In this document: positions 1 to 64,000 of the stretch, in pieces
Layout of the letters: every line of letters begins with the position of its first letter
How positions within the stretch are numbered: position 1 is the stretch's first letter
Source: Saccharomonospora azurea NA-128
GTDB lineage: Bacteria; Actinomycetota; Actinomycetes; Mycobacteriales; Pseudonocardiaceae
Assembly (NCBI RefSeq): GCF_000231055.2
Contig: NZ_CM001466.1
Span: forward strand, 3,238,398 to 3,302,397
Direction of reading: 5' to 3'
Length of the DNA stretch: 64,000 nt
Position numbers and translations under genes: made by a program
Notes under the pieces: generated by a model
Told to the model about the DNA's origin: nothing
The model's database searches: none
What the model saw: the letters and a program-made list of their open reading frames with translations, nothing else

Positions 1-1461
1 CAGCTGCCGGCCCGCACGCCGCAGAACTCGGGCGCCTATCCGGCGTCCGGCGGTGCCGAGCCCCCGGCTCGCCCGCCGCTGCCTCCGCGCGGTCAGAGCA
101 CGCGATCGGCCCAGCCGCCCGCGAACCCGTCTCCCACGCAGTCGAACCTGACTCCGAGCACGGCGCACAGCACCGGCTACGGCAAGCCGACGACCAACGG
201 CTTCCGCCTGCCGCCGAAGCCGCAGCAGAGCAGCGGTCCGAACCCGGTGCCGCCCGCGGGCGCGGCGCCGAGTGGTTCCACCGGTCCCGGCGGCCCCACA
301 CCACCCGCTCCGGGGAAGCCGGCCGGACCGCAGGCACCGCAGGCACCTCAGGCTCCCCAGGCCCCGAAGACGCAGAACCCGCAGGCGCCCGACCCGGCGA
401 GCCGGATGACGGCGACCCGCCGGGTGCCCGCACCGCCTCCTCCCGCGCCGCCGTCGGCGCCCGCGTCGCAGGACGGCCTGTTGGCGGCCCGGCTCGACGG
501 CCTCGAAGCCGAGGAGCAGGAGCAGGCCGCCGCGCCCGCGCCTCCTCAGGGGCCGCCGCAGCGATCGGGCCGGTTCCCGATGCCGCCGCGCCGGCGCAGG
601 CCGCCGCGGGGTGCCCCGGCGCCGGAGCCCGAGCCGCACACCGAGCAGCTGCCCGCCGTCTCCGCGGGATCGGTGGAGAGCGATGCGGAGAAGACCGCGC
701 TGGCCGAGCCGGTGCGTGCCGACGAACCTCCCGCCGGGCTGAGCGGTTGGCCCGGTCGGCGCGGTGACGACCTCGGCGACGCCGACGACTCGTCGGTCGA
801 GGCGACCCAGATCCACCCACCCGCCTCGCTCGACGAGGACGAGGACGACGGCCCGTCGACCGGGTACTACGTTCCGGACTTCGACGACGATGACGACGCT
901 GACGCCACGCGGGTCGGTGGAGCGCTCGACGACGACCCACTCGGCGAAGGCGCCTACGACTCGCGGTACGGCGCCTACGCGGACGACCCCTACGCCGATG
1001 ACGTCTACGGCGACCCGTACGGCGAGGACGACGACGTTCGCGGCCACCGCGACGGCGACTACGACGACTACGGCGACTACGGCGACGGCGACGCGGTCGG
1101 TGACGATGACGACGACAGCGACGAGGCGCGCGGACGCGACGCGAAGGCGCGGGCCGACGGCGATGCCGACGCCGACGACGACGCGGCCGACGAGGGGTCG
1201 CCCGCGAAGCAGTGGCTCGTGCTGGCCGGGCAGCTGGCGCTCGGCGTGGCGGGCGGTGCCGGTGTCTGGCTGGGCTTCAACTGGCTCTGGGGCAAACTGC
1301 CCGCGGCCGCGTTGATCGCCGCCCTGGTGGTCACCGTCGGGCTCGTGTGGGTCGTCCGCAAGGTCCGCCGGGCGGAGGACACCCAGACCACCGTGCTGGC
1401 GCTGCTGGTCGGCCTGGTGGTGACCGTGTCGCCCGCGGCGCTGTTGTTGGTGTCGCGATAG
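1..1461 (+). CDS. Pro/Asp-rich membrane protein (Rv0497-like), 5' end outside window
   Basis: The frame is open from base 1, so the gene begins upstream; 486 residues are visible. The first ~400 residues look disordered: Pro/Ala/Gln-rich with tandem AlaProGln repeats near 340-370, then a strongly acidic Asp/Tyr/Gly stretch (about bases 790-1200). The C-terminus (from about base 1205) has three hydrophobic segments: one starting near QWLVLAGQLALG, a second around AALIAALVVTVG and a third around LALLVGLVVTV, ending almost at the stop. This suggests a cytoplasmic low-complexity tail anchored by C-terminal helices. The position before an Rv0498-like gene matches the mycobacterial membrane protein Rv0497 (synteny from memory). 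Function unknown. The next gene starts 2 nt after the stop, so they are probably cotranscribed. Confidence 0.75.
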   Translation, partial: QLPARTPQNSGAYPASGGAEPPARPPLPPRGQSTRSAQPPANPSPTQSNLTPSTAHSTGYGKPTTNGFRLPPKPQQSSGPNPVPPAGAAPSGSTGPGGPTPPAPGKPAGPQAPQAPQAPQAPKTQNPQAPDPASRMTATRRVPAPPPPAPPSAPASQDGLLAARLDGLEAEEQEQAAAPAPPQGPPQRSGRFPMPPRRRRPPRGAPAPEPEPHTEQLPAVSAGSVESDAEKTALAEPVRADEPPAGLSGWPGRRGDDLGDADDSSVEATQIHPPASLDEDEDDGPSTGYYVPDFDDDDDADATRVGGALDDDPLGEGAYDSRYGAYADDPYADDVYGDPYGEDDDVRGHRDGDYDDYGDYGDGDAVGDDDDDSDEARGRDAKARADGDADADDDAADEGSPAKQWLVLAGQLALGVAGGAGVWLGFNWLWGKLPAAALIAALVVTVGLVWVVRKVRRAEDTQTTVLALLVGLVVTVSPAALLLVSR

Positions 1462-1463
1462 CC

Positions 1464-2264
1464 GTGCCCGGTCCGGCTGTTCCGGTGGCGCTGTCCACGG
1501 CCTCGGTGTGGCCGTTGCGGGCGCAACACGCCTTCGAACTCGCCGCCGAACTCGGCTTCGACGGCGTCGAGGTCATGGTGTGGGTCGATCCCGACAGCCA
1601 GAACGTCGACGCCCTGCGCAAGCACAGTCTCGACACCGGTGTGCCCGTGCTGTCGCTGCACTCGCCGTCGCTGCTCATCACCCAGCGCGTGTGGTCGCCG
1701 GACCCCGAGGTGCGGCTGCGCCGATCGGTGGAGGCGGCGCTCGAACTGGAGGCGAAGACGGTGGTGGTGCACCCGCCGTTCCGGTGGCAGCGGCGCTACG
1801 GCGACCGCTTCGCCGACCTCGTCGCCGAACTGGAGGAGAAGAGCGGCGTGGCGGTCGCGGTCGAGAACATGTTCAAGGTCCGGCCGCCCGGAGGACGTCG
1901 CAACGCCCGCGTGTCGGCGTTCCGGCCGTCCATCGACCCGACCGAGGTGGGCTACGCGAACTACACGCTCGACCTGTCGCACACCGCGGCGGCGGGAATG
2001 GACGCGCTCGCGCTGGCCGACCGGATGGGTGACGGGCTCGCACACGTGCACCTGGCCGACGGCACCGGCGTGCCGAAGGACGAGCACCTCGTGCCCGGCC
2101 GGGGCGACCAGCCGTGCGCGGAGCTGTTGGAGCGCCTGGTGGAACGGGACTACCAGGGCACCGTGGTACTCGAAGTCAACACGCGGGCGGCCCGATACCC
2201 CGCCCACCGGGTGGCCGACCTCGCCGAGGCGCTCTTGTTCACCCGTCTCCATCTCGGACAGTGA
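1464..2264 (+). CDS. Sugar phosphate isomerase/epimerase-like TIM-barrel protein
   Basis: 266 residues from GTG at 1464, 2 nt after the preceding stop, which suggests translational coupling. The fold signature is that of the xylose isomerase-like / AP-endonuclease-2 TIM barrel: N-terminal STASVWPL strand, ELGFDGVEVMVW, a central VVVHPPF strand, AVENMF with a likely metal-binding Glu, TLDLSHTAA, and C-terminal HVHLADG and VVLEVNTR with the usual His/Glu metal ligands. A longer frame reaches back to 1212 but would overlap the upstream gene and lacks family similarity, so the GTG at 1464 was chosen. Family members act on sugars or sugar phosphates or are nucleases; the substrate cannot be told here. 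It matches the Rv0498 position in mycobacteria. Confidence 0.8.
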   Translation: MPGPAVPVALSTASVWPLRAQHAFELAAELGFDGVEVMVWVDPDSQNVDALRKHSLDTGVPVLSLHSPSLLITQRVWSPDPEVRLRRSVEAALELEAKTVVVHPPFRWQRRYGDRFADLVAELEEKSGVAVAVENMFKVRPPGGRRNARVSAFRPSIDPTEVGYANYTLDLSHTAAAGMDALALADRMGDGLAHVHLADGTGVPKDEHLVPGRGDQPCAELLERLVERDYQGTVVLEVNTRAARYPAHRVADLAEALLFTRLHLGQ

Positions 2265-2341
2265 CCGGCAACGTGCGCAGGGACACCATGCCGGAAGTCG
2301 ATCTCGTCGCGGGTAGGCATGGCTTTCGCGCCTGTGCCCCG

Positions 2342-2347
2342 TAGAGT
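2342..2347 (+). promoter_or_regulatory. -10 box of leaderless promoter (proline dehydrogenase)
   Basis: TAGAGT followed by exactly 7 nt and then the GTG at 2355; transcription would begin at or next to the start codon. Confidence 0.55.
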
Positions 2348-2354
2348 TTGCTTC

Positions 2355-3281
2355 GTGGAGCCGCTGCGATCATCGATTCTCGCCGCCGCCGACAACGACC
2401 TGATTCGGCGCGTGGTCGCCACGGCCCCGGGCACCCGGCAGATCGTCGCCCGGTTCGTGCCCGGTGAGACCGTTGCGGACGCTCTGGGGGCCGTCAGGGA
2501 GCTCGCGGCCGACGGCCGCTGCGCGACGTTGGACTACCTGGGCGAGTACACCCGCGACGCCGGACTGGTCGAGCAGACGGTCGACACCTACCTGCGGCTG
2601 CTCGACGCCCTGTCCGTCGAAGGCCTGTCGGGCAGCGCCGAGGTGAGCGTCAAACTGTCGGCGTTGACCGTGGCCGGCGACGAGGCCCTCGCGGCACGCA
2701 ATCTGCGGCGCATCTGCGCAGCCGCGGAGGACTGCGGAACCACCGTGACCGTCGACATGGAGGACCACACCACCACCGACGGCACGCTGCGCGTGGTGGG
2801 CGAGGCGCGCCGCACCTGGCCGTGGGTGGGTGCCGTGGTCCAGTCCTATCTGACCCGCACGGAGTCGGACGTCGCCGCGTTGGCGCACAAGGGGTCGCGG
2901 GTCCGCCTGTGCAAGGGCGCCTACGCCGAGCCGGCCGACGTCGTCCACCCCGACGCCCACGCGGTGGACCTCAGCTACGTGCGCTGTGCCAACCTGCTGT
3001 TGGAGGGTGGCGCGTACGCCATGTTCGCGACCCACGACCCCCGTCTGGTCGGGTTGCTGCGGCAGCGCACCCGCTGGTACGGCAGGGAACGAGGCAGCTA
3101 CGAGTACCAGATGCTGTACGGCGTCCGGCCGGACGAACAGCGCCGACTGGCCGCGGAAGGGGAAACCGTGCGTGTGTACGTGCCGTTCGGGGAACAGTGG
3201 TACGGCTACTTGATGCGGAGGCTGGCGGAGCGCCCCGCGAACCTGGCGTTGTTCCTGCGCGCCCTGGCCAGCCGTTCGTGA
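2355..3281 (+). CDS. Proline dehydrogenase (monofunctional)
   Basis: 308 residues. FAD-linked oxidation of L-proline to pyrroline-5-carboxylate, first step of proline breakdown, passing electrons to the membrane quinone pool. The PRODH barrel motifs are all present: DMEDHTTTDGTL, VVQSYLTRTE, RLCKGAYAEP, FATHDPRL and the C-terminal YEYQMLYGVR followed by VPFGEQWYGY. The length fits single-domain bacterial PutB/PruB enzymes and no P5C dehydrogenase domain follows. The GTG at 2355 is preferred over the ATG at 2319 because a TAGAGT box ends 7 nt before it, the arrangement seen repeatedly in this window. The stop overlaps the next gene's GTG by 4 nt. Its neighbour two genes on is the biosynthetic proC. 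Confidence 0.92.
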   Translation: MEPLRSSILAAADNDLIRRVVATAPGTRQIVARFVPGETVADALGAVRELAADGRCATLDYLGEYTRDAGLVEQTVDTYLRLLDALSVEGLSGSAEVSVKLSALTVAGDEALAARNLRRICAAAEDCGTTVTVDMEDHTTTDGTLRVVGEARRTWPWVGAVVQSYLTRTESDVAALAHKGSRVRLCKGAYAEPADVVHPDAHAVDLSYVRCANLLLEGGAYAMFATHDPRLVGLLRQRTRWYGRERGSYEYQMLYGVRPDEQRRLAAEGETVRVYVPFGEQWYGYLMRRLAERPANLALFLRALASRS

Positions 3282-4102
3282 GCGCCGTCGAATCGGAGCC
3301 GCTGCCCTTCGCGGCCGCGTGCGAGGTGCGTTCACTCGGGGACGGGACCTTCACCGCCGATCTCCGGTTGGAGTGGTCCATCGGCCGGCACCCCCATGGC
3401 GGGTTCCTGCTCGCGCTCGCAGCGAAGGCCGCCGTCAGGGCGTTGTTCGAGGCGGGCGAGCCGCCCACCGAACCGCTGGCCGTGAGCGCCGAGTTCCTGC
3501 ACGCGCTCGCGCTGGGTCCGGTGCTGCTGCGCACCGACGTCCGCAAGGCGGGCCGGCGGACGACGGTGGTGGCCGTGAGCATCGAACAACGTGGGCGCAG
3601 CTGTGTCGAAGCGCGGGTGACGGCGGGCAGGCTACCGTTGCGGCCCGCCGCGTGGAACGATGCACCCGCCCTGCCACCGGAACCGCCGGCGAGCGCGGTC
3701 GCGCTGTCGGGCCGCACCGCCGAGGGCCTGTTCCACCTGGCCAAGGGCTGTGACGTCCGGGTCGACCCGGCCACCGCGGGGTTCCTCGCGGGACGTCGGG
3801 ACGAGCCGCCGCGGCTGCGGCTGTGGGCGCGGCCGCGTCACTCGGAGCCCGACCCGTTCTTCCTCCTGGTGGCCGGGGATCTGAACCCGCCGGTGGTCTT
3901 CAACCTGGGGGCGACGGGGTGGGCGCCGACGGTGCAACTCACGTCGCTGGTGCGGACCCGCCCCCACCCGGGGTGGCTCCGGATCCAGGTCGACTGCCGC
4001 GCCGTCCACGAGGGGTGGTTCGACTCCGACGCCGTCGTCGTCGACAGTCACGGCCGCATCGTGTGCCAGGCCCGGCAGCTCGCGTTGGCGCCCCTGCCGT
4101 GA
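3278..4102 (+). CDS. Thioesterase-family protein (double hotdog, TesB-like)
   Basis: 274 residues, starting at a GTG that overlaps the preceding stop (GTGA). The N-terminal half carries an acyl-CoA thioesterase hotdog pattern: WSIGRHPHGGFLLALAAKAA followed by AVSAEFLHAL, then a second domain ending in WLRIQVDCRAVHEGWFDSDAVVVDSHGRIVCQARQLA, typical of the acyl-CoA thioesterase-II superfamily used in mycobacterial Rv0499-type proteins. Likely hydrolyses an acyl-CoA in the cytoplasm; the substrate is unknown. Lies between proline dehydrogenase and proC. A longer reading frame back to 2822 only overlaps the dehydrogenase in another frame and was ignored. Confidence 0.75.
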   Translation: MSAVESEPLPFAAACEVRSLGDGTFTADLRLEWSIGRHPHGGFLLALAAKAAVRALFEAGEPPTEPLAVSAEFLHALALGPVLLRTDVRKAGRRTTVVAVSIEQRGRSCVEARVTAGRLPLRPAAWNDAPALPPEPPASAVALSGRTAEGLFHLAKGCDVRVDPATAGFLAGRRDEPPRLRLWARPRHSEPDPFFLLVAGDLNPPVVFNLGATGWAPTVQLTSLVRTRPHPGWLRIQVDCRAVHEGWFDSDAVVVDSHGRIVCQARQLALAPLP

Positions 4103-4142
4103 CGATTCCCTCTCGCGGGGCGCCCGCCTCGGGTCGAGTGCA

Positions 4143-4148
4143 TAGGGT
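4143..4148 (+). promoter_or_regulatory. -10 box of leaderless promoter (proC)
   Basis: TAGGGT, then 7 nt, then the proC ATG at 4156. No Shine-Dalgarno sequence is present in between. Confidence 0.55.
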
Positions 4149-4155
4149 TGGCGCC

Positions 4156-4965
4156 ATGGGAACCATCGCGGTACTGGGTGCGGGCAAGATCGGTGAGGCG
4201 CTGCTGTCGGGGCTGCTCAAGAGCGGGCGGGCTCCCGAGGGCCTGCTCTTCACCGAACGCCACCCGGAACGGTCGGCGGAGCTGGAGGCCACGTACGGGA
4301 TCACCGGCGTGACGGTCGAGGACGCGGCGAAGCGTGCCGACCTGCTCGTGGTGGCGGTGAAGCCGCAGGACATCGAGTCCCTGCTCGACCGCCTGTCGCC
4401 GGTGCTGCGACCGGAGACCCTCGTGGTGTCGTTGTGCGCGGGTCTGCCGACGGCCCTGTTCGAGCGCCGGCTGCCCTCCGGCACGCCGGTCGTGCGGGTC
4501 ATGCCCAACACGCCGATGCTCGTGGGTGAGGCCATGAGCGCCGTGTCGCCGGGCCGCCACGCCGGTCCGGAGCACGTGCGGACCGTCACCGAACTGCTCA
4601 GCTGCGTGGGCAAGGTCGTGGAGGTGCCGGAGACGCAGCAGGACGCGGTGACGGCCCTGTCCGGCTCCGGCCCGGCGTACTTCTTCTACCTGGTCGAAGC
4701 CATGATCGACGCGGGCATCCTGCTGGGCCTGCCGCGGGCGGTCGCCGAGCAGCTGATCGTGCAGTCCGCCGTCGGCGCGGCCAAGATGCTCGACGAGAGC
4801 GAGAGCCACCCGGTCCTGCTCAGGGAAGCCGTGACGTCGCCCGCGGGTACGACGATCAACGCCATCCGCGAGCTCGAGAAGCACGGAGTCCGGGCCGCGC
4901 TGCTGGCCGCCATCGAGGCCGCGCGCGACCGCTCTGTCGAGCTCGGCCGCGCCCACGAGGACTGA
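4156..4965 (+). CDS. proC: Pyrroline-5-carboxylate reductase
   Basis: 269 residues, the usual family length. Reduces pyrroline-5-carboxylate to proline with NAD(P)H, the last step of proline synthesis, in the cytoplasm. The N-terminal Rossmann motif is VLGAGKIGEALLSGLL; the family signatures VKPQD, MPNTP, LSGSGPAYFF and the C-terminal REAVTSPAGTTINAI are all present. The ATG at 4156 is preferred because TAGGGT lies 7 nt before it, implying a leaderless mRNA. The order proC, small HTH protein, bS22, SDR, acyltransferase is the same as mycobacterial Rv0500-Rv0502. Confidence 0.96.
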   Translation: MGTIAVLGAGKIGEALLSGLLKSGRAPEGLLFTERHPERSAELEATYGITGVTVEDAAKRADLLVVAVKPQDIESLLDRLSPVLRPETLVVSLCAGLPTALFERRLPSGTPVVRVMPNTPMLVGEAMSAVSPGRHAGPEHVRTVTELLSCVGKVVEVPETQQDAVTALSGSGPAYFFYLVEAMIDAGILLGLPRAVAEQLIVQSAVGAAKMLDESESHPVLLREAVTSPAGTTINAIRELEKHGVRAALLAAIEAARDRSVELGRAHED

Positions 4966-5090
4966 TCTCGCGGGCCGATCGCCCTGACCGCGAGCACGGC
5001 ACACGCGCGCGGGTGGTGATCGGTGACTTCCCTCCGTCCGAGTTCCCCCTTTCGCCTCGGCAGACGTCGCCGGGCCCCGGTCGGCCCGGC

Positions 5091-5145
5091 TAGTCTCGGT
5101 GGAAGCACGCGCGTGTCGGTACCGCTCGGTGGGGAAGCCGAGCGG
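5091..5145 (+). promoter_or_regulatory. Promoter -10 and leader hairpin upstream of the small HTH gene
   Basis: TAGTCT at 5091-5096 is a likely -10 box, placing the transcript start near 5104 and giving a ~75-nt leader. In the leader CCGCTCGG (5122-5129) and CCGAGCGG (5138-5145) form a perfect 8-bp stem with an 8-nt loop, ending about 33 nt before the ATG. A role in controlling the HTH gene is inference. Confidence 0.4.
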
Positions 5146-5178
5146 CACGGCGCGTGGCAAGGGACACGGTGAATCGCT

Positions 5179-5391
5179 ATGCCGCCGAACAACCACGAGG
5201 ACGAGTCTGGTGGCCACGTGCACTTTCTGACGGTGGCCGAGGTCGCCGCGCTGATGCGGGTGTCCAAGATGACCGTCTACCGACTCGTGCACTCCGGAGA
5301 GCTGCCCGCCGTCCGCGTCGGCAAGTCGTTCCGGGTGCCCGAAGAGGCCGTCCACTCCTACCTCGACAACGCCTACTTCGACGTGGGTTGA
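5179..5391 (+). CDS. Small excisionase/MerR-type helix-turn-helix DNA-binding protein
   Basis: 70 residues, a single winged HTH domain: HFLTVAEVAALMRVSKMTVYRLVHSGELPAVRVGKSFRVPEEAVHSYL. This is the minimal BldC/Xis-like fold (helix-turn-helix plus a wing and short C-terminal helix) without an effector domain. It corresponds by position and sequence type to mycobacterial Rv0500A, and is a distant paralogue of the BldC gene at 27793-28002. DNA-binding regulator; target unknown. The ATG at 5179 was chosen because it precedes the conserved core by about 14 residues, although it has only a weak ribosome binding site. A leader hairpin at 5122-5145 may affect expression. Confidence 0.85.
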   Translation: MPPNNHEDESGGHVHFLTVAEVAALMRVSKMTVYRLVHSGELPAVRVGKSFRVPEEAVHSYLDNAYFDVG

Positions 5392-5491
5392 GACGTGGGC
5401 CAGGCCTCGGCGCGGGAGGGCCACGCACAGCCGCGCGGACGTGCCCGGGTAACCTGAGGAGCCGTTCGCGACCGACCGTTAGGAGCGTGGT

Positions 5492-5593
5492 GTGGGCTCG
5501 GTAATCAAGAAGCGCCGTAAGCGGATGTCGAAGAAGAAGCACCGCAAGCTGCTTCGCCGTACGCGTATGCAGCGCCGCAAGCAGGGTAAGTGA
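5492..5593 (+). CDS. Small ribosomal subunit protein bS22 (AURKAIP1/COX24-like), 33 aa
   Basis: A 33-residue, Lys/Arg-dominated protein starting [20 protein letters not shown] and ending in RRKQGK. Length and sequence match the actinobacterial 30S protein bS22 first seen in mycobacterial ribosome structures, a relative of the mitochondrial mS38/AURKAIP1 proteins (established knowledge, from memory). It would bind 16S rRNA near the decoding region. The GTG at 5492 follows a clear AGGAG (5481-5485); TAACCT at 5450-5455 is a plausible -10. It has the same position as Rv0500B, between the small HTH gene and the SDR gene. Easily missed by gene finders because of its length. Confidence 0.9.
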
Positions 5594-5744
5594 GGCCACA
5601 GGCCCGCGGGTGTCGGCACGGCCGCGACGAGGGGATCGTCCGGCGAGGCGTGCGTAGCTCGCCCCGGCACCGAGGTGTCGGGGTAGCATCCGCCCTGGAT
5701 CATCCAGTCCGGGGGCGCGACTGCGCCTGTCACACGGGGGTCTG

Positions 5745-6716
5745 ATGCCGTCCCACGTCGTCCTCGTCACCGGAGTCTCCGGTGCGCTGGGGGGACGGCT
5801 GCTGTCGAGACTGGGTGCGTGTGCCGACGTCGAGCGGGTCGTCGGTGTGGACACCGCGCCGCCCGACTCGGACGTGCTCCACGGCCTCGGCCGGGCGGAG
5901 TTCGCTCGGGTCGACATCCGCAATCCTCTGATAGCGAAGATCATGACCTCCGCGAAGGTGGACACGGTGGTCCACGCCGCCCCCACCTGCCACCCCGCGG
6001 GCTCGGGTCGCCGTGCGGCGATCAAGGAAGCCAACGTCATCGGCACCATGCGGCTGCTCGCCGCGGGCCAGAACTCGCCGCACGTCCGCAAGGTCGTCGT
6101 CACCTCGACGACGGCCGTCTACGGCGCCTCCTCGCGGTCCCAGGCCGTGTTCACCGAGGACGCCGAACTCATCCCCGCCACGGCCACCGGCTACTCGAAG
6201 GACGCCGTCGAGCTGGAGGGCTACGTCCGCGGCTTCGCGCGGCGGCGGCCCGACGTGCAGGTGACCACGTTCCGGTTCGCCGACATCGTGGCCCCCGACG
6301 TCGACACCGTGTTGCGGAGGTACCTGTCGCTGCCGCTCGTCCCGACCGGGTTCGGTTTCGACGGGCGGTTGCAGTTTCTGCACGCCGACGACGCGCTCGC
6401 GGTGTTGGAGCGTGCCGTGACCCGGGACCGGCCGGGCGTCTACAACGTGGCGGGGGCCGGTGTCCTGCCGCTCTCGCAGGCCATCCGGCGGGCGGGTCAC
6501 CTCGGCGTCGGCCTGCCGAGGATCACCATGGCTCCCGTCGCGACCGCGTTGCGGCTCACCCGCCAGGTGCACGTGTCGGCCGACCTGCTGCGACTGTTGA
6601 ACTACGGATGCGTGGTCGACACCGGCAGGCTGGAGCGGGAGTTCGGCTACTCGCCGCGGTGGACGACCCGCGAGGCGTTCGACGACGCCGTGGCGGGGCG
6701 GCGGGCGACCGCCTGA
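5745..6716 (+). CDS. NAD-dependent epimerase/dehydratase-family (extended SDR) protein
   Basis: 323 residues. N-terminal Rossmann motif VTGVSGALGGRLL, adenine-pocket Asp in VVGVDTAP, VDTVVHAA, and VVTSTTAVYGASS define an extended short-chain dehydrogenase. It occupies the position of mycobacterial galE2 (Rv0501). The usual catalytic YxxxK is not intact: around TGYSKDAVELEG the Lys is preceded four residues earlier by Thr, not Tyr, so activity as a sugar epimerase is doubtful and it may be a nucleotide-binding or non-canonical SDR. A GGGGG ribosome binding site precedes the ATG; TAGCAT at 5684-5689 is a possible -10. Probably in one operon with the acyltransferase 17 nt downstream. Confidence 0.8.
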   Translation: MPSHVVLVTGVSGALGGRLLSRLGACADVERVVGVDTAPPDSDVLHGLGRAEFARVDIRNPLIAKIMTSAKVDTVVHAAPTCHPAGSGRRAAIKEANVIGTMRLLAAGQNSPHVRKVVVTSTTAVYGASSRSQAVFTEDAELIPATATGYSKDAVELEGYVRGFARRRPDVQVTTFRFADIVAPDVDTVLRRYLSLPLVPTGFGFDGRLQFLHADDALAVLERAVTRDRPGVYNVAGAGVLPLSQAIRRAGHLGVGLPRITMAPVATALRLTRQVHVSADLLRLLNYGCVVDTGRLEREFGYSPRWTTREAFDDAVAGRRATA

Positions 6717-6733
6717 CGAAGGGACGGTGCATC

Positions 6734-7720
6734 GTGACGGCACGCGGCAGGGCGAAGGTGGTCCCGCTGCGCCCCGACGGGCACGGCGCACGCAGCGGCG
6801 ACCACGCCGACGGCGGTGACCCCGGTGATGCGGCCCGCGAGCGGTCGAGAGTCGTCCCGCTCCCCGTGCGCGGCGAGTCCGACCAGCGTCTGTCACCGGG
6901 CGGGCTGCTCGACTTCGTGCGGCGCAGGGTCAGCGGCGACTACGAGGTCGACGAGTTCGGTTTCGACGCCGAACTGACCGAGAACGTGCTGCTTCCGCTG
7001 GTGCGACCGCTGTACGAGCGGTGGTTCCGGGTCACCACGACCGGCGTCGACAACATTCCCGACACGGGTGGCGCGCTGCTGGTGTCGAACCACTCGGGTG
7101 TGCTGCCGCTCGACGCCGTGATGACCGCGTTCGCCGTGCACCAGGAGCATCCCGAACGTCGCTTCCTGCGCATGCTGGGCGCGGACCTGGTCTTCGACAC
7201 CCCGGTGCTCGGTTCGCTCGCGCGTAAGACGGGGCAAACGCTTGCGTGTCACCCCGACGCGGAACGACTGCTGCGGGACGGGCAGCTGGTGGGTGTCTGG
7301 CCGGAGGGGTTCAAGGGCATCGGCAAGCCGTTCTCGGCGCGGTACAAGCTCCAGCGTTTCGGGCGGGGCGGGTTCGTGTCGGCGGCGTTGCGGACCTCGG
7401 CGCCGATCATCCCGTGCGCCATCGTGGGTGCGGAGGAGATCTACCCGAAGATCGGCGACATCCGGCCGCTGGCGCGGTTGCTGCGCCTGCCGTACTTCCC
7501 GGTGACGCCGTTCTTCCCGCTGCTCGGGCCGCTCGGCACGGTGCCGTTGCCGACGAAGTGGTACATCGAGTTCGGCGAGCCCATCCGCACCGACGGCTAC
7601 GCCGCCGACGCGGACGACGATCAGATGCTGGTGCTGACGCTCACCGACCAGGTGCGCGAGAGCATCCAGAACATGCTCTACCGCAGGCTGGCCCGCCGCC
7701 GAGGCATCTTCTCGGGCTGA
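6734..7720 (+). CDS. Lysophospholipid acyltransferase-family protein (PlsC-like)
   Basis: 328 residues from GTG at 6734. An Arg/Asp-rich N-terminal ~65 residues is followed by a PlsC-type acyltransferase domain: SNHSGVLPLDAVM holds the catalytic His and a downstream Asp (spacing longer than the textbook HxxxxD), GVWPEGFKGIGKPF is the EGxxG substrate motif, and IIPCAIVGAEEIYP follows. Transfers acyl groups to a glycerolipid or related acceptor at the membrane; exact substrate unknown. Matches the Rv0502 position after the SDR gene. No ATG or strong alternative was found; a purine-rich AGGGACGG stretch lies upstream of the GTG. Its 3' end is followed by a 21-bp repeat array. Confidence 0.85.
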   Translation: MTARGRAKVVPLRPDGHGARSGDHADGGDPGDAARERSRVVPLPVRGESDQRLSPGGLLDFVRRRVSGDYEVDEFGFDAELTENVLLPLVRPLYERWFRVTTTGVDNIPDTGGALLVSNHSGVLPLDAVMTAFAVHQEHPERRFLRMLGADLVFDTPVLGSLARKTGQTLACHPDAERLLRDGQLVGVWPEGFKGIGKPFSARYKLQRFGRGGFVSAALRTSAPIIPCAIVGAEEIYPKIGDIRPLARLLRLPYFPVTPFFPLLGPLGTVPLPTKWYIEFGEPIRTDGYAADADDDQMLVLTLTDQVRESIQNMLYRRLARRRGIFSG

Positions 7721-7724
7721 CGCC

Positions 7725-7912
7725 CAACACCGTGTCCGCGTGCCACGCACGCGTGTCCGCACTTGCCGTACGCGTGTTGGCGACTCCGGTACGGCTCGGT
7801 CGTGACGTCAGACCGACGCCGTGTCGCAGCTTGCGGACACGCGTGCAGGAAGTGCGGACACATGTGCGCAGCCTGCGGACACGCGTGCGGGAGGCGCGGA
7901 CACGGCGTCAGG
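7725..7912. repeat. Inverted pair of 21-bp tandem repeat blocks between convergent genes
   Basis: Right block: contiguous 21-bp units at 7832-7852, 7853-7873 and 7874-7894, each beginning TGCGGACAC and carrying a CACGCGTG-like core, then a divergent closing unit from 7895. Left block: the same unit in reverse orientation at 7741-7761 and 7762-7782 with a partial unit before 7741. The two blocks face each other across ~49 bp and fill the gap between the convergent acyltransferase and phosphatase genes; the closing unit overlaps the last codons of the latter. A second array is at 31873-31935. No spacers, so not CRISPR. Possible role as a transcription end or protein-binding site is inference. 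Confidence 0.8.
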
Positions 7913-8861
7913 TTCGGTTGCGGTAAGCGATGCCCGCGGCGACGGCGCCGGCCAGCGCACCGGCGCCCAGCACCGAAGGGACACCGATCTTCGCGGCCTT
8001 GCGTCCGGTGCGGAAGTCGCGGATCTCCCACCCGCGGGCGCGGGCGACCTCGCGCAGCCCCGAGTCCGGGTTCACGGCCACGGCGGTGCCGACGACCGAC
8101 AGCATCGGGACGTCGTTCTGCGAGTCCGAGTACGCCGTGCAGCGCCGCAGGTTGAGGCCCTCCCGGGCGGCGAGCGCACGCACGGCGTGGGCCTTGGCCC
8201 TCCCGTGCAGGAGGTCGCCGACCAACCTGCCCGTGTACACGCCGTCCACGTTCTCCGCGACGGTGCCGAGGGCGCCGGTGAGACCGAGCCTGCGGGCGAT
8301 GATGGCGGCCAGCTCCACCGGCGTGGCGGTGACCAGCCAGACCCGTTGGCCCGCGTCGAGGTGCATCTGCGCCAGTGCTCGGGTGCCTTCCCAGATGCGG
8401 TCGGCCATGAGTTCGTCGTAGATCTCCTCGCCGATGGCGACCATCTCGTCGACGGTCCGGCCCGCCACGAACGACAGCGCCTGCTCGCGGCTCGACTGGA
8501 CGCCCTGGTGGCTTTCCCGTCCGCCGACGCGGAACTTGACCTGTTGCCAGGCGAACCCCGCGAGGTCGGACGTGCTGAAGTACTTGCGCGCCGCCAGACC
8601 CCGGGCGAAGTGGAAGATCGACGCGCCCATCATCATCGTGTTGTCGACGTCGAAGAACGCGGCGGCGGTGAGGTCCTGGGGAACGGGGACGCGCTCGACG
8701 TCCGGGGTCTCGGGCTCGGCCGCGGGTTCGGCTGTGGCGACCGAGGCGGCTTCCATCGCGACGGCGGCTTCGGCCGACGCCTCTCCCGCCAGCGCGGCGA
8801 GCCGCTCGCGTTCCCGCCCCTTACCGCGGCTCCGCCACCGAGACACGTACACCGCCTCCAT
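7908..8861 (-). CDS. HAD-superfamily IB hydrolase (SerB1-like phosphatase)
   Basis: 317 residues from ATG at 8861 (GGAGG lies 12 nt upstream). Motif I is [11 protein letters not shown] with the nucleophilic Asp (DxDxT), motif II is LVTATP, and motif III is [12 protein letters not shown], so it is a phosphoserine-phosphatase-like HAD-IB enzyme with a ~60-residue Ala/Glu-rich N-terminal extension. The C-terminus ends in a short hydrophobic segment [18 protein letters not shown]. It matches Rv0505c (serB1) and the HAD gene downstream of bldN/rsbN in Streptomyces (synteny from memory). Substrate not established; phosphoserine is only a guess. AGAGTA at 8892-8897 (TACTCT on the minus strand) is a likely -10. 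Confidence 0.85.
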
Positions 8862-8923
8862 ACGTATGGTCCGCCTCCGGCGCTTGGTCACAGAGTAACG
8901 AGCGTGGCGGCGACACCGGAGAG

Positions 8924-10033
8924 CTATCCGATGGTGACCTCGGGCAATCCGGGCAGCGACGGTGGGATGCTCACGGCGGCGGGCGACGGGGTCGAGTCGG
9001 GCAGTCGTGGCCGGTCGACGGGCGACGGTGGGGGCTCGGGCCGCCGCGCCACGGCGGTGTCGTCCAGTGGCGGCCCGGCCGGGGTGTGGGCGGTGGCGAC
9101 GGCCTGTTCCACGACATCGGTCGTGCCCTCCTCCGCAGCCGGGTGGTGCATCTCGCCGCGCGGTTCGGCCGGGGGCGCTCCGGTGTGCCGCTCCGGTCGC
9201 GGCGGCGGTGGGGGCGCGGGGAGGTCCCGGCGCCAGGCCCGGTCCGCCGGGTCCGGGACGCACGTGCTCGTGGCGGGCAGGACGCCGAGGTCGTCGGTGC
9301 GGGGCGCGGTGATCTCGTAGCAGGGCATGCGCTCGGACAGCGTCGCGGCGCGTCGTTCGATGCGGTCGAGCAGGGTCACGACGTCCGTTCGCACCGAGGT
9401 CGGCAGCTCGTGCGCGGCGTCGGTGAGGCCGACGGACTCGCGCTGGGCCCACGAGGCCAGCGTGGTGAGTCCCCGGCCGTCGGTGCGCGTGGCGAGGGTG
9501 GTGAACCGGGAGGCTCCCGCGGTGGCGTGGCGGGTGAAGTCCTCCAGAGCCGTCCGGTAGCGGTCGGTGTCCCGTGCTCCGTGCTCGCCCAGGGCGGTCA
9601 TCTCGTCGATCCGGCGAGCGGCGTAGGCCAGCCTGCGTGCCGCGTCGTGCTCGGTGTCGAACGTCAGGCCGAGCGTGGCCGCCTCCTCGATGCGTTTGAG
9701 CGGGTAGAGCGGTTGGCCGGGCAGTGCGTCGCGGGACAGCGAGAACCCGAGTCCGAGCACGGCCGCGAGCGTGGCGCCGAGGGCGGTGAGCACGGGGACC
9801 AGGCGGGGCCGGGAGCGTGTGGGCGGCACGGCGGTGGTCACGCGGCGGGCCATGCGGTCGCGAAGGTCCGGCTCGACCGCCACGGAATCCCCCAGCCTCC
9901 GCAGCGCCGCCACGACGGCGAGCTCGGTGTCGAACTCGGCCGTGTCGTCGGTCGGGTCGGTGGGTGAGTCGACGGCGCGGGCGAACCGTTCGTCGTCGCG
10001 GCTGCGGGTGCGCAGCCACGCAGTCCTGCCCAC
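8924..10033 (-). CDS. DUF5667-type membrane protein, probable anti-sigma partner (RsbN-like)
   Basis: 369 residues from GTG at 10033, preceded by GGAGG with 8-nt spacing; a longer start (TTG at 10078) lacks this. Layout: ~75-residue N-terminal cytoplasmic segment ([24 protein letters not shown]), one transmembrane helix ([17 protein letters not shown]), an extracellular helical region beginning [15 protein letters not shown], typical of DUF5667, and a Pro-rich C-terminal tail. It sits directly downstream of the ECF sigma gene, the arrangement of Streptomyces bldN-rsbN, so it probably holds the sigma factor at the membrane. This function is inferred from architecture and position. Confidence 0.75.
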
Positions 10034-10112
10034 CGCGCCCGCCTCCACACCAGTCGCCGTCGTTCGCTGCCGGAGCAACGAGCCACGGTCCGGTGCGGTT
10101 ACGCCACGTGGC

Positions 10113-10763
10113 TCACCACACGCCGCGGGGAAGCAGTTTGGCGAGGCGCCGGACAGCGCGGTGCTGGAGGGCCTTCACGGCGCCCTCGTTGCGCTGCATG
10201 ATCGCGGCCGTCTCCGACACCGAGTATCCCTGGATGAACCGCAGGATGATGCACTCGCGCTGGTCGTCGCCGAGGTCGCCGATGCAGCGCAGCAGCTCGT
10301 CGTTGGTCGTCCGGCTGATGACCTGCTGTTCCGGGCCCGGGGGCGCGTCGGAGGTCGTGCCGGGTTCGGCCACGTCGTCGGTGACCACCTCCAGGCGGAA
10401 GCGGCTGGATTTCACGTGGTCGAACACGAGGTTGCGGGCGATGGTGGTGAACCACGCGCCCACGTCGCGTCCCTGGTAGGAGATCGACGTGATGCGGCGG
10501 AGTGCGCGCAGGAAGGTCTCGCTGGTGACGTCCTCGGCGAGGTGGCGGTCCCCGACGCGGAGGAGGACGTACCGGAACACGCCGTCGACGTGGCGGTCGT
10601 ACAGCGTCGCGAAGGCGGTGGTGTCGCCCCGCTGGGCGGCGCGCACCAGCTCCCAGTTCTCGGCCACGGTCGGATCGGCGGGCTGGGGCCGAGGGGAACT
10701 CCGTCTCGCCCCGACCAGCGCCGAGGGTGCTGGACCTGCAGCAACAGCGATCGGCATGCTCAC
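10113..10763 (-). CDS. ECF sigma factor of BldN type
   Basis: 216 residues starting at a GTG with a strong GGAGGAGGTG ribosome binding site (an in-frame ATG lies 6 nt further). Sigma region 2: VRAAQRGDTTAFATLYDRHV, RHLAEDVTSETFLRALRRI, GAWFTTIARNLVFDHVKSSR. Region 4: LLRCIGDLGDDQRECIILRFIQGYSVSETAAIMQRNEGAVKALQHRAVRRLAKLL. A ~40-residue N-terminal extension precedes region 2, shorter than the pro-sequence of Streptomyces BldN. The downstream DUF5667 and HAD genes and nearby rex-hem genes repeat the Streptomyces bldN neighbourhood, so this is called a BldN-type sigma factor. TATGCT (10835 to 10830 on the minus strand) is a plausible -10. Confidence 0.85.
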   Translation of the reverse strand: MSMPIAVAAGPAPSALVGARRSSPRPQPADPTVAENWELVRAAQRGDTTAFATLYDRHVDGVFRYVLLRVGDRHLAEDVTSETFLRALRRITSISYQGRDVGAWFTTIARNLVFDHVKSSRFRLEVVTDDVAEPGTTSDAPPGPEQQVISRTTNDELLRCIGDLGDDQRECIILRFIQGYSVSETAAIMQRNEGAVKALQHRAVRRLAKLLPRGVW

Positions 10764-10935
10764 GTGTCGCACCTCCTCCGGGCCCGTTCCCGGCCTCCGC
10801 GTGATCATCGCCACTACGTCGCCCGATGGAGCATACGTGTTGTTACCGCCAAGTAGGTAGTGGTGTTCTTGTTGCGAATCGGAGACGGCTCCGGTTCGTG
10901 TCCGCGTCGCGCTCCCGCGCTGGGACACTCTGGGG

Positions 10936-12501
10936 ATGGGAAAGGGGCAGGTTGTGACGGGTGAGAGCAGCAACGTCGCCGACCTCGTGGCCGAGGCCGC
11001 ACGGACTCGGCCGGACACGCTCGCGTTGATCGACACCGCGACCGAGGTCACTCGCACCTGGAGCGAGATCGAGCTCGCCGTACGGGCCACGGCCCTGCGG
11101 CTGCGCGAGGCGGGAGTCGTGCCCGGCGATCGGGTGGCGGTGCGACTACCGACGTCGTCGGCGTTCGTCGTCGCCTTCTACGCCGCCTTGCGGGCGGGTG
11201 CGATCGCCGTGCCCCTCAACCCGTACGACCCGGAGCCCGCCACGATCCTCGATCACAGCGGGGCACGCGTCGTCCTGACCGCCCGGCCGGTGGAGACCGC
11301 CGACGTCCCGGTGACGTCGGTCGAGCCGGTGCTCGACGCCACCGCGTCGCCTGGAGGCAGTGCCGGAGACCTCGCGCCGGGGCGGGGCGGCGAGGACCTC
11401 GCCGCGCTGCTGTACACGTCCGGCACGACGGGCTCGCCGCGCGGGGTGATGCTCTCGCACCGGGCCCTGCTCGCCAACGTCACGCAGCTGAGATCGGTCA
11501 CGCCCTCGCCGGTGGAGCCGTCCGACCGCGTGTTCGTGGCGGTGCCGATGCACCACGTGTACGCGCTCGGGTGCGGATTGTTGACCGCGACGGCGGCGGG
11601 GGCCACCGTGGTCACAGCGCCCCGGTTCGAGGTGCGTACCGCGCTGTCGGACTGCCTGTACCACCGGGTCACCGTGGTGCTCGGGGTGCCGGGGATGTAC
11701 GTCGAGATGGCCGCTCGGCCCGCCGACGAGCTGGGCGAACACCTCTCGACGGTGCGGCTGCTGCTGTCGGGCGCGGCTCCACTGCGACCCAAGGTGCTGG
11801 CCGACATCCGGGCCGCGACGGGACTGCCGGTGTTCGAGGGGTACGGCCTGACGGAGGCCTCCCCGGTGGTCACGTCGACGCTCGTGACCGGCTACGCCAA
11901 ACCCGGTTCGGTCGGCAGGCCGCTGCCGGGCGTGGAGGTGGCGCTGGTGGACAGCGACGGCAGCGCGGGTGGCGCGGCGCCGGACCCGGACGACCCCGAC
12001 GACACGTTCGACGACGCCGACGGCACCGGGCTGGTGGCCGTCCGGGGCGCCAACCTCTTCTCGGGTTACTGGCCCGACGGCGCCCACGGGCCCGACGCGA
12101 ACGGCTGGTTCCGCACCGGTGACGTCGGCTACGTCGACACCGACGGCGACCTCCACCTCGTCGACCGTGCGGGCGACCTCGTGCTGGTCAACGGGTTCAA
12201 CGTGTACCCGCACGAGGTCGAGGGCGTGATCTGCGAGTTGCCGCAGGTTCGCGAGGTGGCGGTGGTCGGCGTCCTCGACGAGCGCAGCGGCGAGGCGGTC
12301 AAGGCGGTGATCGTGCCCGAACCGGGGGCGGCACTGTCCGAGCAGCAGGTGATCGATCACTGCGCCGCGCGATTGGCCGGCTACAAGGTGCCCAAGGTGG
12401 TGACGTTCGCCGACGTGCTGCCGTACTCGCCGACGGGCAAGGTTCGCCGGGTCGGCCTCCGCGACGTCGAGGTGCTGCGTCAGGATGGGGAGCATGCCTG
12501 A
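10936..12501 (+). CDS. Acyl-CoA synthetase / AMP-dependent ligase
   Basis: 521 residues. ANL-superfamily adenylating enzyme: ATP loop LLYTSGTTGSPRGVMLSH, YGLTEASPV, GWFRTGDVGYVDTDGDLHLVDRAGD, hinge and NGFNVYPHEVE, and the C-terminal catalytic Lys in PYSPTGKVRRVG are all intact. It should activate a carboxylic (probably fatty) acid to its CoA thioester through an acyl-AMP; chain length cannot be judged. An acidic Asp/Pro insertion (around bases 11980-12020) sits before the last core motif. Start: ATG at 10936, 6 nt after GACACT (possible leaderless promoter); GTG at 10954 with an upstream AAAGGGGCAGG is a close alternative. Overlaps the next gene. Confidence 0.88.
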   Translation: MGKGQVVTGESSNVADLVAEAARTRPDTLALIDTATEVTRTWSEIELAVRATALRLREAGVVPGDRVAVRLPTSSAFVVAFYAALRAGAIAVPLNPYDPEPATILDHSGARVVLTARPVETADVPVTSVEPVLDATASPGGSAGDLAPGRGGEDLAALLYTSGTTGSPRGVMLSHRALLANVTQLRSVTPSPVEPSDRVFVAVPMHHVYALGCGLLTATAAGATVVTAPRFEVRTALSDCLYHRVTVVLGVPGMYVEMAARPADELGEHLSTVRLLLSGAAPLRPKVLADIRAATGLPVFEGYGLTEASPVVTSTLVTGYAKPGSVGRPLPGVEVALVDSDGSAGGAAPDPDDPDDTFDDADGTGLVAVRGANLFSGYWPDGAHGPDANGWFRTGDVGYVDTDGDLHLVDRAGDLVLVNGFNVYPHEVEGVICELPQVREVAVVGVLDERSGEAVKAVIVPEPGAALSEQQVIDHCAARLAGYKVPKVVTFADVLPYSPTGKVRRVGLRDVEVLRQDGEHA

Positions 12502-12742
12502 GTCCCAACACACCGTCGTGGTGATGACGCGCGCCGGCTGTTCGGCGTGCGAGCGCGCGGAGCAGGACGTGGAGCGGATCTGTGGCGAGCTCGGAGTGGC
12601 GTGGTCGACGGCCGACGTGGACACCGACCCGGAGTGGCGCGCCGAGTACGGCGACCGGGTGCCGGTGATCCTCGTGGACGACGTCGAGCACGGGTACTGG
12701 TCGGTGGACGAGGACCGCCTGCGGGCCGCGCTGTCGGAGTGA
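12485..12742 (+). CDS. Glutaredoxin-like (DUF836-type) thiol protein
   Basis: 82-85 residues (ATG at 12485 or 12494; the latter directly follows GGGGAGC). Thioredoxin-fold core VVVMTRAGCSACERAEQDVE carries an intact CxxC (Cys-Ser-Ala-Cys); VDTDPEWRAEYGDRVPVILVDD supplies the cis-Pro region. Small cytoplasmic redox protein, homologous in position to mycobacterial Rv0508, just upstream of the rex-hemACD operon. Overlaps the end of the acyl-CoA ligase gene by 8-17 nt, suggesting coupled translation. The physiological electron donor is not known. Confidence 0.8.
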   Translation: MGSMPESQHTVVVMTRAGCSACERAEQDVERICGELGVAWSTADVDTDPEWRAEYGDRVPVILVDDVEHGYWSVDEDRLRAALSE

Positions 12743-12811
12743 CCCCCGACGACCCCGTCGACGGTCGTTCAGCGGTCGATGTGGCCTGCGTCAACGTCCC
12801 CACCAGCCGCT

Positions 12812-12841
12812 TTGTGCCTACGTTCACAAGTTGGCTACCGT
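12812..12841 (+). promoter_or_regulatory. Rex operator and promoter of the rex-hemACD operon
   Basis: TTGTGCCTACGTTCACAA (12812-12829) matches the Rex operator consensus TTGTGAANNNNTTCACAA except for two bases in the left arm. TACCGT at 12836-12841 is a good -10, and TTGTGC at 12812-12817 with an 18-bp spacer a -35; the operator therefore covers the promoter core. Predicts autoregulation of rex, as established for Streptomyces coelicolor. Confidence 0.85.
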
Positions 12842-12934
12842 AGGCCCATCACCGCGCGGCGCCCGGCATCGAACACCAACGTGCCCGCTCGGTCAAGAGT
12901 TGATTTTTCCGCAATCTGGTGACAGGAGTCCAGC

Positions 12935-13735
12935 GTGGTGGCACAGCGGGGCCGGCGCAATGGGTCCGCACCCGCGCCGAGGCGCGCTCCCGAGGCGGAG
13001 ACCGCCGGAGCCGCCGAGGTCGCCTCGACCGCCTCGGCGGGCGCCCACTCCGCGCGGGCGATCCCGGAGGCGGCCGTCGCCCGGCTCGCCGTGTACCTGA
13101 GGGTGCTCTCGGCGATGGCGGAGCAGGGCGCCACCACGGTGTCGAGTGAGGAGCTCTCGACCGCGGCGGGGGTGAACTCCGCCAAGCTGCGCAAGGACCT
13201 GTCCTACATCGGCTCGTACGGCACGCGTGGCGTGGGTTACGAGGTGCAGGTCCTGGTGGGGCAGCTCGAGCGGATACTGGGCCTGACGCGGCAGCACAAG
13301 GTCGCCGTCGTGGGAATCGGCAACCTCGGTCACGCGTTGGCCAACTATGGTGGCTTCCCCGGACGCGGTTTTCCCGTCGAGGCGCTGTTCGACATCGATC
13401 CCGACCTGATCGGAGTCCCGGTGGGCGGGGTCCCGGTGTCGCACCTCGACGACATCCCCACGGTGTGTGCCGAGCGCGGCATCTCCATCGGGGTGATCGC
13501 GACGCCGCCGACCGCGGCGCAGTCGGTGTGCGACCGGCTCGTGGCCGGCGGAGTGCAGTCCATTCTGAACTTCGCCCCCGTGGTCTTGCAGGTGCCCGAA
13601 CATGTCGAGGTGCGAAAGGTCGACCTGGCGGTGGAGTTGCAGATCTTGTCCTTCCACGTGGCACGAAGGGCGGCCGACGAGGCCGGCAGCGCCGGCACGA
13701 CCGCGGACGGTACGAAGGATGTGGTGGTGTCCTGA
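12935..13735 (+). CDS. rex: Redox-sensing transcriptional repressor Rex
   Basis: 266 residues from the first of two GTG codons, 6 nt after AGGAG. Residues ~45-110 form the winged helix ([62 protein letters not shown]), followed by a Rossmann NAD(H) domain with [14 protein letters not shown]. Rex represses respiratory genes when NAD+ is high and releases DNA on binding NADH. An ~45-residue Pro/Ala-rich N-terminal extension precedes the HTH. The stop overlaps hemA (TGATG), so rex and hemA-hemC-hemD form one operon, as in Streptomyces. A Rex site lies in its own promoter and two more upstream of nuoA in this window. Confidence 0.96.
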
Positions 13736-15066
13736 TGAGCGTTCTGGCGATCGGCCTCTCCCATCGGACCGCCGACCTGGCGACTCTGGAGCGTGTCGCG
13801 GTCCCGGCCGCCGAGGTGGGGAAGGTGCTGTACGAGCTGCAGCAGGCGGACGACGTGTCCGAGGTCATGCTGCTGTCGACGTGCAACCGCATCGAGGTCT
13901 ACGCGGTGGTCGAAACCTTCCACGGCGGGCTGGCGGGCATCTCGGAGGTGCTGGCCAGGCAGGCGGGCATGGAGCCCGCCCAGCTGTACGACAACTTCTA
14001 CGTGCACTACGCGGGTGCCGCGGTGGAGCACGTGTTCTCGGTGGCGTCGGGCCTGGACTCGATGGTCGTCGGCGAGACGCAGATCCTCGGGCAGGTGCGG
14101 GCGGCCTACGCCACCGCCCGGGAGGCCGGCACCGTCGGCAGGACGCTGCACGAGTTGGTGCAGACGACTCTGCGGGTCGGCAAGCGCGTGCACAGCGAGA
14201 CCGGTCTCGACCGGCTCGGTGCGTCCGTGGTGTCGGAGGCCCTCGCCGCGGCGGGGGAGCTGGCCGGCACGCGGGCGCTCGTCGTCGGCGCGGGTTCGAT
14301 GGGAGCGCTGGCGGCGTCGCAGCTGCGGAAGGGCGGTGTCGCCGGGATCACGGTGATCAACCGCACGCCCGAGCGGGCCGCGCGGCTCGCGGCCTCGATC
14401 ACCGAGCAGGGCGGGTCCGCGAAGGCCGCCCCGATGTCCGATCTGGCCACGGAGGTCGCGTCGGCCGACGTCGTCGTGGTGTGCACCGGCGCGAAGGACC
14501 CCGTGCTTCTGGCCGACCACGTCGCACCGCGCGCCGATGACCCCGTGGTGGTCTGCGACCTCGGCCTGCCGCGGGATGTCGACCCGGCCGTCGAGGAGGT
14601 CCCCGGCGTCGCGCTCGTGGACCTGGAGACGGTGCGCAAGCGCATGGCCGAGGCCGGGACGGCCACCACGGAGAAACAACTCGCCAGGGCTTCCGGCATC
14701 GTGCTCGACGAGGTGCGCGACTACCTGGCAGGACAGCGCAGCGCGGCGGTGACGCCCACCGTGACCGCGTTGCGCAAGCGGGCGGCCGAGGTGGTGGACG
14801 CCGAGCTGTTGCGGCTCGACCGGCGTCTGCCCGACCTCGACGGCGCCGTCCGCGACGAACTGGGCCGCACGGTCCGCCGGGTCGTGGACAAGCTCCTGCA
14901 CGCCCCGACCGTGCGCGTCAAGCAACTCGCCGCCGAGAAGGCCGACACCGACTACGCCAACGCACTGCGGGAGTTGTTCGGACTCGACCCGCAGGCGCCC
15001 ACCGTGGTGTCGAGCCCGTCAGCGGCGTCCAAGCACGAGCAGATCGACGGTGAACGAAGTGACTGA
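13735..15066 (+). CDS. hemA: Glutamyl-tRNA reductase
   Basis: 443 residues. Reduces glutamyl-tRNA(Glu) to glutamate-1-semialdehyde with NADPH, the committed step of heme synthesis by the C5 pathway. [10 protein letters not shown] contains the catalytic Cys; [16 protein letters not shown], the Rossmann motif [12 protein letters not shown], and the C-terminal dimerisation helix ([20 protein letters not shown]) are present. The ATG overlaps the rex stop by one base and the hemC start lies inside its last codons, so expression is tightly coupled. The C-terminal tail after RELFGLDPQ is longer and Ser/Ala-rich. Confidence 0.97.
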
Positions 15067-16000
15067 CAGGACTCTCCGTATCGGCACGCGCGGCAGCAGG
15101 CTCGCGATGTCGCAGACCGGTACGGTCGCGGCGTTGCTGGAGAAGGCGGGGTGGAAGGTCGAACTCGTCCCGGTGGCGACTCCGGGCGACCAGTCGTCCG
15201 CGCCGATCGCCGAGATCGGGGTGGGTGTCTTCACCTCCGCCCTGCGCCAGGCGCTCCTGGACGGCGAGGTCGACATCGCGGTGCACTCCTACAAGGACCT
15301 GCCGACCGCGCCGCAGCCCGGCATCGCGCTGGCGGCCGTGTCGGAGCGCGAGGACCCGCGGGACGCGCTGGTGGCGCGCGACGGGCTCACCCTGGGAGAG
15401 TTGCCACCGGGATCCACCGTCGGGACGGGTTCGCCTCGGCGGATGACCCAGCTCCGGGCGCTCGGTCTCGGCCTGAACGTGGTGCCGATCCGTGGCAACA
15501 TCGACAGGCGGCTCGCCATGGTGGAGTCGGGTGAGCTCGACGCCATCGTGCTGGCCAGGGCCGGACTCGCGCGCACCGAGCGGGTCGGCCTGATCACCGA
15601 GACGCTCGACCCCCTGCAGATGGTGCCGGCGCCGGCGCAGGGCGCGCTGGCGGTCGAGACCCGCGTCGACGACGTGGACATGGAGCACCTCATCCACTCC
15701 GTCGTGGACCACGAGCCCACCCGGGTGGCCGTGACGGCCGAGCGGGCGCTGCTCGCGCGGCTCGAAGCGGGCTGCAGCGCGCCCGTGGGTGCGCTGGCCG
15801 ACGTGGTCGAGGACGTGGACAGCGAGGGCGCTGTGATCGAGCGCGTCTCGATGCGGGGCGTGGCCGCCACCGCCGTCGAAGGCGACTCGGTGCGGATCCT
15901 GCGGGCGTCGGCGGTCGCCGAGAAGTCCGAGGCGGAGCAGCTCGGCTTCAGGCTGGCCGACGAGCTGCTCGACCTGGGTGCCGGCGCGCTGGCGCGCTGA
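15050..16000 (+). CDS. hemC: Porphobilinogen deaminase (hydroxymethylbilane synthase)
   Basis: 316 residues from GTG at 15050, overlapping hemA by 17 nt. Polymerises four porphobilinogens to hydroxymethylbilane. Signatures: [46 protein letters not shown], and the dipyrromethane cofactor Cys in [10 protein letters not shown]. Length is typical. Followed 72 nt later by the bifunctional hemD gene. Confidence 0.97.
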
Positions 16001-16072
16001 CAGTTTCCCGAAGAAGGAAGAACGAACGCTCGGCCGCGCAGACCGCGGTCGACGACGAGGAGAGACGACGTA

Positions 16073-17608
16073 ATGACCCGCGCACGCAAAACCACGGGGC
16101 GTGTCGCTTTCGTGGGCTCGGGCCCTGGTGACACCGGGCTGTTGACGGTTCGTGCCCAGGAGCTGCTCGCGAAGGCCGACCTCGTGGTGACCGACCCCGA
16201 CGTACCTTCCGGTGTGCTGGCCTTCGCGAACGCCGACGCCGAGGTGCGCCCCGCCGTGGGCGAGCCAGGCGACGTCGCGAAGGACCTGGCGGCGGAGGCG
16301 AAGGCGGGCAGGCTGGTGCTGAGGCTGACGGCCGGTGACCCGCTGACGCAGCAGGCGATCGTCGCCGAGGTGCAGGCGGTGTCGCGGACGAGCGCGGTGT
16401 TCGACGTGATCCCGGGTGTCTCCGCCGGTACGGCCGTGCCCGCGTACGCGGGTGTCGCGCTGGGTGCGGCGCACGTCGAGGTGGACCTGCGGGCCGGCGA
16501 GGTCGACTGGGCGAAGCTCGCGGCGACGCCCGGTGCCATCGTGTTGCACGCGACGTCGAGCCACCTCGCGGAGGCGGCGTCGGCGCTGGTGGAGCACGGT
16601 CTCCCGGCGCAGACCCCGGTCGCGGTGACCTCGAACGGCACCATCAACACGCAGCGCACGCTCGACTCGACGCTGGCGTCCCTCGCCGCCGACGCGGGTG
16701 AGCTCGTGGGTCCGCTGGTGGTCACCATCGGCGAGGCCGTGAGCAATCGCCAGAAGCTGTCGTGGTGGGAGTCGCGTGCCCTCTACGGCTGGAAGGTGCT
16801 GGTGCCGCGCACCAAGGAGCAGGCGGGTGACATGGCCGAGCGGCTCCGCAGCCACGGTGCGACGTCGCACGAGGTGCCCACCATCTCGGTGGAGCCGCCG
16901 CGCAGCCCGGCCCAGATGGAGCGTGCGGTGAAGGGCCTCGTGGACGGCCGCTACCAGTGGATCGTGTTCACCTCGGCCAACGCGGTGCGTGCCGTGTGGG
17001 AGAAGTTCACCGAGTTCGGTCTCGACGCCCGGGCGTTCTCCGGCGTGAAGATCGCCTGCGTCGGTGAGTCGACCGCCGACAAGGTGCGCTCGTTCGGCAT
17101 CATCCCGGAGCTCGTGCCCAAGGGCGAGCAGTCCAGCGAGGGCCTGCTGGAGGAGTTCCCGCCGTACGACGACGTGCTGGACCCGGTGAACCGCGTGCTG
17201 CTGCCGCGTGCCGACATCGCCACCGAGACGCTGTCGGCGGGCCTGCAGGAGCGCGGCTGGGAGGTCGACGACGTGACGGCCTACCGCACCGTCCGTGCGG
17301 CTCCGCCGCCCGCCGAGACCCGCGAGATGATCAAGACCGGTGGCTTCGACGCGGTGTGCTTCACCTCGTCGTCCACGGTCCGCAACCTGGTCGGCATCGC
17401 CGGTAAGCCGCACGCGCGGACGCTCGTGGCGTGCATCGGCCCGAAGACGGCCGAAACGGCGACGGAGTTCGGGCTGCGCGTGGACGTGCGTCCCGAGCGG
17501 CCCAACGCCGTGGAGCTGGTCGACGCGCTCGCGGAGCACGCGGCGCGACTGCGTGCCGAGGGTGCGCTGCCGCCGCCGCGCAAGGCCAAGCGCACGCGCC
17601 GTTCCTGA
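16073..17608 (+). CDS. hemD: Uroporphyrinogen-III synthase fused to a SUMT-like methyltransferase domain
   Basis: 511 residues. Residues 1-~245 resemble SAM-dependent uroporphyrinogen-III methyltransferase (VGSGPGDTGLLTVRAQELL, VIPGVSAGTAVPAYAGV, TPVAVTSNGTINTQRT); residues ~250-500 are uroporphyrinogen-III synthase (WKVLVPRTKEQAGDMAERL, IVFTSANAVRAVWEKF, DAVCFTSSSTVRNL), which cyclises hydroxymethylbilane. The fusion is usual in actinobacteria. In the first domain the normally conserved GDPxxFGRGxEE loop reads AGDPLTQQAIVAEVQ, so methyltransferase activity may be altered or lost. A GGAG-type site precedes the ATG. The operon ends at the hairpin at 17626-17663. Confidence 0.93.
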   Translation: MTRARKTTGRVAFVGSGPGDTGLLTVRAQELLAKADLVVTDPDVPSGVLAFANADAEVRPAVGEPGDVAKDLAAEAKAGRLVLRLTAGDPLTQQAIVAEVQAVSRTSAVFDVIPGVSAGTAVPAYAGVALGAAHVEVDLRAGEVDWAKLAATPGAIVLHATSSHLAEAASALVEHGLPAQTPVAVTSNGTINTQRTLDSTLASLAADAGELVGPLVVTIGEAVSNRQKLSWWESRALYGWKVLVPRTKEQAGDMAERLRSHGATSHEVPTISVEPPRSPAQMERAVKGLVDGRYQWIVFTSANAVRAVWEKFTEFGLDARAFSGVKIACVGESTADKVRSFGIIPELVPKGEQSSEGLLEEFPPYDDVLDPVNRVLLPRADIATETLSAGLQERGWEVDDVTAYRTVRAAPPPAETREMIKTGGFDAVCFTSSSTVRNLVGIAGKPHARTLVACIGPKTAETATEFGLRVDVRPERPNAVELVDALAEHAARLRAEGALPPPRKAKRTRRS

Positions 17609-17625
17609 CGCGGAAAGACCTGAAC

Positions 17626-17668
17626 GGCCACCCACCCGGTGTCATCGCCCCGGGTGGGTGGCCTTTCT
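17626..17668 (+). terminator. Rho-independent terminator after hemD
   Basis: GGCCACCCACCCGG (17626-17639) pairs perfectly with CCGGGTGGGTGGCC (17650-17663) around a 10-nt loop, followed by TTTCT. Ends the rex-hemACD transcript. Confidence 0.9.
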
Positions 17669-17715
17669 CGTGTCGGCGGTCAGGACGAGGAGGTCTTCCC
17701 GTGCGTACCGCCGGG

Positions 17716-17721
17716 TAGGCT
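17716..17721 (+). promoter_or_regulatory. -10 box of leaderless promoter (hemB)
   Basis: TAGGCT, then 7 nt, then the hemB GTG at 17729. Gives hemB its own transcript after the hemD terminator. Confidence 0.6.
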
Positions 17722-17728
17722 CGGGAGG

Positions 17729-18700
17729 GTGTTTCCGGAGCATCGTCCCCGTCGGTTGCGCACCACTCCCGCCCTGCGCCGGTTGGTGAGTGAGACCACG
17801 CTGCGCCCGCGCCAGTTGATCCTGCCCCTGTTCGTCGCCGAGGGCGCGTCGCAGCCCCGGCCCATCGCGAGCATGCCGGGTGTCGTGCAGCACACCCGCG
17901 ACACGCTGCGCAAGGCCGCCGCCGAGGCGGTGGAGGCGGGCGTGGGCGGGCTCATGCTCTTCGGCGTCCCCGAGACCCGCGATGCGGTGGGCAGTGCCGC
18001 CACCGACCCCGACGGCATCCTCAACGTCGCGTTGCGCGACCTGCGGGCCGATCTCGGCGACTCCACCGTGCTCATGGCGGACACGTGCCTCGACGAGTTC
18101 ACCGACCACGGTCACTGCGGCGTTCTCGACGCCTCCGGTGCCGTGGACAACGACGCCACGCTGGAGCGCTACGCCGACATGGCGCTGGCGCAGGCCGAGG
18201 CCGGAGCCCACCTGCTGGGTCCGAGCGGCATGATGGACGGCCAGGTCGGGGTCATCCGCCGGGCGCTCGACGACGCCGGGTACACCGACACCGGCATCCT
18301 CGCGTACTCGGCGAAGTACGCGAGCGCGTTCTACGGACCGTTCCGCGAGGCCGTCGACTCGCAGCTCTCGGGCGACCGCAACACCTACCAGCAGGATCCG
18401 GGCAACGCGCGGGAGGCGCTGCGGGAGATCGAGCTCGACGTGGCCGAAGGGGCCGACGCGGTGATGGTGAAGCCCGCGCTCGCCTACCTCGACGTGGTCC
18501 GGGCCGCGGCGGAGGCCTCGCCGGTCCCGGTGGCGGCCTACAACATCTCGGGCGAGTACTCGATGGTCGAGGGCGCCGCCGCCCACGGTTGGGTCGAGCG
18601 GGAGCGCACGATCCTCGAGGTGCTCACGTCGATCCGCAGGGCCGGTGCGGACATGATCCTCACGTACTGGGCGGCTGAAGCGGCTGCCTGGCTCGACTAG
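17729..18700 (+). CDS. hemB: Porphobilinogen synthase (delta-aminolevulinate dehydratase)
   Basis: 323 residues from GTG at 17729 ([19 protein letters not shown]), chosen because TAGGCT lies 7 nt upstream; the frame further upstream runs through the hemD terminator. Condenses two 5-aminolevulinates to porphobilinogen. The two active-site Lys are in [14 protein letters not shown] and [11 protein letters not shown]. In the metal-binding loop [14 protein letters not shown] the second of the three classical zinc Cys is Asp, so the metal requirement may differ from the zinc enzymes. Its TAG stop forms part of the predicted -10 box of the next gene. Confidence 0.96.
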
Positions 18701-18703
18701 GCT
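18698..18703 (+). promoter_or_regulatory. -10 box overlapping the hemB stop codon
   Basis: TAGGCT whose first three bases are the hemB stop codon; 7 nt later lies the GTG at 18711. Predicts a leaderless transcript for the membrane protein gene. Confidence 0.5.
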
Positions 18704-18710
18704 CACTGCT

Positions 18711-19229
18711 GTGACTGAGTCAGGCGAATCGGACGACGAGCGGCGGGCGAAGGGACTTCCGCCCGAGCCGGGTACCGGCGCGCGCCGGGCGACGCCCCCG
18801 ACCCCGGTGTCGGTGGCCTTCTGGCTGTACGTGGCGGGCGGTCTGCTGCTCGTGGCGGCGTTCGGTTACACGCTCACTCAGCAGGAGAGTGTGTCGAACG
18901 CGCTGATCGACCTCAACACCAGCGACACCCTCGACGAGGAGCAGATCCGCACCGGGGTGACCACGCTGTTGTGGACGATGTTCGTCGCCGCCGTGGCGTT
19001 CGCGATCCTCTTCGCCCTCTTCGGCTGGAGGGCCCGTGAGGGCAATCGTTCGTCCCGGACGATCCTCACGGTGCTGGCCGCCATCACGCTGCTGATCCAG
19101 TTGTTGCTGTTCCCCACCAGCATTCCCATCCTGGTCGCGGCGTTCCTGGCGGTGGTGGCCACGGCCCTGCTCTACCTGCCGAGCGTGGCCGACTACTTCC
19201 CACGGCCAGGCGGAGGCGGGCTGCGCTGA
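18711..19229 (+). CDS. Four-helix membrane protein of unknown function (Rv0513-like)
   Basis: 172 residues. A ~35-residue hydrophilic N-terminus is followed by four hydrophobic segments: VSVAFWLYVAGGLLLVAAFG, TTLLWTMFVAAVAFAILFALFGW, TILTVLAAITLLIQLLLF and IPILVAAFLAVVATALLYL. It follows hemB as Rv0513 does in mycobacteria. No catalytic motif seen; function unknown. GTG start, 7 nt after a TAGGCT box. The stop TGA overlaps the putative CTG start of the next gene. Confidence 0.8.
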   Translation: MTESGESDDERRAKGLPPEPGTGARRATPPTPVSVAFWLYVAGGLLLVAAFGYTLTQQESVSNALIDLNTSDTLDEEQIRTGVTTLLWTMFVAAVAFAILFALFGWRAREGNRSSRTILTVLAAITLLIQLLLFPTSIPILVAAFLAVVATALLYLPSVADYFPRPGGGGLR

Positions 19230-19672
19230 ACGCGGCGGAGGACGTCCACTACCACGAGCCCGGCGCGAGCGGGTGGGCCCTGACCTGGGGACCGGCGTTC
19301 GCGCTCGCCGGTTGGGTCCTCGAACTGCTCGCCGGGGTCCCGGCCCACGCGCTGCTGTGGGCGCTGGTGGGCGCGGGGCTGCTCGGGTTGACGGCGTTGT
19401 GGGTCTACGCCCGACGCCGGTTCCTGAGCGTCCGGGTGACCGGCACGGCGTTGTGGCAGGGCGGTGAGAGCGTGCGGGTCGACGACATCGCCGCGGTCGA
19501 CGACGTGGAGGCCCCGCCCGGCACCCGCGTGCTCGGTGGGGGCTTCGACGTGCCGCGCAAGTACACCGCGGTGCCGGTGCGGTTGACCGACGGCACGGTC
19601 GTGCTCGCGTGGGCGCGGGACGGTGCCGCGTTGCGGGAGGCCCTGCGGTCGGGGCTGGTGGACCGTGCCTGA
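19226..19672 (+). CDS. Two-helix membrane protein, apparent CTG start
   Basis: 148 residues if read from CTG at 19226. The region between 19226 and 19367 contains no in-frame ATG, GTG or TTG, yet it encodes a sensible N-terminus and first hydrophobic segment (WALTWGPAFALAGWVLELLA) before the second (LLWALVGAGLLGLTALWVY). A strong GGAGG (19212-19216) lies 9 nt before the CTG, and CTGA overlaps the upstream stop in the way of ATGA/GTGA junctions. The soluble C-terminus has RVTGTALWQGGESVRVDDI and PRKYTAVPVRLTDGTVVLAWARD. Starting at GTG 19367 would remove the first helix. Resembles DUF3093-like small membrane proteins; function unknown. Confidence 0.65.
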   Translation: MNAAEDVHYHEPGASGWALTWGPAFALAGWVLELLAGVPAHALLWALVGAGLLGLTALWVYARRRFLSVRVTGTALWQGGESVRVDDIAAVDDVEAPPGTRVLGGGFDVPRKYTAVPVRLTDGTVVLAWARDGAALREALRSGLVDRA

Positions 19673-19736
19673 ACGGGCACGGGAGGAGCGTCCGGAGCCG
19701 ACGGGCGCGATCCGGCGACGTGAGAGACTGCCCGCC

Positions 19737-20093
19737 GTGACCGACGCTGCCGACTTCCCGACCTCGCCCGGGATCCCGGTCCCCTCCGACCACCTGCACC
19801 AGCCGTGGCGGCTCCTGGTGGCGGTGGTCGAACTCCTGCTCGCGGTCGCCGCCGGGTGGGCGGCGGTGTGGTGCTGGAACTCGGCCGCGATCGCCGTGAT
19901 GGTCCGCACCGACGACGGCACGACACTGGTGTCGCACGTGTACGAGGGCGAGTGGATCGGGTTGGCCTTCGCCGCGGCCGCCGTGGCGGGTGTCCTGGTC
20001 GTGGACGGTGCGCGCCAGGCCGTGCTCGGAGTGCGCACGCGGCGGCGCCGGAGGCGACGTGCATCGCACCAGGCCCGGCCGGGCGACACGTGA
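19737..20093 (+). CDS. Small membrane protein of unknown function
   Basis: 118 residues from GTG at 19737, which lies 7 nt after GAGACT (19724-19729), the same geometry as hemL just downstream. An alternative GTG at 19665 (142 residues) overlaps the previous gene's stop region. Two hydrophobic segments: [24 protein letters not shown] and [26 protein letters not shown], then an Arg-rich C-terminus ([10 protein letters not shown]). No recognised domain. Sits directly before hemL. Confidence 0.65.
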
Positions 20094-20108
20094 CGAAGTC
20101 GGTTTTGC

Positions 20109-20114
20109 GAGACT
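20109..20114 (+). promoter_or_regulatory. Possible -10 box (GAGACT) of leaderless hemL promoter
   Basis: GAGACT, 7 nt, then GTG at 20122. The first base departs from TANNNT, but the same hexamer and spacing occur before the GTG at 19737. Confidence 0.4.
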
Positions 20115-20121
20115 GGGAGAC

Positions 20122-21426
20122 GTGACAGGAGCAGTCGAGCAGTCCAAGTCCTGGTTCGAGCGGGCCGCCGCCGTCACGCCGGGCGGGGTGAACTCCCCGG
20201 TGCGGGCTTTCGCGGCCGTCGGCGGAACGCCGCGGTTCATGGTCCGTGGTGAAGGTGCGTACCTGTGGGATGCCGACGGCAACCGCTACGTCGACCTCGT
20301 GTCCTCCTGGGGGCCGATGATCCTCGGACACGCGCATCCCGAGGTGGTGGAGGCCACGCGGCACGCCGCCTCGTCCGGGCTGTCGTTCGGCACGCCGACG
20401 TCGGGTGAGGTGGAGCTCGCCGAGGAGATCGCGCGCCGGGTGGAACCCGTGGAGCAGGTGCGCCTCGTGAACTCGGGCACCGAGGCGACGATGAGCGCGA
20501 TCCGGCTGGCCCGGGGTTTCACCGGCCGCAGCAAGATCATCAAGTTCGCCGGCTGCTATCACGGACATGTCGACGCGCTGCTCGCGCAGGCGGGTTCCGG
20601 GGTCGCCACGCTCGGGCTGCCGACGTCCCCCGGCGTCACGGGCGCGCAGGCGGCCGACACGCTCGTGCTCCCGTACAACGACCTCGACGCGGTGCGCGAG
20701 GCGTTCGCCGAGAACCCCGACTCGATCGCCGCGGTGATCACCGAGGCGGCGGCGGGCAACATGGGCGCCGTCGCCCCGCACGAGGGCTTCAACGCCGGGC
20801 TGCGCGATCTGGCACACGAGAACGGCGCGCTGCTCATCATGGACGAGGTCATGACCGGGTTCCGCGTCTCCGAGGCCGGCTGGTACGGCCTGGAGGGCGT
20901 GGCCGGCGACCTCTACACCTTCGGCAAGGTCATGTCGGGCGGGCTGCCCGCCGCCGCGTTCGGCGGTCGGGCCGACGTCATGGAGCGGCTCGCGCCCACC
21001 GGGCCGGTGTACCAGGCGGGAACGCTCTCCGGGAACCCCGTGGCCGTCGCGGCCGGGCTAACCACGCTGCGGCTGGCCGGCGAGTCCACCTACCGGGCGC
21101 TGGACGGCAACTCGAAGCGCCTGGGCGACCTGCTCGGTCAAGCTCTCTCCGCGGCCGGTGTCGCTCACACCGTGTCGTACGCGGGCAACCTGGTCAGCGT
21201 GTTCTTCACCGACACTCCCGTCCGCGACTACGCGTCGGCCGCCGCGTCCGAGACGTGGCGCTTCAAGCCGTTCTTCCACGCGCTGCTGGAGGCGGGTGTC
21301 TACCCGCCGCCGAGCGCGTTCGAGGCGTGGTTCGTCAACGCGGCCATGGACGACGCCGCGTTCGAGCTCATCGAGGCGGCGCTGCCGAAGGCCGCCCAGG
21401 CCGCCGCCGCGGCGGAGCACCCATGA
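20122..21426 (+). CDS. hemL: Glutamate-1-semialdehyde 2,1-aminomutase
   Basis: 434 residues from GTG at 20122. PLP-dependent conversion of glutamate-1-semialdehyde to 5-aminolevulinate, the step after HemA. Motifs: [56 protein letters not shown], and the PLP Lys in [17 protein letters not shown]. Length is standard. The stop overlaps the next ATG (ATGA). hemL, the phosphatase and the cytochrome c maturation genes follow each other as in Rv0524-Rv0529. Confidence 0.97.
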
Positions 21427-22061
21427 GCCGGGGTACGCGCACCGTCGTCCACCTGCTGCGGCACGGCGAGGTCCACAATCCCGAGGGCGTGCTGTACGGC
21501 CGGATGCCGGGTTACCGGCTCTCCGAACGCGGGCGTGAGCAGGCGCTGATCGTCGCGGAGGCGTTGTCGTCGCACCGCCTCGCCCACGTCGTCGCCTCGC
21601 CGCTGGAGCGGGCGCAGGAGACCGCGTCGCCCGCGGCCGCGGCACACCGGCTCGACGTGGCCACCGACGAACGCCTCATCGAGGCGGACAACCAGTTCGA
21701 GGGGCTGAAGGTCAGCGTGGGCGACGGCGCGTTGCGCGAGCCCCGGCACTGGCCCAAGCTGCGCAACCCGCTGCTGCCGTCGTGGGGCGAGCCGTACCTG
21801 GAGATCGCCCACCGCATGCTGGGTGCCGTGCATGCGGCGCGGGCGGCGGCCGAGGGGCAGGAAGCGCTCTGCGTGTCGCACCAGCTCCCGATCTGGACGC
21901 TGCGCCGGTACCTGGAAGGCAGGCGGCTGTGGCACGACCCGCGCCGGCGGCAGTGTTCACTCGCCTCGCTCACCAGCCTCGTGTTCGAGGACGAACAGCT
22001 GGTGGACATCGTCTACAGCGAGCCGGCGGGCAGGACCGACCCGAAGGTGACCGGAGCATGA
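21423..22061 (+). CDS. Histidine phosphatase superfamily protein
   Basis: 212 residues. [27 protein letters not shown] contains the RHG phosphohistidine motif; [12 protein letters not shown] and the second catalytic His in [17 protein letters not shown] complete the phosphoglycerate-mutase-like fold. Cytoplasmic phosphatase or mutase of unknown substrate (Rv0525 position). Coupled to hemL and to the ResA-like gene by ATGA overlaps at both ends. Confidence 0.88.
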
Positions 22062-22657
22062 GTTCACGCACGCGCAAGGTCGTCGCCGCAGCGTTCGCCG
22101 CGCTGGCGGTGCTCACCGGCTGCACCACCGGCGACGACGCGGTGGTCAGCGGCGGGGGCGACTTCAGCTTCGTCGCCCCCGGTGGCGAGACCGACATCTA
22201 CTACGAGGTCGAGCAGCGTCAGCAGCTGCCCGAGGTGGCGGGCGAGGACCTGTTCGACGAGGGCAAGCGCATCGCCGCGTCGGACTACGAGGGAAAGGTC
22301 GTCGTCATCAACGTCTGGGGCCAGTGGTGCGGCCCGTGCCGCACGGAGGCGCCCGAGCTGCAGAAGCTCTACGACGACACCAAGGACGACGGGGTCGTGG
22401 TGCTGGGCATCGACGTGCGCGACCACGACCGGTCGGCGCCGCAGGACTTCATGCGCGACCGCGGGCTCACCTACCCGTCGATCTACGATCCGTCGGGGCG
22501 GTCGCTGGTGAACCTGTCCGGCTACCCGCGCAGTGTCGTGCCGTCGACGCTCGTGGTGGACCGGCAGGGCCGGGTCGCGGCGGTGTACCTCCGAGAGCTG
22601 CTGGCTGACGACCTGCGCCCACTGATCGACCGGTTGACGGCCGAGAAGGCGTCCTGA
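22058..22657 (+). CDS. TlpA/ResA-type thiol-disulfide lipoprotein for cytochrome c maturation
   Basis: 199 residues. N-terminal signal with lipobox LAVLTGC predicts a lipoprotein anchored outside the cytoplasmic membrane. The thioredoxin domain has VVVINVWGQWCGPCRTEAPELQKLY (WCGPC active site) and the cis-Pro SVVPSTLVVD. It should reduce apocytochrome c CxxCH thiols, receiving electrons from CcdA encoded just downstream. First gene of a System II cytochrome c block (ResA-like, CcdA, ResB, CcsB). Confidence 0.9.
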   Translation: MSSRTRKVVAAAFAALAVLTGCTTGDDAVVSGGGDFSFVAPGGETDIYYEVEQRQQLPEVAGEDLFDEGKRIAASDYEGKVVVINVWGQWCGPCRTEAPELQKLYDDTKDDGVVVLGIDVRDHDRSAPQDFMRDRGLTYPSIYDPSGRSLVNLSGYPRSVVPSTLVVDRQGRVAAVYLRELLADDLRPLIDRLTAEKAS

Positions 22658-22726
22658 ACCTCGGCAATCCGGTCATCCAGCTCACTCGCCCCACCAGCCA
22701 GTGGGCTTCACGAGAACCACATTCCC

Positions 22727-22732
22727 TACGCT
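22727..22732 (+). promoter_or_regulatory. -10 box of leaderless promoter (ccdA)
   Basis: TACGCT, 7 nt, then the GTG at 22740. Confidence 0.5.
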
Positions 22733-22739
22733 GAGGCGC

Positions 22740-23513
22740 GTGAATGCGGTAACCGAGCTGGCGGCCTCCGGGCCGCTGCTGCTCGCCGCGGGACTGTCGC
22801 TGCTCGCGGGAGCGATCTCGTTCGCCTCGCCCTGCGTGGTCCCGCTCGTGCCCGGCTACCTCGCCTACCTCGCGGCGCTGGTGGGCGCCGACGCGCCCGC
22901 CGTGAGCACCGGCGAGGGGCGTAAGAAGGGGCGACTCGCCGTCGTGGGTGCGGCTGCGCTGTTCGTGCTCGGGTTCACCGTGGTCTTCGCCGCGAGCGTC
23001 GGCGGCCTGGTGTGGTTGGCCGACGTCCTCTGGGTCAACGAGGAGTTGTTCCAGCGCATCGGCGGGGTGGTGATCATCGCGATGGCGTTCGTGTTCCTCG
23101 GCTTCTTCCCCGCGCTGCAGCGGGACGCTCGCATCCACCGGGTTCCGAGGATGGGTGTCTGGGGCGCCCCGGTGCTTGGTGCGGTGTTCGGGTTGGGTTG
23201 GACGCCGTGCATCGGCCCGACGCTGTCCGGCGTGCTCATGCTCGCCACGGCGAGCGGCGCCACGGGTGCGCGCGGACTCCTTCTCGTGCTGCTGTACTGC
23301 CTGGGGCTGGGCCTGCCGTTCATCCTGCTGGCCGCGGGAGCGCGATGGGCCGTCGGCGCCGCCGACTGGCTGCGCCGTCACGGTCGCACGGTGCAGATCG
23401 TCGGTGGGGCGATGCTGCTCGTCGTCGGTGTCCTGCTCGTGACGGGCCTGTGGGGCGAGCTCACGGGTTGGATGCGGGATGCCTTCATCGCGGACGTGGA
23501 GATGCCACTGTGA
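22740..23513 (+). CDS. ccdA: Cytochrome c biogenesis protein CcdA (thiol-disulfide electron carrier)
   Basis: 257 residues from GTG at 22740; a longer ATG start at 22701 is less likely because TACGCT lies 7 nt before the GTG. Six hydrophobic segments with the paired Cys motifs of the DsbD/CcdA family: AISFASPCVVPLVPGYLAYL in the first helix and FGLGWTPCIGPTLSGVLM in the fourth. Moves reducing equivalents from cytoplasmic thioredoxin across the membrane to the ResA-like lipoprotein. Overlaps resB by GTGA. Confidence 0.93.
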   Translation: MNAVTELAASGPLLLAAGLSLLAGAISFASPCVVPLVPGYLAYLAALVGADAPAVSTGEGRKKGRLAVVGAAALFVLGFTVVFAASVGGLVWLADVLWVNEELFQRIGGVVIIAMAFVFLGFFPALQRDARIHRVPRMGVWGAPVLGAVFGLGWTPCIGPTLSGVLMLATASGATGARGLLLVLLYCLGLGLPFILLAAGARWAVGAADWLRRHGRTVQIVGGAMLLVVGVLLVTGLWGELTGWMRDAFIADVEMPL

Positions 23514-25141
23514 GCCAGACGACCACCGAACCACCGGAGACACCGCGTCCGGTCTACCGGCAGACGCCGCTGCGCCGGGCCTGGGCGTTCCTGCGCAACA
23601 CGTGGCGTGGGCTGACGTCCATGCGCACCGCGCTGGTGCTGCTGTTCCTGCTGGCCCTGGCCGCCCTGCCGGGGGCGCTGCTGCCGCAGTGGGACCTCAA
23701 CGCGCAGAAGACCGAGGAGTACATCGTCCAGCACGGTTGGTGGGGCGAGCTGCTCGACCGGCTGCAGTTCTTCGACGTCTACTCCAGCCCCTGGTTCTCG
23801 GCCATCTACCTGCTGCTCATGGTGTCGCTGATCGGCTGCCTGGTGCCGAGGACCGGCGAGTACTTCCGCGCGATGCGCGCCGGCCCGGTGCTGACGCCGA
23901 GGAACCTGGCGCGGCTGCCGCACCACACCAAGGCCGAGGTCGAGGCCGACCCGGACACGGTGCTGGGCGAGGTGCGCCGCAGGCTGCGCGGGTGGCGGGT
24001 CGCCGAGCGGACGGAGGCCGACGGCGTCCGCACCATCAGCGCCGAGCGCGGTTACCTGCGGGAGACCGGGAACCTGCTCTTCCACTTCGGCATGCTGGGC
24101 CTGATCGCCACGTTCGCGCTCGGTGCGATGTACTCGTACGAGGGCCAGGTGATCGTCCACGCGGACGGGCACGAGTTCTGCAACTCCGGTGTGTTCGCCT
24201 ACGACTCGTTCGATCCGGGCCTGCAGGTCGACGGCACCCAGCTCTCGCCGTTCTGCGTCAAGGTGAACGACTTCGAGGCCGAGTACACGGACGCGGGCCA
24301 GCCCATCAGCTACGAGGCGGACGTCCAGTACCAGTCGGGTGAGGACCTGACCACGGGCACGTGGCGCGACCATCACCTGGAGGTCAACGAGCCGCTGCGC
24401 ACGGCGGGCGACCGCGTGTACCTGCTCGGCCACGGGTACGCCCCGACGTTCACGGTGACCTGGCCGGACGGCGAGACGCGGACGCAGACCGTGCAGTGGC
24501 GGCCCACCGACCTCACGACGATGCTGTCGCAGGGTGCGACGAAGTTCGACCCGCCCGGGATCACCGACTCGGCGGAGCGGCGGAAGAACCAGCTCGCGGT
24601 CACGGGCCTGTTCGCGCCCACGGCGGCGTTCCACGGCAGCATTCTGTCGTCGTCGTTCCCCGAGCTCACCGACCCCGCCGTGGCCGTCGACATCATGCGC
24701 GGGGAGCTGGGCACGGATTCCGGACGCTCGCAGTCGATCTTCGAGATCGATCAGCGGATGGTCGACGCCGGGCGGTTGGAGCGTGTGGCCCGCGAGAACC
24801 TGCGGGTCGGCGAGAGCATCACGCTCGACGACGGCACGCAGATCAGCTTCGACGGCGTTCGCCCGTGGGTGTCGCTGCAGGTCTCGCACGACCCGACGCA
24901 GGGCTGGATGCTCGGCTTCGCCATCGTGATGTTCGCGGGGCTCGGCGCGTCGTTGGCGGTCAAGCGCCGCCGGTTCTGGGCGCGTGTGTCGCCGGTCGGT
25001 GACTCCGGCGACCCTGATCTCCGACGCACTGTAGTAGAGTTGGGCGGGCTTGCCCGTACCGATCAGGCCGGGTACGGCGAGGAGTTCACCGCCCTCTCGC
25101 GGGACATCCTCGACCGCACGCAGGACAGAAAGGCACACTGA
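23510..25141 (+). CDS. resB: Cytochrome c biogenesis protein ResB
   Basis: 543 residues from GTG at 23510. Membrane part of the System II heme-handling and ligation complex with CcsB. Hydrophobic segments near MRTALVLLFLLALAALPGALL, FSAIYLLLMVSLIGCLVP, NLLFHFGMLGLIATFALGAM and, after a large external domain (about residues 210-450), GWMLGFAIVMFAGLGASLAV. A ResB signature FFDVYSSPWFSAIYLLLM is present. The external loop has two Cys in FCNSGVFAYDSFDPGLQVDGT and SPFCVKV. Ends one base inside the ccsB ATG. Confidence 0.93.
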   Translation: MSQTTTEPPETPRPVYRQTPLRRAWAFLRNTWRGLTSMRTALVLLFLLALAALPGALLPQWDLNAQKTEEYIVQHGWWGELLDRLQFFDVYSSPWFSAIYLLLMVSLIGCLVPRTGEYFRAMRAGPVLTPRNLARLPHHTKAEVEADPDTVLGEVRRRLRGWRVAERTEADGVRTISAERGYLRETGNLLFHFGMLGLIATFALGAMYSYEGQVIVHADGHEFCNSGVFAYDSFDPGLQVDGTQLSPFCVKVNDFEAEYTDAGQPISYEADVQYQSGEDLTTGTWRDHHLEVNEPLRTAGDRVYLLGHGYAPTFTVTWPDGETRTQTVQWRPTDLTTMLSQGATKFDPPGITDSAERRKNQLAVTGLFAPTAAFHGSILSSSFPELTDPAVAVDIMRGELGTDSGRSQSIFEIDQRMVDAGRLERVARENLRVGESITLDDGTQISFDGVRPWVSLQVSHDPTQGWMLGFAIVMFAGLGASLAVKRRRFWARVSPVGDSGDPDLRRTVVELGGLARTDQAGYGEEFTALSRDILDRTQDRKAH

Positions 25142-26136
25142 TGCCGGTCAACGAGACGCTGTCGCAGTACAGCGACTGGTCGTACACCACCACGGTCGTG
25201 GTGTACGTGCTGGCGATGATCTTCTTCCTCGTGGAGCAGGCGTTCGGCAAACGCGGTGTGCGCGCCGCCGAACGCACCCGGGAGAGGCAACTCGCGGGAG
25301 TGGGCGCCGGCTCCGCCTCCACCACGTCGTCGCGGGAGTCCGGGACGGGCGCGAGCGGTTCGACGACTCCGCCGGCCCGGACCCGCATCGAGCGCATCGG
25401 CCGCATGGGGGCGGCGCTCACCATCCTCGGGGCTGCCCTGCACCTCGCGGCGTTCGTGCTCCGCGGGCTGGCCACCAGCCGCTTCCCGATGGGCAACATG
25501 TACGAGTACATCATGGCGATCACGCTGGTCACCGTGATCGCGTGGCTCGTGATGATGGCCCGGCACCCCATCCGCCACCTGTCGGCGTTCATGCTGCTGC
25601 CCGTCGTCATCCTCATGTTCGTCGGCGGCACGATGCTCTACGCCGTCGCGGCCCCGGTGCAGCCCGCGCTGCAGTCGTACTGGCTCGTGATCCACGTGAG
25701 CGCGGCCGCCGTGGGCTCGGGCATCTTCCTCGTGCCGGGCGTGGCGAGCATCCTGTACCTGATCCGGTCCGCCTACGACCGCGACCCCGTGAAGTTCGGC
25801 AAGCTGGCGCCGAAGCTGCCCAGCGCCGAGGTGCTCGACCGGGTGGCCTACCGGACCACCGTCTTCGCGTTCCCCGTGTTCACCTTCGGCATCCTGTGCG
25901 GTGCCGTGTGGGCCGAGGCCGCCTGGGGCCGCTTCTGGGGCTGGGACCCGAAGGAGACCGTCGCCTTCGTCGCCTGGGTCATCTACGCCGCCTACCTGCA
26001 CTCGCGGGCCACGGCGGGCTGGCGCGGCACGCGCGCCGCCACGATCAACGTCGTCGGGTTCGCGGCCACCGTGTTCAACCTGTTCTTCGTCAACCTCGTC
26101 TCGACGGGGCTTCACTCGTATGCCGGAGTCAGCTGA
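25141..26136 (+). CDS. ccsB: Cytochrome c biogenesis protein CcsB/CcsA (heme handling)
   Basis: 331 residues from ATG at 25141 (TGATG overlap with resB). Multi-pass membrane protein with the tryptophan-rich heme-binding motif WGRFWGWDPKETVAFVAWVIYA, and conserved His residues in LVIHVSAAAVG and YLHSRATAGWRG. With ResB it delivers heme to apocytochrome c on the outer face of the membrane. A ~55-residue hydrophilic loop (Ser/Thr/Arg-rich) separates the first helix from the core. Last gene of the cytochrome c maturation block. Confidence 0.94.
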   Translation: MPVNETLSQYSDWSYTTTVVVYVLAMIFFLVEQAFGKRGVRAAERTRERQLAGVGAGSASTTSSRESGTGASGSTTPPARTRIERIGRMGAALTILGAALHLAAFVLRGLATSRFPMGNMYEYIMAITLVTVIAWLVMMARHPIRHLSAFMLLPVVILMFVGGTMLYAVAAPVQPALQSYWLVIHVSAAAVGSGIFLVPGVASILYLIRSAYDRDPVKFGKLAPKLPSAEVLDRVAYRTTVFAFPVFTFGILCGAVWAEAAWGRFWGWDPKETVAFVAWVIYAAYLHSRATAGWRGTRAATINVVGFAATVFNLFFVNLVSTGLHSYAGVS

Positions 26137-26156
26137 CGTTCCCGCTTGACGGCGGT

Positions 26157-26162
26157 TACCGT
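26157..26162 (+). promoter_or_regulatory. -10 box of a leaderless promoter before the MinD-like gene
   Basis: TACCGT, 7 nt, then GTG at 26170, the first codon of a 19-codon ORF that ends on the start codon of the MinD-like gene. Confidence 0.5.
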
Positions 26163-26169
26163 CTTCCGT

Positions 26170-26229
26170 GTGACGCGTGAGGGGGACGTTGGCCCACCCA
26201 GCCAACCCATCGGAGGACTGACGCGGTGA
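26170..26229 (+). CDS. Leaderless upstream ORF coupled to the MinD-like gene, 19 aa
   Basis: GTG at 26170 lies 7 nt after TACCGT, the same geometry as the annotated leaderless genes here. The frame reads VTREGDVGPPSQPIGGLTR and stops at TGA 26227-26229, whose first two bases are shared with the GTG (26226) of the MinD-like gene (GTGA overlap). The GGAGG serving the downstream gene lies inside the uORF. This looks like a translated uORF that feeds ribosomes into the main gene. The peptide itself has no recognisable feature; translation is inferred. Confidence 0.45.
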   Translation: MTREGDVGPPSQPIGGLTR

Positions 26230-27383
26230 CCACACCCAACGAATCCGGCGGGCAGGATCATCCGCTCTATTCCGAGGCGAGCACGGACTCGACACCCCAC
26301 CCGGCGCAGGCGGCCTGGCAGCAGGGGCCGTCCGGCCCGTGGCAGGGTGCCGTGCCGCCCGGCGTGCCGCAGGCCCACTACGGCGGCCAGGGACCGCCCG
26401 GGCTGCCACAGCCGCAGTACCCGGCAGGGCAGCAGCCCTATCCGGGTGTGCCGCACGGCTTCGACAGTGCGCAGTTCGTGCGCAAGCCGAAGCGCGAGCC
26501 CAAGTCGGGGTGGCGGCGGGCCGTCTACGTCGCCACCGGCAAGCTCGTGAACCCCGGCGAGGGGCCCGCCGACCGCCGCCGTCGGGAACTCGTGTCGCGC
26601 GTGAACCAGCCGCTGCGCGGGTGCCACCGCATCGCGATGCTGAGCCTGAAGGGCGGGGTGGGCAAGACCACCATGACCACCACGCTCGGCTCGACGTTCG
26701 CGTCGCTTCGCGGCGACCGCGTGATCGCCGTCGACGCGAACCCGGACGCGGGCACGCTGGCGCAGAAGATCCCCATCGAGACCACGGCGACGGTGCGGCA
26801 CCTGTTGCGCGACGCCGACCGCATCGTGCGCTACAGCGACGTCCGGGCCTACACCTCGCAGGGGCCGAGCAGGCTGGAGATCCTGGCGTCGGACACCGAT
26901 CCCGCCGTCTCGGAGGCGTTCTCCGAGCAGGACTACCTGCGGGTGTTGTCGGTGCTGGAGCGTTTCTACAACGTCGTGCTCACCGACTGCGGCACCGGTC
27001 TGATGCACTCGGCGATGAAGGGTGTGCTCGACTCCGCCGACACGCTCGTGGTGGTGTCGTCGAGCTCGCTGGACGGCGCCCGCAGCGCCTCGGCCACGCT
27101 CGACTGGCTGGAGGCGCACGGCTACGGAGACCTGGTGGCCCGGTCGGTGGCGGTGATCAACTCGGTGCGCCCGCGCGCGGGTTCGGTGGATCTCGACCGG
27201 CTCACGGCCCATTTCGCGGCGCGGGTGCGCGGGGTGGTGAGCATCCCGTTCGATCCGCACCTCGAAGAGGGCGCGGAGATCGACCTCGACCGCCTGTCGC
27301 ACGAGACGCGGTCGGCACTGCTCGAACTCGCCGCCACGATCGCCGACGGCTTCGGCAGCGCGGAGCTGTCGCCGTTGCGGTGA
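26226..27383 (+). CDS. MinD/ParA-like ATPase with Pro/Gln-rich N-terminus (Rv0530/EspI-like)
   Basis: 385 residues from GTG at 26226 with GGAGG 9 nt upstream. Residues 1-~85 are low complexity (Pro, Gln, Gly); the ATPase domain starts near CHRIAMLSLKGGVGKTTMTTTLGSTFA (deviant Walker A), then VIAVDANPDAGTLAQKI, and VVLTDCGTGLMHSAMKG (Walker B region), VVVSSSSLDGARSASATLDWL, and AVINSVRPRAGSV. Relatives include mycobacterial Rv0530 and the ESX-1 protein EspI. Likely a membrane-associated partner ATPase; role unknown. Leaderless uORF at 26170-26229 probably controls translation. Confidence 0.85.
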   Translation: MTTPNESGGQDHPLYSEASTDSTPHPAQAAWQQGPSGPWQGAVPPGVPQAHYGGQGPPGLPQPQYPAGQQPYPGVPHGFDSAQFVRKPKREPKSGWRRAVYVATGKLVNPGEGPADRRRRELVSRVNQPLRGCHRIAMLSLKGGVGKTTMTTTLGSTFASLRGDRVIAVDANPDAGTLAQKIPIETTATVRHLLRDADRIVRYSDVRAYTSQGPSRLEILASDTDPAVSEAFSEQDYLRVLSVLERFYNVVLTDCGTGLMHSAMKGVLDSADTLVVVSSSSLDGARSASATLDWLEAHGYGDLVARSVAVINSVRPRAGSVDLDRLTAHFAARVRGVVSIPFDPHLEEGAEIDLDRLSHETRSALLELAATIADGFGSAELSPLR

Positions 27384-27415
27384 CGCCACCGCGTCCTGCG
27401 CCGTCCTATCAGCGT

Positions 27416-27444
27416 CGAGCGCCCGAGGATGCCCCGGGCGCTCG
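27416..27444. terminator. Hairpin between convergent genes
   Basis: CGAGCGCCCG (27416-27425) pairs with CGGGCGCTCG (27435-27444), loop 9 nt. No T-run. Placed between the 3' ends of the MinD-like gene and the small membrane protein gene, so it could terminate both. Confidence 0.5.
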
Positions 27445-27467
27445 TGGGTGTCGTCGGCCGGACCCGA

Positions 27468-27650
27468 TCAGCTGGACTCGTCGTCCTTGTTCTTCTTCTG
27501 CTGCTCGGCGATGCGGCGCAGGAACTCGGGGTCGTCGTCCGGTGCGATGGGCTTCTGCTGAGCGGTCACCCCGACACGTTCGGCGCTCAACATGCGCCAC
27601 AGGAGAAAAGCGACAGTGGCGGCGCCTATCGCCGCGAGCAGGTAGATCAT
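27468..27650 (-). CDS. Small single-helix membrane protein, 60 aa
   Basis: 60 residues from ATG at 27650 with AAGGGAGCG upstream. One N-terminal transmembrane helix (MIYLLAAIGAATVAFLLWRML) and a charged cytoplasmic tail ending EQQKKNKDDESS. Longer in-frame starts exist upstream but run through non-coding-like sequence. TAGGGT on the minus strand (27690s) is a plausible -10. No known function; sits just downstream of bldC, separated from it by a large inverted repeat. Confidence 0.7.
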   Translation of the reverse strand: MIYLLAAIGAATVAFLLWRMLSAERVGVTAQQKPIAPDDDPEFLRRIAEQQKKNKDDESS

Positions 27651-27729
27651 GCTCGCTCCCTTCGGTGTGTCGCGCGGGTAACCCACCCTACTGCACCCGA
27701 GATTAACCCTTTTGTCCATTGCGCTGTCC

Positions 27730-27780
27730 GGGGTGTCCTTCGTGAGGCAGGGGGACCGGGTGGCAGACGAAGGACACCCC
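27730..27780. repeat. 14-bp perfect inverted repeat downstream of bldC
   Basis: GGGGTGTCCTTCGT (27730-27743) and ACGAAGGACACCCC (27767-27780) separated by 23 nt; GCGCTG/CAGCGC flank the arms. It begins 12 nt beyond the bldC stop. A terminator lacking a T-run or a mobile palindrome are both possible. Confidence 0.65.
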
Positions 27781-27792
27781 GCAGCGCGGGGG

Positions 27793-28002
27793 TCAGTTCC
27801 GAGGACGTTCACTCGCGTCCGTGGTCAGCTCGGCCAGGAGCTGGTTGACCTCGGATTCGCGGAAACGGCGATGGCCCCCAGGTGTGCGAATCGATCCGAT
27901 CCGACCCGCGGTCGCCCAACGCGTCACCGTTTTCGGGTCCACTCGGAACAATGCGGCGACTTCGCCCGGCGTCAGGAGCCGGCCTCCAGTGCTCGCGGTC
28001 AC
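27793..28002 (-). CDS. bldC: Developmental regulator BldC (MerR-like DNA-binding protein)
   Basis: 69 residues from GTG at 28002, 6 nt after GGAGG. Sequence LLTPGEVAALFRVDPKTVTRWATAGRIGSIRTPGGHRRFRESEVNQLL is nearly the Streptomyces BldC core (helix-turn-helix, wing and recognition residues), only ~68 residues with no effector domain. In Streptomyces BldC binds DNA as head-to-tail multimers on direct repeats and delays development (established knowledge). The divergent gene at 28157 shares its upstream region, where an 11-bp-spaced AGTAA direct repeat (28077 and 28088) could be a BldC site. Confidence 0.93.
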   Translation of the reverse strand: MTASTGGRLLTPGEVAALFRVDPKTVTRWATAGRIGSIRTPGGHRRFRESEVNQLLAELTTDASERPRN

Positions 28003-28156
28003 TCTTCGCCTCCTTCACTACTCGGAGGTCACAATCGTGTCACTTCACCCTGTGGGTACTCGAACGGTTGTCCGTGAGTAAAGAGGTAGTAAGGGACAAA
28101 CGGTGCTGTTCGGGCGCCGGTGGGGTGGTTCGGGACACGGCGTAGCCTCGGGTGGT

Positions 28157-28567
28157 GTGAGCGACCGCCGATCCGACACGCTTGTCCGTGACCTCACCCT
28201 GTACGTGCTCGTCCGATTCGCGCTGGTGGCGGTGATCGCGGGGATCCTCGTGATCTTCCAGGTCCCTCTGCTCGTCGCCCTCATCATCGGGCTGGTCGTC
28301 GGACTCCCGCTGGGCCTGTTGCTGTTCCGATCGCTCAACGCTCGGGTGACCGCGGGGCTCGCCGCCCGCAACGAACACCGGGCGCGCGAACGCGCACGTC
28401 TGCGTGCCGAGTTGCGCGGGGAACCGCTCCAGGAGGACCCGGTGACCCGCGAGGACACCGAGACCGGCGAGGACGTCCCGGAGTCGCCCGAGAAGCCGGA
28501 GCCCGAAGCCACGCCCGAGTCGACGGACGACCGGCCGGGCCCGGGCGAGCGCCCGGAGGGTCGATGA
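28157..28567 (+). CDS. DUF4229 two-helix membrane protein
   Basis: 136 residues from GTG at 28157, 8 nt after TAGCCT (28143-28148). Two adjoining transmembrane helices ([22 protein letters not shown] and [21 protein letters not shown]), then a basic stretch ([12 protein letters not shown]) and an acidic Pro/Glu tail. This is the DUF4229 pattern common in actinobacteria near menaquinone genes. Function unknown. ATGA overlap with the next gene. Confidence 0.8.
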
Positions 28568-29628
28568 ACGACGCGTGGGTGCGCGAGGCCGTCCGCATCA
28601 TCGAGGCCGACGCCAACCGCAGCGCCGATACTCACCTGCACGTCTTCCCGCTGCCCCCGGAGTGGGGCATCGACCTGTACCTCAAGGACGAGTCCGTCCA
28701 TCCGACGGGCTCGTTGAAGCACCGGCTCGCCCGGTCGCTGCTGCTCTACGGGCTGGTCAACGGCCGGATCGGCCCCGACACGGTGCTGGTGGAGGCCTCC
28801 AGCGGGTCGACGGCGGTGTCGGAGGCCTACTTCGCCCGGATGCTCGGGTTGTCGTTCGTCACCGTGGTGCCACGCAAGACGAGCCGGGAGAAGATCGACC
28901 TCATCGAGTTCTACGGGGGCCGGTGCCACTTCGTGGACCGCCCGCCGGACATGTACACCGAGGCCGAGCGGCTCGCGGCGGAGTGCGGCGGCCACTATCT
29001 CGACCAGTTCACCTTCGCCGAGCGAGCGACCGACTGGCGCGGGAACAACAACATCGCCGAGTCGGTGTTCACACAGCTGCGCTCGGAGCGGCACCCGGTG
29101 CCGTCGTGGATCGTGGTCGGCGCCGGCACGGGAGGCACGAGCGCGACGTTCGGGCGGTACGTCCGCTACCGCAGGCACGACACGAAGATCGCCGTGGTCG
29201 ATCCCGAGAACTCCGCGTTCTACGGCGCGTGGCAGACGGGGGCCCGCGACTACCAGACGGGCATGCCGTCGCGGATCGAGGGAATCGGGCGTCCCCGGGT
29301 GGAGCCGTCGTTCGTGCCCGAGGTGATCGACGAGATGATCCAGGTGCCCGACGCCGGGTCGCTCGCGGCGATCCGGTTCCTCCGCAGCCACACCGGACAC
29401 TGGGCCGGCGGTTCCACGGGCACGAACCTCTACGGTGCGTTCACCCTCGTCTCGCGCATGCTCGCGCGCGGGGAGCGCGGCAGCGTGGTGACGTTGCTCT
29501 GCGACGGCGGGGAACGCTACGCCGGGACCTACTACGACGACGCGTGGCTGGCCGAGCGCGGGTTGGACATCGAACCGCACCTCGCGGCGTTCGACCGGTT
29601 TCTGGAGACCGGGGTGTTCCCCGGCTGA
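28564..29628 (+). CDS. PLP-dependent cysteine synthase-family protein (Cds1-like)
   Basis: 354 residues. Fold-type II PLP enzyme: [21 protein letters not shown] carries the PLP Lys, [19 protein letters not shown] the phosphate/substrate loop, [18 protein letters not shown] the glycine-rich phosphate site, and [17 protein letters not shown] the C-terminal signature. Length and sequence type match mycobacterial Cds1 (Rv3684), a cysteine desulfhydrase releasing H2S, pyruvate and ammonia; that activity is inferred. Translationally coupled to the DUF4229 gene. Confidence 0.82.
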
Positions 29629-29644
29629 CGCGGGCCGCGTGCGC

Positions 29645-30529
29645 TCAGCTCGCCAGCGCGAGCGCGGCACCGGTGAGCACGGCCCACGCGAGCATCGCGA
29701 AGCCGGTGTCCCGCAGCACCGGGATGAGCTGCAGTCCGGTGTGCCCGGACGTGACGGTGCGCACCGGGACCACGAGCAGGGCCACCGTCAACAGGCCCAC
29801 GAACGCCGCGGGATGGACCAGACCCAACGCGATGCTGACGAGCACCGGCACCGTGACGAGCACGAGGTAGAAGCGGCGTGTGCCGGTGTCGCCGAGCCGC
29901 ACGGCGAGCGTGATCTTGCCCGCGACCCGGTCGGTGGGGATGTCGCGCAGGTTGTTGGCCACGAGCACCGCCATCGACAGGCAGCCGACGGCCACCGCGC
30001 AGCCCAGCGCTTCCCAGCTCACGCGCCCGGCCTGCACGTACACCGTGCCGAGCACGGCCGCCAAACCGAAGAAGACGAAGACGGCGACCTCGCCGAACCC
30101 GGCGTAGCCGTACGGCCGCGAACCGCCGGTGTAGAACCACGCACCGGCGATGCAGGCGGCCCCCGCCGGCAGCAGCCACCACTGCCCGGTGACGACGACG
30201 AGCACGAGCCCCAGCACGGCGGCCAGTCCGAACGACGTGAGTGCCGCGGCCAGCACGGCCCTGGCCGACGCGGCACCCGAACCCACCAGCCGCAGCGGAC
30301 CGACCCGCGCGGCGTCGGTGCCCTTGACCCCGTCGGAGTAGTCGTTGGCGAAGTTCACGCCCACGATCAGGGCCAGCGCGACGAGCAGCGCCAGCAGCGA
30401 GCGCCACCACGACAGCGCGTCGAGCTGGGCCGCGGCTCCCACCCCGGCCAGCACGGGCGCGACGGCGTTGGGCAGCGTGCGTGGCCGGGCGCCCTCGATC
30501 CACTCAGCGACGGTTGCCATGCGGGTCAT
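29645..30529 (-). CDS. menA: 1,4-dihydroxy-2-naphthoate polyprenyltransferase
   Basis: 294 residues from ATG at 30529, which overlaps the menE stop (ATGA); a second ATG follows 9 nt later. UbiA-family integral membrane enzyme with the two Asp-rich motifs [14 protein letters not shown] and [14 protein letters not shown] that bind prenyl diphosphate through magnesium, and eight or nine hydrophobic helices. Joins the polyprenyl tail to DHNA to give demethylmenaquinone. Forms a menE-menA operon. Confidence 0.95.
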
Positions 30530-31695
30530 TCTTCGGCATCGGCCGTGCCGTGATCGACGTGGCCGAGCAGAAGGCGGCGCAACGCACTCCGGTCGACCTT
30601 GCCGGGGCCGATCAGGGGCAGCTCGTCGACCACCAGGAGTTGCTTCGGTGTCGCGGCGGCGCCGAGGTCGGCCCGCACGGCGTCGCGCACGGAGTCGAGG
30701 TCGAGCTCGTCGGTGGTCGCGACCACGGCGGCCACGCGCCGACCCCATTCGGGATCCGGCAGCCCGACGACGCCGGCGGCGCGGACCCCGGGATGCCGGA
30801 GCAGCGCGTCCTCCACCTGCCGCGCGGGCACCTTCACCCCACCGGTGTTGATCATGTCGTCGAGGCGGCCGAGGACCTGGAGCCTGCCGTCGTCGGTCCA
30901 GCGTCCGACGTCGCTCGTGCGGAACCAGCCGTCGACGAACGCCTCGGCCGTCGCGGCAGGGTCGAGCCGGTACCCGTGGGCCAGCACCGGGCCGGAGACC
31001 TCGACGCGGTCGTCGGCGCCGAGGCGGACGCGCACACCGTCGAGGGGATCACCGTCGTACACGCAGCCGCTGGCCGTCTCGCTCATCCCGTACGAGGGGA
31101 TCACCGACACGCCCGCGCGCTCGGCCCGGCGGCGCAGCTCGTCGGGGTAGGCGGCGCCCCCGAGCACGATCGCGTCGAACCTCGCCACCTGCGCGCCGCC
31201 CGCGTCGAGCAACCGGGACAGCTGCGTCGGCACCAGCGCCGTGTAGTGCGGCCCGGGGGAGGACAGGACCTCGCGGGCGGCCTCGTCGAACGCCTCGGGC
31301 CGGAAACCGCGGCTCAGGTCGACGACGCCGGGCGTGGTGCCCGCGAGATGCGAGCGCACGAGGACCTGCAGGCCGCCGATGTAGCCGGGCGGAGTGGCCA
31401 GCAGCCACCGGCCGGGACCGCCGAGCCGCGCGTGGGTGGCGTGGGCGGAGGCGAGCAGGGCGCGGGCCGAGAGCAACGTGCCCTTCGGGCGTCCGGTGGA
31501 GCCCGAGGTGGTGATGATCACCGCGGTGCCGGGTTCCACCGGCTCGTCGGGGCGCATGGCGGCGCGAACGGAGTCGGCGGCCGGGTTGCGCGGATCGAGG
31601 GGCAGCACGGCGGGACCGCCGTCGAGGGCGTCGAGCACGGCACGGGTGAGTTCGGCTACCGACTCCACGCTGCCGTCAGACCGGATCACCCGCAT
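30526..31695 (-). CDS. menE: o-Succinylbenzoate-CoA ligase
   Basis: 389 residues, short for the ANL family but typical of actinobacterial MenE. ATP-binding loop [68 protein letters not shown] and catalytic Lys in [13 protein letters not shown]. Activates o-succinylbenzoate to its CoA ester for MenB. ATG at 31695 with AAAGGA upstream; the promoter region is shared with the divergent 46-residue gene. Upstream of menA by ATGA overlap. Confidence 0.94.
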
Positions 31696-31699
31696 GCTT

Positions 31700-31705
31700 T
31701 ACGGT
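31700..31705 (+). promoter_or_regulatory. -10 box of leaderless promoter (46-aa membrane protein)
   Basis: TACGGT, 8 nt, then ATG at 31714. No ribosome binding site. Confidence 0.45.
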
Positions 31706-31713
31706 CCTTTCAC

Positions 31714-31854
31714 ATGGGAGCCATTTCCGGCGTACTGACCTACGTCGCGTTCACCGCGCTGTTCTTCTACATCCTCTACTTCGTCGTGAGGGCCGCCGTG
31801 CGTGACGGTGTCCGGGCGGCGCGGCAGGGGCAGGGCGGGCCGACGTCGCCCTGA
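31714..31854 (+). CDS. Small membrane protein, 46 aa
   Basis: 46 residues from ATG at 31714: one helix (VLTYVAFTALFFYILYFVVRAAV) and a basic, Gly-rich tail (RDGVRAARQGQGGPTSP). Divergent from menE and 8 nt after a TACGGT box. A much longer frame exists in the same phase upstream but is antisense to menE. Unknown function; a small-protein partner of membrane enzymes is conceivable but unsupported. Confidence 0.6.
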   Translation: MGAISGVLTYVAFTALFFYILYFVVRAAVRDGVRAARQGQGGPTSP

Positions 31855-31872
31855 CGCCCTGACGCCCTGACG

Positions 31873-31935
31873 CGCGGACACGCGTGCGGGAAGTGCGGAC
31901 ACGCGTGCGCAGGGCGCGGACACGATGTCGGGCGG
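31873..31935. repeat. Second array of the 21-bp repeat
   Basis: Three contiguous 21-bp units at 31873-31893, 31894-31914 and 31915-31935. The first two begin NGCGGACACGCGTGCG as in the 7832-7894 array, and the last is a divergent closing unit (CGCGGACACGATGTCGG) like the closing unit near 7895. It lies between the 3' ends of the 46-residue gene (+) and menB (-), the same convergent context as the first array. Confidence 0.85.
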
Positions 31936-31947
31936 GGTTGGGCCTGC

Positions 31948-32871
31948 TCAGTAGTAGTACGGGTAGTCCGACCAGTCCGGGTCTCGCTTCTCCAGGAAGG
32001 CGTCGCGGCCCTCCACCGCTTCGTCCTGCTGGTAGGCCAGCCGCGTCGTCTCGCCCGCGAACACCTGCTGACCCACGAGGCCGTCGTCGATGAGGTTGAA
32101 CGCGTACTTGAGCATGCGCTGGGCCGTGGGGGACTTCCCGAGCACCTCCCAGGCCCAGTCCAGTGCCTCGGCCTCCAGCCGCTCGTGCGGCACGGCCTTG
32201 TTCACAGAGCCCATCGCGTGCGCTTCCTCCGCCGTGTAGGGCCGGCCGAGGAAGAAGATCTCCCGTGCGAACTTCTGCCCCACCTGCCGCGCCAGGTAGG
32301 CGGAGCCGTAGCCGCCGTCGAACGAACCCACGTCGGCGTCGGTCTGCTTGAACCGCGCGTGCTCGGCGGAGGCCAGCGTGAGATCGCACACGACGTGCAG
32401 CGAGTGCCCGCCACCGGCGGCCCAGCCGGGCACGACCGCGATCACGACCTTCGGCATGAAGCGGATCAGCCGCTGCACCTCCAGGATGTGCAGCCTGCCC
32501 GCGCGGGCGGGATCGATCGTGTCGGACGTCTCGCCGCTCGCGTACTGATAGCCGGAGCGGCCGCGAATACGCTGGTCGCCACCGGAACAAAACGCCCAAC
32601 CGCCGTCCTTGGGAGAGGGACCGTTGCCGGTGAGCAGGACGCAGCCCACGTCCGAGCTCATCCGGGCATGGTCGAGCGCGCGGTACAGCTCGTCCACGGT
32701 GTGCGGGCGGAAGGCGTTACGCACCTCCGGCCGGTCGAACGCGACGCGCACGACGCGCTTGCCGGATCGGCTCTTCCTCGAACGGTGGTATGTGATGTCG
32801 GTGAAGTCGAAGCCGGGGACCTCGTCCCATTCGGCGGGGTCGAACAGCTCCGAAACCTGGGTGTGGGGCAC
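31948..32871 (-). CDS. menB: 1,4-dihydroxy-2-naphthoyl-CoA synthase
   Basis: 307 residues from GTG at 32871. Crotonase-fold enzyme that cyclises o-succinylbenzoyl-CoA. Characteristic segments: CVLLTGNGPSPKDGGWAFCSGGDQ with the following RIRGRSGYQYASGE active-site loop, VVPGWAAGGGHSLHVVCDLTLAS (oxyanion hole), QTDADVGSFDGGYGSAYLARQVG, and the C-terminal EKRDPDWSDYPYYY. Reading further upstream would be antisense to menD. TATTCT (32884 to 32879) lies 7 nt before the GTG, so the mRNA should be leaderless. Confidence 0.96.
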   Translation of the reverse strand: MPHTQVSELFDPAEWDEVPGFDFTDITYHRSRKSRSGKRVVRVAFDRPEVRNAFRPHTVDELYRALDHARMSSDVGCVLLTGNGPSPKDGGWAFCSGGDQRIRGRSGYQYASGETSDTIDPARAGRLHILEVQRLIRFMPKVVIAVVPGWAAGGGHSLHVVCDLTLASAEHARFKQTDADVGSFDGGYGSAYLARQVGQKFAREIFFLGRPYTAEEAHAMGSVNKAVPHERLEAEALDWAWEVLGKSPTAQRMLKYAFNLIDDGLVGQQVFAGETTRLAYQQDEAVEGRDAFLEKRDPDWSDYPYYY

Positions 32872-32878
32872 GCCTGGG

Positions 32879-32884
32879 AGAATA
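32879..32884 (-). promoter_or_regulatory. -10 box of leaderless promoter (menB)
   Basis: TATTCT on the minus strand, 7 nt, then the menB GTG at 32871. Confidence 0.6.
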
Positions 32885-32988
32885 GGCCGTGTGCTTCCTC
32901 TGACCGACACCCCGGCGCGGCGCCGTCGTCGTGAGTCGTTTCGCGGCGTTGCCGGGGACGGAGTCGACGTCGTCGAGGGGGCCCGCCG

Positions 32989-34671
32989 GTGAATCCCTCC
33001 ACAGCGCAGGCTCGCGTGCTCGTGGACGAACTCGTGCGCAACACGGTGTCCCACGTGGTGCTGAGTCCGGGCTCCCGCAACGCCCCTCTGTCGTTCGCGC
33101 TGCACGACGCCGCGGCGGCGGGCAGGCTCACGCTGCACGTGCGCATCGACGAGCGCAGTGCGGCCTTCCTGGCTCTGGGCATCGCCGCGCGCACGGGCAG
33201 GCCGGTCGCGGTGGTGTGCACGTCGGGCACGGCGGCCGCGAACTTCCACCCCGCGGTGCTGGAGGCCGACCGGGCGGGGGTGCCGTTGATCGTGCTGACG
33301 GCCGACCGGCCGCCGGAGCTGCGGGCCGCGGGGGCGAACCAGGTCGTGGAGCAGCGCCACCTGTACGGCGGCGCGGTGCGCTACTTCGACGAGCTCGCCG
33401 TCGCCGAGCGCAAGCCGGGGCAGAACGCGTACTGGCGCAGCCAGATCTGCCGGGCCTGGAACGCCGCGTACGGCGAGTGGCGGTGCGGGCCGGTGCACCT
33501 CAACATCCCGTTCCGCGAGCCGCTCGTGCCCGAGCCAGTCGGCACCGCCGGGGCCGACTGGCCCGAATCCCTCGACGGCAGGCCGCAGGGTGCGCGGTGG
33601 ACCGAGCTGCCCGATTTCGGCGCGCTCCCGTCGTTCGTGGTGCCGTCGGCCCGGCACGGCCTGGTGATCGCGTGTGACGCCGGGGTGCGGGCGGCCAGCG
33701 AGTGGGCCGAACTGCACGGCTGGCCCGTGATCGCGGAGACCGGTGGCCTGGGGCTCGGGGGCACGACGGCGATCTCCGCCGGCGTGTGGCTGCTCGGGTT
33801 GGAGGAGTTCGTCGCCGAGCACAAGCCGGAGCAGGTGCTGTGCATCGGCAGGCCCACCGTCTTCCGGCAGGTGCAGCGCGTGCTGTCGGACTCGGACGTC
33901 GAGGTGCTGCTCGTGCGGCCCGACTCCGACTGGCCCGCCCCGGCGCACAACGTGCGGCAGGTGGGGCAGTGGTTCGACGAACCGGCGAAGCCCGCCGACC
34001 CGGAGTGGCTGCTGCGCTGGCGCCGGGCCGACGCGGCCGCCACGGCGGCGGTGCGGGAGACCCTGGCCGACGCGCCGTGGCCGAACGGGCTGAGTGTGGC
34101 GAACGAGCTGGTGGAGAACCTGCCCGAGGACTCCCTGCTGGTGGTGGGTTCGTCCAACCCGACGCGGGACGTCGCGCTCGTCGGCGGGTGCAGACCGGAC
34201 GTGCTGGTGCACCGCAACCGCGGGGTCGCGGGCATCGACGGCACGCTGTCCACGGCCTCGGGCGCGGCGCTGGTGCACCCCGGGCCGTCGTACGCCTTCG
34301 TGGGCGATCTGACCTTCCTGCACGACGTCAACGGCCTGCTCACGGGGCCGTCGGAGCTCCGCCCCGATCTCACGGTCGTGGTGCTCAACGACGACGGCGG
34401 CGGGATCTTCTCGTTGTTGGAGCAGGGCGAGGAGGAGCATCGGGGCAGCTTCGAGCGGATCTTCGGAACTCCCCACGGCGCCGACCTGTCCGCTCTCTGC
34501 GCGGGATACGGGGTGCCGCACACGCTCGCCGAGTCGCGGGCGGCGCTGCGTGAGGCGCTCCGGCCCGCTCCCGGGCTGCGCGTGGTGGAGGTGCGGGTCG
34601 ACCGTTCCCGGCGCCGGGACCTGCACGCGGGGCTGCGGGCCGCGGTGGCGAGGGCCGTCGGCACCCGGTAG
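32989..34671 (+). CDS. menD: SEPHCHC synthase (menaquinone biosynthesis)
   Basis: 560 residues from GTG at 32989 (AGGGGG upstream). Thiamine-diphosphate enzyme that adds the succinic semialdehyde unit from 2-oxoglutarate to isochorismate. N-terminal VVLSPGSRNAPLSFAL and VVCTSGTAAANFHPAVLEA, QVVEQRHLYGG, and C-terminal ThDP/magnesium-binding FVGDLTFLHDVNGLL followed by VVVLNDDGGGIFSLL. Normal length. Divergent from menB across about 117 bp. Confidence 0.96.
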   Translation: MNPSTAQARVLVDELVRNTVSHVVLSPGSRNAPLSFALHDAAAAGRLTLHVRIDERSAAFLALGIAARTGRPVAVVCTSGTAAANFHPAVLEADRAGVPLIVLTADRPPELRAAGANQVVEQRHLYGGAVRYFDELAVAERKPGQNAYWRSQICRAWNAAYGEWRCGPVHLNIPFREPLVPEPVGTAGADWPESLDGRPQGARWTELPDFGALPSFVVPSARHGLVIACDAGVRAASEWAELHGWPVIAETGGLGLGGTTAISAGVWLLGLEEFVAEHKPEQVLCIGRPTVFRQVQRVLSDSDVEVLLVRPDSDWPAPAHNVRQVGQWFDEPAKPADPEWLLRWRRADAAATAAVRETLADAPWPNGLSVANELVENLPEDSLLVVGSSNPTRDVALVGGCRPDVLVHRNRGVAGIDGTLSTASGAALVHPGPSYAFVGDLTFLHDVNGLLTGPSELRPDLTVVVLNDDGGGIFSLLEQGEEEHRGSFERIFGTPHGADLSALCAGYGVPHTLAESRAALREALRPAPGLRVVEVRVDRSRRRDLHAGLRAAVARAVGTR

Positions 34672-34715
34672 GGGACACGCCACTTTCGCCCGTGTTTCCA
34701 CGGTGGTCGGAGCAC

Positions 34716-34721
34716 TACCGT
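34716..34721 (+). promoter_or_regulatory. -10 box of leaderless promoter (M1 peptidase)
   Basis: TACCGT, 8 nt, then ATG at 34730. Confidence 0.45.
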
Positions 34722-34729
34722 TCGTGAGC

Positions 34730-36244
34730 ATGCGCAAACGAACACGTGTCTACGCCGCCGGTGTGGCGACGAGCCTGGCAGCGGTGCTGACGGCCACCAC
34801 GGCGAGCGCCGCGCCCGCGCCCGGAACGCCCGGGGTCGGCGACCCGTACTACCCAGGCGACGGCAACGGGGGCTACGACGTCATCCACTACGACATCCGG
34901 CTCACCTACGAGCCGGGCACCGACCACCTCTCCGGCACCACGACGATTCTCGCGACGCCCACGGCGGAGCTGTCGAGCTTCAACCTCGACTTCGCCCTGG
35001 ACGTCGAGTCGGTGCGGGTGAACAACCGCCCGGCGCGGGTCGATCGTGATCCCGCCGACCCGACCGAGGTCGTGGTCACCCCGGCCGCCGAGCTGGCGCC
35101 CGGTGAGCCGATGACGGTCGTGGTCCGCTACGCCGACACCCCGTCGGAGGTGGAGGTGAACGGTTTCACCGCGTGGAAGCGCACCGACACCGGGGCCCTG
35201 GCCGTCGACGAGCCGCACGTCGCCGAGTGGTGGTACCCCTCGAACGACCACCCGACCGACAAGGCGACCTACGACGTGTCGGTGGCGGTGCCCGACGACG
35301 TCGCCGCCCTGTCGAACGGCGTGCTCACGGGACAGAGCAAGACCCGCGCGGGATGGACGCGCTGGAACTGGCGCAGCGCCGAGCCGCAGGCCACGTACCT
35401 GACGTTCCTCGCCGTGGGCGACTACGACGTGCGTTCGTCCACCACACCGAGCGGGCTGCCGAGCCTCAACGCCTACGACGCGGGGCTGGGAGAGATCCGC
35501 CCGGCGGCCGAGGCGAGTGTGGAGCGCACCCCCGAGGTCGTGGAGTTCCTGGAGGAGCTGTTCGGGCCGTATCCGTTCGAAGCGCAGGGCGGCGTGGTCA
35601 CGCACGGCCTGGGCTTCGCGTTGGAGACGCAGACGCGGTCCGTCTACGACGCCGGGTTCTTCAGCCGGGGGTCGAACATGTCGGTCGTGGTGCACGAGAA
35701 CGCTCACCAGTGGTTCGGCGACTCCGTGTCGCTCGGGGCGTGGAGCGACATCTGGCTCAACGAGGGCTTCGCGAGCTACGCCGAGTTCCTGTGGTCGGAG
35801 CACGCCGGTGAGGGCACGGCCGCCGAGCTCGCCCAGTACCTCTACGACTCGATCCCGGCCGACGACCCGTTCTGGCAGGTGCTGCCCGGTGACCCGGGGG
35901 CGGAGAACCAGTTCCACGCGGCGGTCTACGACCGCGGTGCGCTCGCCGCGCACGCGCTGCGCACGACGGTGGGCGACGAGGTGTTCGTCGAGATCCTGCG
36001 CACGTGGCTCGACACCTACCGCGGTACCCACGCCACGCTGGACGACTTCGTGGCGCTGGCCGAGGAGCTGTCGGGAACGCAGCTCGACGAGGTGTTCGAC
36101 ACCTGGCTGTTCACGAAGGGCAAGCCCGAGGTCGGACCGAACGGCGCCTCGGCGGACTCGGCGGCGAGGACGACCGCGGTCACCGAGCCGGAGTCGTTCC
36201 GCGAGATCTCCTTCACGCACGAGCAGCTGGCGAAGCGCCACTAG
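34730..36244 (+). CDS. Secreted M1-family zinc metallopeptidase
   Basis: 504 residues. Sec signal peptide: Arg/Lys-rich start (MRKRTRV), hydrophobic GVATSLAAVLTATTASA and an AxA-type cleavage site before APAPGTP. M1 aminopeptidase-like: N-terminal beta domain from DVIHYDIRLTYEP, GLGFALETQTRSVYD in place of GAMEN, then zinc site VVHENAHQWFGDSVS (HExxH) with the third ligand Glu in IWLNEGFASYAEFLW. Predicted extracellular peptidase. It lacks the long C-terminal helical domain of PepN-type enzymes, so it is the short secreted type found in actinobacteria. ATG at 34730 preferred; GTG at 34724 is possible. Confidence 0.92.
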   Translation: MRKRTRVYAAGVATSLAAVLTATTASAAPAPGTPGVGDPYYPGDGNGGYDVIHYDIRLTYEPGTDHLSGTTTILATPTAELSSFNLDFALDVESVRVNNRPARVDRDPADPTEVVVTPAAELAPGEPMTVVVRYADTPSEVEVNGFTAWKRTDTGALAVDEPHVAEWWYPSNDHPTDKATYDVSVAVPDDVAALSNGVLTGQSKTRAGWTRWNWRSAEPQATYLTFLAVGDYDVRSSTTPSGLPSLNAYDAGLGEIRPAAEASVERTPEVVEFLEELFGPYPFEAQGGVVTHGLGFALETQTRSVYDAGFFSRGSNMSVVVHENAHQWFGDSVSLGAWSDIWLNEGFASYAEFLWSEHAGEGTAAELAQYLYDSIPADDPFWQVLPGDPGAENQFHAAVYDRGALAAHALRTTVGDEVFVEILRTWLDTYRGTHATLDDFVALAEELSGTQLDEVFDTWLFTKGKPEVGPNGASADSAARTTAVTEPESFREISFTHEQLAKRH

Positions 36245-36265
36245 CTCGGTCGATATGCTCGCCGT

Positions 36266-36787
36266 GTGAACCTCGACGGCCCCGAGTCCACCCAGGAAGC
36301 ACAGGCGCCCGAGGCGCGACGCGCGCACGCTCTGCGCCTCGGTGCCTGGGGCGTGCTCGGGGCCGCCTCGGTGATCACGTTGCTGGCGGTACTGGTGGTG
36401 CTGGGCGCGTTCCGCAACGACCAGGTGATCGCCGAGAACCACGGCACGGCCACGGCCCTGGTCGAACAGGTCATGTTCGACCGCACGCTCATCCGCTACG
36501 ACACCCCCGACGGGGTGTCGCACAGCCCCGAGAACGGGGTGCTCTACCCGGACGGCCTCACCGCGGGGCAGCTCGTGCGCATCGAGTACGACACCACCGA
36601 CCCGGAGCTCGCCAAGGTCGCGGGGCGGACGTGGTTGCTGACGCTGCTGCCCGTGTCGACGACGCTGCTGTTCACGTGGCTCGTCGCCGGCCCGCTGGTG
36701 TGGTTCCTCCGCTCGCGCCTGCGCACGCTGTCGGCGTCGTCCGGGCCCGCGCGGACTCCCGAGACGTCGGTGCCGCGCCAGGGCTGA
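36266..36787 (+). CDS. DUF3592 membrane protein (Rv0556-like)
   Basis: 173 residues from GTG at 36266, 6 nt after TATGCT (36254-36259). Two transmembrane helices (LGAASVITLLAVLVVLGAF and LLTLLPVSTTLLFTWLVAGPLVWFL) flank an external domain with FDRTLIRYDTPDGVSHSPENGVLYPDGLTAGQLVRIEYDTTDPE, the DUF3592 pattern. Unknown function; conserved next to menD/menG as Rv0556 is in mycobacteria. Confidence 0.82.
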   Translation: MNLDGPESTQEAQAPEARRAHALRLGAWGVLGAASVITLLAVLVVLGAFRNDQVIAENHGTATALVEQVMFDRTLIRYDTPDGVSHSPENGVLYPDGLTAGQLVRIEYDTTDPELAKVAGRTWLLTLLPVSTTLLFTWLVAGPLVWFLRSRLRTLSASSGPARTPETSVPRQG

Positions 36788-36912
36788 CCCGGCCGCGCGA
36801 CCACCCGCACGACCAGCCGGAACGACCTTCGTGAACCGTGCCGAGGCGGGCCCGCGCTTCGGTCGCGTGCTGCTCGGCCTGCGGGTTCGTACGTCGGCCG
36901 AAGGGGCCCGAC

Positions 36913-36918
36913 TAGACT
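36913..36918 (+). promoter_or_regulatory. -10 box of leaderless promoter (menG)
   Basis: TAGACT, 6 nt, then ATG at 36925. Confidence 0.55.
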
Positions 36919-36924
36919 CCCGCC

Positions 36925-37623
36925 ATGGCCCGAGCGAGCCTGGACAAGGACCCAGCCGATGTCGCCGCGATGTTCGACGGCGTCGCGAAGCGTTACGACC
37001 GCACGAACTCCGTGATGACGTTCGGCTTCGACCGCCGGTGGCGGGTCATCACGGGCCGGGTGCTCGACGCCCGTCCCGGCGAGCGGGTGCTCGACCTGGC
37101 CGCCGGAACCGGGGTGTCCACCGAGGAGTACGCCAGAGGCGGCGCGTGGTGCGTCGCGGCCGACTTCTCGCTCGGCATGCTCCAGGGAGGCCGCGACCGC
37201 GGACTGCCGATGGTGGCCGCCGACGCGCTGAAGCTGCCGTTCGCCGACGAGTCCTTCGACGCGGTCACGATCTCGTTCGGCCTGCGCAACTTCGTCGACA
37301 CCTCCGCGGCCCTGACCGAGATAGCGCGGGTCGTCAAGCCCGGCGGCAGGCTGGTCGTGTGCGAGGTGTCGACGCCCACGTTCGCGCCCATCCGGTTCGT
37401 CTACCGCAAGTTCGCCCTGCGGCTGATGACCTGGTTCGGCAGGCGGGTCTCGTCGAACCCGGACGCGTACGTCTACCTGTTCGAATCCATGCTGACCTGG
37501 CCGAACCAGCGGCGGCTTGCGGAGATCATCGCCGACTCGGGGTGGCGCAGCGTCGAGTGGATGAACCTCACGTTCGGCGTCGTGGCCATCCACCGTGCAT
37601 GGAAGGCGAAGAGCGCCTCGTAG
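36925..37623 (+). CDS. menG: Demethylmenaquinone methyltransferase
   Basis: 232 residues (also named ubiE/menH). SAM-dependent methylation of demethylmenaquinone, the last ring step of menaquinone synthesis. [27 protein letters not shown] motif [17 protein letters not shown], and the UbiE signatures [20 protein letters not shown] and [20 protein letters not shown]. Its TAG stop is part of the next gene's predicted -10 box. Confidence 0.95.
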
Positions 37624-37626
37624 ACT
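37621..37626 (+). promoter_or_regulatory. -10 box overlapping the menG stop codon
   Basis: TAGACT whose first three bases are the menG stop; 6 nt later is the ATG at 37633. Confidence 0.5.
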
Positions 37627-37632
37627 CGCCGC

Positions 37633-38907
37633 ATGACTCACGACGCGGAGGTCATCGTCGTCGGTGCGGGCCCGGCGGGCTCCACCGTCGCCACCTATCT
37701 CGCCCGGGCGGGCGTCGACGTGCTCGTACTCGAGAAGACGAGCTTCCCTCGCCCGAAGGTGTGTGGTGACGGACTCACGCCCCGCGGCGTGAAGCAGCTC
37801 ATCGACCTCGGCATCGACACCAGCCAGGAAGCGGGCTGGGTGCACAACCGGGGCCTGCGCATCCTCACCGGTGAGCTGACGCTGGAACTCGACTGGCCGG
37901 ACCTCACCGCCTACCCGCCGTACGGTGTCTCGCGCACGCGCCAGGACTTCGACGACCTGCTCGCGAAGACGGCCGTCAAGGCCGGGGCGCGCCTGCTGGA
38001 GCGCACCACCGTGACCGGCGCGATCACCGACGAGCGCACCGGCCGGGTGGTCGGCGTCGAGGCGAAGCAGGGACCCGAGCGCAAGCCCGTCACCTACCGC
38101 GCGCCGCTCGTGCTGGCGTGCGACGGGGTGTCGGCGCGGCTCGCACTGTCGGTCGGCATCCAGAAGAACGACAGCAGGCCGATGGGCGTCGCGGTGCGCC
38201 GCTACTACCGCAGTCCCCGTCACGACCAGGCGTACATCGAGGGGCACCTGGAGCTGTGGGACCGCAGCGACCCGCGCAACCCCGCCCTGCTGCCGGGTTA
38301 CGGCTGGGCGTTCCCACTCGGCGACGGCACCGTCAACGTCGGTCTGGGCATGCTGTCGACGTCGAAGTCCTTCCGCAGCATCGACTACCGCGCGCTGCTG
38401 CGGTCGTGGCTCGACTCGACCCCGGAGGAGTGGGGTTACCGCGAGGAGAACGCGGTCGGGCGCGTCGGCGGAGCGGCCATCCCCATGGGCTTCAACCGCA
38501 CACCGCACTACCGCGACGGCCTGTTGCTGCTGGGTGACGCCGGCGGCATGGTGAGTCCCTTCAACGGCGAGGGCATCGCGGCCGCGATGGAGTCGGCGCG
38601 GTTGGCCGCCGACCACGTGGTACAGGCGCTCGCCCGCCCGGAGGGGCCGTCCCGGGAGCGGGCGCTACAGGGCTACCCGCGTGCGGTGGCCGATCTGATG
38701 GGCGGCTACTACCGCCTGGGCAACCTCTTCGCCAAGGCCATCGGCAACCCGAAGGTCATGCGCGCCGCGACCAAGTACGGCCTGCGCATCCAGCCGCTGA
38801 TCCCGTTGGTGTTCAAGGGCCTGTCGGGTTGTTACGACCCGAAGGGCGGCGACGCCGTCGACCGCCTCGTCGCCACGCTGTCACGGCTCGCGCCCGCGCC
38901 GCGCTGA
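37633..38907 (+). CDS. menJ: Geranylgeranyl-reductase-family flavoprotein, probable menaquinone reductase MenJ
   Basis: 424 residues. N-terminal FAD-binding VIVVGAGPAGSTVATYLARAGVDVLVLEK, PRPKVCGDGLTPRGVKQL (family signature), and the second FAD motif LLLLGDAGGMVSPFNGEGIAAAMESARLAADHV. This is the geranylgeranyl reductase family; the mycobacterial homologue next to menG (Rv0561c, MenJ) saturates one isoprene unit of menaquinone-9. Assignment rests on family and position. Directly upstream of the nuo regulatory region. Confidence 0.88.
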   Translation: MTHDAEVIVVGAGPAGSTVATYLARAGVDVLVLEKTSFPRPKVCGDGLTPRGVKQLIDLGIDTSQEAGWVHNRGLRILTGELTLELDWPDLTAYPPYGVSRTRQDFDDLLAKTAVKAGARLLERTTVTGAITDERTGRVVGVEAKQGPERKPVTYRAPLVLACDGVSARLALSVGIQKNDSRPMGVAVRRYYRSPRHDQAYIEGHLELWDRSDPRNPALLPGYGWAFPLGDGTVNVGLGMLSTSKSFRSIDYRALLRSWLDSTPEEWGYREENAVGRVGGAAIPMGFNRTPHYRDGLLLLGDAGGMVSPFNGEGIAAAMESARLAADHVVQALARPEGPSRERALQGYPRAVADLMGGYYRLGNLFAKAIGNPKVMRAATKYGLRIQPLIPLVFKGLSGCYDPKGGDAVDRLVATLSRLAPAPR

Positions 38908-39128
38908 CGGTCGGCGGAGGCGGTCCGACACGTCCCACGCCCCAGTGGGAAAGATCACAGTACGCCCGTACTCCTATGTGGCGGGGGCCACGTATCGGAG
39001 TGTTTTGTGCAGGTCGCACAGGGTGTCCACCGAGGGGCCAGAACGCCCTTGACGTCGCCGTACCGCATCTGGTTGCGCCGGGGGGCTAGCGACAAGGTGT
39101 GAGTTGCGTCTTACACTGCACCCATGTT

Positions 39129-39146
39129 TTGTGAAGGGCTTCACAA
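39129..39146 (+). promoter_or_regulatory. Rex operator 1 upstream of nuoA
   Basis: TTGTGAAGGGCTTCACAA: perfect match to TTGTGAANNNNTTCACAA. Begins about 12 nt after the candidate -10 TACACT, overlapping the expected transcription start, so Rex binding should block nuo transcription. Confidence 0.93.
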
Positions 39147-39160
39147 CCGCGTAGGGCGGC

Positions 39161-39178
39161 TTGTGAACGGCTTCACAA
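39161..39178 (+). promoter_or_regulatory. Rex operator 2 upstream of nuoA
   Basis: TTGTGAACGGCTTCACAA: a second perfect match, centred 32 bp (about three helical turns) from operator 1, so two Rex dimers would lie on the same face of the DNA. Confidence 0.93.
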
Positions 39179-39225
39179 GCCGGGTTGGTTGCGCCGTTCG
39201 TGACAGAGGTGGTCGAGAACACAAA

Positions 39226-39241
39226 GTAAGGCGGTCCTTAC
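39226..39241 (+). promoter_or_regulatory. Unassigned inverted repeat in the nuo leader
   Basis: GTAAGG-CGGT-CCTTAC, a perfect 6-bp inverted repeat with 4-nt spacer, about 26 bp upstream of the TAGAGT box. Could bind another regulator; not a Rex site. Confidence 0.4.
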
Positions 39242-39338
39242 CCACAGCGGTGTGGCGTAGGTCCCTTAGAGTCTCGCCACGACAGTCAGTTGTCGACCAT
39301 GTCCGTTACGCAGCGGCGCGTGAAAGGATGGTGCCGCA

Positions 39339-39767
39339 GTGATTCCCTCGATCTCCTCGGTGTCCGCGGTAGAGGTTCTGGCGCAGGGGAGCGCGGATTC
39401 CGGCCTCGGCGTTTTCCTCCCACTCGTCCTGTTGCTCGCGCTCGCGCTCGCGTTCGCGCTCTTCTCCGTCCTGTTGGGACCGTTGCTCGGCCCCAGCCGG
39501 TACAACAAGGCCAAGCTCTCCGCCTACGAGTGCGGTATCGAGCCGTCCCCGCAGCCGCTCGTGGGCGGCGGCCGCATGAACATCGCCTACTACGTCACGG
39601 CGATGCTCTTCATCCTCTTCGACATCGAGATGGTGTTCCTCTTCCCCTACGCCGTGTCGGCGGACTTCCTGGGGCTGTGGGGAGTCGCGGCCGTCTCGGT
39701 GTTCATCGCGACGTTCTTCATCGCCGACATCTACGTGTGGCGGCGCGGCGGGCTGGATTGGAACTGA
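39339..39767 (+). CDS. nuoA: NADH-quinone oxidoreductase subunit A
   Basis: 142 residues from GTG at 39339. Small membrane subunit with three helices ([61 protein letters not shown]) and the conserved loop [13 protein letters not shown] whose Cys lies near the quinone channel. First gene of a complete fourteen-gene complex I operon under apparent Rex control. Confidence 0.95.
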
Positions 39768-39774
39768 TCGAACC

Positions 39775-40323
39775 ATGGGTCTCGAAGAGAAGCTCCCGAA
39801 CGGCATCCTGCTGGCGACGCTGGAGGGCGTGGTCAACTGGGCGCGCAAGAACTCGATGTGGCCGGCCACGTTCGGTCTCGCCTGCTGCGCCATCGAGATG
39901 ATGACCACCGGCGGTTCGCGCTACGACATCTCGCGGTTCGGCATGGAGCGCTTCAGTGCCACGCCCCGCCAGGCCGACCTGATGATCGTCGCGGGCCGGG
40001 TCACGCAGAAGATGGCCCCGGTCCTGCGCCAGATCTACGACCAGATGGCCGAGCCCAAGTGGGTGCTCGCCATGGGCGTGTGCGCCTCCTCGGGCGGGAT
40101 GTTCAACAACTACGCCGTCGTGCAGGGCGTCGACCACATCGTTCCGGTCGACATGTACCTGCCCGGATGTCCGCCGAGGCCCGAGATGTTGCTCGACGCG
40201 ATCCTCAAGCTCCACGCCAAGGTGCAGGACGAGCCGATGGGTCCGCGGCGGGCGGCGCTGCGGGCCGAGAGCGGGAAGCAGACGGAAATCATCCCGTCGT
40301 CGATCAAGTTCGCGAAAAAGTGA
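39775..40323 (+). CDS. nuoB: NADH-quinone oxidoreductase subunit B
   Basis: 182 residues. Carries the terminal [4Fe-4S] cluster N2 that reduces menaquinone: adjacent Cys in [11 protein letters not shown], third in [12 protein letters not shown], fourth in [10 protein letters not shown]. Peripheral arm subunit at the membrane interface. Starts 7 nt after nuoA and its stop overlaps the nuoC ATG. Confidence 0.97.
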
Positions 40324-41090
40324 TGGGCATGCCTGACGAGAAGCCAGAGACCGGCGGCGAACTGTCGAGCGCCGAGCACAGTGAGCAGGGTCTGCGCCCC
40401 CAGGGCTCCGAGCCCGCGCGTCCCGTCGAGCCTGTGGTCGCGGGGCGGGAACGCCACGGCATGTTCGGGGTCTCCGGGAGCGGTGACACCTCGGGTTACG
40501 GCGGCCTCCGGCTGCCCGCGTACTCGCCGCCGCCCGCCGAGCGGCCCTACGGCGGCTGGTTCGACGAGTTCGCCGACGAGTTCTTCGCGGCGTTGTCGGA
40601 CAACGGGATTCCCGCCGAGGCGATCCAGCAGGTGACGGTCGACCGCGGCGAGATCACGTTCTACGTGCAGCGCGAGCACCTCGTGGCGATCTGCCGGACG
40701 CTGCGCGACGACCCGGGCCTGCGGTTCGAACTGTGCGCGTCGGTGTCCGGTGTGGACTACGGCGTGGACGTTCCCCAGCGGCTGCACTCGGTGTACCACC
40801 TGCTGTCGATGACGTACCGGCGGCGGATCCGCCTCGAGGTCACGCTGGACGTCGACGACCCGCACGTGCCGTCCGTCGTGGACGTCTACCCGACGGCCGA
40901 CTGGCAGGAGCGCGAGGCCTACGACATGTTCGGCATCGTCTACGACGGCCACCCGGCGCTGACCCGGATCCTCATGCCGGACGACTGGGAAGGCCACCCG
41001 CAGCGGAAGGACTACCCGCTGGGCGGCATCCCGGTGGAGTACAAGGGCGCGGAAATCCCGCCTCCCGACACGCGGAGGTCCTACTCATGA
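40323..41090 (+). CDS. nuoC: NADH-quinone oxidoreductase subunit C
   Basis: 255 residues from ATG at 40323 (second ATG at 40329). The first ~65 residues are a hydrophilic extension absent from many homologues; the core runs from [12 protein letters not shown] to the signature [39 protein letters not shown]. 30-kDa-type peripheral arm subunit contacting NuoD. Overlaps nuoD by ATGA. Confidence 0.96.
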
Positions 41091-42472
41091 CCACGAGCGA
41101 CCGCATCGCCGACGCGAGCACCGGCACGGACACGACGGCCGAGGGCAGCACGGGCGGTGCCACCGACACGCGGTACGCCGAGCACCGCGAGACCACCGAA
41201 GGTCGCGTGTACACGGTCAGCGGTGGCGACTGGGACGACGTCCTCTCCGACGCCGACCAGGCCGAACGCATGATCATCAACATGGGGCCGCAGCACCCGT
41301 CGACCCACGGCGTGCTGCGACTCGTGCTGGAGATGGAGGGCGAGACCGTCACTCAGCTCCGGTCGGTGATCGGCTACCTCCACACCGGTATCGAGAAGAA
41401 CACCGAGTACCGCACGTGGACCCAGGGCGTCACCTTCGTGACGCGCATGGACTACCTCTCGCCGCTGTTCAACGAGATGGGCTACTGCATGGCGGTGGAG
41501 AAGCTCCTCGACATCGAGGTGCCCCGCCGCGCGCAGCTGCTGCGGATCATGCTGATGGAGCTGAACCGCATCGCCTCCCACCTCGTGTACATCGCCACGG
41601 GCGGCATGGAACTCGGCGCCACCACCGCGATGACGCTCGGGTTTCGTGAGCGCGAGGAGGTCCTGCACCTGCTCGAACACCTCACGGGGCTGCGCATGAA
41701 CCACGCGTTCATCCGGCCCGGTGGGCTCGCGCAGGACATGCCGGAGGACTTCGACGAGAAGGTCACCGAGTTCTGCAAGGTGATGGACAAGCGGCTGCCG
41801 CTGTACGACAAGCTGTTCACCGGACAGCCGATCTGGCGCAACCGCCTCAAGGGCGTGGGGTACCTGCCTCTCGACGCCTGCCTCGCGCTGGGCGTCACCG
41901 GCCCGGTGCTGCGGTCGGCGGGACTTCCGTGGGACCTGCGCAAGGTCGAGCCGTACTCCGGCTACGAAGAGATCGACTTCGACGTGCCGACGTCCACCGA
42001 CGCCGACTGCTGGGCGCGCTACCTCCTGCGCGTGGAGGAGATGCACCAGTCGTTGCGGATCGTCCGGCAGGTGCAGAAGATGCTGGAGCCGGGCCCGGTG
42101 ATGGTCGAGGACCGCAAGATCGCGTGGCCGGCGCAGCTGTCCATCTCCAGCGACGGACTGGGCAACTCCCTCGAACACGTCCGCAAGATCATGGGCCAGT
42201 CGATGGAGTCGCTCATCCACCACTTCAAGCTGGTCACGGAGGGTTTCCAGGTCCCGCCCGGCCAGGTGTACACCGCCGTGGAGTCGCCACGAGGCGAGCT
42301 CGGGTTCCACGTCGTGTCCGACGGCGGCACCAGGCCGCTGCGTTGCCACGTGCGCGAACCGAGCTTCGTGAACCTGCAATCGATGCCTGCCATGGCGGAG
42401 GGCGGCCTCGTCGCCGACGTCATCGCAGCCATCGCCTCGATCGACCCGGTGATGGGGGGAGTGGACCGATGA
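41087..42472 (+). CDS. nuoD: NADH-quinone oxidoreductase subunit D
   Basis: 461 residues. 49-kDa-type subunit forming the quinone pocket with Nuo[63 protein letters not shown], and [18 protein letters not shown]-terminal ~55 residues are a Thr/Asp-rich extension. Separate from nuoC (not the fused NuoCD of enterobacteria). ATGA junctions on both sides. Confidence 0.97.
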
Positions 42473-43344
42473 CCACACCGTCGCAGCAGCCGTCGCAGAC
42501 ACCGAAGCCCGGTTCGCAGCCGGCCGAGCAGACCTACGCGGCCGCGTCGGACGACGTGGACGTCGCGGCCATCTCGCCGGTGAGCGACGACGGCGAACGG
42601 CTGCGTGAGACGCCGCCCGCCGACCCGTTCGGGCCCGACATCGACGCCGAGGCGAAGGAACTCGCCGCGCGCTATCCGCAGTCGCGCTCGGCGCTCCTGC
42701 CGATGCTGCACCTCGTGCAGTCGGTGCAGGGGTACGTGAGCCAGGAGGGCATCGCGTTCTGCGCCCGGCAGCTCGATCTCAGCGAAGCCGAGGTCAGCGC
42801 CGTCGCCACCTTCTACACGATGTACAAGCGCAGGCCGTGCGGCCAGCACCTGGTGAGCGTGTGCACCAACACGCTGTGCGCGGTGCTCGGTGGCGACGAC
42901 ATCTACAAGAAGCTGTCGGAGCACCTCGGCGAGGACGGCAAGCCCCTCGGACACGAGGAGACGTCGGGTGAACCGGGTGAGACCGGCTCCATCACGTTGG
43001 AGCACGCCGAGTGCCTGGCGGCGTGCGACCTCGGCCCGGTGCTGCAGGTCAACTACGAGTACTTCGACAACCAGACGCCCTCCTCGGCGGTCGAGCTCGT
43101 CGACGCGTTGCGGCGTGGCGAGAAGCCGCAGCCGACACGCGGCGCACCGCTGACGGACTTCCGTTCGGTGGAGCGCCAGCTCGCCGGATTCTTCCCCGAG
43201 GAAGAGGACGTGTTCCGATCCGATGTGGACGCTCCTTCGCAGGCCGTGGAGACCTTGCGAGGAGCGCAGCTCGCCGCGGATCGCGGGTGGACGGCGCCGG
43301 TGATGCCGGAGAACGCCCCGTTGCCGGAGGTGGAGGCGAAATGA
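42469..43344 (+). CDS. nuoE: NADH-quinone oxidoreductase subunit E
   Basis: 291 residues. 24-kDa-type subunit with the [2Fe-2S] cluster N1a: first pair in [12 protein letters not shown], second in [13 protein letters not shown]-terminal ~55 residues (Gln/Pro/Asp-rich) and a C-terminal ~70-residue acidic tail ending [10 protein letters not shown] exceed the core. The last bases GAGGTGGAGGCGAAATGA (43327-43344) are repeated at 43440-43457, at the start of nuoF, on either side of an inserted segment. Confidence 0.96.
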
Positions 43345-43457
43345 ACGACGCTGCTTTCTCACGTTCGTGGAGCCGACCGGGGTGGGCCCCCGCTGTGGCA
43401 GATGCGTCTGCCGCAGTAGGGGAGGGTGTCCCGCAGGGCGAGGTGGAGGCGAAATGA
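43341..43457 (+). CDS. Bridging 38-codon ORF within the nuoE-nuoF insertion
   Basis: ATG at 43341 overlaps the nuoE stop (ATGA) and its own stop overlaps the nuoF ATG (ATGA), so it would be translated in relay between the two genes. Peptide begins [17 protein letters not shown] and ends GEVEAK, the last residues being a copy of the NuoE tail. Its initiation region is nuoE's own copy of GAGGTGGAGG. Probably a by-product of the insertion that preserves coupling rather than a functional protein. Confidence 0.4.
   Translation: MNDAAFSRSWSRPGWAPAVADASAAVGEGVPQGEVEAK
43345..43457. mobile_element. 113-bp insertion with 18-bp flanking direct repeat (MITE-like)
   Basis: The 18-bp sequence GAGGTGGAGGCGAAATGA occurs at 43327-43344 and again at 43440-43457, enclosing a 95-bp segment. 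Removing one copy and the segment restores a direct nuoE-nuoF ATGA overlap like the other nuo junctions. The segment contains a hairpin, CTGTGGCAGA (43393-43402) pairing with TCTGCCGCAG (43407-43416). It shares blocks GCCGACCGGG and GGGTGTCCCGCA, in order, with a sequence inside nuoG (45389-45435). No transposase or terminal inverted repeats seen; mobility is inferred. Confidence 0.6.
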
Positions 43458-44743
43458 CAGCGGATGCTTTGACCCCGGTTCTGACGAAGCGGTGGCTCTC
43501 GCCGCAGTCGTGGCGGTTGGCGACCTACGAGAAGTTGGAGGGCTACACGGCCCTGCGCAAGGCATTGTCCGGTACCCCGGAGCAGCTGGTGAAGCTGGTC
43601 AAGGACGCCGGGCTGCGGGGTCGCGGCGGCGCCGGCTTCCCGGCGGGCGTGAAGTGGTCGTTCATGCCGCCGAACGAGGACAAGCCGCACTACCTGGTGA
43701 TCAACGCCGACGAGGGTGAGCCGGGCACGTGCAAGGACATCCCGTTGATGATGGCCGACCCGCACTCGCTCATCGAGGGTTGTGTGATCGCCGCCTACGC
43801 CATGCGGTCGCATCACTGCTTCATCTACGTGCGTGGGGAGGCGTTGCACCCGATCCGCAGGCTCAACTCGGCCGTGCGGGAGGCGTACCAGGCGGGTTAC
43901 CTCGGCAAGAACATCCTGGGTACCGGTTACGACCTCGACATCACGGTGCACGCGGGCGCGGGTGCCTACATCTGCGGTGAGGAGACGGCGCTGCTCGACT
44001 CGCTGGAGGGTCGTCGTGGTCAGCCGCGGTTGAAGCCGCCGTTCCCGGCGGCCGCCGGTCTGTACGCCGCACCCACCACCGTGAACAACGTCGAGACGAT
44101 CGCGAGCGTTCCCTACATCGTCAACGGCGGTGCCGACTGGTTCCGGAAGATGGGCACGGAGAAGTCGCCCGGCCCGAAGATCTACTCGATCTCCGGGCAC
44201 GTGGAGAAGCCGGGTCAGTACGAGGCCCCGCTCGGCACGACGCTGCGGGAGCTTCTGGAGCTGGCGGGCGGCATGAAGGACGGCATCCCGCTCAAGTTCT
44301 GGACTCCGGGCGGGTCGTCGACACCGCTGTTCACCGCGGAGCACCTGGACGTGCCGCTCGACTTCGAGGGTGCGGCCGAGGCCGGGTCGATGCTGGGCAC
44401 GACCGCCGTGATGGTGTTCAACGAGACGGTGTCGGTGCCGTGGGCCGTGATGAAGTGGACCCAGTTCTACGAGCACGAGTCGTGCGGCAAGTGCACGCCG
44501 TGCCGCGAGGGCACCTACTGGCTGGCGCAGATTCTGGAGCGCATGGTCGAAGGCCGGGGCACCGAAGAGGACATCGACACGCTGCTCGACGTCTGCGACA
44601 ACATCCTCGGCCGGTCGTTCTGCGCGCTCGGCGACGGTGCCACGAGCCCCATCACCAGTGGCATCAAGTACTTCCGCGACGAGTTCGTCGCACTGTGTGA
44701 GAAGAACCGGGCGAGCTCGCCCGAATTGGTGGGAGCATCATGA
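43454..44743 (+). CDS. nuoF: NADH-quinone oxidoreductase subunit F
   Basis: 429 residues from ATG at 43454. 51-kDa-type subunit that oxidises NADH through [21 protein letters not shown] (glycine-rich FMN/NADH site), [33 protein letters not shown], and the [4Fe-4S] N3 ligands in [13 protein letters not shown] and [12 protein letters not shown]. Its start codon lies in the second copy of the direct repeat flanking the insertion. ATGA overlap with nuoG. Confidence 0.97.
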
Positions 44744-47301
44744 CCATCGCACCCGAGGCCGCCTCGAAGGACGAGATCCCGGTTCCCGAGGGCCACGTCA
44801 AGCTCACCATCGACGGTGAGGAGGTCGTCGCCCCCAAGGGCGAGTTGCTGATCCGTACCGCCGAGCGGATGGGCACGGTCATCCCGCGATTCTGCGACCA
44901 CCCGCTGCTCGACCCGGCGGGCGCGTGCCGCCAGTGCCTGGTCGAGGTGGAGATGGGCGGGCGGCCGATGCCGAAGCCGCAGGCCGCGTGCACGATGACC
45001 GTGGCCGACGGCATGGTGGTGAAGACGCAGCGCACCTCGCCCGTCGCCGACAAGGCGCAGCAGGGTGTGATGGAGCTGCTGCTCATCAACCACCCGCTCG
45101 ACTGCCCGATCTGCGACAAGGGCGGCGAGTGCCCGCTGCAGAACCAGGCGATGGCGCACGGGCGGCCCGAGTCCCGCTTCCAGGACCGCAAGCGCACGTT
45201 CCCGAAGCCGTTGCCGATCTCGACGCAGGTGCTGCTCGACCGCGAGCGGTGCGTGCTCTGCCAGCGGTGCACGCGGTTCTCGTCGCAGATCGCGGGCGAC
45301 CCGTTCATCGACCTGCTGGAGCGCGGTGCGCAGCAGCAGATCGGCACGTCCGAGACCGCCGACGTCCTCGGAGGCCTGACGAGCGAGAATGAGGGACGCG
45401 CTCGTCGAGGCCGACCGGGTGCGGGTGTCCCGCAAGAAACGTCCGCATCCAGGACCAGCGGTGGCACGCCGTTCCAGTCGTACTTCTCGGGCAACACCAT
45501 CCAGATCTGCCCGGTGGGTGCGTTGACCAGCGCCCAGTACCGGTTCCGCTCGCGCCCGTTCGACCTGGTGTCGTCGCCGAGCGTGTGCGAACACTGCTCG
45601 GTGGGTTGTGCGATGCGCACGGACTTCCGGCGCGGCAAGGTGATGCGTCGCCTCGCCGGGGACGACCCGCAGGTCAACGAGGAATGGCTGTGCGACAAGG
45701 GCCGCTTCGCGTTCCGGTACGCCGGGGCGGCCGACCGCATCCGCCACCCGCTCGTGCGCAACCGCGACACGGGCGAGCTGGAGCGGGCCTCGTGGACCGA
45801 GGCGTTGCAGGTGGCCGCGGAAGGGTTGGCGAAGGCACGCGACGGCCGCGGAGCCGGCGTGCTGCCGGGCGGCAGGCTCACGGTCGAGGACGCCTACGCC
45901 TACAGCAAGTTCGCCAGGGTGGCGCTGCGGACCAACGACATCGACTTCCGGGCCCGGGCGCACTCGGCGGAGGAACTGGACTTCCTCGCCTCGCACGTCC
46001 TCGGCACCACGCCGGAGAACGGAGTCACCTTCGACCAGCTCGAAGCCGCGCCACTGGTGTTGTGCGTGGCGTTCGAGCCGGAGGAGGAGGCTCCCGTGCT
46101 GTTCCTGCGGTTGCGCAAGGGCGCCCGCGACAAGGGCACGAAGCTCGTCCACATCGGTCAGTGGACCACCCCGGCGGTGAAGAAGACCCTCGGCGAGTTG
46201 CTGGCCTGCGCGCCGGGCGCCGAGGCGGGCGCCGTCGACGCGCTGGCGGAGCACGCTCCCGACGTCGACGAGCAGCTGCGGGCGGAGGGCTCGGTCGTGC
46301 TCGTCGGCGAGCGGGCTGCCGAGATCCCCGGCCTGTACTCGGCGTTGCACCGGTTGTCCGAGCGCACGGGAGCCCCGATCGCGTGGGTCCCGCGGCGGGC
46401 GGGCGAGCGGGGTGCGCTCGAAGCGGGTGCTCTGCCGACGTTGCTTCCCGGCGGGGCGGCCGTCACCGACGACGCCGCCCGCGCGACGCTCGAACGCGCG
46501 TGGAACCTCGACGCCGGATCGCTGCCCGCGCAGCCGGGTCGCGACACGACGGCGATCCTCACCGCCGCCCGCAACGGCGACCTCGACGGTCTGCTGGTGG
46601 GCGGTGTGGAGCTCGCCGACCTGCCCGATCCGGAGCTCGCGCTCGAAGCCGTGCGCCGCTGCGGCTTCGTGGTCAGCCTCGAACTGCGGCCCAGCGAGGT
46701 CACCGGCCACGCCGACGTGGTGCTGCCCATCGCGCCGGTCGACGAGAAGTCGGGCACCTACCTCAACTGGGAGGGGCGCAGGCGCGAGTTCTCGGTGACG
46801 CTGGACGGCACCGGCGCGCTGCCCGACTGCCGGGTCCTCGACACGCTCGCCGTCGAGATGGACGCGGACCTGTTCACGCAGACGCCCGCCGCCGCGGCCG
46901 GCGACTTCACCCGGAGCACGAACGACCTCGCCGGAGCACCGCACGCGGCTCCCGACGTGCCGAGCCCGTCGGTGGCGTCGCCCGAGCCGGGGAAGGCGCT
47001 GCTCGCGACCTGGCGTCAGCTCCTCGACGACGGGGTGCTGCAGGACGACGAGCCGCACCTCGCGGGCACCGCGCGCCGGGTGGTGGCGAGGATCCCGCGC
47101 TCCCTGGCGGACTCGCTCGGCGACCCGGCGTCGGTGACGGTGTCCACCGACCGCGGCGCGGTGACGCTGCCCGCGGAGGTCGCCGACCTTCCCGACGGCG
47201 TCGTGTGGCTGCCGGGCAACTCGCCGGACTCGAAGCTCCGAGCCACGCTCGGGGTCGGACACGGCGCCGTGGTGTCGATCGCTGCCGGAGGTGAACGGTG
47301 A
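44740..47301 (+). CDS. nuoG: NADH-quinone oxidoreductase subunit G, with in-frame insertion
   Basis: 853 residues. N-terminal [2Fe-2S] ligands in RFCDHPLL and [10 protein letters not shown], further Cys in [17 protein letters not shown] and [12 protein letters not shown], an extra cluster region in [15 protein letters not shown], then the molybdopterin-oxidoreductase-like domain. Between QQIGTSE (residue 205) and [21 protein letters not shown] about 36 extra, Arg/Gly/Ser-rich residues interrupt a stretch that is normally short (comparison from memory). The underlying DNA (about 45356-45465) resembles the nuoE-nuoF insertion. The frame remains open, so the protein is probably still made. Confidence 0.94.
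45382..45465. repeat. Element-like sequence inserted in frame within nuoG
   Basis: Contains, in the same order and strand as the nuoE-nuoF insertion, ATGA-GACGC, a TCGT..GAG stretch, GCCGACCGGG and GGGTGTCCCGCA, but lacks the ~40-bp hairpin portion between the last two. Encodes the extra ~30-36 residues of NuoG. Exact ends and target duplication cannot be fixed. Confidence 0.45.
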
Positions 47302-48704
47302 GCCCAGCGACCTCGATGGTTCCCTTCCTCGCGCAGGCCGAAGAGCCGATGACGAGGGCGGAACTGCTGGCGGACGACCCGCTGTGGTTGATCCTGCTGA
47401 AGGCCGTCGTCATCCTCCTGATCGGTCCGATCCTGACGGTGTTCCTCATCGTCATCGAGCGCAAGGTCATCGGCCGGATGCAGAACCGGCCCGGCCCCAA
47501 CCGGGTCGGACCGGGCGGTTGGCTGCAGTCGCTCGCCGACGCGCTCAAGCTGCCGTTCAAGGAACAGATCATTCCGGACACGGCAGACCGCAAGATCTAC
47601 TTCCTCGCGCCCGTCATCACCGTGGTGCCCGCCCTGGTCGGGCTCGCGGCGATCCCGTTCGGGCCCGAGGTCACGATCTTCGGCGAACGCACCGTGCTGC
47701 AGCTGATCGAACTGCCCGTCAGCGTGCTGCTGGTCCTGGCCGGCGCGTCGGTCGGGGTGTACGGCATCGTGCTCGCCGGGTGGTCGTCCGGCTCGCCGTA
47801 TCCGCTGCTCGGTGGGCTCCGCTCGGCCGCGCAGGTGATCTCCTACGAGATCGCGATGGGACTGTCGATCGTGGGCGTGGCGCTGTACGCCCAGTCGCTG
47901 TCCACCGGTGAGATCGTGGACGCGCAGGCGAGCGGCTGGTACTTCTACCTGCTCCTGCCGAGCTTCGTCATCTACCTGATCTCGATGGTCGGCGAGACGA
48001 ACCGGGCGCCGTTCGACCTGCCCGAGGCGGAGTCGGAGCTGGTCGGTGGTTTCCACACCGAGTACAGCTCGATGAAGTTCGCGATGTTCTTCCTCGCCGA
48101 GTACACCAACATGGTCATCGTCTCGGCGTTCGCCACCACGCTCTTCCTCGGCGGCTGGATGTTCCCGTTCGTGGGCCTCGACTCGCCGCTCAACCAGGGC
48201 TGGTGGCCGGTCCTGTGGTTCTTCGGCAAGATGGCCGTCCTGCTGTTCGGCTTCGTCTGGCTGCGGGGCACGCTGCCGCGGTTCCGCTACGACCAGTTCA
48301 TGAAGCTCGGCTGGAAGGTCCTCATCCCGGTCGGCCTGGTCTGGATCATGGTCATCTCCGCGATCAGGGCGCTGCGCACCGACGGCAACGTGTCCACCAC
48401 GCAGATCCTCGTCGTGGGCGGGATCATCATCGCCGTCCTGGTGCTGCTCACCCTGTTGCTGCCGGAGAAGCAGGCCCCCGAGTCGGACGCCGTACCCGTC
48501 ACCGGCAGCGACTACCCGTTGCCGCCGCTCGACCTCGCGGTGCCCACGACGACCCCGCGTCAGAAGGCGTTGAAGGCGAAACAGCGCTCGGCCCGCAAGT
48601 CCGTCGAGAACGGACAGTCGGAGGCCGAGAAGGCCGACGAAGCCGAGCGGGCGGAGCCGGCGTCGGTCACCTCAGGTAAGGAGAACAGCGATGGGGATGT
48701 TTGA
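47298..48704 (+). CDS. nuoH: NADH-quinone oxidoreductase subunit H
   Basis: 468 residues from GTG at 47298 (GTGA overlap). Eight-helix membrane subunit that holds the quinone tunnel entrance: [37 protein letters not shown], then [35 protein letters not shown]-terminal ~80-residue Lys/Glu/Ala-rich extension follows the last helix (from about EKQAPESDA) and is not part of the family core. The nuoI start lies 14 nt inside this gene. Confidence 0.96.
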
Positions 48705-49257
48705 TCCCATCAAGGGCTTCGGTGTCACCTTCGCGACGATGTTCAAGAAGGTGGCCACGGAGGAGTACCCGGAGATCGGGGCCCCGGCCGCGCCGCGCTA
48801 CCACGGCCGCCACCAGCTCAACCGGCATCCGGACGGGCTGGAGAAGTGCGTCGGCTGCGAGCTGTGCGCCTGGGCGTGCCCCGCCGACGCGATCTTCGTC
48901 GAGGGCGGCGACAACACCGACGAGGAGCGGTACTCGCCGGGGGAGCGGTACGGCAAGGACTACCAGATCAACTACCTGCGGTGCATCGGCTGCGGCCTGT
49001 GCGTCGAGGCGTGCCCCACCCGCTCCCTCACGATGATCAACTTCTACGAGCTGGCGGACGACGACCGGCAGAAGCTGATCTACACGAAGGAAGACCTGCT
49101 CGCGCCGTTGCTCCCGGGCATGGAGCAGCCGCCGCACCCGATGCGCCTCGGTGACGACGAGCAGGACTACTACGTGAGGGGACCCGAGCTCGCCCGGCAG
49201 CGCGGCGTGCCTTCCGGCGAGGTGGTCGAGACGTCCGGAGAGAAGGCAGCACAATGA
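48691..49257 (+). CDS. nuoI: NADH-quinone oxidoreductase subunit I
   Basis: 188 residues from ATG at 48691, after a good AAGGAG. Two ferredoxin-type [4Fe-4S] clusters (N6a, N6b): [17 protein letters not shown] and [18 protein letters not shown]. Links the NuoG chain of clusters to NuoB. The region between the clusters contains a short acidic insert ([19 protein letters not shown]) usual in actinobacteria. ATGA overlap with nuoJ. Confidence 0.97.
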
Positions 49258-50156
49258 CCACCGGGATGACGCTGACGGCGTTGACCGCGCCGCTGACGAA
49301 CACCGTGCTCGCGCAGGCCGACGCCGGTGTGTCCACGGGTGAGGCGGTCGCGTTCTGGATCCTCGGGCCGCTGGCGTTGGCCGGGGCGCTCGGCATGGTG
49401 TTCGCCCGCAACGCCGTGCACTCGGCGCTGTGGCTGGTGCTGACGATGCTCTCCCTCGGGATGCTGTACCTCACCCAGGGGGCGCAGTTCCTCGGCTTCA
49501 CCCAGATCATCGTCTACACCGGCGCGATCATGATGCTGTTCCTGTTCGTGCTCATGCTGGTGGGGCGCGAGTCGTCCGACTCGGTGGTCGAGGTGCTGCG
49601 AGGACAACGCCTGACGGCCGGTCTCGTCGGGATCGGCGTCGCCGTGTTGCTGGCCGCCGCGCTGACCCGCGCCATCGCGAACGTCACGCCCGCACAGCCG
49701 CTCGACCCGTGGAGCGAGGAGGGTGGTGGCGCCGGCGGCCTCGGCCGTCTGATCTTCACCGACTACCTGTTCCCGTTCGAGTTGACGGCGGCGTTGCTGA
49801 TCACCGCTGCGATGGCGGGCATGGTGCTGTCGTTCACCACCCGCCACATGAAGGGCGGCAAGCGCAGCCAGCGCGAACTGGTGGTCGCCCGGTTCCGTGG
49901 CGAGTACGAGCGCCCGTCGCCGAAGCCCGGCCCCGGCGTGTTCGCCACGTCGAACTCGGTGGCCACACCCGCGCTGCTGCCCGACGGGTCGGTCGCGCCC
50001 GAATCGCTGTCGGAGCTCATCGAGTCGACTCCCACGGCCAAGCTGCAGGAGCACCGCAAGCAGCTGGCCGCGGAGTCGGAGGAACCGGGCGCGAAGGCGC
50101 TCGTCGGCTCCGACACGCGTGAGGGCGCAGGCTCCGACGAGGGGGAGGACAAGTGA
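49254..50156 (+). CDS. nuoJ: NADH-quinone oxidoreductase subunit J
   Basis: 300 residues, longer than the ~200-residue family core. Five helices ([102 protein letters not shown]) followed by a ~100-residue hydrophilic Ser/Glu-rich tail in the cytoplasm. GTGA overlap with nuoK. Confidence 0.95.
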
Positions 50157-50452
50157 ACCCCACGTACTACCTGCTGCTGTCGGCACTGCTGTTCACGATC
50201 GGCGCCGTCGGCGTCCTCGTGCGCCGCAACGCCGTCGTGGTGTTCATGTGCATCGAGTTGATGTTGAACGCCGTGAACCTGTCGCTGGTGACGTTCTCGC
50301 GCATCAACGGCTCGATCGACGGTCAGGTGATGGCGTTCTTCGTGATGGTCGTGGCCGCGGCCGAGGTCGTGGTCGGGCTGGCGATCATCATGTCGATCTT
50401 CCGGACCCGGCGTTCGGCTTCGGTCGACGACTCCAACCTGCTGAAGTACTAG
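50153..50452 (+). CDS. nuoK: NADH-quinone oxidoreductase subunit K
   Basis: 99 residues, the standard length. Three helices with the proton-path Glu in [18 protein letters not shown] and [19 protein letters not shown] start overlapping the nuoJ stop. Confidence 0.97.
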
Positions 50453-50474
50453 CCTCCAACCACAGGGAACTACC

Positions 50475-52373
50475 TTGATCGCATCATCGTGGCTGCTGGT
50501 CGCGTTTCCCGCGCTCGGCGCCCTCGTCCTGTTGGTCGGTGGTCACCGCACCAACGCGTGGGGGCACCTGCTGGGCTGCGCGACGGTCATCGCGTCGTTC
50601 GTCTACGGCTTGGCGCTGTTCTTCAGCGAGTCGCTGTCCGAGGCCGCCGACACGACGGTCTATTCGTGGATCCCCGTCGAGTCGTTGCAGGTCGACTTCG
50701 GACTGCGCATCGACCCGCTGTCGGTGACGTTCGTCCTGCTGATCACGGGTGTGGGTGCGCTCATCCACGTCTACTCGATCGGCTACATGTCGGACGACGC
50801 GAACCGGCGCCGGTTCTTCGGTTATCTCAACCTCTTCGTCGCCGCGATGCTGGTGCTGGTGCTCGGCAACAGCTTCGTGATGCTGTACCTGGGTTGGGAG
50901 GGCGTCGGCCTCGCCTCGTACCTGCTCATCGGGTGGTACCAGGACCGGCCCGCGGCGGCCACCGCCGCGAAGAAGGCGTTCCTCATGAACCGGGTCGGCG
51001 ACGTGGGACTCGCGCTGGCCATCTTCCTGATGTTCAAGTACATCGGCAGCACGAACTACGCCGAGGTGTTCGCCGGGATCGGCGACCTGTCGCCCGCCGT
51101 GATCACCGCGATCGCGTTGCTCCTCCTGCTGGGTGCGTGCGGTAAGTCGGGTCAGTTCCCGCTGCAGGCGTGGTTGCCGGACGCGATGGAGGGCCCGACC
51201 CCGGTGTCGGCTCTGATCCACGCGGCCACGATGGTCACCGCCGGCGTGTACCTCATCGCGCGGTCGTCGCCGATCTACAACCTCACCGAGGACGGGCGCC
51301 TGGTCGTCACGATCGTCGGTGCGTTCACGCTGCTGCTCGGGGCGATCATCGGCTGCGCCTACGACGACATCAAGAAGGTGCTGGCCTACTCCACGGTGAG
51401 TCAGATCGGGTACATGATGCTGGCCGTCGGGCTCGGCCCGGTCGGCTACGCACTGGGTATCGCGCACCTGCTGACGCACGGCTTCTTCAAGGCGGGTCTG
51501 TTCCTCGGCGCCGGGTCGGTCATGCACGCCATGAACGACGAGGTCGACATGCGGAAGTTCGGTGGCCTGGCGAAGAAGATGCCCATCACGGCCGCCACGT
51601 TCGGCCTCGGCTACCTCGCGATCATCGGGTTCCCGTTCCTGTCCGGGTTTTGGACGAAGGACGCGATCATCGAGGCCGCGTTCGGCCAGGAGGGTTGGCG
51701 CGGCTGGGTGTTCGGCGGCGCGGCTCTGCTGGCCGCGGGCATCACCGGCTTCTACATGACGAGGCTCGTGCTGCTGACGTTCTTCGGAAAGGAACGCTGG
51801 CGCGAGACGACGTCCGCCGACGGTCGCGCGTTCCAGCCACACGAGTCTCCACCGTTGATGACGGCGCCGATGATCGTGCTGTCGGTCGGGTCGGTCGCCG
51901 CGGGTTTCCTGCTGATGTCGGGCGACACGCTCGCCGAGTTCCTCGTGCCCTCGGTGGGCCCGCTGATCGAGGCCGAGGGCGGTGTCCTGCCGCACGCGCT
52001 GGTGCCCTGGCTGACCGTGGGCCTGTCCGCGGTCGGTGTGCTGGTGGCGTGGTTGCTGTTCGGTCGGCGGCCCACGCCGGTCGAGCGGCCGGAGAACGTG
52101 GCCTGGCCCGTCCGGGCCGCCCGTAAGGACCTGTACGGCAACGCCTTGAACGAGGCGCTCGTCGCGACGCCGGGCCTGTGGCTGACCCGGTTCGCGGTGT
52201 TCCTCGACAACCGCGGGGTCGACGGCGCGGTGAACGGGCTCGCCGCGGTGTTCGGTGGCGGCTCCAGCCGCCTGCGCAGGATGCAGACCGGGTTCGTGCG
52301 GTCGTACGCGTTGTCGATGCTCGGCGGGTCGTTCCTGCTCGTCGCCGCACTGCTGTTGGTGAGGTTCTCATGA
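50475..52373 (+). CDS. nuoL: NADH-quinone oxidoreductase subunit L
   Basis: 632 residues from a TTG at 50475, the only rare start in the operon; AGGGA lies upstream and the first helix ([19 protein letters not shown]) requires it. Antiporter-like proton-pumping subunit: [57 protein letters not shown] with the conserved Lys, and [23 protein letters not shown]. Long C-terminal part with the lateral helix. Overlaps nuoM by ATGA. Confidence 0.97.
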
Positions 52374-53974
52374 GTTGGCTCGTTGCCCTGATCCTGCTGC
52401 CGCTGGTCGGCGCCCTCGTGGTGGCCGGCCTGCGGAACAACGACCGGGCGGCAACACTGACCGCGCTGGGCGTGTCCGTCGCGGAGCTGCTGCTGGTCGT
52501 GCCCACCTGGCTCGCCTACGACCCGGGTGGCGACCGCATCCAGCTGGCCACGTCGGTCGACTGGATCCCCGCCCTCGGCGTGCACCTGTCGTTCGGTGTG
52601 GACGGCATCGCGCTCGTCATGATCGCGGTCATCGCGTTGCTGGTGCCGGTGGTGATCGGTGCGCTGAACTCCACCGACCGGCTGCCCGAGGGACGCAGCG
52701 CGGGCGGGTTCCTCTCGCTGATCCTGCTGCAGCAGGCGCTGACCATCGCCGTGTTCGCGGCGACCGACGTGTTCCTGTTCTACGTCCTCTTCGAGATCAT
52801 GCTCGTGCCGATGTACTTCCTCATCGGCTTCTACGGTGGACCGAAGAGGCAGTACGCGGCCGTCAAGTTCTTCCTCTACTCGTTCCTCGGCGGGCTCATC
52901 ATGCTCGCCTCGGCCATCGGCGCGTACTCGCTGGCGGTCGACGAGCTCGGTGAGGGCACGTTCGACTGGGCCACGCTCGTGTCGGTGGTGAGCGACGCGC
53001 CGCTTCAGACCCAGATCTGGCTCTTCCTCGGGTTCTTCCTCGCCTTCGCCATCAAGGCTCCGCTGGTGCCGTTCCACACGTGGCTTCCGGACGCCGCGGG
53101 CCAGGCGCCCATCGCGGTGACGGTGCTGCTGGTGGGTGTGCTCGACAAGGTCGGCACGTTCGGTTTCCTGCGTTACAGCCTGCCGATGTTCCCGGACGCG
53201 AGCGTGGAACTCGCCCCGATGGTGCTCGTGCTCGCCGTGCTCGGCGTGATCTACGGATCGATCCTCGCCGCGGGACAGCAGGACATGAAGCGCTTCGTGG
53301 CGTACGTGTCGATCGCCCACTTCGGATTCATCGCGCTCGGCATCTTCGCGTTCACGCCGCAGGCCACGGTGGGGTCGGCGACGTACATGCTGAACCACAG
53401 CCTCGCGACGGGCATGCTGATCCTCGTCATCGGGATCGTCGCCGCACGCGGCGGTTCGACCCGGATCTCCGACTACGGCGGCATGTTCAAGCTGACGCCG
53501 ATCCTCGGCGGCATGCTCCTGCTGGCGGGGATGTCGACCCTGTCACTGCCCGGCACGAACTCGTTCATCAGCGAGTTCCTCGTGTTGCTGGGTGCGTTCG
53601 ACTCGCGCCCGGTGTACGCGATCATCGCCACGGTGGGCCTGGTGCTCGCCGCCGCGTACGTGCTCTGGCTGTACCAGCGGATCATGACGGGGCCGGTGCG
53701 GGGCGCCGCCCTCGTCGACGTGTCGGACGGCCCACTGCCACCGGACGGTGGCAGCACCGTCGGGAGCGGGGACGGCGGTACGGCGACGGCCGTCGCCCCG
53801 GAGAAGACCGAGACCACGACCCGCAAGGCGATCCGTGACCTGTCCGGCAAGGAAATCGCGGTGCTCGCACCGCTCGTCGTGTTGATCGTCGGCCTCGGGT
53901 TCTTCCCGCAGCCGGTGCTCGACACGGTGACACCGTCGGTGGAAGCGACACTGCAAGCGGTGCAGGAAAGGTAA
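52370..53974 (+). CDS. nuoM: NADH-quinone oxidoreductase subunit M
   Basis: 534 residues from ATG at 52370. Antiporter-like subunit: [21 protein letters not shown] with the conserved Glu, [46 protein letters not shown], and [19 protein letters not shown] Gly/Thr/Ala-rich hydrophilic stretch (about [20 protein letters not shown]) lies before the last helix. Confidence 0.97.
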
Positions 53975-53982
53975 TCCCAGCC

Positions 53983-55554
53983 GTGTTGAACCTTCATCTC
54001 GCCCAGCAGGGGCCGATCGAGGCGCCCGCCATCGATTTCCCGGCCATCATGCCGTTGGTGATCGTGCTCGGTGTGGCGTGCGTCGGGGTGCTGCTGGAGG
54101 CGTTCCTGCCGAAGCACCAGCGGTGGACGGCGCAGGTCGCACTGAGCCTGCTCGCCGTCGTCGGTGCCGGTGCGGCGCTCGCGCTGTACCTCCCGGACGC
54201 TCCCGAGCACGGCACGACGACGTTGAGCGGCACACTCGCCGTCGACGCGCCCGCCCTGTTCCTGTGGGGCACGTTGCTCGCCCTGTCCGTCGCGGCGCTG
54301 CTGCTCATCGCCGACCGCACGGTCGAGCGCGGTGGTGCTTTCGTGGCGGAGGCGGGCATCAGCCCCGGCACGTTCCAGGACAAGGAACAGGCCAAGACCC
54401 AGTCGATGTCGACGGAGGTCTTCCCGCTCACGCTGTTCGCGCTCGGCGGCATGATGGCGTTCACGGCGGCCAACGACCTGCTCACGATGTTCGTGGCGCT
54501 CGAGGTGCTGAGCCTGCCGCTCTACCTGATGTGTGCGCTGGCGCGCAGGCGGCGGCTGCTGTCGCAGGAAGCGTCGGTGAAGTACTTCCTGCTCGGCGCG
54601 TTCGCGAGCGCGTTCTTCCTCTACGGTCTCGCGCTCCTCTACGGCTACGCCGGTTCGGTGCGGCTCTCGGAGATCGCGAACGCCACCGCGGGCACCGACC
54701 GTTCCGACACGCTGCTGTTCGCCGGGCTCGGTCTGCTCATGGTGGGTCTGCTGTTCAAGGCGTCCGTGGGCCCGTTCCACACGTGGACGCCGGACGTCTA
54801 CCAGGGCGCGCCGACGCCCATCACCGCCTTCATGGCCGCGTGCACCAAGGTCGCGGCGTTCGGCGGCATGCTGCGCGTGCTGACGGTCGCGTTCGAGTCG
54901 ACCCACTGGGAGTGGCGCGGTGTGATGTGGGGTGTCGCCATCGTGTCGATGCTGATCGGCGCGGTGCTGGGCCTCACGCAGACGGACGTCAAGCGCATGA
55001 TCGCCTACTCGTCGATCGCGCACGCCGGGTTCCTGCTCATCGGCACGATGGCTCTGACGGACGCCGGGCTGTCGGGAACGCTGTTCTACCTGCTCGCGTA
55101 CGGCTTCACCACGTTGGCCGCGTTCGGGGTGATCTCGCTGGTGCGCGACGGCAGCGGCGAGGCCACGCACCTCTCGGCGTGGGCGGGCCTGGCGAAGCGC
55201 TCGCCGGTGTTGGCGGCCACGTTCACGTTCCTGCTGTTCGCGCTCGCCGGGATTCCCCTGACCAGTGGGTTCGTGGGCAAGTTCGTCGTGTTCTCGGCGG
55301 CCCTGTCCGACGGCATGGCGCCGCTGGTGGTGATCGGTCTGGTGTTCAGCGCGGTCGCGGCGTTCTTCTACCTGCGCGTCGTCGTGCTGATGTACTTCTC
55401 CAAGCCGGCCGAGGACGGCCCCACGGTGAGTGTGCCGGGCACGTTCACCACGGCGGCCATCACGTTGGGTGTGGTGGTGACGCTGCTGCTGGGCATCGCG
55501 CCGACGTTCGCGCTCGACTGGGCCGGGGCGGGTGGCTTCTCCCTCACGTCCTGA
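53983..55554 (+). CDS. nuoN: NADH-quinone oxidoreductase subunit N
   Basis: 523 residues from GTG at 53983, 8 nt after nuoM. Third antiporter-like subunit: FVALEVLSLPLYLMCALARR, LFKASVGPFHTWTPDVYQGAPTPITAFMAACTKVAAFGGMLR, and FALAGIPLTSGFVGKFVVFSAAL. Last gene of the operon; a strong hairpin follows 29 nt after its stop. Confidence 0.96.
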   Translation: MLNLHLAQQGPIEAPAIDFPAIMPLVIVLGVACVGVLLEAFLPKHQRWTAQVALSLLAVVGAGAALALYLPDAPEHGTTTLSGTLAVDAPALFLWGTLLALSVAALLLIADRTVERGGAFVAEAGISPGTFQDKEQAKTQSMSTEVFPLTLFALGGMMAFTAANDLLTMFVALEVLSLPLYLMCALARRRRLLSQEASVKYFLLGAFASAFFLYGLALLYGYAGSVRLSEIANATAGTDRSDTLLFAGLGLLMVGLLFKASVGPFHTWTPDVYQGAPTPITAFMAACTKVAAFGGMLRVLTVAFESTHWEWRGVMWGVAIVSMLIGAVLGLTQTDVKRMIAYSSIAHAGFLLIGTMALTDAGLSGTLFYLLAYGFTTLAAFGVISLVRDGSGEATHLSAWAGLAKRSPVLAATFTFLLFALAGIPLTSGFVGKFVVFSAALSDGMAPLVVIGLVFSAVAAFFYLRVVVLMYFSKPAEDGPTVSVPGTFTTAAITLGVVVTLLLGIAPTFALDWAGAGGFSLTS

Positions 55555-55583
55555 GGTGAGGTCGAGCTGACCAGCTGTCGCTG

Positions 55584-55621
55584 AAGGGCACCTACGCCGA
55601 TGTTCGGGCGTAGGTGCCCTT
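55584..55621. terminator. Bidirectional terminator between nuoN and the EspG gene
   Basis: AAGGGCACCTACGCC (55584-55598) pairs perfectly with GGCGTAGGTGCCCTT (55607-55621), loop 8 nt, flanked by T-rich bases (TTT) on the + strand side. Serves the nuo operon and, in the other direction, the ESX-associated genes. Confidence 0.85.
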
Positions 55622-55635
55622 TCACGCGGATTCGT

Positions 55636-56331
55636 TCAGTCCAAGGTAGCTCGGAGGTCGACCATGCTGGACGTGAGCCCGCGGGGGCTTCCCGGGAACA
55701 CGGTGATGTGGTCACCGTCGCGGTGAAGCCCGACTCTGCCGAGGTCGACGTCGAGGTAGCACACGGTCCCCGGGGCCTCGCGGCGTTCGCTGCCGTCCGG
55801 GTGTCGTGCGACGTGGAGGTAGCCGAGCCCGTTCGCGGGCCGGGAGAGCAGATCGTGCAGGGTTCTCCCGTCGCTGTCGTCGGGTTCTCCTCGCAGCTGA
55901 CGCGTGTGCACGCGGAAGGGCTCGAAGGAGGGGACGTCGGCGGGCGGAAGGGTGTCGACGAGCACGGCGGGCAGGGCGCGGGCGGCGGTGAGGTCGAGCT
56001 GGACGCGTTCGCCGGTTCGCACCGCGACGACCACCGATCGGCCGCGTGCGGCGACGAGCGAGTGGTGCTGGTCCTCGCTGGAGCGCACGTGGGCGAAGTA
56101 CTCGGTGTGCGGTCGCGCGAGCACGTGCAGGAGGTCTTCGAACTCGGGGGAGAACCGGTGTCCCTCGGCCAGGCCCGCAGCGGCGAGTTCGGCGGCGGCT
56201 TCCGTCGCCACGGTCGGCGCCGCGGACGGCGGGACGTATCGGGCGCCACCCGAGAAGACCGCGTGTGCACTGTGGCGCCCGATGGTCGACAGCGCGTCGA
56301 GGAGCGTGTGCAGGGCCAGCTCGACCGTCAC
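55636..56331 (-). CDS. ESX secretion-associated protein, EspG family
   Basis: 231 residues from GTG at 56331; AGGTGAACC precedes it and it starts 3 nt after the PPE-like gene's stop. EspG-type alpha/beta protein (VELALHTLLDALS, FSPEFEDLLHVLARPHTEYFAHV, RSVVVAVRTGERVQLDLT, GTVCYLDVDLGRVGLHRDGDHITVFPGSPRGLT). EspG proteins are cytosolic chaperones that bind PE-PPE-type substrates and deliver them to type VII secretion. The partner here is most likely the adjacent PPE-like protein. No ESX core gene is in the window. Confidence 0.75.
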   Translation of the reverse strand: MTVELALHTLLDALSTIGRHSAHAVFSGGARYVPPSAAPTVATEAAAELAAAGLAEGHRFSPEFEDLLHVLARPHTEYFAHVRSSEDQHHSLVAARGRSVVVAVRTGERVQLDLTAARALPAVLVDTLPPADVPSFEPFRVHTRQLRGEPDDSDGRTLHDLLSRPANGLGYLHVARHPDGSERREAPGTVCYLDVDLGRVGLHRDGDHITVFPGSPRGLTSSMVDLRATLD

Positions 56332-56334
56332 GGT

Positions 56335-57552
56335 TCACCTCGACGGATTGTCGCCGACGACGGGTGGCGCGGTCTTCGGCAGCGGGTCCTTGTACGTGTC
56401 GTCGGGATCGGGGTCGCGCAGGTACGCGGGGCGGCGCCGCTCCTGGTCGGCACCACCACTGGGACGACCGGTGGCTCCCGGCGGCATACCGGCGGCACTC
56501 CGCGCCGATACGCCGGGGGCGGTGCCTGGTGTGGATGTCGTGCCGGAACGGCTGCGGCCGGAGTCATCGGGTCCGCCGGCCCCGACGCCGCCACTTCCCC
56601 TGCCGGGTGACGGGATCGGTCGCGGTGCGGGATTGCCGACCCGGCCGTGTGGGTCGGTGGTCGCGACCGCGTCGGGGTGTTGTCCCGGAGCGAGGATTGA
56701 GCCGTGTCGTCCCGAGCCGAATGCCTCGCCGGTGGAGAGGGGCGGTTCCGGGACAGGGGACGGTGACGTGTGGGCAGCGGCTGGGGTGACGCCGCTCCGC
56801 GCGGGTGCCGGGCCGCTCTCGGTCGGCGTGCCCACCGACTCGGTCAGCCGGTCGGGAAAACCGGCCGGGGTGGGGGTGGATGTGCGTGGCGAGTCGGAGT
56901 GCTCGGAGTGTCGGGTGTGCGAGAGCTCGGCAGCCGACTCGATTTCCGCCGCCGGAGGTGCGGGCGGAGGTGGACCGACCGCGTTGTCCGAGGCCGTTGC
57001 ACTCGGATCTGTCCGCCGGATGGTGAGCGCTTCGGCGGACAGCAGCGGCGAGTAACGGTGGGGGGTCGCGTCGCTGTTGGCCGTACTGGCCTGGTGGTAG
57101 GAGCGGAACGCGGCGACGTTGTTCGTGGCATCGCGGTCGTAGGCCTGCAGTCGCTCCCGGTAGGAGTCGTCACCGAGCAGGCTGCCGATCACGTCGTCCT
57201 TGGTGGGTGCCGGCGGCTGAGGCGGCACGGGCACGACGCTGTCGTGGACTCGGGCGAAGGCGGTGATCTGGTCGGAGATCGTGCGGTCGAGGCCCTGCAG
57301 CAGTGCGCCGTCGGTCTCCGACGCCAACGCGAGCGGCATCGCCAGCACGGCGGCGCGGCTTCCCGCATCACCTTCCCACTCCCGATCGGTCTCGTCGGCG
57401 GCGGCGCGGACGTCGGCGGCGAGGTCGGCGAGCGCTCGTCGGAGTCGGGTAGCGGCTTCGGCGGCGGCGGCCAACTTGCGGGGGCCCTCGCCGCTGGTGA
57501 CCTGCTCGTAGATCTCGGTAGCCGTGAGCGGTTCTTCGAATGCCATGATCAC
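56335..57552 (-). CDS. PPE/WXG-like protein with long Pro/Ser/Thr-rich tail
   Basis: 405 residues (GTG at 57552; ATG at 57546 equally possible). Residues ~5-135 are helical (IYEQVTSGEGPRKLAAAAEA, LRRALADLAADVRAAADET) with a WxG turn in REWEGDAGSRAAVLAMPLAL, the pattern of PPE-domain type VII secretion substrates. From ~175 on the sequence is low complexity and rich in Pro, Ser, Thr and Gly, ending DDTYKDPLPKTAPPVVGDNPSR. Probably exported with the help of the EspG protein encoded next to it. Function outside the cell unknown. Confidence 0.7.
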   Translation of the reverse strand: MIMAFEEPLTATEIYEQVTSGEGPRKLAAAAEAATRLRRALADLAADVRAAADETDREWEGDAGSRAAVLAMPLALASETDGALLQGLDRTISDQITAFARVHDSVVPVPPQPPAPTKDDVIGSLLGDDSYRERLQAYDRDATNNVAAFRSYHQASTANSDATPHRYSPLLSAEALTIRRTDPSATASDNAVGPPPPAPPAAEIESAAELSHTRHSEHSDSPRTSTPTPAGFPDRLTESVGTPTESGPAPARSGVTPAAAHTSPSPVPEPPLSTGEAFGSGRHGSILAPGQHPDAVATTDPHGRVGNPAPRPIPSPGRGSGGVGAGGPDDSGRSRSGTTSTPGTAPGVSARSAAGMPPGATGRPSGGADQERRRPAYLRDPDPDDTYKDPLPKTAPPVVGDNPSR

Positions 57553-57558
57553 CCGCTG

Positions 57559-58176
57559 TCAGTTGGTTGCCTTGATGTTGTCGATGACGGCGGTGGCCAC
57601 CTCGTGTGCGGCGTCGCAGGGATCGACTCGCCCGACGGATCCGTCGCCGAGATAGACGTCGATGTTGACGTAGTCGGAGTCGCTGGTACCGACGGTGATG
57701 AGACATTCACCTTCGTCGCGATTGTCGACGCCGCCGTACGAGACCGCGGGATAACCATTCACCGGTTCCGCCTCGTCGAAGAACGCGTGCACGTCCCTGT
57801 TCCGGTAGATCGCAGTCAGACCTTCGTCGGTGAGCCGGGGATAGGTGATCGAAATCTGGGCGTTGCTACGCATGCCGGAATACCAGGAACAGGACGGTCC
57901 CGAGCTGTTTTCTGTCCCCAGCTCTGTTTCCGCCGGGTTGCCGAGGTACTCGATGACTTGGTCGTCTGTCAGTGAGACACATGGATCGGCGAGGAAAGGC
58001 TCGAGCGTGAGCGGAACATCGACTTTCGGGACAGTCGGTGCTTGGAGAGCCGTCGAGAGTGGCCGCGAATCGAGCGAAGTCGACGGCACGACCGGCGCTG
58101 CGTCGCCCGGCGTACTCGAACAGCCTGCGACGAGTGCAGTGACGGTTAGTGGCACCGCGGCTCTGAGGTGCTTCAT
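57559..58176 (-). CDS. DUF3558 lipoprotein
   Basis: 205 residues from ATG at 58176 (ATGA overlap with the upstream gene's stop). Signal peptide with lipobox LVAGC. The mature part has the DUF3558 pattern: DPCVSLTDDQVIEYLGNPAETELG, SCSWYSGM, YPAVSYGG, GECLITVGTSDSDYVNIDV and DPCDAAHEVATAVIDNI, with Cys pairs likely disulfide-bonded outside the membrane. Such lipoproteins commonly accompany PPE/EspG genes in Pseudonocardiaceae (general knowledge). Function unknown. Confidence 0.8.
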   Translation of the reverse strand: MKHLRAAVPLTVTALVAGCSSTPGDAAPVVPSTSLDSRPLSTALQAPTVPKVDVPLTLEPFLADPCVSLTDDQVIEYLGNPAETELGTENSSGPSCSWYSGMRSNAQISITYPRLTDEGLTAIYRNRDVHAFFDEAEPVNGYPAVSYGGVDNRDEGECLITVGTSDSDYVNIDVYLGDGSVGRVDPCDAAHEVATAVIDNIKATN

Positions 58177-58670
58177 TCGAACTTGCCTTTCTCCTGTGTC
58201 ACCGTGGCTTCGGCATCGTCCTCGGCGTTGACGTATCTGCCGTGCGCTGCGTGGAATTTGTCTCTCAAGTCCTCGCAATACCTGGCGCGCTCACTCAAGG
58301 CCTGTTGCAGAGCTTGACCGGAGGCTCGCAATCTCTCGGCATGGTTGGTACTCGCGTACTCGAGCCCGGGCCCTTCCACTGACACCAGATCGCGACCCAG
58401 CCGCACGGCTTCCGTGTACCGATGGGCCAAGTCGTCCCACATCGCCGCGAGGCGTTCGAGGCTGTCGGCGTCGAAGGCGAAGCCGTCGCCGTCACGGACG
58501 GCTTGAGCGATCACGGCGTTGCTCACGTCGGCCCGGAAGAGCAAGAGATCTCCTGCTCTGGGCACTGGAAAGAGCGGTGTGGCGGTCTGTGGCGTGTAGA
58601 CGGAGTCGGCTGGATGAACGATGCCGTCGATCTCGGTCACGGATACCCCCATTGGTGTGACCTGGCTCAC
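58173..58670 (-). CDS. WXG100-like helical protein, candidate ESX substrate
   Basis: 165 residues from GTG at 58670. An N-terminal ~60 residues is followed by two long helices (DADSLERLAAMWDDLAHRYTEAVRLGRDL and HAERLRASGQALQQALSERARYCEDLRDKFHAAHGRY) joined by a turn, then YVNAEDD. The Tyr-x-x-x-Glu after the second helix fits the type VII secretion signal YxxxD/E. No WxG turn as such, so it is an outlying member at best. First gene of the minus-strand cassette; TAGATT (58694 to 58689) is a likely -10 giving a very short leader. Confidence 0.6.
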   Translation of the reverse strand: MSQVTPMGVSVTEIDGIVHPADSVYTPQTATPLFPVPRAGDLLLFRADVSNAVIAQAVRDGDGFAFDADSLERLAAMWDDLAHRYTEAVRLGRDLVSVEGPGLEYASTNHAERLRASGQALQQALSERARYCEDLRDKFHAAHGRYVNAEDDAEATVTQEKGKFE

Positions 58671-58885
58671 TGCGTGGTGCCGCAGGGCAATCTAGCGCAG
58701 TCGTCCGCGGGCTCGGGCTCGATCGAGGGTCCGGTTCACCTGAAATGACGCGCGCGTGTAGCACGATACATCGCCGTGTTGTGGTTCTCACGAAGTGGCG
58801 AGCGACCTGCGGGTCATCAGCCCGCGACCTCCGCCCATTAGGCTGGTGAGGACCGTGACCACAGGGCCGAAAGGGCGGAGCCGAC

Positions 58886-59905
58886 GTGTCAGTGCGTGAT
58901 GGCACCATCGACGAGTTGCGCGCTGCAGTCGGGCTGCAGATCGCGGACGAGGAGCTGCTGCGGACGCTCGTCGCGGGGCTGGACGACGTGGAGGCCGTTC
59001 TTCGCGGCGTCGCCAGCAGCGACGTCGCGGCCATCGACGAGGCCGCGCGCCACCTGGTGGACGCCGGAGGCAAACGCTTCCGTCCCATGTTCACACTGTT
59101 GGCGTCGCAGTTCGGTCCCGGCGGCAGCCGGGACGCCGTGATCACTGCGGCCGCTGCCGTGGAACTCGTGCACCTCGCCACGCTGTACCACGACGACGTG
59201 ATGGACGAGGCGACGATGCGCAGGGGCGCCCCGAGCGTCAACGCGCGCTGGGACAACAGCGTCGCCATCCTGACGGGCGACTATCTGTTCGCGCACGCGT
59301 CGCGGTTGGTGGCCGATCTGGGCACCGACGCCGCGCGGATCATCGCCGAGACGTTCGGCGAGCTCGTGACCGGGCAGATGCGCGAGACCGTCGGGCCGCA
59401 GCCCGGCGACGACCCCGTCGACCACTACCTGTCCGTCATCGGGCAGAAGACCGGTTCGCTGATCGCGACGGCGGGCCGGTTCGGCGGCATGTTCTCCGGC
59501 GCCACGCCGGACCAGATCGAGGCGCTGCGCCGGTTCGGCGAGATCGTCGGGACGGCGTTCCAGATCTCGGACGACATCATCGACATCGCGTCTCCGCCCG
59601 AGGCGTCCGGCAAGGCGCAGGGAACCGACCTGCGCGAGGGTGTGCGGACGTTGCCGATGCACTACGCGTTGTCGCACGACCCCGACCCGCGGCTGGTGGA
59701 GCTGCTGGCCGAGCCTCTCACCGACGAGGCGCTGGTGGAGGAGGCCCTCGACCTGCTCCGCCGATCGGGTGGTCTCGAACGCACGCGAGCCACGCTCGCC
59801 GACTACGCTCGGCGCGCACAGCAGGAGCTCGCGGCGTTGCCGCCCTCGTCGGCGAGGGAGGCGTGCGAGTCGGTCGCCGACTACCTCGTCGCACGGACTC
59901 ACTAG
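58886..59905 (+). CDS. Polyprenyl diphosphate synthase (GrcC1-like)
   Basis: 339 residues from GTG at 58886 with GGAG 6 nt upstream. Trans-prenyltransferase: GGKRFRPMF, first Asp-rich motif LYHDDVMDEATMRRG, GQKTGSLIATAGRFGGM, second Asp-rich motif QISDDIIDIAS. Makes a long polyprenyl diphosphate, most likely the side chain that MenA attaches to DHNA. Mycobacterial grcC1 (Rv0562) likewise follows menJ. TAGGCT at 58839-58844 gives a leader of about 34 nt. Confidence 0.93.
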   Translation: MSVRDGTIDELRAAVGLQIADEELLRTLVAGLDDVEAVLRGVASSDVAAIDEAARHLVDAGGKRFRPMFTLLASQFGPGGSRDAVITAAAAVELVHLATLYHDDVMDEATMRRGAPSVNARWDNSVAILTGDYLFAHASRLVADLGTDAARIIAETFGELVTGQMRETVGPQPGDDPVDHYLSVIGQKTGSLIATAGRFGGMFSGATPDQIEALRRFGEIVGTAFQISDDIIDIASPPEASGKAQGTDLREGVRTLPMHYALSHDPDPRLVELLAEPLTDEALVEEALDLLRRSGGLERTRATLADYARRAQQELAALPPSSAREACESVADYLVARTH

Positions 59906-59918
59906 GAAGGCAACCGTC

Positions 59919-61031
59919 ATGTCCGTTTTCGGTCAGGTCTGGGTGTTCAGCGCGGTCGCCTTCGTGCTCGGAGCGTTCCTCGCCTGGCTGTTCCTCGTGC
60001 GGCCCGCGCAGAAGCGCATCGGTGAGCTGCAACGTCGGCTCGCCTTGACGGAGGGCGCGTCGAGACCGGGAACGGCGCAGCGCACGCGGGTGGCGCCGCC
60101 GGTGCGCGCCACCGACGGTGCCGACGACAAGGGGCGTGAGCCGGCCACCCCGCCGACGAGGCACTTCGAACCCGCGCCCGACCCCTCGGAGCCGACGCGC
60201 GAGGCCACGGAGCACCTCGCCGCCGGTCCGAGCTGGCCCGAACGCGACAGTCTGCAGGGGCGCACGCCGAAGTCCGAGATCGACGACCTCGACGAGGACT
60301 TCGCGCGTTTTGACGAGCTCGACGACAGCCTTGACGACGGTGTGGAGGGCAGCGCGGGCGGGCTGTTGAACGACCCGACCACGCGCGCCGTCGACGAGCC
60401 CACCCGGATCCAAAGCGCACGCGGTGGAGCGCTCGACGTCGAGCCCCCGCCGGGCACGCCCGACGACGCCGACTCCGGTCGCGGTGGTCGCGGCGGCGGC
60501 AGTCTCTTCGAGCCCGCGCCGCTCGACGAGCCGGAGGACACGCCTCCCGCCTACGCCTTCGGCGACAGGCTCGCCGGGGACGACACTCCCGTCGAGCACG
60601 AGGAGCCGGTGGAGCGCACGACGATGTTGCCGAAGCGGCAGCCCGGGCGCACCCAGATGGAGAGCTTCGAGCCGGTCAAGCCGAGCCAGCCGTCGATGCG
60701 TTCGGTGGACCGCCGCGACCCCGGCCCCCAGCCCGGCCGCGGCGGCTCGCTGTTCGAGCCCACGGTCGCACCGTCCACCGCGGCGCCGTCCGCGCGCGAC
60801 ACCTCCGCCCCGGGCCTCCCGCCCGGTCCCTTCGGGCCCGGCTCGGCGATGCCCAAGCCGGGTGGTGGCCGGCCCTCCGGTGACTTCCCGGTGAAAGCGA
60901 GTGTCACGACGTTGCGCTACTGCACCGAGGACTCGCCCGACTACCCGCGCATGGTGGCCGAGGTGTGGTTCCGCAGCCCGGCCGATGCCGAACGCGTCGG
61001 GTTCCGGCCGCTGCCTCCGTCAGAATCCTGA
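59919..61031 (+). CDS. Membrane-anchored protein with C-terminal sunset domain
   Basis: 370 residues from ATG at 59919. One N-terminal helix (VWVFSAVAFVLGAFLAWLFLV), a short coiled region (AQKRIGELQRRLALTEG), a ~250-residue acidic/Pro-rich linker in which the motif GGSLFEP occurs twice (around residues 190 and 275), and a C-terminal ~40-residue sunset-type domain: FPVKASVTTLRYCTEDSPDYPRMVAEVWFRSPADAERVGFRPL. The domain is usually found at the end of actinobacterial membrane or secreted proteins; function unknown. 13 nt after the polyprenyl synthase. Confidence 0.75.
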   Translation: MSVFGQVWVFSAVAFVLGAFLAWLFLVRPAQKRIGELQRRLALTEGASRPGTAQRTRVAPPVRATDGADDKGREPATPPTRHFEPAPDPSEPTREATEHLAAGPSWPERDSLQGRTPKSEIDDLDEDFARFDELDDSLDDGVEGSAGGLLNDPTTRAVDEPTRIQSARGGALDVEPPPGTPDDADSGRGGRGGGSLFEPAPLDEPEDTPPAYAFGDRLAGDDTPVEHEEPVERTTMLPKRQPGRTQMESFEPVKPSQPSMRSVDRRDPGPQPGRGGSLFEPTVAPSTAAPSARDTSAPGLPPGPFGPGSAMPKPGGGRPSGDFPVKASVTTLRYCTEDSPDYPRMVAEVWFRSPADAERVGFRPLPPSES

Positions 61032-61074
61032 CAGTCCGAGAACAGTCCGAGAACAGTCCGAGAACAGTCCGAGA
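61031..61074. repeat. Four tandem copies of an 11-bp repeat
   Basis: ACAGTCCGAGA repeated exactly four times (61031, 61042, 61053, 61064), starting on the last base of the upstream stop codon and ending just before a terminator. Perfect copies suggest recent slippage or selection. Confidence 0.95.
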
Positions 61075-61080
61075 ACGCCG

Positions 61081-61113
61081 AAGGGGCACCCACGCGGCTC
61101 GTGGGTGCCCCTT
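61081..61113. terminator. Bidirectional terminator between convergent genes
   Basis: AAGGGGCACCCACG (61081-61094) pairs perfectly with CGTGGGTGCCCCTT (61100-61113), loop 5 nt. Serves the sunset-domain gene and korB. Confidence 0.9.
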
Positions 61114-61128
61114 CGTTCGTTCGGAGAC

Positions 61129-62193
61129 TCAGTCGACCGTCCAGGTGTCCTTACCGGTCAGCAGCGCCTGCAGGTCGGCGGGCTTGGCCTTCGCGGCCTC
61201 CTCCACCTGCGTGCGCGCCAGGTCGTCGTAGGTCGAGCGGTTGACCTGCCGGAAGATGCCCGTGGGCGTGTAGCTGAGGTACTCGTCGCTCAACCTCGAC
61301 AGCGCGAACGCGTACGAGCTGTCGGCGACGGTCGGGTCGTGCACCACGAGGTTCTCCTCGCCGATCTCGGAGACCTTGCCGACCTCCAGCCCGGCCCAGC
61401 CGGTGCGGCCGACGCCGAACTCGCCTTCCGGGCCGAACCGGATCGGCTCGCCCGGCGTGAGGGGGATGATGCGGCGGGCCGACTCGTCGGCGTCCTTCAG
61501 CATGTCGAACGCGCCGTCGTTGAAGATCGGGCAGTTCTGGTAGATCTCCACGAACGCCGAACCGCGGTGCTGCGCCGCGGCGGTGAGCACCTCGGTGAGG
61601 CCCTTGCGGTCGGAGTCGAGAGCGCGCGCGACGAACGACGCCTCCGCGCCCACCGCGAGCGAGATCGGGTTGAACGGCGTGTCCAGCGACCCCATCGGGG
61701 TCGACTTGGTGACCTTGCCCGACTCGCTGGTGGGCGAGTACTGGCCCTTGGTCAACCCGTAGATGCGGTTGTTGAACAGCAGGATCTTGAGGTTGACGTT
61801 GCGGCGCAGCGCGTGGATCAGGTGGTTGCCGCCGATGGACAGCGCGTCGCCGTCACCGGTGACCACCCACACCGAGAGGTCGGGCCGCGCGGTGGCCAGC
61901 CCGGTCGCGATGGCCGGGGCGCGGCCGTGGATCGAGTGCATCCCGTAGGTGTTCATGTAGTACGGGAAACGGCTCGAACATCCGATGCCGGAGACGAAGA
62001 CGATGTTCTCGCGCTTCAGCCCGAGTGTCGGCAGGAACGACTGGATGGTGTTGAGCACGACGTAGTCGCCGCAGCCCGGGCACCACCGGACTTCCTGGTC
62101 GGACTTGTAGTCCTTGGTCTTCTGCTTCTCGTCGGTCGTGGGAACGAGGTCGAGCCCGCCGAGGGCCGGCAGACCCAGGTCGACTTGGGTCAC
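61129..62193 (-). CDS. korB: 2-oxoacid:ferredoxin oxidoreductase beta subunit
   Basis: 354 residues from GTG at 62193 (GTGA overlap with korA). ThDP-binding subunit: EVRWCPGCGDYVVLNTIQSFLP, VSGIGCSSRFPYYMNTYGMHSIHGRAPAIATGL, and GDGDALSIGGNHLIHALRRN followed by ILLFNNRIYGLTKGQYSPTS. With KorA it decarboxylates 2-oxoglutarate (or another 2-oxoacid) and reduces ferredoxin, an alternative to 2-oxoglutarate dehydrogenase. Substrate assigned by similarity to mycobacterial KorAB (Rv2454c-Rv2455c). Confidence 0.94.
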   Translation of the reverse strand: MTQVDLGLPALGGLDLVPTTDEKQKTKDYKSDQEVRWCPGCGDYVVLNTIQSFLPTLGLKRENIVFVSGIGCSSRFPYYMNTYGMHSIHGRAPAIATGLATARPDLSVWVVTGDGDALSIGGNHLIHALRRNVNLKILLFNNRIYGLTKGQYSPTSESGKVTKSTPMGSLDTPFNPISLAVGAEASFVARALDSDRKGLTEVLTAAAQHRGSAFVEIYQNCPIFNDGAFDMLKDADESARRIIPLTPGEPIRFGPEGEFGVGRTGWAGLEVGKVSEIGEENLVVHDPTVADSSYAFALSRLSDEYLSYTPTGIFRQVNRSTYDDLARTQVEEAAKAKPADLQALLTGKDTWTVD

Positions 62194-64000
62194 TTGACCA
62201 CGGCCTCCTTGCTCGCTGTGCGGTCGGCGATGTCGGTGAACACGTGCTCCAGTTCCTCGGCCTTGAACGGGAGACCCGCGATCTTGGTGTGGGAGTGGAC
62301 GTCCGCGAGGTACTTCGCCCGCAGCAGCGCGGCGAGTTGCCCCATGTTCATCTCGGGCACGACCACGGTGTCGTACGAGCGCAGCAGCTCACCGAGGTTC
62401 GCGGGGAACGGGTTGAGGTGCCGGAGGTGAGCCTGCGCGATCGGGATGCCCTTGCGGCGCACGCGCCTGCAGGCGGCGCCGATGGGTCCGTAGGTGGAGC
62501 CCCAGCCGAGCGCCAGCACGCGGGCCTGCCCGTTGCTGGGGTCGTCGACCTCCAGGTCGGGCACGTCGATACCGTCCACCTTGGCCTGACGCAGGCGCAC
62601 CATCTTGTCGTGGTTGTCGGGGTCGTACGAGATGTTGCCCTTGCCCTCGGCCTTCTCCAGACCACCCACGCGGTGTTGCAGGCCGGGAGTGCCCGGGATG
62701 GCCCACTCGCGGGCCAGCGTCTCGGGGTCGCGCACGTAGGGCCAGAACTCGTCGGAGCCGTCGAGCGCGTTGGCCTTGTCCGCGAACGTCACCCGCAGGT
62801 CGGGCAGCTTCTCGACGTCGGGGATCAGCCACGGCTCGGAGCCGTTGGCGATGGCGCCGTCGGAGAGCAGCAGCACCGGCGTGCGGTAGGTCAGCGCGAT
62901 GCGCGTGGCCTCCAGCGCCGCGTCGAAGCAGTCGGAGGGCGAGCGCGGCGCCACCACCGGCACGGGCGACTCGCCGTTGCGGCCGTACATGGCCTGCAGC
63001 AGGTCGGCCTGCTCGGTCTTGGTGGGCAGACCCGTCGACGGGCCGCCCCGCTGCACGTCGATGACCACGAGCGGCAGCTCGATCATCACGCCGAGGCCGA
63101 TGGTCTCGGACTTCAACGCGATGCCCGGCCCGGACGTCGACGTGACACCCAGCGCGCCACCGTAGGAGGCGCCGAGCGCGGCACCGATGCCCGCGATCTC
63201 GTCCTCCGCCTGGAACGTGATGACGCCGAAGTTCTTGTGCTTGGACAGCTCGTGGAGGATGTCCGATGCCGGGGTGATCGGGTACGTGCCGAGCAGCACT
63301 TGCAGGTCGGACAGGCGGCCCGCGGCCACGATGCCGTACGCCAGCGCCGTGTTGCCGGTGATCTGGCGGTAGGTGCCCTTCGGCAGCTTCGCGGGCGCCA
63401 CCTCGAACGTCGTCTTGAACGCCTCGGTGGTCTCGCCGTAGTTCCAGCCCGCCCGGAACGCCAGGATGTTGGCCTCGGCGATCTGCGGCTTCGCGGCGAA
63501 CTTCTCCCGCAGGAACGCCTCGGTGCCCTCGGTGGGCCGGTGGTACATCCACGAGAGCAGGCCCAGCGCGAACATGTTCTTGCAGCGCTCGGCGTCCTTC
63601 TTGCCGAGCCCGGTGTCCGCGAGCGCGCCCTGGGTGAGCGTCGACATCGCGACCTCGTACACCTCGAACGCCGACAGCGAGTCGTCGCTGAGCGGGTCGG
63701 CGTCGTAGCCGACCTTGCCGAGGTTGCGCTTGGTGAACTCGTCGGTGTTGACGATGATCATGCCGCCCTGGGGCACGTCGCCGATGTTGGCCTTCAACGC
63801 GGCCGGGTTCATGGCCACCAGGACGTCCGGGCGGTCGCCCGGGGTGAGGATGTCGTAGTCGGCGAAGTGGACCTGGAAACTGGAGACCCCGGGGATGGTG
63901 CCTTGCGGCGCTCGGATCTCGGCGGGGAAGTTGGGCAGCGTGGCGAGGTCGTTGCCGAACGCGGCAGCCTCGGAGGTGAAACGATCACCCGTCAGTTGCA
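62190..64000 (-). CDS. korA: 2-oxoacid:ferredoxin oxidoreductase alpha subunit, 5' end outside window
   Basis: At least 603 residues; the frame is still open at base 64000 so only the first few dozen residues are missing. Fused gamma-alpha subunit: N-terminal QLTGDRFTSEAAAFGNDLATLPNFPAEIRAPQGTIPGVSSFQVHFAD and VLVAMNPAALKANI, then the alpha part with LGTYPITPASDILHELSKH, SGPGIALKSETIGLGVMIELPLVVIDVQRGGPSTGLPTKTEQADLLQAMYGRNGE and WGSTYGPIGAA. Cytoplasmic partner of KorB. Overlaps korB by 4 nt. Confidence 0.94.
   Translation of the reverse strand, partial: QLTGDRFTSEAAAFGNDLATLPNFPAEIRAPQGTIPGVSSFQVHFADYDILTPGDRPDVLVAMNPAALKANIGDVPQGGMIIVNTDEFTKRNLGKVGYDADPLSDDSLSAFEVYEVAMSTLTQGALADTGLGKKDAERCKNMFALGLLSWMYHRPTEGTEAFLREKFAAKPQIAEANILAFRAGWNYGETTEAFKTTFEVAPAKLPKGTYRQITGNTALAYGIVAAGRLSDLQVLLGTYPITPASDILHELSKHKNFGVITFQAEDEIAGIGAALGASYGGALGVTSTSGPGIALKSETIGLGVMIELPLVVIDVQRGGPSTGLPTKTEQADLLQAMYGRNGESPVPVVAPRSPSDCFDAALEATRIALTYRTPVLLLSDGAIANGSEPWLIPDVEKLPDLRVTFADKANALDGSDEFWPYVRDPETLAREWAIPGTPGLQHRVGGLEKAEGKGNISYDPDNHDKMVRLRQAKVDGIDVPDLEVDDPSNGQARVLALGWGSTYGPIGAACRRVRRKGIPIAQAHLRHLNPFPANLGELLRSYDTVVVPEMNMGQLAALLRAKYLADVHSHTKIAGLPFKAEELEHVFTDIADRTASKEAVVK

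Follow-up and report, generated by a model that had tools for sequence, protein, structure and literature searches.

A dispersed MIRU-like repeat at translation-coupled gene junctions of Saccharomonospora, with a duplicated initiation region and a probable start-masking hairpin

In Saccharomonospora azurea NA-128 the junction between nuoE and nuoF is occupied by a member of a dispersed repeat family that probably (at a rough estimate, three chances in four) lands at translation-coupled junctions, duplicates the target from the Shine-Dalgarno sequence (SD) to the TGA, and carries a hairpin over the duplicated RTGA which has been fitted to its site by selection and likely masks the start. The site is empty in some relatives, the stretch from SD to TGA stands on both sides of the insert, a like duplication accompanies most copies in the genus, and the number of units is variable. 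The window, by which is meant the whole stretch of DNA that was analysed, comprises 64,000 nucleotides of contig NZ_CM001466.1 (positions 3,238,398 to 3,302,397), and the features under discussion are collected in Table 1.

An 18-mer holding the SD, the nuoE stop and the nuoF start had been noted in the preliminary description of this DNA as flanking a 95-bp segment, and this proved exact both by coordinates and against shuffled sequence: GAGGTGGAGGCGAAATGA is present twice with a perfect match, no other place in the 64 kb scanned lies within 3 mismatches of it, and two matches occurred in 0 of 100 shuffles. The accompanying proposal, that an element landed in the ATGA junction with duplication of its target, appears to be borne out by empty sites and by other copies, as judged from sequence. 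The expectation that the 95-bp insert would recur as a whole failed, in that the genome has matches to portions of it at two further loci (89% and 75%), and a pattern built on the whole long form, the internal spacing of which was unfit, found no match. The long form has an extra hairpin, the stem of which is mostly kept across 14 long-form units. A search of Rfam with positions 42800-45800 of the window, at E values up to 5, gave a sole hit at E 1.9 that lies outside the element.

Table 1. Features of the nuoE-nuoF junction and of nuoG, in window coordinates.
Feature	Position	Strand	Remarks
TIR1, upstream junction copy	43327..43344	+	SD GGAGG 43332-43336; ATGA 43341-43344 = nuoE stop and bridge start
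Bridge ORF, 38 codons and stop	43341..43457	+	overlaps nuoE and nuoF by ATGA; begins at ATGA 43341-43344, ends at ATGA 43454-43457
Insert, long form of repeat family, 95 bp	43345..43439	+	site without insert in G001, G002, G006
3' arm CGTTCGTGGAGCC, partly complementary to duplicated GGCGAAATGAACG	43362..43374	+	helix over first ATGA, weak
Core left half GACCGGG	43375..43381	+	
Extra hairpin of long form: CCCC, GCTGTGGCAGA / TCTGCCGCAGT, GGGG	43387..43422	+	MFE fold
Core right half GGGTGTCCCGC	43424..43434	+	
TIR2, downstream junction copy	43440..43457	+	native nuoF SD and start
nuoF	43454..44743	+	Pfam Complex1_51K, E 1.5e-48
nuoG	44740..47301	+	Pfam; hosts second copy
Short-form copy in nuoG, 72 nt (24 codons), in frame	45370..45441	+	hairpin GGCCTGACGAGCG / CGCTCGTCGAGGCC

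Empty sites had been predicted in relatives, and they were found in 3 of the 12 genus genomes, where nuoE and nuoF share a single ATGA overlap and the 18-mer is present once (G001 and G002) or is represented by one GGAGGCGAAATGA (G006). The other nine genomes are filled, each by 1 to 3 short- or long-form units, and on the nuoF tree the pattern of filled and empty sites requires at least 2 changes. Outside the genus, among the best 27 of 87 nuoE-nuoF loci, the element is absent in 25, with junctions that vary in detail, and an array is present in G086; its neighbour on the tree, G054, is of the same genus and has no insert. One further locus (L288, in G038) has a long nuoE-nuoF spacer that holds no copy of the repeat family. 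The preliminary description had named two outcomes that would speak against mobility, a bridge conserved in distant genera or a lack of other copies and empty sites; what was found is no conserved distant bridge, together with both other copies and empty sites.

The core of the repeat, GCCGACCGGGTGCGGGTGTCCCGC, occurs at 9 places with up to 3 mismatches in the 4.76-Mb source genome (reversed control, 0), and a covariance model gives 13 matches there at E <=0.01, two of them in the window. Copies lie between pyrB and pyrC, gltB and gltD, pheS and pheT, and zwf and opcA (2 units), within nuoG, and, as 3 units, ahead of an oxidoreductase gene. The extra hairpin splits the core in the long forms, which comprise the insert at nuoE-nuoF and a single unit each at pyrB-pyrC and gltB-gltD. 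Pfam supports the identity of NuoF and NuoG in the window and, with one representative tested per genus group, of dihydroorotase, a gltD-type Fe-S protein, OpcA, homoserine dehydrogenase, a PheT-type tRNA-binding domain, a dioxygenase and S14; the remaining gene names at element junctions are presumed from the sequence. Short-form units are mostly of about 72 nt (spacing 67-78) and long forms of 105-116, a locus holds 1 to 5 units, and the number of units varies between genomes. The core was present at up to 2 mismatches in 12 of 12 genus genomes (control 0) and, counting raw matches, in 79 of 200 genomes of the taxonomic family, covering 30 of 46 genera, with one control match; at up to 1 mismatch it was present in 24 of 298 genomes of the order. 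In named genomes the exact core accounts for at least 120 stretches, 80 of them taken as loci, and the matches listed include Amycolatopsis, Saccharopolyspora, Prauserella, Nocardia, Skermania, Streptoalloteichus and others, as well as Myceligenerans and Antribacter, which belong to the Promicromonosporaceae in the order Micrococcales.

Several loci stand somewhat apart. Two candidates (L009 and L010) retrieved with GGGTGTCCCGCAGGG at 1 mismatch were dropped by eye, there being no surrounding element. Between protocatechuate dioxygenase-like genes of G006 (L063; C6:446000-449000) units lie on either side of a run of N, which is probably a longer array unresolved in the assembly. In a Pseudonocardiaceae MAG (L224) the core is repeated head to tail at intervals of some tens of bases, in a different layout without the start-codon arm, and the small genome of G210, which belongs to a different family within the order, has 3 copies of GCCCGGGTGCGGGTGTCCCGCA (L325), perhaps a remote variant of the core.

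The setting of the repeat was assessed on 70 clusters, drawn from the 12 genomes of the genus. Left and right edges of a cluster share an exact repeat whose maximum length has a median of 16 nt and reaches 12 nt or more in 50 of the 70, against a median of 7 nt and 13 of 787 when edges of different loci are swapped; the shared stretch holds TGA in 51 of 70 clusters and GGAG in 52 of 70. Duplications of about 18 bp had been expected at other copies, and there are indeed copies with site-specific direct repeats of their own, of a length that varies between sites. The fixed-length target duplication of the MITE type is thus not what is seen here, with variable repeat length and a nuoG copy that has none. 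The nuoE-nuoF target itself holds two consecutive GGAGG, and the repeat begins at the first or the second of them depending on the genome. In 65 of the 70 clusters a long ORF upstream has its end close to the first arm (a count that includes the two nuoG clusters, in which this ORF is probably spurious), and in 63 of these 65 the end lies 22-37 nt ahead of the core. A downstream start was found in 55 of 70 clusters, and an upstream end together with a downstream start in 51; random same-strand places at the same loci gave an upstream end in 133 of 700, a downstream start in 176 and both in 40.

Aligned short-form units, 52 in all and drawn from diverse junctions and genera, show pairing of the first RTGAGC with an arm downstream of it. 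The helix shows covariation: its double-change cells number 53, where shuffles average 15.2 (sd 3.1) and 0 of 500 come as high; structures slid along the alignment give 9 to 14 such cells, a comparison biased toward the proposed structure because that structure was derived from the same alignment. Of the 7 base pairs in the helix 6 have a double change, a number that by itself does not exceed the level in shuffles (mean 5.1; 179 of 500 reach it). The alignment joined 18 genus units to 34 from outside; the genus units were taken one per junction group, with one unit shared by two groups and the slot meant for nuoG filled by the nuoE-nuoF unit of L106, and the outside units were pre-filtered for GGAG near the left arm. 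A swap of arms between sites is independent of the alignment that supplied the structure and so avoids this circularity: in pairing with the 5' arm, a site's own 3' arm beat the mean of other sites' arms at 64 of 67 genus loci and at 68 of 77 outside loci (77 of the 80 listed were used, 3 being short of flank), or at 18 of 19 when each junction group is counted once. In arm energy the rpsN group is contrary (own -15.2, swapped -16.4) and the nuoE-nuoF group weak (-14.7 own vs -13.9 swapped). The copy at nuoE-nuoF in the window itself ranks with the weakest (own -14.9 vs -14.6 swapped), its RNA fold is equal to that of shuffles (z 0.00), and its covariance-model match (43326-43401, 34.4 bits) includes one non-standard pair. 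In the arms G-U outnumbers A-C by 81:32 and 79:27, against 1052:681 and 1245:904 in swapped pairs (Fisher p 0.022 and 0.0006, calculated over orthologous loci, which are not independent).

The bridge between nuoE and nuoF is an open ORF of 38 codons that overlaps both genes by ATGA, as its translation confirms, and it ends in EVEAK* just as NuoE does. Chains of ATGA-linked ORFs reach the native nuoF start in 9 of 9 filled genus genomes, the units there measuring 71, 74, 110 or 113 nt, all 2 mod 3; in G004 a bridge of 24 codons lands on the nuoF start. Units of 72 nt would extend the downstream protein instead of bridging, and the lengths kept at 2 mod 3 would reflect selection for coupling at a strictly overlapping gene pair. 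The suggestion that such an ORF hands ribosomes on from gene to gene fits nuoE-nuoF (9 of 9) and is not general elsewhere: genus-wide, 13 of 53 rows have a first bridge ORF that extends to the native start, where for 8 rows the native start was not located and an array was scored as a miss if its first ORF stopped within it. Among single-unit rows with a native start found the count is 11 of 25, or 12 with L084 reread, and away from nuoE-nuoF the core is read in other frames.

The second copy in the window lies in frame inside nuoG, scores 75.7 bits (E 5.6e-18) under the covariance model and folds strongly (z -3.18). Among the 11 genus genomes read, all but G009, it is present in G000 and G005 only. 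The insert of G005 amounts to 72 nt net relative to G004, and in G000 24 residues replace a single one of G008, or 69 nt net; no target duplication was seen at this copy. Since G004, a near twin of G005, is without it and differs from G005 in the bases beside the insert too, the nuoG copy may have been brought in with recombined DNA.

Two other explanations of the bridge were weighed. Replication slippage, copying the junction so that the bridge would be a decayed tandem copy, is suggested by the near-identical tandem units at many loci and remains a standing account of changes in unit number. As the origin of the insert it is very improbable: the core is common to unrelated junctions and to many genera, some relatives have junctions without it, and slippage fails here because it is unable to bring in a foreign core. 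A conserved small protein of the Nuo complex is scarcely credible as the meaning of the bridge; the ORF is open in 9 of 9 filled sites of the genus, but the insert is absent from 3 of 12 genus genomes and from 25 of the best 27 loci outside, bridge lengths differ, and elsewhere the core lies in other frames, the sites without insert being the reason for its low rank.

Other alternatives grant the mobile repeat and concern the hairpin. One of these is that it serves transposition, as a single-stranded DNA or RNA substrate, and not translation, the covariation then being a mark of continuing activity of the element. The family-wide presence of the helix agrees with this, and G-T pairs on one DNA strand would yield an excess of G-U as well, but the stem makes use of duplicated host bases and is fitted site by site, which a pure substrate need not be, and on balance we think it unlikely, if deserving of serious attention. 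Templating of the arm from the target during insertion, with no later selection, would account directly for site-specific arms. Arms are in general imperfect and rich in G-U, and in the G086 array, which is undated and is absent in G054, the arm of the first unit matches the target at TCAT and CGCC and is mismatched in the middle; because of this mismatch templating is ranked low, as an improbable account.

Under the preferred reading, of a mobile repeat with a hairpin fitted after arrival, a mobilising enzyme would insert a pre-existing unit at GGAGG-N-RTGA and duplicate that stretch, leaving the upstream gene with its stop and, at the far end, the downstream gene with an SD and start of its own. 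The hairpin of the unit would pair the first, duplicated RTGA with the nearby arm, and once inserted the arm would adapt to its new site by selection. In this state the hairpin likely hides the spare start until it is opened by a ribosome that reaches the end of the upstream gene, and the native second start would be free; at nuoE-nuoF, lengths held to 2 mod 3 would provide a chain of short ORFs passing ribosomes to nuoF. A bolder proposal is that the mobile intercistronic repeat forms a translation lock that can be re-tailored, its core-adjacent arm pairing with either the upstream or the downstream copy of the initiation region. We regard this as quite unlikely; were it true, the traffic of ribosomes on the upstream gene would set the opening of the downstream start, and each insertion would be a small coupling switch, whose setting could be adjusted through mutations in one arm and through the number of units.

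The family occupies core operons of the genus (nuo, pyr, glt, pheST, zwf-opcA and hom), and its core reaches many other genera, including Nocardia and two genera of Promicromonosporaceae in another order. A covarying hairpin over the duplicated stop and start suggests, in a form open to testing, how DNA can be inserted at the closest of operon junctions with both genes left intact, and the variable number of units provides natural experiments in translational coupling as well as possible typing markers. A search of titles and abstracts in the freely accessible literature found no description of the repeat family. These are MIRU-like repeats whose hairpin is fitted to its site; they are undescribed in the literature searched, and the hairpin is new here.

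Small dispersed repeats are familiar from other bacteria. The palindromic elements of Rickettsia are small repeats able to sit in frame within protein genes, a likeness to the in-frame nuoG copy, from which most copies of the present family differ in being intergenic. BOX, RUP, ERIC and REP are small, dispersed, hairpin-forming and non-autonomous; compared by description, the present family differs from them in landing at SD-RTGA junctions and in duplicating the initiation region. The closest counterpart in manner of working is found in the mycobacterial MIRUs, which are said to trace to Supply et al. in 1997.

Mobility appears to be common ground, with 3 empty and 9 filled sites among 12 genomes in the present family together with the G054/G086 pair. 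An excerpt of one source gives MIRUs as units of 40-100 bp at 41 places in the reference genome, 12 of them variable in copy number (PMC2734929), and an excerpt of another describes them as apparently mobile, inserting at start codons, with an internal ORF coupled to the gene at a spacing of -4 nt (PMC12548453). The present repeats are likewise dispersed and of variable tandem number, with short forms that fit a unit of about 40-100 bp and long forms that exceed it. They share the position at start codons and operon junctions, in the sense of transcription (51 of 70 clusters vs 40 of 700 random places). The -4 nt coupling of the ORF is a mixed case, with 9 of 9 at nuoE-nuoF but 13 of 53 rows overall.

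A mycobacterial-type set of 40 loci from genomes of the order allowed the two to be placed side by side. One copy in it precedes a gene taken to be regX3-like. The SD lies inside the duplicated target in the present family and inside the unit in the mycobacterial type, and the site-fitted arms that are strong in the former give 24 of 40 (p 0.77) and 27 of 40 (p 0.07) in the latter. In some mycobacterial-type loci (such as L379 and L392, within L362-L401) the short stem GCGCCG/CGGCGC seems changed on both sides, which hints at a hairpin in MIRUs too, where the arm tests are not significant. Homology with MIRUs was considered on account of a resemblance of the left end to a mycobacterial motif and was not supported by the consensus test: local alignment of the two consensuses, both crude majority ones, scored 20, with a shuffle mean of 19.5 and 97 of 200 shuffles as high. 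The present family thus appears, from sequence comparison, to work like a MIRU, a likeness of working principle to which the consensuses add no support for common descent, and repeats that work in the MIRU manner are not peculiar to mycobacteria.
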